DNA of 36,274 nt from a virus: positions 1 to 36,274 of the IMG/VR virus record IMGVR_UViG_3300035390_000051, one strand, 5' to 3'. Every line of letters begins with the position of its first letter. Within the stretch, counting starts at the first letter, position 1. Of this stretch, positions 1 to 36,274 are shown one piece after another. The notes under the pieces are model-generated. The model was not told the origin of the DNA. It made no database searches and worked only from the letters and a program-made list of their open reading frames with translations. A program made the position numbers and the translations under genes.

Positions 1-939
1 TTGATTGGCTTCAAGCCAGTATGGCTGGTTAATCCAGTCCAACGAATTGGTTGCCGTGATTGCGGCGTCGTTCGGCTAATCGACATTGGGATTGCCGAGC
101 AGCAAGTCTTGGTCTCGATCTCTCTATTTGAATGGAGCGTGAAGTACCTTGAATACTCAAGGGAGCGTCATACGCCTAAAATATTCAAGAGCGAGAAGGT
201 TGTTGCTTTCAAGCGGTTTTTTGTAGTTATGGGCAAGGATACCCTTGTTGATGACCTCACGGTTGCCGATTGCCTAAGGATGCTTGAAAAACGAGCCAGG
301 GAGAAGAGTGGAAATGCCGCCAACAAGGACAAGAAGAACCTCAAGGCGGCGTCGAATTGGGGAATCAAATACATTGATATGCCCAAGGACAATCCCTTTG
401 TTTCGGTGGACTCTTTCCCGGTTATTCAACGGCTTCGGTCTGTGCCTTCAGAGGATGACTTCTGGAAAGTGTATGATGTTGCCGAGGGCGAGGATCAAGT
501 CCTTGTGCTGGCGTTTTTCCATACAGCCGCAAGGCGGAATGAATTGTTGTCTCTGAAATGGGATGATGTTGATCTGGTTAATGGTAAAATTCGCCTCTGG
601 ATCAGAAAAAGGAAGGGGGGCTCTTTTCAGCCAGATTGGTTGATTCTCACAGATCGGTTGGCAACCGCCCTGGTTGAACGTGTTAAGTCGAAATGAGGAG
701 AGTATGTCTTCTGCAACGATGACGGCATTCCTTACGCTGAGCGGCAGCGGTTACTTCCAAGGCTGTGCAAGAAGGCTGGTGTGAAGCGTTTCACCTACCA
801 CGCCATTCGGTACCTGACAGTTTCCATTCTGGCTCATGAGGGATTGGATATCGTTACAATTCAGAAAATGCTGCGGCATAAGAACCTGCTAACGACAACG
901 CTCTATCTTTGTGGGGGGACACTTAACATGAGAAGCTAG
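1..939 (+). pseudogene. Tyrosine recombinase (phage integrase), broken by an in-frame stop
   Basis: This reads as a site-specific tyrosine recombinase. A core-binding domain lies around residues 40-130, and the catalytic domain starts near residue 150 with the first catalytic Arg in 'AARRNELL' (residues 178-179). A TGA at 694-696 stops the frame, yet the same frame resumes at once with GEYVF and continues to 939. The rest of the active site is there: 'YHAIRY' (His and Arg), 'LRHKNLLTTTLYL' (His and Tyr). A single CGA-to-TGA change would explain the stop. The C-terminal tail also looks shifted after 'LYL', and the first 40 residues do not look like a normal N-terminus, so the gene may be cut by the window edge or carry a second lesion. 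It probably belongs to the host chromosome or an older element, not to the Mu-like phage. Confidence 0.75.
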
Positions 940-1084
940 AGAATGCCGGGGGGATATAGGACTTTCGTGGGACTTTCGTAGGACTGGCGTGGGCTAATCC
1001 GTGTTTGGACGGTTGTGATTGGCCGGTTTGACAAGATGAGAAAATTTTCCGAGTTTCGCGGTTTCTTGACAGCTAAAATGAGAA

Positions 1085-1116
1085 AAAGGCCAAGCGGCAT
1101 TTGCTGCTTGGCCTTT
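1085..1116. terminator. 11-bp stem hairpin, possible two-way terminator
   Basis: A perfect inverted repeat, AAAGGCCAAGC (1085-1095) and GCTTGGCCTTT (1106-1116), encloses a 10-nt loop. Read leftward the stem runs into a T-rich tail (TTTTTCTCATTTT). Read rightward it runs into TTTGCTTTGCT. It could end the integrase transcript from the left, the phage repressor transcript from the right, or both. If the phage left end is near 1187, this hairpin is host sequence. Confidence 0.65.
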
Positions 1117-1186
1117 GCTTTGCTGAACATATGAATACATACTCATTGCTAATCGTTGCAAACCAGTGTCATGGTGCGTAACTTCT

Positions 1187-1228
1187 TGTATTGTCTTTAG
1201 AAAAGACTGATCACCTTTCCCCGCCTGG
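1187..1228. other. Candidate left end of the Mu-like prophage
   Basis: Mu-type elements begin with 5'-TG and carry the repressor gene, read outward, just inside the left end. The interval between the host-side hairpin (ending 1116) and the repressor stop (1229) must therefore hold the end. The TGTATTG at 1187-1193 resembles the first bases of phage Mu's left end and is the best candidate by eye. No MuA-type binding repeats could be recognised, and the right end is outside the window, so the exact base is unproven. Confidence 0.3.
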
Positions 1229-1669
1229 TTAAGCGCAATCTTTGGTGGCCTCAGGTGGTGCATGGTCGTCCGGGGCGGCCCTGGCTTTCATCCGTTCCAG
1301 ATCAACTCGTAGGTCACCGTTCTCTTTTAAGAGTTGCCGATTTTCAGCGTTCAACTCTCTGTTAAGAGCCCTTTCCTCTTTGAGTTCTGCCCGCAACACA
1401 TCACATTGACTACATCCCTCACTAGAGGCCATGGCCGTCTTGTGGTCTTTCCATGTGCCTTTGCCTTCTACTAGCCAGTCATAGGAAACATCGAATTCAG
1501 AGACAATCCTCATGACTACGTCAATTTTGGGGTGTCTTTCTCCACGTTCGTAGTTACCAATGGTGTTTTGAGCAACACCCAGCCGCTTAGCAAATTCTTT
1601 TTGCGACATGGCACTGCGAACAGCTTTGATTCGTCGGCCAATAGGGAGCCTGTTTTCATCATCATGCAT
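1229..1669 (-). CDS. CI/Cro-type phage repressor with C-terminal coiled coil
   Basis: This is probably the master lysogeny repressor, equivalent in position to Mu c. It has 146 residues. A helix-turn-helix lies around residues 20-45 (QKEFAKRLGVAQNTIGNYER), followed by 'SYDWLVEGKG', a pattern common in CI-type repressors. From about residue 90 the protein is a heptad-rich, Glu/Arg-rich stretch, probably a coiled coil for oligomerisation. No LexA-like peptidase domain is visible, so induction by RecA-stimulated self-cleavage is not expected. It is read away from the early operon, with its start codon directly at the edge of an inverted repeat (1670-1714). This suggests autoregulation. A GGAG about 13 bases upstream is the only ribosome-binding site. 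Confidence 0.85.
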   Translation of the reverse strand: MHDDENRLPIGRRIKAVRSAMSQKEFAKRLGVAQNTIGNYERGERHPKIDVVMRIVSEFDVSYDWLVEGKGTWKDHKTAMASSEGCSQCDVLRAELKEERALNRELNAENRQLLKENGDLRVDLERMKARAAPDDHAPPEATKDCA

Positions 1670-1860
1670 GGTGTTAAAGTTGCTCCATTAAAGTTTAACA
1701 TGATCTTTAACACCCGCCGACCGCATGTAATTACTTGTAATATAAGTAAAAATTGCATTAAAACTACAAATAACAACATTAACACACAAATGTGGTTGAT
1801 TTAAACCTCAAACGTGGTTAAACATGTGTCGTGGGCAGTTAATAAAAGTAGCACTTAACA
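1670..1860. promoter_or_regulatory. Operator/early promoter region with repeated TTAACA motifs
   Basis: The A+T-rich divergent region between repressor and early operon holds five copies of TTAACA or its complement: 1672-1677 (reverse), 1695-1700, 1707-1712, 1779-1784 and 1855-1860. The first and third sit in a perfect 10-bp inverted repeat, GGTGTTAAAG (1670-1679) and CTTTAACACC (1705-1714). The last three are 72 and 76 bases apart. In Mu the same region holds the repressor operators, which double as the transposition enhancer. Reading these motifs as repressor or Ner sites is an inference. A TATATT on the minus strand near 1740 could be the repressor -10 box, but no full promoter is convincing. 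Confidence 0.5.
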
Positions 1861-1953
1861 CAACTACTCTAATTGACTGCACGCAGGGGGTCAACATCCG
1901 ACCCCGCATCCGTATCGGACATGAACTTAAACGTCAGCGGACAAGAGCGACAT

Positions 1954-2379
1954 ATGCGGCAGTTATCCCTATTCGACGATCCCAGCGCAGAACTGACCAT
2001 GCTCATGATCAAGGTCAAGAGCACCATGAATCAGAGTGCTTCTCGGTGCGGATTGTCTCGCGAGCAGATCACAGACAGCATGAATGAGATAGCCTCCAAA
2101 GCCGGAGTCAATTTGAGCCGAGGAAACGCCAAGGGCGTTAAAACGGCCACACTTGAAAAGTGGTTGAATCCTGCAAACAAGGAACACTTGCCGTCACTTA
2201 TGGCGGTCAATGTGTTCTGCATGGTTGTGAAGAGCATCGCACCGCTGTCAGCCATGCTTGGTCTGCACGGATGCGGGGTCATGACCCCCGAAGACAAAAA
2301 ATTGAGGGACTACGCCGAGGCGATCCTTGCCGAGCGCGATGCCCGTAAACGGAAAAAACAGTTGGAGTTGAAACTATGA
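1954..2379 (+). CDS. Early Mu-like phage regulatory protein (function unknown)
   Basis: This is the first rightward gene after the operator region. I chose the ATG at 1954 (MRQLSLFDD), giving 141 residues, because early proteins of related transposable phages begin with a similar 'QLSLFD' motif. ATGs at 1921 and 1873 are also in frame. The region 'CGLSREQITDSMNEIASKAGV' looks like a helix-turn-helix, and the C-terminus is Lys/Arg-rich. Its stop overlaps the next start by ATGA, which implies translational coupling with the Ner-like protein. I cannot assign a biochemical role. DNA binding during the early switch is the most likely inference. Confidence 0.7.
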   Translation: MRQLSLFDDPSAELTMLMIKVKSTMNQSASRCGLSREQITDSMNEIASKAGVNLSRGNAKGVKTATLEKWLNPANKEHLPSLMAVNVFCMVVKSIAPLSAMLGLHGCGVMTPEDKKLRDYAEAILAERDARKRKKQLELKL

Positions 2380-2615
2380 ATATGAGTGCCGCCTATGGAG
2401 CAGGCCGCCAACGTCAACCTTGGCGCATCAGGGAATTCCTTGATGGAAAGGGCAAGACTCAGGCCGATGTAGCCAGAGCCTTGAAAATGTCTCCGGCAGT
2501 CGTCAACCGGACGATTCGGGGATCGGTAAATAATCGTGCAGTACTTGGTTATCTACGTGACCTGGGGTGTCCGGTGACGGTGTTGAGTTTACCTGAAGAT
2601 ATGCAGAATTTGTAA
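2376..2615 (+). CDS. Ner-like DNA-binding protein
   Basis: This small (79-residue) helix-turn-helix protein has 'KTQADVARALKMSPAVVNRT' as recognition core (about residues 27-46). It lies where Mu places ner, immediately before the transposase gene. In Mu, Ner is a lambda-Cro-like negative regulator that shuts off repressor and early transcription during lytic growth, and the same role is inferred here. The start overlaps the upstream stop (ATGA); an in-frame ATG two codons later is an alternative start. The 91 bases before the transposase gene contain an imperfect inverted repeat around 2654-2694 but no obvious terminator. Confidence 0.75.
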   Translation: MNMSAAYGAGRQRQPWRIREFLDGKGKTQADVARALKMSPAVVNRTIRGSVNNRAVLGYLRDLGCPVTVLSLPEDMQNL

Positions 2616-2706
2616 CCATGGCCTGAACTTGTCAGGAGAAAAATCTATTAATTTGAGTCTCCAAAGCCATGCCAGGGAAATCTGGACTCCTCAATAAGGA
2701 TTAAGA

Positions 2707-4803
2707 ATGAAAGACGCATACACCTCAAAAGAACTGACAGTTATACTCCGTAAAACGAGTATGACAATCTCCCGTCGTTCAAAGCGCGAGAACTGGCAGT
2801 CTCGTACACGTCAAGGCCGTGGCGGCGGCAACGAATGGCTTGTTGCCGGACTCCCGGAAGATGTCCGGGCGGCCATCATCATGCATGAAGCGAAGACGGA
2901 CGTTCCGGCCCTGCCTACTGACAATGTGGTGATTCCCGATTGGGCTTACAGGGTGGGCATGGCTCGTTTCCGGCTTGTCAGCGAGTGGCGGCAGTTTGTT
3001 GCCAAGAGCAAGGTCACCAAGGGCAAAGCTACCGCAGCATTTCTCATAGCGGTGAACTCCGGCCAATTGTTTCCCAAAGAATTTGATATCCTGAATGAAA
3101 TCTCCGACAAAACTCTGTACCGGTGGGACAAGAGACTGCGGGACAACGACGATGATTACCGCATCCTATGCGACCGCCGAGGCAAGTGGTCAAAAGGCGG
3201 CAGAAAAGGACTTGGACAGATCGGCCCGGACGCGGAAAAAATATTTCTTGGCTGTTGGCTGACCCCGAATCGGCCAAGCCTTGCCCTTGCTTACAGGGCC
3301 ACCAAGGAAATCCTCAAAAAGAACGATCTGCCAGTCTCATCCAATCGCTCTTTTCGGCGATTTGCCGAACGCTTCGACGAAACCCACCACGATTTGGTCG
3401 TCCTCAAGCGTAATGGAGAGAAGGCTCTCAAGGACAAAGTCGGGCCGTACATCACCAGAAACAGCGATCTGCTCTCTGTGGGTGATGTCCTCTTCTGTGA
3501 CGGCCATGTCCTGAATTTCCGATGCTTGCACCCTGTTACTGGCAAGCCTTTCCGGCCCATACTTATATGTTGGTTTGACTGGCGATCACACATGCCGGTC
3601 GGCTGGGAGATAATGCCCACCGAGGATACCGTTGCCATCAGTTCAGCCCTGCACATGGCGATCCGCATGCTCGCGCAGTACCCACGGTGCGTCTACCTCG
3701 ACAACGGCAAGGCGTTCAGGGGTAAATATTTCAGCAATGTTGACGCTGACTTCGGCGAATTCAACGGCTTGTATGCTCGGCTCGGCATAGCGGTCCAGTA
3801 CAGCCGCCCCTACGAGGCTCGAACCAAGATCGTCGAGCGATTTTTCCGAACTTTCGATGAAGAGTGCCAACGCCTTTTACCGAGCTACATCGGCAACAAT
3901 GTCGCCAACAAGCCCGCATGGATGATGCGTAACGAGAAGTACCACGCCGCCACTCACAACGAGTGGACACCCACTCTGCGTGAAGCATCCGAGGTGTTTC
4001 GCCTCTATGCACAATGGTACGGCCAACAGGAGCGCAAAAGCGTAGGGGGACAACGTCCTCTAGACATCCTTCAGGGTGGACTCGGCGATGGCGTGGACCT
4101 TGCCGAACTGGATCGGCATTTCCTTTTTCGCCAGAAGATCACACCCAAACGATGCGGCTTTACCATCAGCGGCGTGCGCTTTGAATCCGATGCCCTGTAC
4201 GGCCTGAACAAGCCGGTCATGGCAATGTACAGCTGGTCGGACATGAGCGAGGTCTACTTGCACACTTTGGAAGGTGAACGCCTTGGCATTGCCCGTCCCA
4301 CTGAAGCTCTTCACCCCCTGGCTCGTATTTTCGGCGATGAACTTGACCTCCAGAAGATTAAAGAAGCCAACAAACGCCAGCGCGGACTCAAGAATACCAC
4401 CATGAAAATGGTCAAGGCCTTCGACGGTGACATCGGCGAGAATGCACTCGAAACTCTGCCTTGGATGCGGCGGGAAACTGTGCCTCTCAAGGCTGTACCC
4501 AAGCCCAAAGTCATCAAAGCCGAGCCTGTGATGGATGAAGCCGAGATTGCACGATTGGAAGCCGTGAGGGCCAAGATCAAGGAACTGCCGACCAACATTA
4601 TCAAACGTCCGGCCTTTTTTACAAGCGAGTTGGAACGCTATGAATGGTGTTTCGAGCAGACCTATCGCTACGGATACGAACTCCCCCCCGAAGATAAATC
4701 TTCCATGCATGCATACGAGGCTTCCGAGGAATACCGGACTGCCACGAACGCACGATTTGAACAACTGAAGCCTATCTATCTGAAACAGCAAAGCGCGAGG
4801 TAA
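2707..4803 (+). CDS. MuA-like DDE transposase
   Basis: This 698-residue protein catalyses strand transfer for integration and replicative transposition. The N-terminus (about 5-60) resembles the Mu-type DNA-binding domain ('SMTISRRSKRENW'). The RNase H-like core carries the acidic triad: Asp265 in 'FCDGHV', Asp332 in 'YLDNGKAFR' and Glu377 in 'KIVERFFRTFDE'. Both length and spacing match MuA (663 residues, D269-D336-E392). A beta-barrel-like domain follows, then a charged C-terminal tail that in Mu contacts MuB and ClpX. The ribosome-binding site is AAGGA. The next gene, MuB, starts 3 bases after the stop, as in other Mu-like phages. Confidence 0.95.
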   Translation: MKDAYTSKELTVILRKTSMTISRRSKRENWQSRTRQGRGGGNEWLVAGLPEDVRAAIIMHEAKTDVPALPTDNVVIPDWAYRVGMARFRLVSEWRQFVAKSKVTKGKATAAFLIAVNSGQLFPKEFDILNEISDKTLYRWDKRLRDNDDDYRILCDRRGKWSKGGRKGLGQIGPDAEKIFLGCWLTPNRPSLALAYRATKEILKKNDLPVSSNRSFRRFAERFDETHHDLVVLKRNGEKALKDKVGPYITRNSDLLSVGDVLFCDGHVLNFRCLHPVTGKPFRPILICWFDWRSHMPVGWEIMPTEDTVAISSALHMAIRMLAQYPRCVYLDNGKAFRGKYFSNVDADFGEFNGLYARLGIAVQYSRPYEARTKIVERFFRTFDEECQRLLPSYIGNNVANKPAWMMRNEKYHAATHNEWTPTLREASEVFRLYAQWYGQQERKSVGGQRPLDILQGGLGDGVDLAELDRHFLFRQKITPKRCGFTISGVRFESDALYGLNKPVMAMYSWSDMSEVYLHTLEGERLGIARPTEALHPLARIFGDELDLQKIKEANKRQRGLKNTTMKMVKAFDGDIGENALETLPWMRRETVPLKAVPKPKVIKAEPVMDEAEIARLEAVRAKIKELPTNIIKRPAFFTSELERYEWCFEQTYRYGYELPPEDKSSMHAYEASEEYRTATNARFEQLKPIYLKQQSAR

Positions 4804-4806
4804 ATT

Positions 4807-5499
4807 ATGCGGCGAGACATTTTCATCGAGACAGGCAACGTGGCAAAGTTGCGCAAAGCCCTCAGTGTCCTGAGCGACACGGAGCGCGGCCGTCCGGGTA
4901 TTGGTGTCGTGCAGGGCGAGGCTGGCCGAGGCAAGACCATGGCGGCCAAGGAATGGCACACCATGAACGGTGGAATTTTCCTGCGAGTGCTGGAGGGCTG
5001 GAGCCAGTTCAGTTTTTTGCAGGCCTTGACATATGAGGTCGCAGCGGAACGCCCCGGCAACACCACGCGTTGTAGAAATCGTATCATGGATGCTCTGGCC
5101 GAGACCCCTCAGCCCATCATCGTGGACGAAGCCGACAGGTTGAGCATGAGCCGAATCGAAGATTTGCGCGATGTCCACGACATGACCGGCTGCCCCGTGA
5201 TCCTGATCGGCGAGGACGGCTTTTATCCCAAGCTTCACGCTCGCGCACGGGTTCATTCCCGTGTTGTGGAGGTCGTGAATTTCAACCCTATCGTGGACGC
5301 CGATGTCATGTTGTTTGCCTTGCAAGCCGCCTCTCTCGACGTAACCCCGGAAGCGGCCCACAAGCTGGCTCATTTGGCGAAGGGCAGCTTCCGTGTAGTT
5401 TACGGGTTTATTTTGCGCCTTGAGGATTATGCCAAGGCTCAAAATACCAACATTATCGACGCCAAGATCGTGGACAAACTGCGTATAGGGAGGGCCTAG
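4807..5499 (+). CDS. MuB-like AAA+ ATPase, transposition target selector
   Basis: This 230-residue ATPase has Walker A GEAGRGKT at residues 37-44 and Walker B 'PIIVDEAD' at 103-110. A sensor-1-like strand 'CPVILIGED' lies near 129-137. MuB forms ATP-dependent filaments on target DNA, delivers it to MuA and protects the phage's own DNA from self-insertion. This version lacks the long N-terminal DNA-binding extension of Mu MuB (312 residues) and belongs to the shorter type common in non-enteric transposable phages. It lies directly downstream of the transposase in one transcript, with GCGAGG before the ATG. Confidence 0.9.
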   Translation: MRRDIFIETGNVAKLRKALSVLSDTERGRPGIGVVQGEAGRGKTMAAKEWHTMNGGIFLRVLEGWSQFSFLQALTYEVAAERPGNTTRCRNRIMDALAETPQPIIVDEADRLSMSRIEDLRDVHDMTGCPVILIGEDGFYPKLHARARVHSRVVEVVNFNPIVDADVMLFALQAASLDVTPEAAHKLAHLAKGSFRVVYGFILRLEDYAKAQNTNIIDAKIVDKLRIGRA

Positions 5500-5501
5500 C
5501 G

Positions 5502-6116
5502 ATGTTGTCACCTGACATACACAAGTTGCGCGGCGTCATTATCGGACTGAGCGAGGGAGGAAAGAAGGAAGTCAATAACGCCCTTATTTTCAATTCCCTT
5601 GCCTTGGAATCTGAGCCGGAAAAAGCCCGCGTTCGCCGTCAACTCAACGGCATGACCCGGCAGAATGAGCTAAGTCGTGTCAAGCCCGGCCAGTATAGAT
5701 ACAACCCTCAGGCTCCAAAACGTCGAGGCGAAGGTTACGTACGCATGTGGCGGGCCGTCCGAGCATCAACAGGCACCTTTGATATCTCCGAAATTGCCGC
5801 TGTGTCCCATGTGGCTGCGTCCACAATCAGCAAGTATCTCAAATACCTGATGTCAATCGCCCTCATTCGTCGCAACGGCAAGAAGGGCCTGAATCTTTTA
5901 TATTCCACCACTCCAAAAGGTCGCGAACAGCGTGAGACTCCGTATCCGCCTGTCGCTATCCGAGACCCCTTTGCTCTGGAACGTGCCGCCATGTCCCGAC
6001 TGGCCCGTGTATTTTTTGAGAAAGACCTGTATTCCGACCCGGCCCGAAAGGCTGTGGTCAAGGAATGCAGAATCATTTTGCAACGCTTTGACACCCAAAA
6101 CGAGAAAGGAGACTGA
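5502..6116 (+). CDS. Winged-helix phage early protein
   Basis: This 204-residue protein is expressed just after MuB. The middle (about residues 85-140) reads as a winged helix: 'FDISEIAAVSHVAASTISKY' for the recognition part, then 'LKYLMSIALIRRNGKKG' for the wing. The first 70 residues may hold a second helical, DNA-binding-like segment ending in a basic 'RVRRQLNGMTRQNELSRV'. Proteins of this layout follow MuB in related transposable prophages, but I know no tested function. It could regulate transcription or act in replication. The start two bases after the MuB stop has GGGAGG upstream. Confidence 0.7.
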   Translation: MLSPDIHKLRGVIIGLSEGGKKEVNNALIFNSLALESEPEKARVRRQLNGMTRQNELSRVKPGQYRYNPQAPKRRGEGYVRMWRAVRASTGTFDISEIAAVSHVAASTISKYLKYLMSIALIRRNGKKGLNLLYSTTPKGREQRETPYPPVAIRDPFALERAAMSRLARVFFEKDLYSDPARKAVVKECRIILQRFDTQNEKGD

Positions 6117-6118
6117 AA

Positions 6119-6346
6119 ATGAAAGAGACCGCGAGAAGAACCAGAAACATTGGCTGGACAGTGCCTAACGGCCCTATCAGTAAGGATGTTTTCCAAACGG
6201 TTACGGAACTGAAATCGCTCATTCAGCGTAATATGGGCAGCCGGACTATTGAGGAGGCAAATCGTCTCTGTGATTCCATCCTCAGTAACGCCGAGCATAT
6301 CGCCGGACTGGAAAATGCAAAGATGCTGGGAGGAATAAATGGCTAG
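6119..6346 (+). CDS. Small early phage protein of unknown function
   Basis: This 75-residue protein has a good ribosome-binding site (AAAGGAG) and overlaps the following Gam start by 8 bases, so the two are probably co-translated. The sequence is mostly predicted helix ('VFQTVTELKSLIQRN', 'IEEANRLCDSILSNAEHI') with a basic N-terminus. No family recognised. Position within the MuB-Gam interval suggests a DNA transaction or host-takeover role, but nothing in the sequence proves it. Confidence 0.65.
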   Translation: MKETARRTRNIGWTVPNGPISKDVFQTVTELKSLIQRNMGSRTIEEANRLCDSILSNAEHIAGLENAKMLGGING

Positions 6347-6848
6347 AAGCAAGCCCACGACCACTGTTGTCGCCGATGTCAAACAGGCAGAAGCCGCAAT
6401 GTTGGAACTGGCACAGATCGGACGTGACTACGAGCGAGTTCGGCTGAATGCCGAGGAAGAAATTGCCCAGGTCAAGGAAAACACGCGCAATGAAATGGGG
6501 CCGCTCCTTGACCGCCGGAAGAAGCTGGAAGACGCAATCTGCACGTTTGCAACGCTGAACAAGGTCGAATTATTCAGCAAACGCAAATCGCTCGATACTC
6601 CCTATGGGCTATACGGTTTTCGCAAGTCTACCAAACTGCAAACCCTACCCAAGATCAAACTGTCGGACGTTCTGGAGCGGCTCCGTGAGTTGAGTATCAC
6701 GGAAGCAATAAAAGTCAAAAACAGCGTGGACAAGGAAGCCATGCGAGACTGGCCTGACTCCCGTCTTGAAACCGTGGGCATGCGCCGCATTTCCAATGAC
6801 GAGTTTTTCCTTGAAATCTCGCGCGATGCATTGGGGGATGAAGCATGA
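6339..6848 (+). CDS. gam: Gam-like host-nuclease inhibitor (DNA end-binding protein)
   Basis: This 169-residue protein matches the Mu Gam family in size, gene position and pattern. It has a long N-terminal coiled-coil helix (about residues 12-70), then 'YGLYGFRKSTKLQTLPKI' and a C-terminal region ending in acidic residues. Gam is a distant relative of eukaryotic Ku. It binds double-strand ends as a dimer and blocks exonucleases such as RecBCD. It would protect linear phage DNA after infection. It is translationally linked to the small protein upstream, and its stop overlaps the next gene by ATGA. Confidence 0.88.
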   Translation: MARSKPTTTVVADVKQAEAAMLELAQIGRDYERVRLNAEEEIAQVKENTRNEMGPLLDRRKKLEDAICTFATLNKVELFSKRKSLDTPYGLYGFRKSTKLQTLPKIKLSDVLERLRELSITEAIKVKNSVDKEAMRDWPDSRLETVGMRRISNDEFFLEISRDALGDEA

Positions 6849-7234
6849 AAACATTCTACTTAATTCTCGCCACAACGGCATTTGCTGGCGGTCTTTCTGT
6901 CTTTTGGGTTGGGTTTTATGAAACCGTTTGCACGCTGTTCGGATGCATGCGCTACACCTCCGAGGTAACTGTTTTTGAGCACGATTATGAGGAATTCAAC
7001 ATTTACACAGTTGAAACGAAAAAACCTATGAATGACAATCTCCGGTTGCTCATGCGTCTTTTTCTCCTCAAGAAGCATCCTGAAATTGTTCCATTTTCAA
7101 TCATTTCAATCACATTCGTAAACAAGCGATCCGTCCTGATGCAGACCGTCTGCTGGTGGTTGTACCGCGCCTGTACCCGAACGGCTGACGATGCCGTGCA
7201 CGAGTGGAAAGAACGGAACGGAATGGCAGCATGA
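6845..7234 (+). CDS. Membrane-anchored or secreted small protein, unknown function
   Basis: This 129-residue protein starts with a hydrophobic segment (residues 3-22, FYLILATTAFAGGLSVFWVG), either a signal anchor or a signal peptide. It has two Cys in 'CTLFGC' just after it. The rest is mixed polar with a basic middle part and a second moderately hydrophobic stretch near residues 85-105. Start and stop are both linked to neighbours by ATGA overlaps. I do not recognise the family. A membrane protein in the early region could act in superinfection exclusion, but this is only a suggestion from location and topology. Confidence 0.6.
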   Translation: MKTFYLILATTAFAGGLSVFWVGFYETVCTLFGCMRYTSEVTVFEHDYEEFNIYTVETKKPMNDNLRLLMRLFLLKKHPEIVPFSIISITFVNKRSVLMQTVCWWLYRACTRTADDAVHEWKERNGMAA

Positions 7235-7431
7235 GTGAATTGCACCCGTACACAGTCAAGATTGAAGCCGAGACTAAACAGGCTGTGCTTGTGCAAATCG
7301 TCGGCATGGGAATCAAACCATGGCTGCCGCGTAGCAAAGTGACCTTTCCGGCAGGGATCAAGAATGGCGATGTAATCGAAGTTCAGATTCCCGGCTGGCT
7401 TATCAAGAACGAAATTGGTGAACCATTTTAA
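7231..7431 (+). CDS. Small phage protein, unknown
   Basis: This 66-residue protein starts at the ATG overlapping the upstream stop (ATGA). A longer frame opens at 7204, but that would overlap the upstream gene without a ribosome-binding site. The sequence is beta-rich ('TVKIEAETKQAVLVQIVG', then 'GDVIEVQIPGWLIKNE'), compatible with a compact barrel. No family or motif recognised. The following HU gene starts 21 bases downstream. Confidence 0.6.
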   Translation: MSELHPYTVKIEAETKQAVLVQIVGMGIKPWLPRSKVTFPAGIKNGDVIEVQIPGWLIKNEIGEPF

Positions 7432-7452
7432 CCCATTGAGGAGAAACTCATC

Positions 7453-7731
7453 ATGACCAAAGGCGAATTGATTAAAGCTGTTGTGGCAAAAAAACCATCT
7501 CGCACTCGCTCCGGCGAAGTCGAAGACATCATCAACACCACTCTGAATGAAATTAAAGCATCCCTGGTTAAAGGCAGTGATGTCAAAATCGGGGGCTTCG
7601 GAACTTTCAAAGTCGAACACAAGGCAGCCCGTCCAGGCCGTAACCCGCGCACCGGGGCCGATCTCGTCATCCCGCCCAGAGACGTGATCAAGTTTAAATC
7701 CAGCAAAGAACTCAAAGAAAGCATGAAGTAA
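7453..7731 (+). CDS. HU/IHF-family DNA-bending protein
   Basis: This 92-residue protein carries the full family signature: the helical N-terminus 'TKGELIKAVVAKK', the 'GFGTFKVEHKAARPGRNPRTG' segment of the DNA-binding arm (about residues 53-73) and the closing helix. HU is a required cofactor for Mu transpososome assembly and DNA packing, and a phage-coded copy fits its place among the transposition genes. Upstream is GAGGAG. It could also modulate host nucleoid structure or gene expression. The gene is followed by a small hairpin (7738-7758). Confidence 0.93.
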   Translation: MTKGELIKAVVAKKPSRTRSGEVEDIINTTLNEIKASLVKGSDVKIGGFGTFKVEHKAARPGRNPRTGADLVIPPRDVIKFKSSKELKESMK

Positions 7732-7737
7732 TGCGAA

Positions 7738-7758
7738 ACCGCCCTTGAATGGGGCGGT
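7738..7758 (+). other. Short hairpin after the HU gene
   Basis: The 7-bp inverted repeat ACCGCCC/GGGCGGT with a 7-nt loop sits 7 bases after the HU stop. No U-run follows, so it is more likely an mRNA-stabilising or attenuating hairpin than a full terminator. Confidence 0.45.
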
Positions 7759-7812
7759 CGTCGGGGCGTGGCAGCCTCGGCCTGATGAGCAGCCAAAAGA
7801 AAAGGAAATCCC

Positions 7813-8325
7813 ATGTCCAGCATAAAAGCACCATTGAGAATACCGGCCACCAAGGGGAAAAATGCGTGGCCCCTGCTTTCCGTTTTCCCCGGTGACCATG
7901 GGGAAAACTGGCCCAACTACGGAGGACGGCATGACAATTTCAGATTGCAGGTCGGTGGCACTTTCTACACCCGCCCCAATGAACGCCGAAGCTTTCTCTC
8001 TGCTGCCGAACTGGGGCAGGAGCTTGGCCGCCGCATAGCCAAGGTCTTTGACGTGAATATGGGCCAAACATCGAACGGAACTGTCCGGGTCAATCTCTAT
8101 CTCCCCCAAGGGGCAAAGGTCTGGTACCGCGAAGGCGGAATGCTCCCCAAAGCCGAAATGATCGGCGCACCGCCACGCCCTAATGCAAACGGCGTGTGGA
8201 TGGTCACCCTCGCATATTCCAGAAAAGCTGTGCCGGTCACAACGGTCAGGCCGCGTACAGCATCGTTGGCAGAATGTTCCATCGAACCGGAAGAATGTCT
8301 GGAGGACTATTGTGGCAAAAAATAA
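7813..8325 (+). CDS. Phage protein of unknown function
   Basis: This 170-residue soluble protein has AAAGGAAA before its ATG. It is rich in Gly, Pro and Arg, with segments such as 'WPLLSVFPGDHGENWPNYGG' and a beta-type middle ('GTVRVNLYLPQGAKVWYREG'). The C-terminus has three Cys ('ECSIEPEECLEDYCGKK') that might bind metal. The last 14 bases overlap the next gene, which begins at a GTG inside it. No recognised family. The neighbours are small early genes, so a host-directed accessory role is possible. Confidence 0.6.
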   Translation: MSSIKAPLRIPATKGKNAWPLLSVFPGDHGENWPNYGGRHDNFRLQVGGTFYTRPNERRSFLSAAELGQELGRRIAKVFDVNMGQTSNGTVRVNLYLPQGAKVWYREGGMLPKAEMIGAPPRPNANGVWMVTLAYSRKAVPVTTVRPRTASLAECSIEPEECLEDYCGKK

Positions 8326-8551
8326 ACTGACGCACCTGAATGACCACCTGTTCGCTGCCATGGAGCGGGTGAACGAGGAAAGTTTGGAAGGCGATGCCCT
8401 CACCAAAGAGATTGCACGCGCAAAAGCCGTTGCTTTGCTTGGTAGAGAGATCATCAGTAACGCCAACTTGGTATTGAAAGTTCGGGTGGCTGCGGAACGT
8501 GACTTGTTGGGCGTTGGCCCAGTTCCGTCTGTACTGGCTATCGGGGAGTAG
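8312..8551 (+). CDS. Conserved small Mu-like phage protein (GTG start)
   Basis: I set the start at GTG 8312, 6 bases after GGAGG, giving 79 residues. The longer frame from 8183 has no ribosome-binding site and only shadows the upstream gene. The sequence 'LTHLNDHLFAAMERVNEESL' followed by 'TKEIARAKAVALLGREIISNA' is familiar from proteins that precede HNH endonucleases in many temperate phages. It is predicted helical. No function is known to me. Confidence 0.72.
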   Translation: MAKNKLTHLNDHLFAAMERVNEESLEGDALTKEIARAKAVALLGREIISNANLVLKVRVAAERDLLGVGPVPSVLAIGE

Positions 8552-8555
8552 AGGC

Positions 8556-9257
8556 ATGGCGAAGCGCATGAAATACACGGAGGAACAATTGGAGTTCCTT
8601 AAAACCGGCTACAAAATGATGAAAACCGCCGACCTAGTAAAATCTTTCAACGATAAGTTTGGCATCAATTGTTCCTTCAAACAAATTCGTAGAACGCTCG
8701 ACCGCTATAATTTTCGTGCGGGTAGAAAGCCGGGGTTTCCTGAAGGTATGCCGCTAAATTTGTTTACCAAAGCGGAAATTGTGTTTCTTAAAGCCTATGC
8801 ACATATGAAAACGCAGGATGTCGTCGACCTTTTCAATCAGAAATTTGAAAGGAAAAGGACTTTTGATTCCATCAACACAAAACTTACGAAGTTGGGGCTT
8901 GCCAAAGCAAAAATGAAAAAGCGTAAAGTGGGAGAAGTGTATTCGTACCATAAACAAGGCTACCCCCTAGTTAAGACCCATAAGTTTAGGTGTGGGCGTA
9001 CATTCAGACATTACAAATATAAACATATTGCCGTGTGGGAAAAGGCGAATGGTCCGGTTCCCGAAGGGCATTGCGTGCGCTTTCTCGATAGCGACAACAC
9101 CAACTGTGCATTAGGCAATCTCATATTGGTTTCCAAGTCAGAGCATGGACGATTGTACAACTCATTGCAAAAAGTAGAACCGGAATTGCGTGAAAGTGTG
9201 GTGGCCGTTGTCAGATTGGAAGCCAATTGTGCTGCACTTGAAAAAGCAAATAGCTGA
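8556..9257 (+). CDS. HNH endonuclease with two N-terminal Myb/SANT-like repeats
   Basis: The ATG at 8556 gives 233 residues. The C-terminal part is an HNH nuclease of the homing type: 'YKHIAVWEKANGPVPEGHCVRF' with His, then 'DNTNCALGNLILVSKSEH' (about residues 155-205). In front are two similar helical units, each with a '(E)xxFLK...DLVxxFNxKF' pattern (about residues 6-55 and 68-115), probably a tandem helix-turn-helix that gives DNA specificity. Base composition looks more A+T-rich than flanking genes, consistent with recent acquisition. Such free-standing HNH genes may spread by homing or help processing of phage DNA. Confidence 0.85.
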   Translation: MAKRMKYTEEQLEFLKTGYKMMKTADLVKSFNDKFGINCSFKQIRRTLDRYNFRAGRKPGFPEGMPLNLFTKAEIVFLKAYAHMKTQDVVDLFNQKFERKRTFDSINTKLTKLGLAKAKMKKRKVGEVYSYHKQGYPLVKTHKFRCGRTFRHYKYKHIAVWEKANGPVPEGHCVRFLDSDNTNCALGNLILVSKSEHGRLYNSLQKVEPELRESVVAVVRLEANCAALEKANS

Positions 9258-9290
9258 GAATCAGCAGAACCACGACCAAAGGAGAACGCA

Positions 9291-9551
9291 ATGAAATACG
9301 AAGTAGCAAAATGGCTCAACACCAAGAAGATGGAACCCGTGTACGGGATCACCGTCACCGTTGACGGCAAGAAATACAACGCCGCTCAAGATGGCGAAGC
9401 CCTTTTTTTCGATACCGAGAAAGAGGCACAGGATTTTGTTGACCAGATGAACAGCCTTCCCCGTTGCGGGATTTGCGGCAAGCCACTGACCGAGGCGATG
9501 CCCAAGGTTGAAGACGCTGAGTGTGGCACCTGTTGTGCCGAGCACTTCTAA
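9291..9551 (+). CDS. Small zinc-ribbon-like protein
   Basis: This 86-residue protein has AAAGGAG upstream. The N-terminal half is a beta-type fold ('YGITVTVDGKKYNAAQDGEA'). The C-terminal end has paired cysteines, 'CGICGKP' and 'CGTCCAEHF', probably one structural zinc site. No family recognised. It sits in the run of small accessory early genes. Confidence 0.6.
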   Translation: MKYEVAKWLNTKKMEPVYGITVTVDGKKYNAAQDGEALFFDTEKEAQDFVDQMNSLPRCGICGKPLTEAMPKVEDAECGTCCAEHF

Positions 9552-9570
9552 ACTAATCCGCAATGAGGTG

Positions 9571-9747
9571 ATGAAGATGAAATACGCACTTTTCACGTTG
9601 ATTATTTTGTCCATGCTTTCAGGATGCACAATGGATAGATCGGAAGTCATCGCCGCCGTCAAAGAATGTGAAGACGCAGGGTACAAAGCCAAGGTTGTTT
9701 ATGGATTTCCTGTAAAACCTATCGAAGTCCTGTGCGTCCACGAATAA
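9571..9747 (+). CDS. Small lipoprotein
   Basis: I chose ATG 9571 (58 residues), which follows AATGAGGTG. An ATG two codons later is equally possible. The N-terminus is a lipoprotein signal: 'KMKYALFTLIILSMLSGC' with lipobox LSGC, the Cys at residue 18. The mature part is about 41 residues with two further Cys. It would be exported and lipid-anchored. Small phage lipoproteins can act in lysis (Rz1-like) or in blocking superinfection, but this one lies far from the holin, so a role in exclusion or an unknown role is as likely. Confidence 0.65.
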   Translation: MKMKYALFTLIILSMLSGCTMDRSEVIAAVKECEDAGYKAKVVYGFPVKPIEVLCVHE

Positions 9748-9796
9748 CCGAGTTCTCAGCATACGCCGAGCGTGTAGAACATGAAAAGGAGTTATA

Positions 9797-10018
9797 ATGA
9801 GTAAGAAAATGAAATTCAATATTGAAATTTTTAAAGGAAAGGAATTGCTGTATGGGGCGTATCAAGACGGAAATGTTTCCGTCTTGATGGATACGCCCAC
9901 ATTAAAACAGGTTGAAAAAGTATTGGATGATCAGGTTGCCTATCTGCGTGCCCTTATCAACGAAGAGAATACTTTTTCCATGGGAGTTGAGAGTGGTGGA
10001 GATTTGAAAGGAAGTTAA
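9797..10018 (+). CDS. Small phage protein, unknown
   Basis: This 73-residue protein has a good ribosome-binding site (AAAAGGAG) before the ATG. It is lysine-rich at the start, then beta and helix ('TLKQVEKVLDDQVAYLRALI'). No family recognised. Its last 62 bases overlap the 3' end of the convergent gene on the minus strand. Confidence 0.6.
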   Translation: MSKKMKFNIEIFKGKELLYGAYQDGNVSVLMDTPTLKQVEKVLDDQVAYLRALINEENTFSMGVESGGDLKGS

Positions 10019-10214
10019 CGATGTCTTTTCGCCCGTAGTACTCCATGTTTCCATTGCGCTGTCTAGCTATAACTATAGGCGTTCCTGGAAAATAGGGATG
10101 AAAGGAATCAACAGCCTCGGATTTACTCGTAGTCGAGTTGAATACATGGTTTTTGACAAGAACAACGGCAAAAGTAATTCCTTGTTCTTTTACAAGAGCA
10201 GCGTCGAATGACAT
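9957..10214 (-). CDS. Counter-oriented small protein, unknown (moron candidate)
   Basis: This 85-residue protein is read against the early operon. Support is a near-perfect ribosome-binding site (AGGAGGAACCGGAA then ATG) on the minus strand. The protein looks real: 'DAALVKEQGITFAVVLVKNHV', then 'GTPIVIARQRNGNMEYYGRK' and 'LPWKKY'. Short proteins beginning with a similar 'EQGxTFxVVxVK' pattern occur in Desulfovibrio-type genomes as far as I recall; no function is known to me. It has its own upstream space with a 14-bp inverted repeat (10217-10283). Expression from the lysogen, independent of lytic transcription, is an inference. Confidence 0.6.
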   Translation of the reverse strand: MSFDAALVKEQGITFAVVLVKNHVFNSTTSKSEAVDSFHPYFPGTPIVIARQRNGNMEYYGRKDIVNFLSNLHHSQLPWKKYSLR

Positions 10215-10216
10215 TT

Positions 10217-10283
10217 CCGGTTCCTCCTGTGATGGTTGAAGTTTAATCGCTTAATACGAACAATCGATAACAGGAGGAACCGG
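10217..10283. repeat. 14-bp perfect inverted repeat upstream of the minus-strand gene
   Basis: CCGGTTCCTCCTGT (10217-10230) and ACAGGAGGAACCGG (10270-10283) are perfect reverse complements 39 bases apart. The left arm holds the ribosome-binding site of the minus-strand gene. Transcribed leftward, the mRNA leader could fold so that the distal arm hides that site. The arms could also be an operator. The plus-strand AGGAGG in the right arm has no suitable start codon after it. Confidence 0.65.
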
Positions 10284-10341
10284 TATCCTCAAGCCAAACG
10301 AACAATGAATATCAACTAATAGAAACAAGGGAGAACAATAA

Positions 10342-10434
10342 GTGAATAACCTTGAAGCCTTAATCATGATGGTGTCCTTGGCAATTGCTACGGTCTGCAT
10401 GTTCATTGTCAAAGTTATGAAACGGAAAAAATGA
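10342..10434 (+). CDS. 30-residue single-span membrane protein
   Basis: A GTG start 8 bases after GGGAG opens a 30-codon frame: MNNLEALIMM, then a hydrophobic stretch (about residues 7-26, LIMMVSLAIATVCMFIVKVM) and a basic end KRKK. This is a typical single transmembrane helix with the positive end in the cytoplasm. The stop overlaps the next ATG (ATGA), supporting translation. Function unknown. Confidence 0.5.
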   Translation: MNNLEALIMMVSLAIATVCMFIVKVMKRKK

Positions 10435-10613
10435 GCGATCACTATCGCTGCAAAATCTGCGGAGCCTCGTTGATTTACGACCCGCCCTGTAACTGCAACA
10501 CCAAAAATCGAAAGGAACCACACCATGGCATCGAAACACAATCCGAACTGGCGCAAAGGGATGCTGGCAAAGATTCACATTGCCAAAAAGCAGATGCCGG
10601 ACATGGACGATGA
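10431..10613 (+). CDS. Small Cys-rich zinc-finger-like protein
   Basis: This 60-residue frame begins at an ATGA overlap with the microprotein upstream. The first half, 'YRCKICGASLIYDPPCNCNT', contains two CxxC-like pairs and probably binds zinc. The second half (after residue 32) overlaps the start of gemA in another frame, so its sequence there is constrained and may be of little meaning. Coupled starts support expression, but the long 3' overlap lowers confidence. Confidence 0.45.
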   Translation: MSDHYRCKICGASLIYDPPCNCNTKNRKEPHHGIETQSELAQRDAGKDSHCQKADAGHGR

Positions 10614-11001
10614 AATCTATCGGGCCATACTGGAAGAGCGGTACGGCAAACGGTCGGCAGGTAGGCTGACCATGCAGGAATTGGCAGATTTTGTCCGCTT
10701 CCTCGAAAGCAAAGGCGCGGAATTTACCGATAGCGGTCAGCGGACAAGGACTCCCCGAAAGGACTTTTACGAAATCCCGGACGGTACGGCCAACGCCAAG
10801 CAGAAGCGGTGGATCGCGGCCATGTGGAACGCCCTGAACTGGAAAATGTCCGGCCTGGATACGCGCTGCAAGTCGCAGTTTAGCGTGGATAAATTCGTCT
10901 GGCTGAACGACCAGCACGCGTTGCAGACTCTCGCCAAAGACCTGATCGGACGATGCAGAAAAAAGGGAATAGACCCATACGATGCACAACCTGCGAACTG
11001 A
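10525..11001 (+). CDS. gemA: GemA-like regulatory protein (Mu gp16, DUF1018)
   Basis: This 158-residue protein matches the GemA family: basic N-terminus 'KHNPNWRKGMLAKIHIAKKQ', 'MDDEIYRAILEERYGKRSAG', and a C-terminal 'RWIAAMWNALNWKMSG' motif with a final helical part. Mu GemA changes host gene expression and DNA supercoiling and is linked to decatenation and host cell division. The ATG is preceded by AAAGGAA. Its 3' end overlaps the next gene by 20 bases. Confidence 0.87.
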   Translation: MASKHNPNWRKGMLAKIHIAKKQMPDMDDEIYRAILEERYGKRSAGRLTMQELADFVRFLESKGAEFTDSGQRTRTPRKDFYEIPDGTANAKQKRWIAAMWNALNWKMSGLDTRCKSQFSVDKFVWLNDQHALQTLAKDLIGRCRKKGIDPYDAQPAN

Positions 11002-11284
11002 CATTGAGACGAGGTTCAACTCGGTGCATAAGTTTTGCCGCCTGCATCCGAGCCTGAACCGATCCACGGTGTATCAAGTGCTGGCAGGAAAATACGGCGG
11101 CAACACACAACGTCAGGCCCAGCGCATACGGGATGCACTGAACGGAAAGAACGAAGAGCAACGAATCATGGACACTATCAAGATAACGGCCTGCACCCGG
11201 TGCAGCGTCACCGGCAAATGCAATAGATGCGACGATCTGTTTCGCGCCCAGGCCAAATCTGTCATGGCCCTTTTCTCAAGTTGA
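10982..11284 (+). CDS. Small helix-turn-helix/Cys-rich phage protein
   Basis: This 100-residue protein's first half resembles a helix-turn-helix ('NSVHKFCRLHPSLNRSTVYQ', then 'GGNTQRQAQRIRDAL'). A C-terminal cysteine cluster 'CTRCSVTGKCNRCDDLF' probably binds zinc. It overlaps the gemA end by 20 bases. Genes of this kind follow gemA in related phages, but I cannot name a function. Regulation of middle or late transcription is possible. Confidence 0.62.
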   Translation: MHNLRTDIETRFNSVHKFCRLHPSLNRSTVYQVLAGKYGGNTQRQAQRIRDALNGKNEEQRIMDTIKITACTRCSVTGKCNRCDDLFRAQAKSVMALFSS

Positions 11285-11303
11285 CTGTCACGGAGGCTGA
11301 AAC

Positions 11304-11741
11304 ATGACCACAAGACATTTGAAGGAATTTGCAGACCTGTATAGCAAGGGTTTTCGTCCCTACATGGGCGAGGTGCTGCCTGGAGTATACGAGCGTCTCA
11401 ACTGCCGTGACCCAAAAAAGGCCTATTGGGTCTGCCGGTGGCCGCTTCTCTATTGTTTTGGATGCTCCCAGCGATGTGCACCGAAAACGCAGGAAGGTTT
11501 TCAGATCATGCTGCCGGAAGGAACCGACTTGAGAGGCTACGGGGATTTCTCCATTACCCCGGCAGAAATGCTTGCGGCCAAAACCTTCCTGCGTGCAGAT
11601 GAAGTCGCGTATTGTCTCAGCATCAGCCGAAGTCAGGTCTATGCACTTGCCGCCGAGGGGAAATTAATACGTCATTTAGATAAACCCTTTCGCGTTACAT
11701 CGGAAAGCGTTATCGAAGAAATCAAACGAATCGATATATAA
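11304..11741 (+). CDS. Excisionase-like helix-turn-helix protein, possible middle/late regulator
   Basis: This 145-residue protein starts after CGGAGG. The C-terminal third ('FLRADEVAYCLSISRSQVYA' and onward, about residues 95-142) is a MerR/excisionase-type helix-turn-helix. The N-terminal part is Cys-rich ('NCRDPKKAYWVCRWPLLYCF', then 'CSQRC'), perhaps a zinc module. It is the last gene of the early operon and lies where Mu places Mor, the middle-gene activator. It is not visibly a Mor/C family protein, so a role as switch to the late operon is inferred from position only. Confidence 0.65.
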   Translation: MTTRHLKEFADLYSKGFRPYMGEVLPGVYERLNCRDPKKAYWVCRWPLLYCFGCSQRCAPKTQEGFQIMLPEGTDLRGYGDFSITPAEMLAAKTFLRADEVAYCLSISRSQVYALAAEGKLIRHLDKPFRVTSESVIEEIKRIDI

Positions 11742-11997
11742 GGAGGTTCTATTTTTCTTGCCACCGTATGCATGATGCTCATGGGGTACCTGAAGTGACA
11801 CTCCATCATCTTGATGGCATCAAGAACTGACATCACTTCCATTCATACAATAAATATATAAGCACCCCCATCGGGTGCTTTTTTTGTTTACACAGCTTCC
11901 ATAGATTCCTGCACTGTATTCCCCATCCCGATATTCTATCCCTGTTTTACCAGACCGACAGCGGAACCAACATGGTTCTGCCAAACAGGGAGAAACC
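11742..11997. promoter_or_regulatory. Early/late operon boundary with nested palindromes
   Basis: This 256-base gene-free stretch holds a perfect palindrome CTTGATG-G-CATCAAG (11810-11824) enclosed by GAAGTGA (11792-11798) and TCACTTC (11833-11839), then the terminator at 11860-11885, then about 110 bases before the first late gene. The late promoter must lie after the terminator. I see no strong sigma-70 boxes there, in line with a promoter that needs a phage activator, as in Mu. The nested palindrome could be a transcript fold or a protein site. Confidence 0.5.
11860..11885 (+). terminator. Intrinsic terminator ending the early operon
   Basis: AAGCACCC (11860-11867) pairs with GGGTGCTT (11873-11880) around a 5-base loop, and seven T's follow (11879-11885). 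This is a canonical rho-independent terminator in the rightward direction, 119 bases after the last early gene. Confidence 0.92.
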
Positions 11998-12480
11998 ATG
12001 CACAAACATACCGTTACTATCGTTCGGACCGAAACAGGTCTCGACGGCACATTCAGTCGGATGTTCCTGCCCGGCGGAACGGATCGCGTCAGCGCGGAGC
12101 CGCCGTGGAAAGACAACCGCACGTCCGTGTCCTGTATCCCGCCCGGAAAATATGAATGTGAAATCAGGGAATCCCCGCACTTCGGACTTTGTCCCGAAAT
12201 CCTGAACGTGCCGGACCGCACCCATGTGCTTATGCACGCGGGCAACTGGGCTGGTGACGTTGAAGAGGGTCGCCTGTCCGATTCCGAGGCCTGTATACTT
12301 CCCGGTTTGCGTTTCGCCACGCTCAAGGATCAGCAGGCTGTGTCCGGTTCCCGTGCCGCTCTGGCCGAACTCATGAACGCAGTCTGTGAAGGTGATCCGC
12401 GTCCCGGTGTCCGATTCGATCTTGAAATCATCGACGCAACCGGCAAGGCCGGAAAGGGGTGGGATAATGGGATTCGGTGA
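11998..12480 (+). CDS. DUF5675-like protein of the lysis region
   Basis: This 160-residue protein is the first late gene. The pattern 'EPPWKDNRTSVSCIPPGKYE' followed by 'THVLMHAGNWAGDVEEGRL' fits DUF5675, a phage family often next to holins. The conserved His-Ala-Gly-Asn motif (about residues 77-80) suggests a catalytic site. It may be the peptidoglycan-acting enzyme of this phage, as no classical lysozyme or amidase is visible in the window. This is an inference. It overlaps the holin gene by 14 bases. Confidence 0.72.
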   Translation: MHKHTVTIVRTETGLDGTFSRMFLPGGTDRVSAEPPWKDNRTSVSCIPPGKYECEIRESPHFGLCPEILNVPDRTHVLMHAGNWAGDVEEGRLSDSEACILPGLRFATLKDQQAVSGSRAALAELMNAVCEGDPRPGVRFDLEIIDATGKAGKGWDNGIR

Positions 12481-13069
12481 CATTCTGACCGGTGCGTTGA
12501 AGTTCATTCCCGGAGTCGGGCAGATCGTCACCGCCGTCGAAGGCGTAGCTGCCATTGCCGGAGCTATCGGCGGTGAAACGGGCAAAAAGATTGAAAAAGG
12601 TGTGAACATGGTCACGGAAGGCCTCAAGGAAGCCGATGCCCAGCCCATGACGCCGGAACAACAAGCGGCCCTTTCCAAGGCAGCCATGAAAACCAAAATT
12701 CGATTACGTGAGCTTGACCTTGAGGACACGCAGGGAGGCCGGGAACTTGCCAAAACCGAAATAGCCTCCAGCGACGAATATGTACGCCGCACACGTCCCC
12801 AGCTTTTGCGCTGGTATGGCAAGGGATCGTTCCTGCTTATCTTCATGTGTGTGGCCGTGGCCTTTGCTTCAGCCTTTTCCGCATCAGTCACCAAGGACGA
12901 AGCCGCGTTCATCATTGACGTGCTCAAATGGGCATTGCCCACAGTCTCCGGCACGTTTCTCATGATGTATCGCGCCTACACTGGCCGCCGCACCCAGGAG
13001 AAGCTGGGCGAAATGGGAGTCCAACCGGAAACAGGCATGGACAAAGTCATCAAGCTGTGGCGGAGGTAA
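12467..13069 (+). CDS. Holin (GTA-type, multi-span)
   Basis: I set the start at ATG 12467 after GGGGTGGG, giving 200 residues. An N-terminal Gly/Ala-rich hydrophobic segment (residues 7-37) may insert in the membrane. Two clear membrane spans lie at about 120-141 (GSFLLIFMCVAVAFASAF) and 146-169 (FIIDVLKWALPTVSGTFLMM). The layout fits the three-span holin family found in gene-transfer agents and Mu-like phages. It would open the inner membrane at the end of infection. It lies between the DUF5675 gene and DUF2730, as in a lysis cassette. Confidence 0.8.
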   Translation: MGFGDILTGALKFIPGVGQIVTAVEGVAAIAGAIGGETGKKIEKGVNMVTEGLKEADAQPMTPEQQAALSKAAMKTKIRLRELDLEDTQGGRELAKTEIASSDEYVRRTRPQLLRWYGKGSFLLIFMCVAVAFASAFSASVTKDEAAFIIDVLKWALPTVSGTFLMMYRAYTGRRTQEKLGEMGVQPETGMDKVIKLWRR

Positions 13070-13072
13070 GGC

Positions 13073-13390
13073 GTGGACCTGCACTACATAGACCTCGTTT
13101 TGCGGATCGTTCAGGTAGTGGTCCTGCCTATTCTCGGCATACTGCTGAAGCTCCTGCTGGATCAACGCAAACAGGCGTCCGACCTCGACAAACGGCTCAC
13201 CACTGCCGAAGCCTGCCTGAAAAATGTCCCTAGCGAAAAGACTCTCCATGAATTGGCCCTGAATATTCGGAGTTTCGGCGGTGACCTGCACGTTGCCGTT
13301 GAGAAGATCGAAGGTGTGGGCAGGATCGTGGATCGCCTTGAACGCGTTGTCACCCGTCATGAAGATTTCCTGTTGAAAGGAGGCAAATAG
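13073..13390 (+). CDS. DUF2730-like membrane/coiled-coil protein (Mu gp25-like)
   Basis: The GTG start at 13073 follows GGAGG. The 105 residues contain one N-terminal membrane span (about 8-28, LVLRIVQVVVLPILGILLKLL), then a long amphipathic helix with heptads ('LDKRLTTAEACLK' and 'VEKIEGVGRIVDRLERVV'). DUF2730 proteins occupy this place in Mu-like phages, and an Rz-like spanin role has been suggested from topology. It is tightly packed between holin and gp26-like genes. Confidence 0.78.
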   Translation: MDLHYIDLVLRIVQVVVLPILGILLKLLLDQRKQASDLDKRLTTAEACLKNVPSEKTLHELALNIRSFGGDLHVAVEKIEGVGRIVDRLERVVTRHEDFLLKGGK

Positions 13391-13392
13391 CA

Positions 13393-13692
13393 ATGAGTTA
13401 CGGAAACGTTGTGGCCGAGCACCTGCGCATCACCTTGCTTCGATTGCTGGCCGAACAACCTGATTATGCCCTCAACGATAGCCTTATCCGCGACATGGTG
13501 CCTCAATATGGCTTTCGTCCATCGCGTGACTCCGTGCGCACTCAGCTTGCATGGCTCGCCGAGCAGGGCCTTGTCACCGTGGATTGCAACGGGGTTTGTC
13601 ATGTGGCCCATCTTACTGAGCGAGGTGAAGAGGTCGCCAAAGGCTATGCCACGGTTCCCGGCGTCAAGCGGCCTTCTCCCGGAGGCGAATAA
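13393..13692 (+). CDS. VpaChn25_0724-family phage protein (Mu gp26-like)
   Basis: This 99-residue winged-helix-like protein has 'SLIRDMVPQYGFRPSRDSVR', 'QLAWLAEQGLVTVD', then 'LTERGEEVAKGYATVPGVKR'. This pattern is typical for the family found between DUF2730 and the small terminase of Mu-like phages. A DNA-binding role in packaging or late regulation is likely but untested. Its stop overlaps the next start by one base. Confidence 0.82.
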   Translation: MSYGNVVAEHLRITLLRLLAEQPDYALNDSLIRDMVPQYGFRPSRDSVRTQLAWLAEQGLVTVDCNGVCHVAHLTERGEEVAKGYATVPGVKRPSPGGE

Positions 13693-14282
13693 TGGAACGC
13701 ACCGGACGCGAATATCCCCCTGAAGCCGTGTGGCAGGCACAGGAACTGTACTGCGTAGCTCGGCTGACCTTTGACCAAGTGGCCGAGGAAACAGGCGTGG
13801 CCGCGTCCACACTCAAGCGATGGTCCGCCACTTATGACTGGCGCAACAAGCGGGAAAACCTCGCCCAGGCAGAGGCAGACCTCCGGGCCGATACCATCAT
13901 GGCCCGATCCGTCATGCTGAAAAAGCTCATCAAGTCGCAGGACGCGCAAACCAGTTTTGCCGTGGCGAGCCTTGAAAGCCTTGCCATGAAACAGGCCGAA
14001 GCCGCCCGCAAAGGCAAGATCGTTGAAGCTCTTCAGCATCAAACGCACAAGCGATTCCGCACACCGGAAGAAGCCATTGCCGCTCTGGAAGAAGCCGTGG
14101 ACATCAAGCTGAATGCGGCTCTTCTCAACCCTGAAGGGGCTGACTTCAAGGCGGTTGAGTCCGTGCAAAAAGCCTACCTGTTGATCGAAGAAATGAAGGC
14201 AAAGCTCACGCCGGACGATACCTCGGAACGGACCAAAGGACTGTCTGCAAACCTTGAGGCCCGCATCAGGGAAATCATCTGA
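13692..14282 (+). CDS. Small terminase subunit (Mu gp27-like, DUF3486)
   Basis: This 196-residue protein has an N-terminal helix-turn-helix ('LTFDQVAEETGVAASTLKRW', about residues 24-43) that should recognise the packaging start in the phage DNA. A long helical region follows for oligomer assembly. Fold, size and place before the large terminase match Mu gp27. Its stop overlaps the large-subunit start by one base. Confidence 0.87.
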   Translation: MERTGREYPPEAVWQAQELYCVARLTFDQVAEETGVAASTLKRWSATYDWRNKRENLAQAEADLRADTIMARSVMLKKLIKSQDAQTSFAVASLESLAMKQAEAARKGKIVEALQHQTHKRFRTPEEAIAALEEAVDIKLNAALLNPEGADFKAVESVQKAYLLIEEMKAKLTPDDTSERTKGLSANLEARIREII

Positions 14283-15754
14283 TGGCAAAGCTTATTTCAT
14301 ACCAAAAAGCGTGGATCAACGACACCTCGCCCATCAAAATATGGGAAAAATCCCGGCGCATTGGTGCGTCATGGTGTGACGCAGCGGACAGCGCACTGGT
14401 CGCGGCCAAGGCTAAGGCAGATGGCGGCATGTCCACATATTACCTCTCCTACAACAAGGACATGACCAAACAGTATGTGAGTGACGTGGCTGATTGGGCC
14501 AAAAAATTCAGCCTTGTAGCCGGTGACATGGAAGAAATCGTGCTGGTGGACGAAGACAAGGACATCACCATTTTTCAGGTCCGCTTTGCTTCGGGTCACG
14601 TTGTGCAGGGACTGTCTTCCAACCCATCAAACCTGCGTTCAAAGCAGGGCCGGGTACGCATAGACGAGGCCGGGTTTGTTGAAAACCTGCGCGAACTGCT
14701 CAAGGCCGCTCTGGCCCTGATCATGTGGGGTGGCGATATTGCTCTTATTTCAACACATAATGGTGAAGACTCGGAATTCAATGAAATTGTGCAGGATGTT
14801 CGTGCCGGGAAACTCAACTATTCCCTGCATCGCACCACGCTTGATGATGCTCTTGGCCAAGGGCTGTACAAGGCGATTTGTCAGGCCAAAAAACAGGATT
14901 GGAGCCGGGAGGCCGAGCGTGCGTGGCGCGAGTCTCTTGTTGCGGATTACGGCGATGGAGCGGACGAAGAACTTTTTTGCATCCCTGCCAAGTCCGGCGG
15001 CGCATATCTTGTGCGCACCACGATTGAAGGCTGCATGGACTCGACGATCCCGGTCATTCGTTGGGAACCGCCAGCCAAGGATTTTGTAGATTGGCCGGAT
15101 ACGCAACGCCAGAGCGAAATGGAAGATTGGCTGGAAGAAAATGTCGGGCCACTGCTCGCAACCCTTGCCAACTGGCCCAGTTATTTCGGGGAGGATTTTG
15201 GGCGTCTTATCGACCTGACATGCATTTGGCCGATTCAGAGAAAACCGGATTTGAGCCACCACACCCCATTCATCCTTGAGCTTCGTGATTGTCCTTTTAC
15301 TCAACAAGAACAGGCCCTTTTTTATGTCGGTGAAAGGCTGCCACGTTTTTCCGGTGGCGCATTGGACAAGGGGGGCAACGGAGCCTTCCTCGCAGAACGC
15401 GCCCGTCAGAAATTTGGTCCAGAGATTATTGACGAGGTGACATTTCATGAAGCGTGGAACCTCGAAAACTGGCCTCCAGCCAAATCCGCGCTGGAAGATC
15501 GCACGGCAACACTCCCCAAAAATGATGACGTGCTGGATGATTTCAGGGCCGTCAAAAAGATCAAGGGTGTTCCCAAAATCCCCCGAGACGCACGGACAAA
15601 GGACCGCAAGGACAAAGGCAAGCGTCATGGCGATTCGGCCATCGCCTTTGTGCTGGCTTTGTCCGCCGCCCGGAAATTTGAGCCGGGTGATGATGATTGG
15701 GACTTCTGTACAGGCGGCGCAGGACGCACCGCCGGAATCATGAGAGGATACTGA
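14282..15754 (+). CDS. Large terminase subunit (Mu gp28-like)
   Basis: This 490-residue packaging motor has a deviant Walker A in 'WEKSRRIGASW' (residues 21-31), as is usual for gp28-type enzymes. Walker B is 'RVRIDEAG' (124-131) and a coupling motif 'ALISTHN' follows. The C-terminal RNase H-like nuclease shows 'YFGEDFGRLIDLT' and 'HGDSAIAFVLAL' with acidic residues for metal binding. It cuts headful units of DNA and pumps them into the prohead through the portal, whose gene overlaps by one base. Confidence 0.93.
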   Translation: MAKLISYQKAWINDTSPIKIWEKSRRIGASWCDAADSALVAAKAKADGGMSTYYLSYNKDMTKQYVSDVADWAKKFSLVAGDMEEIVLVDEDKDITIFQVRFASGHVVQGLSSNPSNLRSKQGRVRIDEAGFVENLRELLKAALALIMWGGDIALISTHNGEDSEFNEIVQDVRAGKLNYSLHRTTLDDALGQGLYKAICQAKKQDWSREAERAWRESLVADYGDGADEELFCIPAKSGGAYLVRTTIEGCMDSTIPVIRWEPPAKDFVDWPDTQRQSEMEDWLEENVGPLLATLANWPSYFGEDFGRLIDLTCIWPIQRKPDLSHHTPFILELRDCPFTQQEQALFYVGERLPRFSGGALDKGGNGAFLAERARQKFGPEIIDEVTFHEAWNLENWPPAKSALEDRTATLPKNDDVLDDFRAVKKIKGVPKIPRDARTKDRKDKGKRHGDSAIAFVLALSAARKFEPGDDDWDFCTGGAGRTAGIMRGY

Positions 15755-17283
15755 TGCCAACAATATACGACCACAAAGGCAACGCCATAAATTTCGAGTC
15801 ACCGTCCCTCGACCTGACCACCGAATTTGCCACGCGACTTGCAGCCGGTGCGGACGTGGGCAGCTTCCTTGGGAAGCTCCCTGATCCTGACCCCGTATTG
15901 CTCAAGCGCGGGGACTCGGCGGACGTGCTTGAGGACCTGACCGCTGACGATCAAGTCTGCATGGCGATCCAGAACCGCAAGCTTCGGGTGTTGAACAAAC
16001 AGGATTACGAGTTCTCGCCAGGGCAGGCCAAGGGCAAGGACGTGTCCACCGATGCCGCCCGACTCTGTGATGATCTGGTAGCCGATCTTGAAGCGATCAA
16101 CCTGCGCAACGTGTTCAGTTGCATGCTTGACGCGCCATTTTATGGCCTGACCGTGCTGGAACTTATATGGGAGCCGGATGGTGGACGGCTTCGACTGGCA
16201 GACATCGTTGCCAAGCCGCGCAAGTGGTTTGGATTTGACGACAACAATAGTCCCATCTTTTGCGGCAATACCCAAGCGGAAGATCAACGTTTGCCAATCG
16301 GCAAGTTCGTTCTGGTCCGGCACTTTCCGACCTTCGAGAATCCCTATGGCTTGCGTTTGCTTTCGCGTTGTCTCTGGCCTGTGGCCTTCAAGCGCGGCGG
16401 CATCGAATTCCTGACCAGATTTTGTGAAAAATTCGGTATGCCGTGGGTACTTGCCAAGGCTCCGCGCAATGCGGATCGTGCTGACCGAATGAACATGGCC
16501 AATGACCTTGCGTCCATGGTTCAGGATGCCGTGGCCGTGTTGCCGGGTGGCGCGGAAGTGGAACTTGCCAGCGCATCTGGCAAGGCGGGCGACCTGCACG
16601 AAAGTTATCTCCGGCGTTGGGACAAAGCCATATCCAAGGTGCTCATGGGACAGACGTTGACCGCCGAAATGGATGGAAGCGGTAGTCGTGCGGCCAGCGA
16701 AACCCATTACAGCGTGTCCGAGGACATGGCCGAAGCCGATCAATTCCTCGTAAGCAGTGCCATGAACGACATCGCGCTCATTTACCGCAACGTGAACGCC
16801 CCGGCTGGCGTCATGGCTTCAGTCTTTGCCTACAACGAACCGGAAGACTACGGAGCGCAAGCCGAACTCGACACCAAGTTGCACAGCGTGGGCGTCCGCT
16901 TCACCAAATGCCACTTTTCCCGCCGCTACGGATTGGATGAAGATGAATTCGATTTGGATGAGGCAACACAGCCAGCCGAAGAAGAACTCCCGGCAGACCA
17001 TTCCGCCTTTATCGAATTTGCCGATATCAACGCCGCCCAGGACATAGTTGATCAAGCCGTGGCTGACATCATTCCCCAGGCCATCAAGGCCAATGCGAAT
17101 ATTGCCACCCAAATTGAGAAAATAGTGCGGTCCGCTGAATCATTCGAGGACATGCAGATCATGCTGGCCGAACTGCTTGGGCAGGACGTTGAAGAGGATG
17201 AGTTGACCGAACTTGTGAGCCGAATCGCGCTCAACGCGGCAGCCTTTGGCACCATGTCCGCCCAGGAGGACGCAAATGGCTGA
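15754..17283 (+). CDS. Portal protein (Mu gp29-like, DUF935)
   Basis: The ATG at 15754 gives 509 residues, overlapping the terminase stop. Sequence such as 'QVCMAIQNRKLRVLNKQDYE', 'FYGLTVLELIWEPDGG' and 'RFCEKFGMPWVLAKAPRNAD' fits the DUF935 portal family. The protein forms the ring at the head vertex for DNA entry and tail attachment. The C-terminus is acidic. An upstream in-frame start at 15697 would overlap terminase deeply and was not used. Confidence 0.93.
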   Translation: MPTIYDHKGNAINFESPSLDLTTEFATRLAAGADVGSFLGKLPDPDPVLLKRGDSADVLEDLTADDQVCMAIQNRKLRVLNKQDYEFSPGQAKGKDVSTDAARLCDDLVADLEAINLRNVFSCMLDAPFYGLTVLELIWEPDGGRLRLADIVAKPRKWFGFDDNNSPIFCGNTQAEDQRLPIGKFVLVRHFPTFENPYGLRLLSRCLWPVAFKRGGIEFLTRFCEKFGMPWVLAKAPRNADRADRMNMANDLASMVQDAVAVLPGGAEVELASASGKAGDLHESYLRRWDKAISKVLMGQTLTAEMDGSGSRAASETHYSVSEDMAEADQFLVSSAMNDIALIYRNVNAPAGVMASVFAYNEPEDYGAQAELDTKLHSVGVRFTKCHFSRRYGLDEDEFDLDEATQPAEEELPADHSAFIEFADINAAQDIVDQAVADIIPQAIKANANIATQIEKIVRSAESFEDMQIMLAELLGQDVEEDELTELVSRIALNAAAFGTMSAQEDANG

Positions 17284-17485
17284 TGAATGTGACAACGCCC
17301 AAGCCGTAGAGGCTCTTCATCTCAAAATAGCTTTGAAAAACGCAGGTTCATCCACATTACAACGGGAATCTCTGCATTACTGCGAAGAATGCGACGAACC
17401 GATTCCTGAAGCCCGCCGTCAAGCCGTCCCCGGCGTCCGGTTGTGCGTGGATTGTCAGGAGGACACAGATGCCTGTCACAATTGA
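17276..17485 (+). CDS. TraR/DksA-like C4 zinc-finger protein
   Basis: This 69-residue protein overlaps the portal gene by 8 bases and the MuF gene by 17. The C-terminal zinc finger is 'CEECDEPIPEARRQAVPGVR' followed by 'CVDC', the DksA/TraR signature. TraR-type proteins bind in the RNA polymerase secondary channel and mimic DksA with ppGpp. Being expressed with the head genes, it might tune host or phage transcription late in infection. No acidic coiled-coil tip as in full DksA is present, so it is TraR-sized. Confidence 0.87.
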   Translation: MADECDNAQAVEALHLKIALKNAGSSTLQRESLHYCEECDEPIPEARRQAVPGVRLCVDCQEDTDACHN

Positions 17486-18752
17486 ACCACTCGCACCTGC
17501 TGAAGCCATTAACTACTGGAAGGGCAAGGCCCCGGTTTCCACCGCCGATTTCGAGCGCATGGACACCGCTGCCCGCAGCCGCGCCTTTGCCGTGTCAGGC
17601 CTTGCAAAGATGGATCAGGTCGGCAGCATGCATGCCGCCATAGGCAAGGCCATTGAGAACGGCGAAACTCTGGCCGATTTCAAGGGTCGCATTGGCGACA
17701 TCATTGATCAACAGGGCTGGACCGGAAAAAAGGCATGGCGGGTTGAAAACATCTTTCGCACCAACGTGCAGAGTGCGTACATGGCAGGCCGCTATCAGCA
17801 AATGAAACGGGTCGCCAAATCACGCCCGTATTGGATGCTTGTTGCTGTTCGTGACCGGCGCACAAGGCAAACCCACCTTGCCGTGGACGGTCTGGTTTAC
17901 CCGTACGATCACCCCTTCTGGCAGACATGGTATCCGCCCAACGGCTTTGCCTGCCGGTGCGTGGTGGTCACGCTTTCGGAACGACAGGTCAAGTCGCGTG
18001 GCCTCAAGGTACAGACGGAAATCCCCGACACCATCCGCGTGATCGATCCCGAGACCGGCATGGAATCTTTTGTGACGCCTATCCCGGACAAGGGATGGGC
18101 CACCAACGTGGGCGAAGACTGGATGAGCGGCCTTGCCCCGTCCGAACTGGACAGTGAACCGGTAAACGTATCTGCCAAGGCTTTGTGTCGATCAGGGGAT
18201 CATGCGGCAGGCCCCGTGTGCAGGCCGCCGCTCACGGAAATCGATCGCCGTCATATCGTTGAAATCGACGAAAAGCATGACCTCTTGAGTAAGAATCTCA
18301 GCAAAGAGGAACATGTTCTCGCCTTCCTCAAGGAATTCGGTTTGCGCTCATTGAGCGACAGCAAACTTCACACGGTTCAGGGCGGCTATCCGGTCGTCAT
18401 CAATCAATGGCTGTTCAAGGACAAATCCACCGGAGAATTCAAGAGAACATGGTCCGACAAAGGGCCATACATGAAGCTTCTGGCCCGGACCATTCAGAAT
18501 CCCTACGAGGTCTGGTGGCAGCCTGTCGAAATCGGGAAAAACCGAAGGACAGTGTACGCGCTTCGGATGATTCGCATGTTTGCCCAGTCCGAAAAAAAGG
18601 ACATCGGAGGCTATTGCTCGTTCAGTCTTCTGGGTCGTCACTGGCACGGAGCCACAACGTTCATGCCCAAGGCTGGGCGCAGCGAGAAAGCGATTCTGGA
18701 ATACCTGGAAAGACAAAGAGGCGGGATTCTCGTCTATCGGGAACAGCTTTAG
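17469..18752 (+). CDS. MuF-type minor head protein (Mu gp30) with C-terminal PBECR-like nuclease domain
   Basis: This 427-residue protein has two parts. Residues 1-190 are the MuF head-morphogenesis domain ('IFRTNVQSAYMAGRYQQM', 'RPYWMLVAVRDRRTRQTHLA', 'WYPPNGFACRCVVVTLSE'), which joins the portal region and can be packaged in the head. Residues about 285-427 resemble the phage-barnase/EndoU/colicin-E5/D/RelE-like nuclease fold (PBECR): 'NPYEVWWQPVEIGKNRRTVY' with a final 'YLERQRGGILVY'. Such fusions are known polymorphic-toxin layouts in MuF proteins. No immunity gene is evident beside it. The start overlaps the zinc-finger gene. Confidence 0.85.
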   Translation: MPVTIEPLAPAEAINYWKGKAPVSTADFERMDTAARSRAFAVSGLAKMDQVGSMHAAIGKAIENGETLADFKGRIGDIIDQQGWTGKKAWRVENIFRTNVQSAYMAGRYQQMKRVAKSRPYWMLVAVRDRRTRQTHLAVDGLVYPYDHPFWQTWYPPNGFACRCVVVTLSERQVKSRGLKVQTEIPDTIRVIDPETGMESFVTPIPDKGWATNVGEDWMSGLAPSELDSEPVNVSAKALCRSGDHAAGPVCRPPLTEIDRRHIVEIDEKHDLLSKNLSKEEHVLAFLKEFGLRSLSDSKLHTVQGGYPVVINQWLFKDKSTGEFKRTWSDKGPYMKLLARTIQNPYEVWWQPVEIGKNRRTVYALRMIRMFAQSEKKDIGGYCSFSLLGRHWHGATTFMPKAGRSEKAILEYLERQRGGILVYREQL

Positions 18753-18867
18753 AGGGCCGGACCCTAAAGCAACCTGTCACAGCTCTGATCCCTCCCCGGT
18801 GGGCCTGTGTCAGCGCGGTTGTTCTCGATACACATACAATAACCATAAACAAGCAGAGGGTCAACTC

Positions 18868-19737
18868 ATGAGCAAATGGACCAACATCTTCAAGACAGGA
18901 ACCCACACGGACAGTTCCGGCCGCACCCGGACATGGACCGATGGAGACCTTGACCGCATCACCGGGAATTACAACCAGCGCACCGAAGATGCGCCAGTGG
19001 TGTTCGGCCATCCCAAGGGAAACGATCCGGCGCAGGGCTGGATCAAGGAGGTCAAAAACGAAGACGGAATTTTGCAAGCACAGTTTGCACAGGTTTCGGA
19101 CACAGCCCGCGAAGCTATGGATAATGGAGGCTACAAATACGGCAGTCTCAGCCTGACACCCGAGTTGAAAATCCGCCATTTCGGTCTGCTTGGCGCAGTC
19201 CCCCCGGCGATAAAGGGATTGGGCCGCGTTGAGTTTCAGGACGAAGGTGGACTGACCGTGGACATCAATTTCAACGAGCCGGACATTCCGGCAGACCCGC
19301 CGGGAAAACCGGCACCGGAGGACCCCGACATGACCAAGGAACTGGAAGACAAACTTGCCAAGGCGGAAAAGAACGCCGCCGATGAAAAAACGGCACGCGA
19401 AAAGGCCGAAGCCGACCTGAAGGCCAAGGACGAAGAAACTGTCAAACAAGAAGCCGAACGTCGCACAGCGGATACCACTGCCAAAGTGGACAAGCTCGTC
19501 GAAGACGGCAAACTCCTGCCCGCCGACAAGCCCAAGGTCCTCGCCTTCTGCGAAGCCCTGGACGGCGAGGACGGCAGCAAGGAAATGAGTTTCAGCGCGG
19601 ACGAAGGCAAGAAACCGCTGACCGACCACTTCCTGAATTTCATGGCTGAAGCCAAGGGCCACGGCCTGCTGAATGAGTTCAACGCCCCGTCCGATAATGA
19701 CGATGCGGTGACCGACGACTTGACCCAGTACGTTTAA
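18868..19737 (+). CDS. Capsid protease/scaffold protein (Mu gpI/Z-like)
   Basis: The ATG at 18868 follows AGAGGG; the frame upstream is non-coding spacer. Of 289 residues the first 130 resemble the Mu gpI protease ('WTDGDLDRITGNYNQR', 'APVVFGHPKGNDPAQGW', 'GGYKYGSLSLTPEL'), with His and Ser as candidate catalytic residues. The rest is a Lys/Glu/Ala-rich coiled coil (about 155-215) typical of scaffold. One gene thus supplies prohead protease and internal scaffold. Confidence 0.88.
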   Translation: MSKWTNIFKTGTHTDSSGRTRTWTDGDLDRITGNYNQRTEDAPVVFGHPKGNDPAQGWIKEVKNEDGILQAQFAQVSDTAREAMDNGGYKYGSLSLTPELKIRHFGLLGAVPPAIKGLGRVEFQDEGGLTVDINFNEPDIPADPPGKPAPEDPDMTKELEDKLAKAEKNAADEKTAREKAEADLKAKDEETVKQEAERRTADTTAKVDKLVEDGKLLPADKPKVLAFCEALDGEDGSKEMSFSADEGKKPLTDHFLNFMAEAKGHGLLNEFNAPSDNDDAVTDDLTQYV

Positions 19738-19749
19738 GGAGAACCACCC

Positions 19750-20106
19750 ATGCCCATATCCGGCAATCTCGGCACCATCAGTGCCGGGGGCGAACGCGCC
19801 CATACCGACCATCATCCCGCCATCACCGGTTCTGCTTCGGTAAAGGCGGACAACGGCGAATATCCCATCGGCCTCATCGTCAAGGAAGACGCGAACGGCG
19901 ATCTGGTGCCTTACACCGGTACCGACGACACAGATGATCCCGTGGCCGTAGTCGATGAACCCGTCAACACTGCCGACGATTCCCCGGCCTTTGTCCTGCG
20001 TCACGGCACAGTCCGCAGGGACTTGCTCAAGATCAAGGCGGAAGGCGATCCGGCCACCTCGGCTGACATCAAGAAACTTGGAACCATCGGCATCTTTGCC
20101 GTCTAA
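19750..20106 (+). CDS. Head decoration protein (Mu gp33-like)
   Basis: This 118-residue protein lies between scaffold and capsid genes. It is beta-rich and Asp-rich ('GEYPIGLIVKEDANGDLVPY', 'AFVLRHGTVRRDLLKI'), like lambda gpD-type or Mu head decoration proteins that stabilise the expanded capsid. AAGGAG precedes the ATG. Confidence 0.8.
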   Translation: MPISGNLGTISAGGERAHTDHHPAITGSASVKADNGEYPIGLIVKEDANGDLVPYTGTDDTDDPVAVVDEPVNTADDSPAFVLRHGTVRRDLLKIKAEGDPATSADIKKLGTIGIFAV

Positions 20107-20118
20107 GGAGTGACCCGA

Positions 20119-21102
20119 ATGTTTACCCAACTCAAGGGCATTTTCTCCCCGCAGGCTGTTGCCCAGCACCTCAAGGGGCTGCCCAAGATCAAGACCACCA
20201 TCATGGACAGTTGTTTCCCCGGACGCGTGCAGAAACCGTTCGCCCTGGTGGGAATTAACGACATCCTTGATATCGTGGGGACGGCCCCGGTCATTCGGCG
20301 CGGAGGCCTGTCCACTCCCGTGGGCGCAGGCAATGTGACCATAAGCATGATCGAGCCGCTGCCCGTCAAGCCGTCCAAGGACATCACCGGCCAGGACCTG
20401 AACAACCTGCGCATGATCCTGGACCAAAGGGCAAGCCTTGACGCGTGGACCCGAGACACCATCGCCCATTTGCGCGACACCTGCCGTTTTACCACCGAAG
20501 CCATCGCGGCCACTGCCCTGACCGGAACCATCAGCTGGCCCGTCAAGCTCGACTCCGGCGACTGGGACACTTACGTCGTGGAATTCGGAACACCCCATCG
20601 TGTCAATCCTGCCAAGCTGTTTACCGCAGACGGCATCAAGGTTGCGGATGTCTATGAAATTCTTTCCGACATGGAAACAGCCATTCAGGACGGCGGCTAC
20701 GGCGGCGATATCGAGTTTCTTGCTGGCAAGGCGGCATATCAGGCCATTTACGGCATTGTGGAAGACTACAAGTCCACGGCCAAGCTCAAGGTATCCATCG
20801 AAGCAGGCGTGATCGATGTCGGCGGTTACAAGGTCAGGAAGATGTCCGAAAAATACCGCAATCCGCATACCGGTTCCATGGTTGCCAAGGTACCTGCCGG
20901 TGAGATCGTGGCCTACGCCAAGGATGCACCGGCCAAGGTCATTTACTGCGCCCTGGACGATGTTGACGCCAAGCTCCAGCCGTATCCGTTTTTTCCCAAA
21001 CCCGTGACACTTCCCGAAGGCAACGGCTACCGAATCATCGGCCAGAGCAAGCCGCTTCCGGCCCGTTCTCCAAAGTCCATTTGCTGGTCGAAAGTCATTT
21101 AA
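20119..21102 (+). CDS. Major capsid protein (Mu gpT-like)
   Basis: The ATG at 20119 lies 8 bases after AAGGAG; the GTG at 20110 is part of that site and was rejected. The 327-residue protein fits a HK97-fold major head protein by gene position and features such as 'GLSTPVGAGNVTISMIEPLP', 'GQDLNNLRMILDQRASLDAW' and a C-terminal 'YCALDDVDAKLQPYPFFPKP'. It makes the icosahedral shell. A strong hairpin follows 9 bases after the stop. Confidence 0.88.
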   Translation: MFTQLKGIFSPQAVAQHLKGLPKIKTTIMDSCFPGRVQKPFALVGINDILDIVGTAPVIRRGGLSTPVGAGNVTISMIEPLPVKPSKDITGQDLNNLRMILDQRASLDAWTRDTIAHLRDTCRFTTEAIAATALTGTISWPVKLDSGDWDTYVVEFGTPHRVNPAKLFTADGIKVADVYEILSDMETAIQDGGYGGDIEFLAGKAAYQAIYGIVEDYKSTAKLKVSIEAGVIDVGGYKVRKMSEKYRNPHTGSMVAKVPAGEIVAYAKDAPAKVIYCALDDVDAKLQPYPFFPKPVTLPEGNGYRIIGQSKPLPARSPKSICWSKVI

Positions 21103-21111
21103 CACCAAAAC

Positions 21112-21145
21112 GCGCCCTGCCGCATTTAACCATCCGGCAGGGCGC
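21112..21145 (+). other. 11-bp stem hairpin after the capsid gene
   Basis: GCGCCCTGCCG (21112-21122) pairs with CGGCAGGGCGC (21135-21145) around a 12-base loop. No U-run follows. A strong hairpin behind the most expressed structural gene could protect its mRNA 3' end or act as a partial terminator that lowers tail gene expression. Confidence 0.7.
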
Positions 21146-21167
21146 ATCATACGGGTCACATCACTGG

Positions 21168-21189
21168 AACTAGTCTAAAACTAGTCCAA
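21168..21189 (+). repeat. Two tandem 11-bp repeats with ACTAGT core
   Basis: AACTAGTCTAA is followed directly by AACTAGTCCAA (10 of 11 identical). Each copy holds the palindrome ACTAGT. The pair lies in the gap between capsid and Gp36 genes, after the hairpin. One helical turn of spacing would suit a protein site, but no function can be assigned. Confidence 0.55.
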
Positions 21190-21209
21190 AACGCGAATGA
21201 GAGGCAACT

Positions 21210-21635
21210 GTGTACTGCGAGAGAGCCGACCTGACCGATTATGTACTTGAGGCATATTTGGTTGCCGCCGAAGAACAGACCGCCGGAATCGTCGAAAAGA
21301 CCATCCGCAACGTGTCCGGCGAAATCGACGATGCCCTCCGCGCACGGTTCGAGCTGCCGCTCCTCCAGACCCCGGACACCCTCAAACGGATTGCCTCCGT
21401 CATGGTCGCCTATCGGGTCGTGGGCGGTATCACCTCGCTCATGAATTCCGAAGGTGGGTCCAATAACGATTGGATACCAATTCAGACTCAGTACAAACAG
21501 GCAATCAAAGACCTCGAATCCATTCGTGACGGCAAGTTGAACATTGGCCTCAAGGAATTGGGGCAGGAAGCCCGCTCCGATGAATCTCTCATCGTCAAGA
21601 CCAGAAAACCCACCATTGACATGGGAGGCTGGTAA
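21210..21635 (+). CDS. Gp36-family head-tail connector (DUF1320)
   Basis: The GTG start at 21210 follows GAGAGGCA. The 141-residue protein begins 'YCERADLTDYVLEAYLVAAE' and continues with a helical bundle ('ALRARFELPLLQTPDTLKRI'), as expected for Mu gp36/DUF1320, which resembles HK97 gp6-like connectors under the portal. Its stop overlaps the next ATG. Confidence 0.85.
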   Translation: MYCERADLTDYVLEAYLVAAEEQTAGIVEKTIRNVSGEIDDALRARFELPLLQTPDTLKRIASVMVAYRVVGGITSLMNSEGGSNNDWIPIQTQYKQAIKDLESIRDGKLNIGLKELGQEARSDESLIVKTRKPTIDMGGW

Positions 21636-22081
21636 TGGGCGGCACAAGTTTCAAACTGAACTGGGGCGGCATGGATCGCATGATCGGCACCGCCGTCACC
21701 AAGGCCTCGCAAAGCAAGGCGGCCATGGAAGAAATTGGTGAAATGCTGACCTCATCCACGGTAGAACGGTTCAGCACGTCCACGGCCCCGGACGGAACCA
21801 AGTGGCCCGTCTCGCAGCGCGCCGAAAATGAAGGCGGCAAGACTCTGGTGAACAAAGGACGTCTGCGCGGTTCCATCGGCTACGAAGCCAGCCCTGACCA
21901 GATAGTTGTGGGCAGCAACGTTGTCTATGCCCGCATCCACCAACTGGGCGGCGAAACAGGACGCGGCCACGCTGTCACGCTCCCCGAACGCCCCTACATC
22001 GGCATTTCCGAAGACGACATAGATGAAGCCCGCGCAATCCTTTCGGATCATCTGATCGGGGTGCTTGGAGGCTCCAAGTGA
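21635..22081 (+). CDS. Virion morphogenesis protein (Mu gpG-like)
   Basis: This 148-residue protein carries the pattern 'STAPDGTKWPVSQRAENEGG', 'LVNKGRLRGSIGYEA', 'VGSNVVYARIHQLGGETGRG' and 'LPERPYIGISEDD', typical of phage virion morphogenesis (tail completion) proteins. In Mu, gene G lies near gene F; here it lies after gp36, a rearranged order. It overlaps the next gene by 4 bases. Confidence 0.87.
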   Translation: MGGTSFKLNWGGMDRMIGTAVTKASQSKAAMEEIGEMLTSSTVERFSTSTAPDGTKWPVSQRAENEGGKTLVNKGRLRGSIGYEASPDQIVVGSNVVYARIHQLGGETGRGHAVTLPERPYIGISEDDIDEARAILSDHLIGVLGGSK

Positions 22082-22617
22082 GACAGATCGCCACCGACAT
22101 CATCACAGCCGCAGCCGTTGCCGCTGGCCTGCCCGAATCCTCAGTCATGATCGCGCCTGACAAGGACGGCATTACACTTCCAAAACGCCGCGTCGATATT
22201 TCCTATCTGGCCGAACAGTACAACCGAACCGGACGGCCCGTGCGCAAAAGGCCAACCCCCGGCAAGGAAAAGACGCACCGCACGTTGAGCCGTGAAAAGC
22301 ATGCCATGCGCCTACCTGTACGCGCCGCGATCCGCGCCGACGACGAGGCATGGCTCAAGGACTTTTCCAGCCGCTTTATTGTGGCATTACCCAAACATTT
22401 TACCGATGGGAACGGGAATACAGTCAAGGTTTCCGTGGAAAAAGCCGAGTACGGCGGATTCACGAAAAAGGCCGTGGAAGTCTTCAAGAAACGATCAAAG
22501 ACCTTTCATATTACGTTCACCGGCATGACCACTATCGAAAACGAGATCCCGCTCATCAAGAGCGTGACCATTACCCCCAAATACAGGGAGGCAAGCAATG
22601 AGCAAGAACAAGACTAA
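22078..22617 (+). CDS. Tail completion/terminator-like protein (Mu gp37 position)
   Basis: The GTG start at 22078 overlaps the upstream stop (GTGA). The 179-residue protein is mixed alpha/beta ('AWLKDFSSRFIVALPKHFTD', 'VSVEKAEYGGFTKKAVEVFK', 'FHITFTGMTTIENEIPLIKS'). Size and place just before the sheath gene suggest a tail terminator or completion protein joining head and tail. Family recognition is by position more than by motif. Confidence 0.68.
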   Translation: MRQIATDIITAAAVAAGLPESSVMIAPDKDGITLPKRRVDISYLAEQYNRTGRPVRKRPTPGKEKTHRTLSREKHAMRLPVRAAIRADDEAWLKDFSSRFIVALPKHFTDGNGNTVKVSVEKAEYGGFTKKAVEVFKKRSKTFHITFTGMTTIENEIPLIKSVTITPKYREASNEQEQD

Positions 22618-22792
22618 GGCCCCGCTGATGCCCGTTGAAACACTGGCCGAAGAAGCAAGAATCCCGACATGGGAACTTGCTGCACTTCGTCAGGCAGCAC
22701 GCTGGGCAGATGGCAAACAGGTCACCCAGGGCGAGTTTGATATCGCGCTGGAGAACCTGCGCAACCGCCCCCAGGGCGGCGGCACAATTTAG
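22598..22792 (+). CDS. Small protein before the tail sheath, unknown
   Basis: This 64-residue protein has AGGGAGG before its ATG and overlaps the upstream gene by 20 bases. Sequence 'VETLAEEARIPTWELAALRQ', 'QVTQGEFDIALENLRNRPQG' is helical. Similar short proteins stand at this place in transposable prophages of Desulfovibrio-like hosts, as far as I recall. No function known. Confidence 0.65.
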   Translation: MSKNKTKAPLMPVETLAEEARIPTWELAALRQAARWADGKQVTQGEFDIALENLRNRPQGGGTI

Positions 22793-22801
22793 GGGGGAAT
22801 C

Positions 22802-24493
22802 ATGAATGATGTAATTGAATATCTCATCGACGGCACCAGCGGCCTCGCTCCGGGCAGTGTCTCCGGCACGGTCATTGTTGCAGGCGTGTGCTCCGAAGGT
22901 GAAGTCGGCAAGGCTTATCTGCTCGGCAAGCGAAGCGACCTGCCCGGTCTGCTCGGCACCGGCCCAATGGTAGACCGGCTCCGTGACATCTTTGCCACGG
23001 GCGGACAGGAACCTGTGGTCATGGCTGTGCCGGTTACAGGATTGCCCGGTGGCTACATAGGCAACGTCAAACACACCGGCACCGGCCCGGACGCGACAAC
23101 CAGCGGTGTCGGCAGCACCAATGCAGACGCGGTTGTTCAAATTGTCGTGGAAGGCCAGCTAGGCACTGCCACTTACAAAATATCACTGGACGGTGGCACG
23201 ACATGGGAAAACGCCACGGCCACCCCGGCCAACGGCCAGATCACATTCGGAGAATCCGGTGCTGTACTGACTCTGGAGGCAGGCGTACACGCCAAGGATG
23301 ACACGTATGCCGTCACCGTTCGCGGCCCCATCGGCCCAGTAAAACAGGTCGGCAATGGCCCGGCACTCACTGTCACCGGCACGGTCAAGGCCGCTGCCGA
23401 GTTGACCCTGCGTGTCACCGGAGCAGGTGGCCGCAACATTGGCACGTACCAGCTTTCCGAAGACGGTGGCGACAACTGGGATACCATCCGCACCATCCCG
23501 GTTGACGGCGTGATCCTGATCAACTCCACAGGCATAAGCATCACGGTGCCGGACGAAGATTTGACTCTCGGAACCGAATATAGTTGCCGCCTGAATGCGC
23601 CGGTGCCGTCCATATCTTCGGTCATGTCAGCATTGGAAACGCCGCTATCTTTGTATGACGTGGAATTCGTCTACATCGTCGGACCGAGCGATTCCGTGGA
23701 CTGGGCAGCGTGCGGAGCCAAGGCGGACGAATTGTGGAACCTGCACCGCCCCACGTACTTCAAGACCGAATTCCGGCTGCCCCATGACGGCGAAGACCTC
23801 AACGACTGGGTAGCGGCATGGAAAGCGGAAGCTGCCACCTATTCCCATCGTTTCGTGCAGAACATCGTCGCATTTGGCGAGGTGTCTGACTCAACAGGTC
23901 TGCGTAAGCTCCGCAACTGGGGCGGTTTGCAGGTCGGGCGTGTGCTGTTCATCCCGGTGCATCGGGCGACCGGACGTGTGATGGATGGCGGAATCAGCCA
24001 GGGAAGTTTGCCCGAAGGCTGGACCGAGGGGCATCAGATTGCCCTGGAGAAAGCCGGAGCCTGTACGGCCAAGAGTTATGCCGGGTTGAAATCTCCCTAC
24101 TGGGGCGATTCCCGCACTCTGGCCGAAGCGACCAGCGATTTCCAGTACGAGGAAATCCTGCGAGTCACCTTCAAGGCTGTTCGCCTTGCCCGTATCGCAG
24201 CCCTCAAAGGCTTGTACAACGAAGCAGGCGATCCGGCAGCGGAAGGTGGAGCATCCGGGCTTGCATATCTGAAGGGCAACATCGAGAACGCGCTTGATAC
24301 CATGACCAAGGCCAAACCCAAGGAATTGGTGGGCTACATCATCACCATTCCACCGGGTCAGGATGTCGCCAACAACGGCGTGGCCGTGGAACAGGAGTTG
24401 ATAGGCATTCCCATCATTCGCAAGATCAAGCTCTTCACCAGTTACACCTATGCCGGGTCCAAGTTCGACCCGCGAATCAAAGAGGTGGCATAA
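22802..24493 (+). CDS. Tail sheath protein (Mu gpL-like, DUF2586) with duplicated inserted domain
   Basis: This 563-residue protein is the contractile sheath. The N-terminus (1-80) and the C-terminal half (about 275-563, with 'TYFKTEFRLPHDGEDLNDWV', 'RVLFIPVHRATGRVMDGG' and 'NIENALDTMTKAK') are of the DUF2586 sheath type. Between them lie two similar beta domains, about residues 90-185 and 186-272. Both hold a 'TYKISLDGGTTWENA' or 'TYQLSEDGGDNWDTI' core and end in a strand before Gly/Ala-Pro. These would project from the outer surface of the sheath. The gene overlaps the tube gene by one base. Confidence 0.9.
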   Translation: MNDVIEYLIDGTSGLAPGSVSGTVIVAGVCSEGEVGKAYLLGKRSDLPGLLGTGPMVDRLRDIFATGGQEPVVMAVPVTGLPGGYIGNVKHTGTGPDATTSGVGSTNADAVVQIVVEGQLGTATYKISLDGGTTWENATATPANGQITFGESGAVLTLEAGVHAKDDTYAVTVRGPIGPVKQVGNGPALTVTGTVKAAAELTLRVTGAGGRNIGTYQLSEDGGDNWDTIRTIPVDGVILINSTGISITVPDEDLTLGTEYSCRLNAPVPSISSVMSALETPLSLYDVEFVYIVGPSDSVDWAACGAKADELWNLHRPTYFKTEFRLPHDGEDLNDWVAAWKAEAATYSHRFVQNIVAFGEVSDSTGLRKLRNWGGLQVGRVLFIPVHRATGRVMDGGISQGSLPEGWTEGHQIALEKAGACTAKSYAGLKSPYWGDSRTLAEATSDFQYEEILRVTFKAVRLARIAALKGLYNEAGDPAAEGGASGLAYLKGNIENALDTMTKAKPKELVGYIITIPPGQDVANNGVAVEQELIGIPIIRKIKLFTSYTYAGSKFDPRIKEVA

Positions 24494-24921
24494 TGTCAGT
24501 CAACGGCAATCTCTATGACTGGGAAAGCGTTGAAATTCAGTTGCCCAACGGCGTTGCGGTCGGCATCACCAGCATCAATTACAATGATGAACGCGCCGTC
24601 GAGCCGAGATACGGCAAGGGCAGCACGCCGCGTGGCTATGGCCGCAAGAATTACAAGGCCTCCGGCAACATGGAACTTGACCGCGACGAAGCGGACGCAT
24701 TGCGCGAAGCACTCGGGGGATCGGTATACAAAGGTGAATCGTTCCAGATTGTTGTCAGCTACGGCAATGATGGCATGCCCACGAGTACTGACACGCTTCC
24801 GGCGGTCAAGATCACAAAACAGGACTCCGGCGCAAGCCAGGACGACGACAACGCAGGCAAGATGAAACACGACTTCGCAATTCTCGCACCCATCAAATGG
24901 GGCGGCACTCCCGCTCTGTAG
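24493..24921 (+). CDS. Tail tube protein (Mu gpM-like)
   Basis: This 142-residue protein follows the sheath directly. 'NLYDWESVEIQLPNGVAVGI', 'YNDERAVEPRYGKGSTPRGY' and 'YKASGNMELDRDEADALREA' are typical of Mu gp40-type tube proteins. It makes the inner tube that penetrates the cell envelope when the sheath contracts. Confidence 0.87.
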   Translation: MSVNGNLYDWESVEIQLPNGVAVGITSINYNDERAVEPRYGKGSTPRGYGRKNYKASGNMELDRDEADALREALGGSVYKGESFQIVVSYGNDGMPTSTDTLPAVKITKQDSGASQDDDNAGKMKHDFAILAPIKWGGTPAL

Positions 24922-24954
24922 ACCGGACACCCAACCTGAGAAAAAGGAACACAC

Positions 24955-25257
24955 ATGGACAAGCAGAATGACACCAATAACTATATGGAACTGAAGCATT
25001 CCTTTCTTGACCGGTTCAAGGATGAAGACGTGGAATTCGCCTTCAACTTCAAACGCCCGACCACGCCACAGATCAGCCGTGTGCAGAAAACCGTGCTCAA
25101 GAACGCGGGGCAGGCCTTCCGCAACCTGATCATGGAAACGGTCAACCCCAATCAGAAAGAGGAACTGAAAAAGGCCCTGGACGAATATTCCGGCCTCGCC
25201 TCCACCTTTGGCGGCGCACTCATGGCATCCTGTGGTTTTGGTGACCTGGGAAACTGA
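24955..25257 (+). CDS. Tail assembly chaperone, short product (Mu gp41-like)
   Basis: This 100-residue protein between tube and tape measure genes is the short form of the tail assembly chaperone, made when ribosomes do not shift. It contains 'SFLDRFKDEDVEFAFNFKRP' and 'LKKALDEYSGLASTFGGALM'. Its last codons are GGA AAC TGA, part of a slippery heptamer (25248-25254). AAGGAA lies upstream of the ATG. In Mu, lambda and other long-tailed phages a fixed ratio of short and long chaperone guides tube polymerisation on the tape measure. Confidence 0.85.
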   Translation: MDKQNDTNNYMELKHSFLDRFKDEDVEFAFNFKRPTTPQISRVQKTVLKNAGQAFRNLIMETVNPNQKEELKKALDEYSGLASTFGGALMASCGFGDLGN

Positions 25258-25430
25258 TCCAGCGCAACCTGCAACAAATAGACGGGGACGGCATGACTCA
25301 ATACGCCGTGCTGATAAAGCACTGGCTCCATGAGTCGCCGTCCCCGTCTGTCGAGATATTTGCCCAGCAGGCTGCGCAAGCTATTTGGTTGGAGAAGCGG
25401 TATGGGGGGAACAAGTCCTATATCTCGTAA
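24955..25430 (+). CDS. Tail assembly chaperone, long -1 frameshift product
   Basis: If the ribosome slips back one base on GGGAAAC (25248-25254), translation goes on from CTG 25254 for 58 codons to TAA 25428-25430, giving 158 residues in total. The added part starts 'LIQRNLQQIDGDGMTQYAVL' and contains 'FAQQAAQAIWLEKRYGG'. The -1 frame has a stop at 25242-25244, so the shift must occur within the 13 bases that contain the heptamer. An ATG at 25293 in the extension could also allow internal starts, but it is buried in a hairpin. Confidence 0.82.
25248..25254 (+). promoter_or_regulatory. Programmed -1 frameshift site GGGAAAC
   Basis: The heptamer is in the exact X XXY YYZ phase to the chaperone frame: G GGA AAC, followed at once by the zero-frame TGA. 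It matches the family of sites used in tail assembly chaperones (lambda uses GGGAAAG). The stop immediately after can add ribosome pausing. Confidence 0.85.
25280..25349 (+). other. 70-nt nested hairpin downstream of the frameshift site
   Basis: Three stems stack: AGACGGGGACGGC (25280-25292) with GCCGTCCCCGTCT (25337-25349), GACTCA (25295-25300) with TGAGTC (25331-25336), and GTGCT (25308-25312) with AGCAC (25318-25322) around GATAA. The outer stems are separated only by a 2-base bulge. It begins 25 bases after the heptamer, farther than classical stimulators, but inside the translated extension. Confidence 0.8.
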
Positions 25431-25610
25431 TCAGTCACCTTGGAAATTCTAAGTCTTTTGGGATACGAGGAAGAACATTATTCTTAAAAATGCTTGAATA
25501 TTGGACAAACTTATCACCATCTAGTATCAGCTTGGCAATAACGTAAAGGCTCAATAACTATCTACTCTAGCCTTGGCGTCTTAAAATTCATTTCACAATT
25601 CGGGGTGTAA
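25431..25610. other. A+T-rich leader of the inserted defence cassette
   Basis: This 180-base gene-free stretch is where base composition drops sharply after the chaperone extension. A possible promoter is TTGGCA (25532-25537), 17 bases, TAACTA (25555-25560); the -10 is poor. GGGGTG precedes the first cassette ATG. No terminator is seen, so late phage transcription could also read in. Confidence 0.4.
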
Positions 25611-26435
25611 ATGACAAAGCTGATTGATGGAGTCATTTTCAACAAGTATGACGGACTTGCTGTTTGTCATATTGAATATCTTTCCAAAGAAATAAAAGAT
25701 GTTATAAGGGATAACCTTGTTAGCATTTGCCATGGTGCTGCCCGCGCAGAACGCTTCGCAGAGGCTTCTTTGTATAGTTATAACGCAACATTAAAATCCT
25801 TTCATGGTCGTTATCAAAAAAAACCTCCAGAAACAAAAATTGGGATGATCGGAGAATTCCTTTCGCATATCCTTCTCACTAAGATATTTGATGAGTTTAA
25901 TATAGCTTCAGCGTTTTTTAATTTAGAAGAAAAATCAATAAAAAAAGGTTTTGATCTAATCCTTTTTAGACCTGAAGACCAGACTGGATGGATTACAGAA
26001 GTCAAATCAGGGAATCTCCATAAAGGCAAGAATCACGATCAAACCACTACCGATCTATTGAGAGCGGCTAAAGCAGACCTCGTTAAAAGATTGAACGAGT
26101 CTGAGATAACATACTGGCACAATGCTATTAATACAGTTCAGTGTGCTGTAAACGAGAACAATGACGACAAAAAGACCTTAGAAGAAATATTGCTAAGTGA
26201 AGGAAATTTTGCAGAGGAAGGACGAGCTGCAAGTAATGATAACTGCGTAGTTTTAATTGCTAGTCTTTTTGAGCCACTATCAACCAGAATTACCCCTTCT
26301 CCCGCAAAACTTTTTCTGCAAAAACTGAATGCTGACCAAGCATTTTTAGAAAATATTATTTTTTGTATTCAAAAAGGTACACATGAAAAAGTGGCAGATT
26401 TCTTATTCTCTGAAATTGGCGAAACAAACGCATGA
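25611..26435 (+). CDS. HamA-like nuclease (DUF1837), Hachiman-type defence
   Basis: This 274-residue protein resembles the HamA nuclease: 'GRYQKKPPETKIGMIGEFLS' with Glu82, then 'KKGFDLILFR' with Asp115, and 'WITEVKSG' with Glu130 and Lys132. Together they make a PD-(D/E)XK active site. In Hachiman, HamA is held inactive in a complex with HamB and degrades DNA when phage-made damage is sensed. The stop overlaps the helicase start by ATGA, so the two are made together. A+T-rich codons differ from the phage. It could also be the nuclease of the related AbpAB type; I cannot separate these without a search. Confidence 0.68.
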   Translation: MTKLIDGVIFNKYDGLAVCHIEYLSKEIKDVIRDNLVSICHGAARAERFAEASLYSYNATLKSFHGRYQKKPPETKIGMIGEFLSHILLTKIFDEFNIASAFFNLEEKSIKKGFDLILFRPEDQTGWITEVKSGNLHKGKNHDQTTTDLLRAAKADLVKRLNESEITYWHNAINTVQCAVNENNDDKKTLEEILLSEGNFAEEGRAASNDNCVVLIASLFEPLSTRITPSPAKLFLQKLNADQAFLENIIFCIQKGTHEKVADFLFSEIGETNA

Positions 26436-28930
26436 AAAAAGAACAGCTAACATTAAAAAGCTTAAAACTACCAAGTTTCAAGAGACAGTATGCGCAGCTT
26501 TTTTCACTGTATAAAAAGCTCTTCTTCCAAAAATCTCTTAGCGATACTGACAGGAAGAAATTACTATCAATAGCAGTTCTTTTCACAAATCAGGAAAATA
26601 AAATCATGTCGCAATTAGGCTACAGGATTGCGCTCGCGTATGGAAATAAAACGAATGACTACAGGCCTTTATATGATATTTCTATCAATTCTGGATTAAT
26701 ACCCATTGCCGCACTTATAAAAAAAATAAACACACTCCCAATTAACATTAAGATTGAAGAAAGAGATTCTTTTTTTTCCACGATTGTAGATAGTTATATT
26801 GATATTTTTAGAAAGCAAGACATGGTTCTCACTGAACAGCAATTCCATCTCAACAATTTTTTTATTGGGAACTTATCAAAAAATACAACAGTTGTTGCTC
26901 CTACATCATATGGCAAATCAGAGTTGATAATTTCAGCCATCCAACAATCAATTGGCAAAAAAATTTGTATTATTGTGCCATCAAAAGCTCTTCTTGCGCA
27001 GACAAGAAGAAGAATTATTAACGCAAATCTCGAATGGGTAACTCGAATCGTTTCCCACCCTGAGATGCACAAGCCGAATGACTCCAATTCTATATATATA
27101 CTGACTCAGGAGCGTTTAACAAGAATTTTGAATGCAGATAAATCAATGGCTTTCGAAATTGTTTTAGTAGATGAAGCGCACAATATGCTAGATGGGGATA
27201 GTAGGAATCTTTTGTTGACTTCTACCCTGAGAATGCTCGATTTTCGAAATCCCAAGACCGCTTTCAAGTTCCTTACTCCTTTTATCCAAGACGCGAATAG
27301 CCTTGAATTCCGAGATTTAGCATTTAAATCTGTATGTTTTACTATTGACGAATATATAAAATCAGAAAAAATCTATATCGCTGATTTCAGAAGCGATAAA
27401 GATTATTTTGAATTTTATGACCATTTTTTCCATGAGTATACATCTATCAACAACAATAGCACGGACCCAATCTCCTACATTAAAAATAATTCAAAATGTA
27501 AGAATATTATCTACTTTAATAAGCCAAAAAACGTACAAGAATTTGCTCTTAAATTAGCCTATTCTTTGCCTGAAACACACTCTGAGATGATAGATGAGGC
27601 TGTAGCAGAAATTGGCGCGTCAGTTCATAACCAATACCATCTTTTGCAGTGCATGCGCAGAGGAGTACTGTATCACCATGGGTCGATGTCTGACGCAGTT
27701 AGAAACTATACCGAATATCTATATCAAAATTGCCCGGATATTCGCTATCTTATTTCCAGCTCCACATTGCTAGAAGGAGTAAACCTTCCCATTGAGATTA
27801 TTTTCCTATTAGAAATAACAAAAGGAAGAGGAAACCTTAGTCCCTCTCAATTTAAGAATTTAATAGGAAGAGTTAATAGGTTTGGTGATATCTTCAATGC
27901 GGCCCAAATAGATTCTTTAAAAAAACTCCAACCTGAAATACATCTTGTTGCCTCCGACGATTACAGCCGTAAGAAAGCAAACTACAGGACATTTGTAGAA
28001 AAGGTCATGCATGTTAACAAAAAGCATAAAGACAAGATAAAGAATGTCCTTTTAGAAGGCTCTAAAAGGACTGAAGACAATGAAAAAGAGTACAAACAGA
28101 CACTAATAAGATTAGAAAACATCGAAACGGGAATCACGAAAGATTTTAAATGCCCAATAGTTTCAACAACAGTTGGGTTGAAACTTCTGGAAAATAATAT
28201 TTCAGAAATAAACATTTTTCAGCAGGAAAAGCATATTCAATCAGTCCTTTCAGAAAAAAAATTGATTGTAAAAAAAATAAAAGATTCAAACACATTGATG
28301 ACGACAATAGCAGACGCTTTTGTCGTCTTTATTCCAGTTGAATTAAAGGCGAAAGCGGGCTTGCTTCGATTAAAATCTGAAAAAGCTCAAGCTTTTTATG
28401 CAATGTTTCTTGATTGGAAGATAAACAATACACCTATGGCCAAAATGATAAGTAAGTTCATCAAACAGTGGGGGAAGCTGCCTGATGACGAGCTAATATT
28501 TGTAGGACATAGATGGGGAGATTCAAGTATCGAAGAAAGTTACAGTCTTTTATACACTCGCATGAGCGGAAAAAGTGTTTCAGAAAAAATAAATTTAGCG
28601 ATTGTGCGAATCAAAGAGGAAGAAGATTTTTTTGATTATGAAATTTTCAGATTCATAGAGGTCCTTCACGAACTCAATATGATGGATGAAACTTTCTACA
28701 AAAAGGCGAAATATGGAACAGCTGATTCTGACATAATAACCCTAGTTAAAAATGGATTTAGTCGTGGAATAGCAGAGTTGTTGATTGATAATTATTCTGA
28801 ATATTTTGAATTGTTCGAGGATGGTGGTGTGATTGTTAGTCCGAAAATTCATAACATTATGAAAAGGGATAAATTAGGTTTCTTAAAACGTTATGAAATA
28901 AAGTTAAACGTGAAGATTGAAAACATTTAA
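26432..28930 (+). CDS. HamB-like SF2 DNA helicase, Hachiman-type defence
   Basis: This 832-residue protein is a superfamily 2 helicase. Residues 1-140 are a helical N-terminal domain. Motif I is APTSYGKS (156-163), Ia is 'IVPSKALLAQTRRR' (181-194), II is DEAH (247-250), 'GVLYHHGSMSDAVR' is at 411-424, V is 'SSTLLEGVNLP' (443-453) and VI is 'QFKNLIGRVNRFG' (473-485) with the arginine fingers. The order is of the Ski2-like branch used by HamB. The C-terminal 340 residues are helical and of unknown fold. HamB senses damaged or open DNA and releases the nuclease. No third gene is seen. Confidence 0.72.
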   Translation: MKKEQLTLKSLKLPSFKRQYAQLFSLYKKLFFQKSLSDTDRKKLLSIAVLFTNQENKIMSQLGYRIALAYGNKTNDYRPLYDISINSGLIPIAALIKKINTLPINIKIEERDSFFSTIVDSYIDIFRKQDMVLTEQQFHLNNFFIGNLSKNTTVVAPTSYGKSELIISAIQQSIGKKICIIVPSKALLAQTRRRIINANLEWVTRIVSHPEMHKPNDSNSIYILTQERLTRILNADKSMAFEIVLVDEAHNMLDGDSRNLLLTSTLRMLDFRNPKTAFKFLTPFIQDANSLEFRDLAFKSVCFTIDEYIKSEKIYIADFRSDKDYFEFYDHFFHEYTSINNNSTDPISYIKNNSKCKNIIYFNKPKNVQEFALKLAYSLPETHSEMIDEAVAEIGASVHNQYHLLQCMRRGVLYHHGSMSDAVRNYTEYLYQNCPDIRYLISSSTLLEGVNLPIEIIFLLEITKGRGNLSPSQFKNLIGRVNRFGDIFNAAQIDSLKKLQPEIHLVASDDYSRKKANYRTFVEKVMHVNKKHKDKIKNVLLEGSKRTEDNEKEYKQTLIRLENIETGITKDFKCPIVSTTVGLKLLENNISEINIFQQEKHIQSVLSEKKLIVKKIKDSNTLMTTIADAFVVFIPVELKAKAGLLRLKSEKAQAFYAMFLDWKINNTPMAKMISKFIKQWGKLPDDELIFVGHRWGDSSIEESYSLLYTRMSGKSVSEKINLAIVRIKEEEDFFDYEIFRFIEVLHELNMMDETFYKKAKYGTADSDIITLVKNGFSRGIAELLIDNYSEYFELFEDGGVIVSPKIHNIMKRDKLGFLKRYEIKLNVKIENI

Positions 28931-29126
28931 GTATCTTTTATAGCTCCTCTCAACGGATTAGAAAGGTTTAATTTGGAAAGAACATTTTTTGCTTAAAATC
29001 TAAAATTAAGCGGGAAATATTATTAAGCAATTTTGATAGACTAAAAACATTGCAGCACGACTAAAACAACAGCCACCCCTTACACACCGTCCTGAACTAA
29101 AATCTCTACGCGGCTATTCTAGCCAC
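28931..29126. other. Gap between defence cassette and tape measure gene
   Basis: This 196-base stretch starts A+T-rich and returns to phage-like composition near 29060. A weak inverted repeat GCTTAA/TTAAGC (28991-28996, 29006-29011) follows TTTTTT, but this is not a usual terminator. The last bases hold GGCTA-TTC-TAGCC just before the tape measure ATG. That ATG has no clear ribosome-binding site. Confidence 0.45.
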
Positions 29127-31160
29127 ATGGAAATTTTCAGCGTCATGGCATCCATGTCACTCATCGACATGATTACGGCACCGCTCAGAAGCATCGGTGC
29201 GCAGATGAATGTCACCAACAAGGCAGCGGCATCGCTCAGTAGCGGTGCCCTTGCGTTGGCAAAATCGCTTTTACCCATCGCCCTGGTCGCAGGGGTAGTG
29301 TTGGGAGGGCTTGGCGCGATGGTGCTCTCAACGGTGGAAACACAAAAAGCCCTTGGGGAACTGGGAAGTGTTGGTATCACGCAATTCGGGGCAATGGAAG
29401 AAGCCGCCACGGATTTTTCCAATACATTCTCCGGCACGACCAAAAGCGATTTTCTCTATGCCGCTTATGATATTAAGTCGGGAATATCATCTCTCTCTGA
29501 TGAAGGTATTGCCGGTTTTACTGGGTTGTCGGCACTAACCGCCAAAGCGACCAAGGCGACCGTTGGACAAATGACCAGCCTCTTTGCCACCGGATATGGA
29601 ATATATAAAGGCTATTACTCGCAAATGACGGACATGCAGTTCGGAGAAATGTTCTCGGCGGGAATCTCGGCCAGTGTGCAAGCCTTCAAGACGGACGGAT
29701 CAAAGATGTCACAGGCGATAAGTACGCTTGGTGCCACGGCAACTAACTCCAATATTCCTCTCCAAGAGCAGCTCGCTATTTTAGGTGTCCTGCAAGCCAC
29801 GATGCCCGGTGCGGAAGCGGGAACCAAATACAAAGCATTTCTGAATGCTGCGGGTGCGGCAGGAGGTAAGTTGGGATTGGATTTTCTGGATGCCAATAAT
29901 CAACTAAAATCCACGCCCGAAATTCTTGAAGCCATGCGCGCCCAATTTGGTCCCACCATTGATGCTATGGAAAAAATGCAAATAAAGAAGGCGTTCGGCA
30001 CGGATGAAGCCGTGGCGTTTATCGACTTGCTGTATACCAAAACTGGCGACTTAAAAGGCGGCATACAGTCTGTCGGTGGCGCAATGGTGCAGGGGCAGGA
30101 ATTTACCAATGACATGGCCCAACATATGAACAATGACCTTGGTGCATCCATGGCGTTGGTAGGGCAACAATTCCATAACCTTTGCGAAATTGTAGGTTCT
30201 GTATTCGCTCCAGCCGTGGGTACGGTAACAGGGGCTTTATCTTGTCTTATTCTTATGTTGCAAAAGTTGGCCGCCAGCCCGGTCGGAAAATTCTTGCTCG
30301 TCGTTATCGCAGTCCTTTCGGTGACCATAATCACGGTCACTCTTCTTTCCGGTGCGGTCTGGGCCGGGGCAGCGGCATGGGCAGCCTTCAACACAATGAT
30401 TCTCGCCAATCCTATCGGCATTATTGTTCTGGCCGTGGTCGGTCTCGTAGCCGTCCTTATCGCCCTGTACAACAATTTTGATTCGGTGCGGGAAGTTGTG
30501 GATGCGTTTATCGGATGGATATCGCGCTGCTACAATGCCATTAAGACCTTTGTTTCCTTTTGGCATGATATCGATTTGAATGCCGCTCTTTGGATATCTT
30601 TCCCTGAGTTATACGCTAGTATCTCCGACTTTTGGGATGGTCTGACATCGCTGTTCGACATCGACCTGTCCGAATCCGGGCGCAAGCTCATCATGACACT
30701 GGCCTCCGGCATCAAGTCCGTCATTACCGCGCCGTATGATCTGGTCAAAGCCGGGCTGTCCAAAGTCCGCCAACTCCTGCCGTTCTCGGATGCGCAGGAA
30801 GGACCGCTCTCTTCGCTCACGCTGTCCGGCACCAAAATCATGGACACGCTCGGCTCCGGCATCCGTGCCGCTGCCCCAAATTTGCACGCCACTGCATCCG
30901 CTGCATTGGCAGGCGTGGCTCTGGCCGCCAATCTTGCGGTCACCCCGCCTGCCATCTCCTCACCACAGGGACCAACCCCGATCCAGATGCACACACCCGC
31001 GCCGGATCGGGCTACGGTCTCCCCGTCTGGTAACAGCGTCACCATTCAGCATCTTACTGTTCAGTTGCCGGGCGTTGAGGACGTGGAAGGTTTTGTCGCC
31101 GCATTACAGCAACTCGTCGCACAGCATGACGGTTCCGGTAACAAAGGAGAATTCGCATGA
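29127..31160 (+). CDS. Tail tape measure protein
   Basis: This 677-residue protein sets tail length and is ejected with the DNA. The N-terminal part is helical with a hydrophobic segment (about 45-70, SLLPIALVAGVVLGGLGAMV). The middle resembles the tape measure core ('LGATATNSNIPLQEQLAILG', 'MPGAEAGTKYKAFLNAAGAA'). A long membrane-active stretch lies at about 388-453. The Pro-rich C-terminus is typical. It is shorter than many tape measures, so the tail should be fairly short. The start at 29127 (MEIFSVM) has no clear Shine-Dalgarno; ATG 29145 is possible. It is separated from its usual partner, the chaperone, by 3.7 kb. Confidence 0.88.
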   Translation: MEIFSVMASMSLIDMITAPLRSIGAQMNVTNKAAASLSSGALALAKSLLPIALVAGVVLGGLGAMVLSTVETQKALGELGSVGITQFGAMEEAATDFSNTFSGTTKSDFLYAAYDIKSGISSLSDEGIAGFTGLSALTAKATKATVGQMTSLFATGYGIYKGYYSQMTDMQFGEMFSAGISASVQAFKTDGSKMSQAISTLGATATNSNIPLQEQLAILGVLQATMPGAEAGTKYKAFLNAAGAAGGKLGLDFLDANNQLKSTPEILEAMRAQFGPTIDAMEKMQIKKAFGTDEAVAFIDLLYTKTGDLKGGIQSVGGAMVQGQEFTNDMAQHMNNDLGASMALVGQQFHNLCEIVGSVFAPAVGTVTGALSCLILMLQKLAASPVGKFLLVVIAVLSVTIITVTLLSGAVWAGAAAWAAFNTMILANPIGIIVLAVVGLVAVLIALYNNFDSVREVVDAFIGWISRCYNAIKTFVSFWHDIDLNAALWISFPELYASISDFWDGLTSLFDIDLSESGRKLIMTLASGIKSVITAPYDLVKAGLSKVRQLLPFSDAQEGPLSSLTLSGTKIMDTLGSGIRAAAPNLHATASAALAGVALAANLAVTPPAISSPQGPTPIQMHTPAPDRATVSPSGNSVTIQHLTVQLPGVEDVEGFVAALQQLVAQHDGSGNKGEFA

Positions 31161-31660
31161 TGGACGGCATGTTGACCTTTGCCCACGGCGAAGTTCGCCT
31201 TGGCTCCAATCTTGTGCCGGGCATACTCAAAAGTATGAGAGTATGCGGCTCTGTCGTTTTTGACGAAGCCGAACGCGATGGACTTTCCGGCAAGACCAAG
31301 ACCCCAAGGGGATGGGATGATTGCGCGATTACGCTGGGCGTGGAGCTGCTTACTGACAACACAAATTGCTATGACAAGCTGGCACGATTGGACGCTCTTT
31401 TTCGAGGCCACGACAACGGCGCGAATCCGCGTGTGTTGGACGTGGCAAACCCGCATGTGACCGCACGCGGCATTGAACGAGTCGTCTTTGCCGGGCTTGA
31501 TTCGTCCGAAACTGATCAGGACGATGTCATTATGGCCAGTCTCCGATTTACCGAACACCGGCCCCCGATTATCCGGGCCGAAAAACGTGTCGGGACTGTC
31601 TCCGTCAAAGTCGGCATCGGTCCCGGCCTCGACCTTTCAATAGGGGAGCGTTCGCGATGA
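31157..31660 (+). CDS. Probable baseplate/tail protein after tape measure
   Basis: This 167-residue protein overlaps the tape measure stop by 4 bases. Segments such as 'LTFAHGEVRLGSNLVPGILK', 'GWDDCAITLGVELLTDNTNC' and 'VIMASLRFTEHRPPIIRAEK' suggest a beta-rich tail hub or connector. It replaces the large gpN/DNA-circularisation-type protein found at this place in Mu. I do not recognise a named family. The start of the hub gene overlaps its end. Confidence 0.6.
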   Translation: MMDGMLTFAHGEVRLGSNLVPGILKSMRVCGSVVFDEAERDGLSGKTKTPRGWDDCAITLGVELLTDNTNCYDKLARLDALFRGHDNGANPRVLDVANPHVTARGIERVVFAGLDSSETDQDDVIMASLRFTEHRPPIIRAEKRVGTVSVKVGIGPGLDLSIGERSR

Positions 31661-32448
31661 TTGCCGGAATCCGTCTGCATATTGAAATCGGGGACAACAT
31701 CATTGAGCGGTGTCCGCGTTTGGAAATCGTTTCGACCCGGCACTGTCCGCTCGACATTGCGCGCATCGACGTTCCAGACCCGAGCGGCGAGGTCGCACAA
31801 CTTTTTGGGTTCGGTGACCCCGTGCGAATTGAATATGGGTATCGCGGCGGCGAATCCGACATATGGAAAGGCTCTTTGCGCGGCTCGGAGCGTGTCTCCC
31901 GCGACCAGATTCGTCTGCTTGCGGACAGCAAGGCTCTGCCGCTTTTGAGCACATATGTGACGGAATGCTACGCTGATGATTCTAGTCTTTCCATCGCCCG
32001 ACACCTTATCCAGCGCACAGGATTGCCCATAGGACGAATCGACATTCCGGACGAAACCATTGCCCGTTTCCCGGTTTCCACACGCCCCGTATGGGAAGCT
32101 GTCGGCCATCTGCTCCACACATTGCGACTGGGCTACGACCACGACATCAGCCGGATCGCGCTCTGGCTCGGAGCCAATGGCGTGAACCTTGGCGACTTTA
32201 ACGAACCCGGAGACGTGCCGGTAATAGCTACCGGCGAGAACTTGATTCGCCACCTGACAGCCAGGAAAAAGAACGGCCTCCACTCAGTGGAAACCGTCAT
32301 GCTTCCGGGCTTGTCGCATTCCCGGTTATTTCATTTGATAGATTCCCGCCTCGATATCGATGCGGCATTTCGCACCCTCAAGGTGAGACATGCGATCACG
32401 CCCAAGAGCGTGCGGACATTTATTGAGTACGGGAGGGAGCATGGCTAA
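31657..32448 (+). CDS. Baseplate hub protein (gpD / Mu gpP-like)
   Basis: This 263-residue protein resembles the hub family (T4 gp27, P2 gpD): the beta-type N-terminus 'RLEIVSTRHCPLDIARIDVP', 'VRIEYGYRGGESDIWKGSLR', then an insertion and 'DDSSLSIARHLIQRTGLP'. It should form the trimeric hub on which the spike sits. It lies directly before the spike gene and overlaps it by 8 bases. Confidence 0.75.
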   Translation: MIAGIRLHIEIGDNIIERCPRLEIVSTRHCPLDIARIDVPDPSGEVAQLFGFGDPVRIEYGYRGGESDIWKGSLRGSERVSRDQIRLLADSKALPLLSTYVTECYADDSSLSIARHLIQRTGLPIGRIDIPDETIARFPVSTRPVWEAVGHLLHTLRLGYDHDISRIALWLGANGVNLGDFNEPGDVPVIATGENLIRHLTARKKNGLHSVETVMLPGLSHSRLFHLIDSRLDIDAAFRTLKVRHAITPKSVRTFIEYGREHG

Positions 32449-33187
32449 CCCAGACCTGAAAACTCTCCTGAAGCGCGTTATCGAAATCGTCATGCCCAAT
32501 CTGCGTACCTATTACCGCGTAGTGCGCAAGGCCAAGATCGTCGCAACCTATCCTGCCGAGGATGGTCGGTACTGGGCGGACGTGCAGCCGCTTCGTAATG
32601 ACGAATCCGTGGACGAAAAAGAACCGGTCATTCCGCGTGTGGAAATCCCCATCATGTGGGCTGGTCCGAATCGCGGCGTGGTCTGTCCGCCGCTTGTCGA
32701 TTCTCTCTGCGACCTCGAATATTATGACGGCGACCCGAACTTTCCGCGTATCTCGAATTTCCGTTGGGCCGGAAACGGCGCACCTGCCTGCGAGGTCGGT
32801 GCGTTCATCATCCAGCACAGCGATGGCACATTCATCAAAATCGACGCCGAAAAAAATATCATCCAAATCACCCCGGCAAACGCCGTGACCAAGATCGGCG
32901 GCAACAAGACCGTGGAAATCGGTGGCAACAAGAACGAAACCATTGCCGGAGTCTGGACCATCAAGGCCCCACTCATCCGGCAGGAAGGCAATGTTCAGGC
33001 ATCCGGTCCTGGCGGTACAATCGGCACGGTTTCCTGCATGGCGAACACTACGCAGGAAGGAAGCTTTACGCTTGGCGGACCGCTCAAATGCTCCAGCTTG
33101 GAAGTGACCGGGGATACTTCCATCAAAGGAAATCTCGACACGGCGGGGAACAGCAACGCCGGGAGCCGAAGCGGAGGGGCAATATGA
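32441..33187 (+). CDS. Baseplate spike protein (gpV-like)
   Basis: The ATG at 32441 follows GGGAGGG, giving 248 residues. The N-terminal OB-like domain ('YYRVVRKAKIVATYPAEDGR', 'EIPIMWAGPNRGVVCPPLVD') is of the gpV/gp5 type. The C-terminus holds short Gly-rich repeats ('TKIGGNKTVEIGGNKNETIA') that should form a beta-helical needle. It punctures the outer membrane on contraction. It overlaps the gp25-like gene. Confidence 0.85.
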   Translation: MANPDLKTLLKRVIEIVMPNLRTYYRVVRKAKIVATYPAEDGRYWADVQPLRNDESVDEKEPVIPRVEIPIMWAGPNRGVVCPPLVDSLCDLEYYDGDPNFPRISNFRWAGNGAPACEVGAFIIQHSDGTFIKIDAEKNIIQITPANAVTKIGGNKTVEIGGNKNETIAGVWTIKAPLIRQEGNVQASGPGGTIGTVSCMANTTQEGSFTLGGPLKCSSLEVTGDTSIKGNLDTAGNSNAGSRSGGAI

Positions 33188-33618
33188 CTGACATCTTCGC
33201 CCAAGACATAGCCCTCGACGAGACCATGCAAGCCCGTGTGGCCGCCAATGGTGAGCTTGTGTTCACTGACGGACCGGCAACGGGCGTGCAGGACATTAAA
33301 CTCCGGTTGAGTACATACCTCGGAACCCTGTTTTATGACAAGGAATACGGCTCTCTTCTGCCGGACTGGATGTATGAGGACAATGACGAACTGGCCCGGA
33401 TCGGCTTTGCGGCCGAGGTCAAACGCCGCCTGAATGAAGACCCGCGTGTGCAGCCCGGTTCCGCGTCCTGCGCGGTCACGCATTGGGACGAACTGGGCAT
33501 ACAGGCCGAAGCGTCATTCCGTTTTATCGACGTGGACCACGATTTCAACCTCACAATCGAAGCCGATCACTCCAAAAAGGAACTGGTGATAAAAGATGCC
33601 AACCCCGCGATTGTCTAA
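33184..33618 (+). CDS. Baseplate wedge protein, gp25/gpW-like (Mu gp46)
   Basis: The ATG at 33184 overlaps the spike stop, giving 144 residues. 'GVQDIKLRLSTYLGTLFYDK' and 'YGSLLPDWMYEDNDELARIG' fit the Mu gp46 type of the gp25-like wedge family. It joins hub and baseplate wedges. A longer open frame from 32764 only shadows the spike gene. Confidence 0.83.
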   Translation: MTDIFAQDIALDETMQARVAANGELVFTDGPATGVQDIKLRLSTYLGTLFYDKEYGSLLPDWMYEDNDELARIGFAAEVKRRLNEDPRVQPGSASCAVTHWDELGIQAEASFRFIDVDHDFNLTIEADHSKKELVIKDANPAIV

Positions 33619-34786
33619 ATCTCTCGACGATGTTCGCAAAATGGTCTTCGGCCATGTGGAAGACGTGCAGGAAGAATACGCGGCCAAGGGCTGGCTGCCC
33701 ACACGACTGAACCTGAACAAGGGCGTGGTGCGCGGTCTTCTGGAAATCTATTGCTGGGGTTTGTATCAACTCTATCAACTCCTTGCCTCTGTCTTTGAAC
33801 AGGCCGCACCCAAGACGACTACCAGCCAGGAATGGATGGAGTGGCACGCCGAGCAGGTGGAAGCCCCGCGCAAACAGGCCACCAAGGCAAAAGGGCTGGT
33901 TCGTTTTGCCCGCACAGGAACATCCGGCAACGTGCCGATTCCCAAGGGCAAGATCGTCCGTACCCTGCCGGATGGCACAGGCCTTGTTTACAGGTACGTC
34001 ACCACTCAGGATGGAGTTATTCAAAACGGCACAAACGAGGTTGCTGTCCCTGTCGAATCCGAAGAATACGGCGCGGCTGCAAATGCGTCCGCAGGACAGG
34101 TCACGGAAATGGTAACAGTCATTTCCGGCATCGATGCCGTAAGCAACTCCGCAGACTGGCTCTCCTCTGAAGGGGCGGACATTGAACCCCTGAACAAGTT
34201 GCAAGAGCGATATGTCCTGCGCTGGATGGGCAACAACGGCATGACCAAACACGCCTATGAATTGTGGACACTCAGCGTCACCGGCGTGGTCGCTGTCAAA
34301 GTGCTGGATCAGCATCCGCGTGGACAAGGTACTGTTGACGTCATTGTCAAAGGCTCGGCAGGCATTCCCACGGACGCACTTCTTGAAATGGTGCGGCTGG
34401 CTGTTTCCACCGGCGCACAGCCCGACGAAATACAAGCCGGGCCGCCTGTCAATGATGACTGGCAGGTACGCGGACCGCAGGTTGTGCAGTTGAGCATCTC
34501 CGGCGAATTGATGCTTGTTCCCGGCACACATGCCGATACGGCCAAGACCAAAGCCGAACAGCGCATCCATGCCCTGTTCACGGACCCGACCACGGTTGCG
34601 GGTATCAAACCGTTGCAGATCGGCGAAGATGTGCCGTTGGATCGTTTGACTGCCGCAGTCATGGCCGTGGATGGAGTCAAGCGAGTCAATTGGACTTCTC
34701 CGGCAGACGATCAGACCGTGCCGGAAGATGGTCTTGCCGTGCTTCAGACGCTGATGCTTACCACTACCGAGGCAGGCGATCTGTAA
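33596..34786 (+). CDS. Baseplate J-like wedge protein (Mu gp47)
   Basis: This 396-residue protein carries the baseplate J pattern: 'YQLLASVFEQAAPKTTTSQE', 'VEAPRKQATKAKGLVRFART', 'IPKGKIVRTLPDGTGLVYRY' and 'EEYGAAANASAGQVTEMVTV'. It forms the wedge ring that triggers sheath contraction. It overlaps the upstream gene by 23 bases and the next by one. Confidence 0.92.
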   Translation: MPTPRLSKSLDDVRKMVFGHVEDVQEEYAAKGWLPTRLNLNKGVVRGLLEIYCWGLYQLYQLLASVFEQAAPKTTTSQEWMEWHAEQVEAPRKQATKAKGLVRFARTGTSGNVPIPKGKIVRTLPDGTGLVYRYVTTQDGVIQNGTNEVAVPVESEEYGAAANASAGQVTEMVTVISGIDAVSNSADWLSSEGADIEPLNKLQERYVLRWMGNNGMTKHAYELWTLSVTGVVAVKVLDQHPRGQGTVDVIVKGSAGIPTDALLEMVRLAVSTGAQPDEIQAGPPVNDDWQVRGPQVVQLSISGELMLVPGTHADTAKTKAEQRIHALFTDPTTVAGIKPLQIGEDVPLDRLTAAVMAVDGVKRVNWTSPADDQTVPEDGLAVLQTLMLTTTEAGDL

Positions 34787-35430
34787 TGTCGATTTTCAAA
34801 GACTACTTTTTCAAGACCCTTCGCTGGCCGCTCATTCACCGCGCCGGTCCATTGGCCGCGTTGGTGGAAGGTCTCGCCCGGTCACTGGATGACATGCGTC
34901 AGGATATCATCTGGCTACGCGATCAATTCAATCCATGGACCTGCGAGCCGGAAATGATCGTCAGACACGCTGAAAGCCGGGGCATCAGGCAACATGCAAC
35001 CGAAACCGATGTTCGATTCCGCAATCGGTGCATCCATGCCTTTGCATGGCAACGTCTCGGAGGCGGTCAGATGGGCATGCCGCAAATCCTGAATCACTAC
35101 GGCTATCCGAATACGAGAATGCTCAACGTTCGTGCCGAGGACTCGGAGCGATGGGCAGAATTCCGGGTAAATATGGAAGTCCCTGAAACCGGCTTGAAAT
35201 GTGAAGATTACACTGTCGTCAAGGACGTTTCCAATGACCAAAAACCCGCCCGGTCACTTTTGGCCGGTTTGAACATCAATGCCCAGGTTTCCGGTTCGAT
35301 AAAAGTGGCGGGAATCACAATCACGTCTGTTGTGTCACGTATTTCACCGGATTGGCCGACCGAGGCCACCGTAGACGGAGCGGTGGAAGTCGGCGGCTAC
35401 GTCCACACAGTCGTCAAGTCAATTCTGTAA
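34786..35430 (+). CDS. Tail protein I-like (Mu gp48)
   Basis: The ATG at 34786 overlaps the baseplate J stop. The 214-residue protein has 'LARSLDDMRQDIIWLRDQFN', 'ESRGIRQHATETDVRFRNR' and 'GMPQILNHYGYPNTRMLNVR', consistent with the P2 gpI / Mu gp48 family that links the baseplate to tail fibres. Confidence 0.83.
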   Translation: MSIFKDYFFKTLRWPLIHRAGPLAALVEGLARSLDDMRQDIIWLRDQFNPWTCEPEMIVRHAESRGIRQHATETDVRFRNRCIHAFAWQRLGGGQMGMPQILNHYGYPNTRMLNVRAEDSERWAEFRVNMEVPETGLKCEDYTVVKDVSNDQKPARSLLAGLNINAQVSGSIKVAGITITSVVSRISPDWPTEATVDGAVEVGGYVHTVVKSIL

Positions 35431-35446
35431 AAGTGAGGTTTTTTGT

Positions 35447-36274
35447 ATGGCACTTATTCTAACCACTGCGGGTTTGGCAGCCCTGGCTAATGCCGATGCT
35501 ACCGGAACCAAGGAACAAGCCACCCACCTGGCCGTGGGGGATGGCAATGGAGAAATCCCTGATTTCGTGGAAGGAGTCACGTCTCTGGTAAACGAACAGT
35601 GGCGCGGCGAACTTCAGGAAATCGTCCTCTTGGAGGATGGCAAAACAGTGGAATTCGTGGGCCATGTGCCGATTACTGTCGGCGGATGGTATATCCGTGA
35701 GGTCGCCATTTACGCCGGAGATACTTTGCTGGCTATCGGCGGCCATCCATCAATGTGGAAGCCCGGCCCTGAAGACTCGGCAAACAAGCTGGAAGCGACC
35801 ATTTACACTCCAGTGAAAATCGAAAACGCAACAGGCGTTCTGGAGTTGACTGTTGATTCCACCAAGGTCTTGGCCAGTCAGGAACATGTTGCAACCAAGA
35901 TTGTCGAGCATGACGAAGATACCGCCGCCCATGGCAACGTTGGCCCAGCATTTGCCAACCATATGCAAGACAACGCCGCTCATGGTGGACCTTATGCGGC
36001 GGAAGATCACGGGCATTTGACCGAAGACGTCTCAGACCTTCTTCCCGATCCTCACGAATGGTCCGAAGGGCAACGTTATGCCCAGACCTCCCTTCCCATC
36101 GTCGCCGGAGCCGTGACATGGAACATGGAAGCCAACCCCGTGGCTGTGCTGCCGATGACCGGGAACGTGACGACCTTCACCATGACCAACTTCAAGGCCG
36201 GTGGAACTTACGAATTGACCACGTTGCAGGATGCATCCGTTGTCCGGTCCGTGATTTGGCCTGCGGCTATTCGT
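35447..36274 (+). CDS. Tail fibre protein, N-terminal part (runs off the window)
   Basis: The ATG at 35447 follows GTGAGG, and the frame stays open for 276 codons to the window end. The start 'ALILTTAGLAALANADATGT', then 'QATHLAVGDGNGEIPDFVEG' and 'GWYIREVAIYAGDTLLAIGG', is the classic N-terminal domain of P2 gpH/Mu S-type tail fibres, which attaches to the baseplate. His-rich collagen-like spacing ('HDEDTAAHGNVGPAFANHMQ') follows. The receptor-binding tip is beyond the window. Confidence 0.88.
   Translation, partial: MALILTTAGLAALANADATGTKEQATHLAVGDGNGEIPDFVEGVTSLVNEQWRGELQEIVLLEDGKTVEFVGHVPITVGGWYIREVAIYAGDTLLAIGGHPSMWKPGPEDSANKLEATIYTPVKIENATGVLELTVDSTKVLASQEHVATKIVEHDEDTAAHGNVGPAFANHMQDNAAHGGPYAAEDHGHLTEDVSDLLPDPHEWSEGQRYAQTSLPIVAGAVTWNMEANPVAVLPMTGNVTTFTMTNFKAGGTYELTTLQDASVVRSVIWPAAIR

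Follow-up and report, generated by a model that had tools for sequence, protein, structure and literature searches.

A divergent Hachiman nuclease-helicase pair as probable moron cargo beside the tail chaperone gene of a Mu-like phage

Why would a nuclease and a helicase be encoded in the middle of a phage tail operon? We addressed this question in the virus entry IMGVR_UViG_3300035390_000051 of IMG/VR, whose complete 36,274-bp stretch was analysed (the window). An earlier note, made from the sequence, had placed two A+T-rich genes coupled by ATGA at positions 25611-28930 and had read them as a HamA-HamB pair. Both open reading frames are indeed intact at these positions on the plus strand (Table 1), with a GC content of 0.33-0.36 compared to about 0.56 around them. 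Altogether, the two genes very probably make up a complete Hachiman system that a Mu-like temperate phage bears as moron cargo, at a recurrently used site beside the chaperone gene.

Table 1 Features of the window and cargo of the chaperone-tape measure site in close relatives (L, locus).
Feature	Coordinates	Strand	Basis
Tail assembly chaperone, short form (left neighbour)	24955..25257	+	PHROG 20303 (tail), position between tube and tape measure, slippery site
Slippery heptamer GGGAAAC (25248-25254) and -1 frameshift extension	25248..25430	+	heptamer in frame, kept in close relatives
AT-rich cargo segment	25431..29089	+	blastn homology to relatives; GC 0.33-0.36; inserted compared with empty relatives
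hamA, 274-aa predicted PD-(D/E)XK effector nuclease of Hachiman	25611..26435	+	intact ORF, family profiles, fold
hamA predicted catalytic codons	E82 25854-25856; D115 25953-25955; E130 25998-26000; K132 26004-26006	+	invariant in 29-sequence alignment
ATGA start-stop overlap of hamA and hamB	26432..26435	+	junction sequence GCATGAAAAAA
hamB, 832-aa Ski2-like SF2 helicase with N-terminal all-helical region (about residues 8-124)	26432..28930	+	PADLOC, PDB relatives, model
Conserved leader 5' of tape measure	29090..29126	+	100 bp upstream of ATG aligned, 11 phages
Tail tape measure protein (right neighbour)	29127..31160	+	PHROG 28, E 1.3e-55
Cargo of L009/L059: AAA_15 ATPase and 349-aa protein			PADLOC HEC-03B and NsnB
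Cargo of L062 (copy: L106) and L065: AbiJ_NTD4 and DUF7014			two phages
Cargo of L064: PLD-like (PLD-family) protein and small protein			weak zinc-ribbon matches of the small protein
Cargo of L063: 166-aa protein			no family match
Empty sites: L060, L061, L067, L068, L071; L073			L073 with direct gene overlap

The record encodes a Mu-type transposase and a transposition protein together with terminase, portal, head, sheath, tube, tape measure and baseplate proteins, and on this gene content the label Mu-like holds. A search of plasmids for the tail sheath returned no match. According to PHROG profiles, the hamAB pair is preceded by the tail tube protein and the chaperone ORF, the latter labelled 'minor tail protein' in PHROG, and is followed by the tape-measure protein; these matches and the collinear relatives agree with the placement between chaperone and tape measure that the earlier note had given. 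The chaperone ORF ends at 25257 and its -1 frameshifted product at 25430, and the same in-frame heptamer is found in close relatives, where the -1 extension spans 56-61 codons.

The blastn similarity to relatives ends near 25404 and restarts at 29090. Considering the stop of the frameshifted chaperone and this restart of homology, the insert spans approximately positions 25431-29089, or some 3.66 kb, and both the chaperone extension and the conserved tape-measure leader are left intact. The pair takes the place of a spacer of 42-84 bp between the frameshifted chaperone stop and the tape-measure start, a spacer of which the leader is a part in the empty relatives. In the leader alignment of 11 related phages, a GCGGCTA..TCT.GCC motif adjoins the tape-measure ATG and may serve as a promoter or form a hairpin at the start site.

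The use of this site was compared within the closest group of 52 loci obtained by a tail-tube scan, to which a scan with an alignment of tape-measure proteins contributed little more. The junction between chaperone and tape measure measures 128-3870 bp in close relatives and is the sole strongly length-variable one, the other junctions being short and their few large values corresponding to ORF start-call artefacts. Other AT-rich cargo occupies the site in five of the 11 close relatives (Table 1). In L062 to L065, GC content drops to 0.44-0.45 in the inserts, compared to 0.58-0.65 for the loci, and the cargo genes are encoded on the opposite strand. In L009 (5108-7772 of IMGVR_UViG_2890947945_000006) the ATPase, of 535 aa and matched by HEC-03B and NsnB, stands beside the 349-aa protein, which gave no significant family match; the two form a candidate defence pair.

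In a related lineage (L097, L098, L100, L101, L104 and L108), AT-rich cargo is found on the opposite flank of the chaperone, between it and the tube; in the members whose slippery site can be read, the chaperone is near the tape measure or overlaps it. This tube-side cargo includes a RelA/SpoT protein (PADLOC PDC-S33, E 1.1e-48), a PD-T4-7-like protein (E 2e-7) and several unassigned proteins. Among the proteins scanned, no Pfam or PADLOC match was obtained for the cargo of L101 (10636-12395), L104 (10603-12473) and L098 (10539-11939). The cargo of both L101 and L104 consists of a small protein and a larger one that is hydrophobic over a segment close to the C-terminus. Thus, as far as gene content can tell, the pair sits in a site where related phages hold other defence-type genes, and the flanks of the tail chaperone look like a defence-cargo site, on the evidence of small numbers of related phages and partial contigs in which 'defence' refers to the family names of the cargo.

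Homologues of the pair were collected by a helicase-alignment search, which yielded 42 bacterial loci and three viral contigs, whereas scans with the single HamA or HamB sequence returned no relative in genomes or viral contigs. HamB is immediately preceded by a HamA homologue in nearly all loci with enough flank; this two-gene order is conserved in about 40 genomes, which belong to several phyla, and short overlaps or gaps of 0-20 bp between the two genes are also usual there. These homologues are found on bacterial chromosomes, plasmids and inovirus-like contigs. In the HamB tree, the window protein groups with a Saccharospirillaceae sequence (48% identity) within a mainly Pseudomonadota clade.

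Four loci have a context of their own. Two 12-kb contigs resembling filamentous phage carry hamAB (L055 315-3578 and L056 594-3857), the first of them with a Zot domain and a weak Rep_trans match; in these, Hachiman is carried by an inovirus-like element. In a Staphylococcus aureus 'plasmid' record (NZ_CP077937.1, L002 5419-9200), hamA and hamB are split by apparent frameshifts and lie directly 3' of rlmH; as rlmH is the SCC integration site, this locus may be an SCC-type island. In OY725877.1 (L003 5709-8445), the HamB homologue is accompanied by a HamA remnant of only 101 aa and adjoins DUF3800 and HsdS-like proteins.

Being located in a late operon, the pair could serve the lytic cycle of the phage itself, taking part in transposition, recombination or the degradation of host DNA. 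Both genes run in the direction of the tail genes, so that late read-through transcription is possible, and the promoter scan, which found 6 sites where 12.5 were expected, detected no separate promoter and no promoter-like site just 5' of hamA. Nevertheless, none of the relatives found that share the tail module carries HamAB, some of them have unrelated cargo in its place, often on the opposite strand, and the homologues are spread over chromosomes, plasmids and inovirus-like contigs. A lytic role is therefore very unlikely. Since several relatives hold their cargo opposite in strand to the tail operon, HamAB carried as moron cargo probably has signals of its own for expression from the prophage.

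The family assignment of the helicase is clear from profile searches. The HamB1 profile of PADLOC matches residues 4-809 of HamB, i.e. nearly end to end, with an E value of 1.9e-67. The SF2 motifs APTSYGKS, DEAH and STLLEGVNLP and the GRVxRF region are present, with key residues invariant across 22 homologues, in agreement with the Ski2-like SF2 helicase bearing all main motifs that had been proposed. The AlphaFold2 model (pLDDT 86.7) is all-helical over residues 8-124, as would be expected of the N-terminal bundle with which HamB binds HamA, and Foldseek returned the folds of Pol theta, Hel308, AbpB and HamB. By sequence, HamB is closest among PDB entries to the helicases found in complexes of AbpAB and Hachiman, followed by Hel308 and Pol theta. 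The helicase chain of PDB 9wh1 is labelled 'DNA polymerase theta (Helicase domain only)' and its chain A AbpA/HamA C-terminal; with such a partner chain, 9wh1 appears to be an AbpAB-type bacterial complex.

The HamA protein is more divergent. On its own it has no match in Pfam, and the HamA model of PADLOC gives an E value of only 0.001, over the motif region. The family tells more: in the 29-protein alignment, the Pfam HamA model PF08878 matches 20 members (best E 7.9e-25), among them the one nearest to the window protein (L013, 55% identical), which scores 35.9 bits for a cutoff of 25, and six PADLOC HamA models each match 8-21 members. The residues Glu82, Asp115, Glu130 and Lys132, which the earlier note had picked out as a PD-(D/E)XK site, are all invariant in this alignment, as are G78, G81, K112, G113 and W169. 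The predicted structure (pLDDT 93.5) has a single PDB match at E<=0.001 in Foldseek, chain 8vxy_A, the HamA of E. coli Hachiman (E 2.3e-4, 11% identity). A direct hhalign comparison of the family with the canonical HamA1 profile, built from two members only, gave a probability of 0.4%, and a search of the HamA profile against PDB gave chance matches only, so that membership rests on Pfam, PADLOC and the fold.

The family profile matches together with the fold match point to a divergent HamA, nearly missed by current profiles. As the window HamA falls below the profile thresholds, annotation pipelines may overlook such pairs. The HamA-HamB layout read in the earlier note is supported, HamB being recognised by its profile and HamA by the family profiles, its predicted fold and the conserved gene order. 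Judged by profiles and structural models, the pair is a divergent member of Hachiman, a known system rather than a new one, with its predicted catalytic residues intact.

The same note had left room for an AbpAB-like system. In AbpA, a Cap4-like nuclease at the N-terminus is joined to a HamA-like domain that is inactive (PMC12278908), and in an AbpAB-type variant the real nuclease would be a Cap4-like domain and the HamA-like part a dead adaptor. Two observations lean this way: the AbpAB-type helicases of 9wh1 and 8zue rank above the ECOR31 HamB as sequence relatives of the window HamB, and chain A of 9wh1 bears the AbpA/HamA C-terminal label. However, the 274-aa protein has no N-terminal Cap4-like domain and aligns end to end with its HamA relatives, and its fold match in PDB is HamA. 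Its E130-x-K132 pair, which would correspond to E138/K140 of ECOR31 by inferred residue equivalence, is intact and invariant, whereas the HamA site of AbpA is dead (PMC12278908). The AbpAB alternative was thus dropped as highly improbable. It is hardly credible that the insertion arose by chimeric assembly or represents a decayed stretch, non-functional in the phage. Although the record is an IMG/VR entry, both flanks are homologous to and collinear with relatives up to the insert edges, independent contigs hold other inserts at the same boundaries, and both ORFs are intact with all motifs.

For a divergent Hachiman system carried as cargo, we infer an anti-phage function, and the model of its action, for the trigger and the outcome alike, is taken by analogy from E. 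coli ECOR31 HamAB (PMC12278908). HamB would scan double-stranded DNA and keep HamA inactive. A free single-stranded DNA end, or other damage caused by an infecting phage, would enter HamB, and ATP hydrolysis would then activate HamA, leading to the degradation of phage and host DNA. Infection would be aborted and the lysogen population protected. As Mu-like transposition yields nicks and branched DNA, the phage would have to avoid or tolerate the triggering of its own HamAB. By what means it tolerates a self-carried, DNA-damage-triggered nuclease, while itself replicating by transposition, becomes a testable question.

The site is occupied in six of 11 phages of the leader lineages compared with none of seven from lineages with the chaperone and tape-measure genes coupled (Fisher p 0.04), a descriptive contrast only, chosen post hoc with seven of the coupled phages picked and related phages counted as independent. 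We tentatively propose, at a little short of an even chance, that the chaperone flanks are an undescribed anti-phage exchange site in this Mu-like group and that the leader confers tolerance to insertion, so that cargo would be held there in leader lineages, whereas coupled lineages would have none or place it 5' of the chaperone; the HamAB carried here would then have to ignore the phage's own transposition nicks and branched DNA. In the literature searched, mostly open-access texts, neither a chaperone-flanking cargo site nor Hachiman in a Mu-like phage was found. Reading the genes beside the chaperone in these phages would offer a simple handle on new phage-borne defence genes, and candidates for new systems are those with no family match, i.e. 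the 349-aa partner of L009, the 166-aa protein of L063 and the two-gene sets of L101 and L104.

Morons had been said in the earlier note to sit usually at prophage edges or next to lysis genes, which is too strong a statement. HK97 gp15, a superinfection-exclusion moron said to go back to Cumby et al. in 2012, reportedly lies in the tail morphogenesis region near the chaperone and the tape measure, a position resembling that of the window pair; it is, however, a small single membrane protein of a lambdoid siphophage, unrelated to the pair in sequence and mechanism. A second counter-case is Tab of the Mu-like phage JBD26, located in the late operon between terminase genes (PMC10884400). Like the window pair, it is a defence moron within a late structural operon of a Mu-like phage, but it is a single 83-aa protein that blocks tail assembly, whereas the window encodes a nuclease-helicase pair. 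Rousset et al. (2022, PMC9122126) described defence hotspots in P2-like phages and in P4-like satellites, which likewise offer a fixed site of temperate phages with interchangeable defence genes, but in another phage family and at another site than the flank of the tail chaperone; a word search of PMC9122126 found neither 'Mu-like' nor 'tape measure'.

As for the proteins themselves, the E. coli AbpAB system (PDB 8zue; PMC10732053) shares a related Ski2-like helicase and a HamA-like domain, C-terminal in AbpA, but its additional N-terminal nuclease and dead HamA site are features that the window protein does not have. The closest counterpart is Hachiman HamAB of E. coli ECOR31 (Tuck et al. 2024, PMC12278908), with the same nuclease-helicase operon, HamA fold, E-x-K site and Ski2-like HamB, for which an N-terminal helical bundle is predicted in the window protein; the window system differs in its divergent HamA, in a HamB of 832 aa compared to 1174 and in its location within a Mu-like tail operon. 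Hachiman itself and morons in Mu-like late operons, such as Tab, are already known, and what stands out is the location, a divergent Hachiman at a probable tail-chaperone cargo site.
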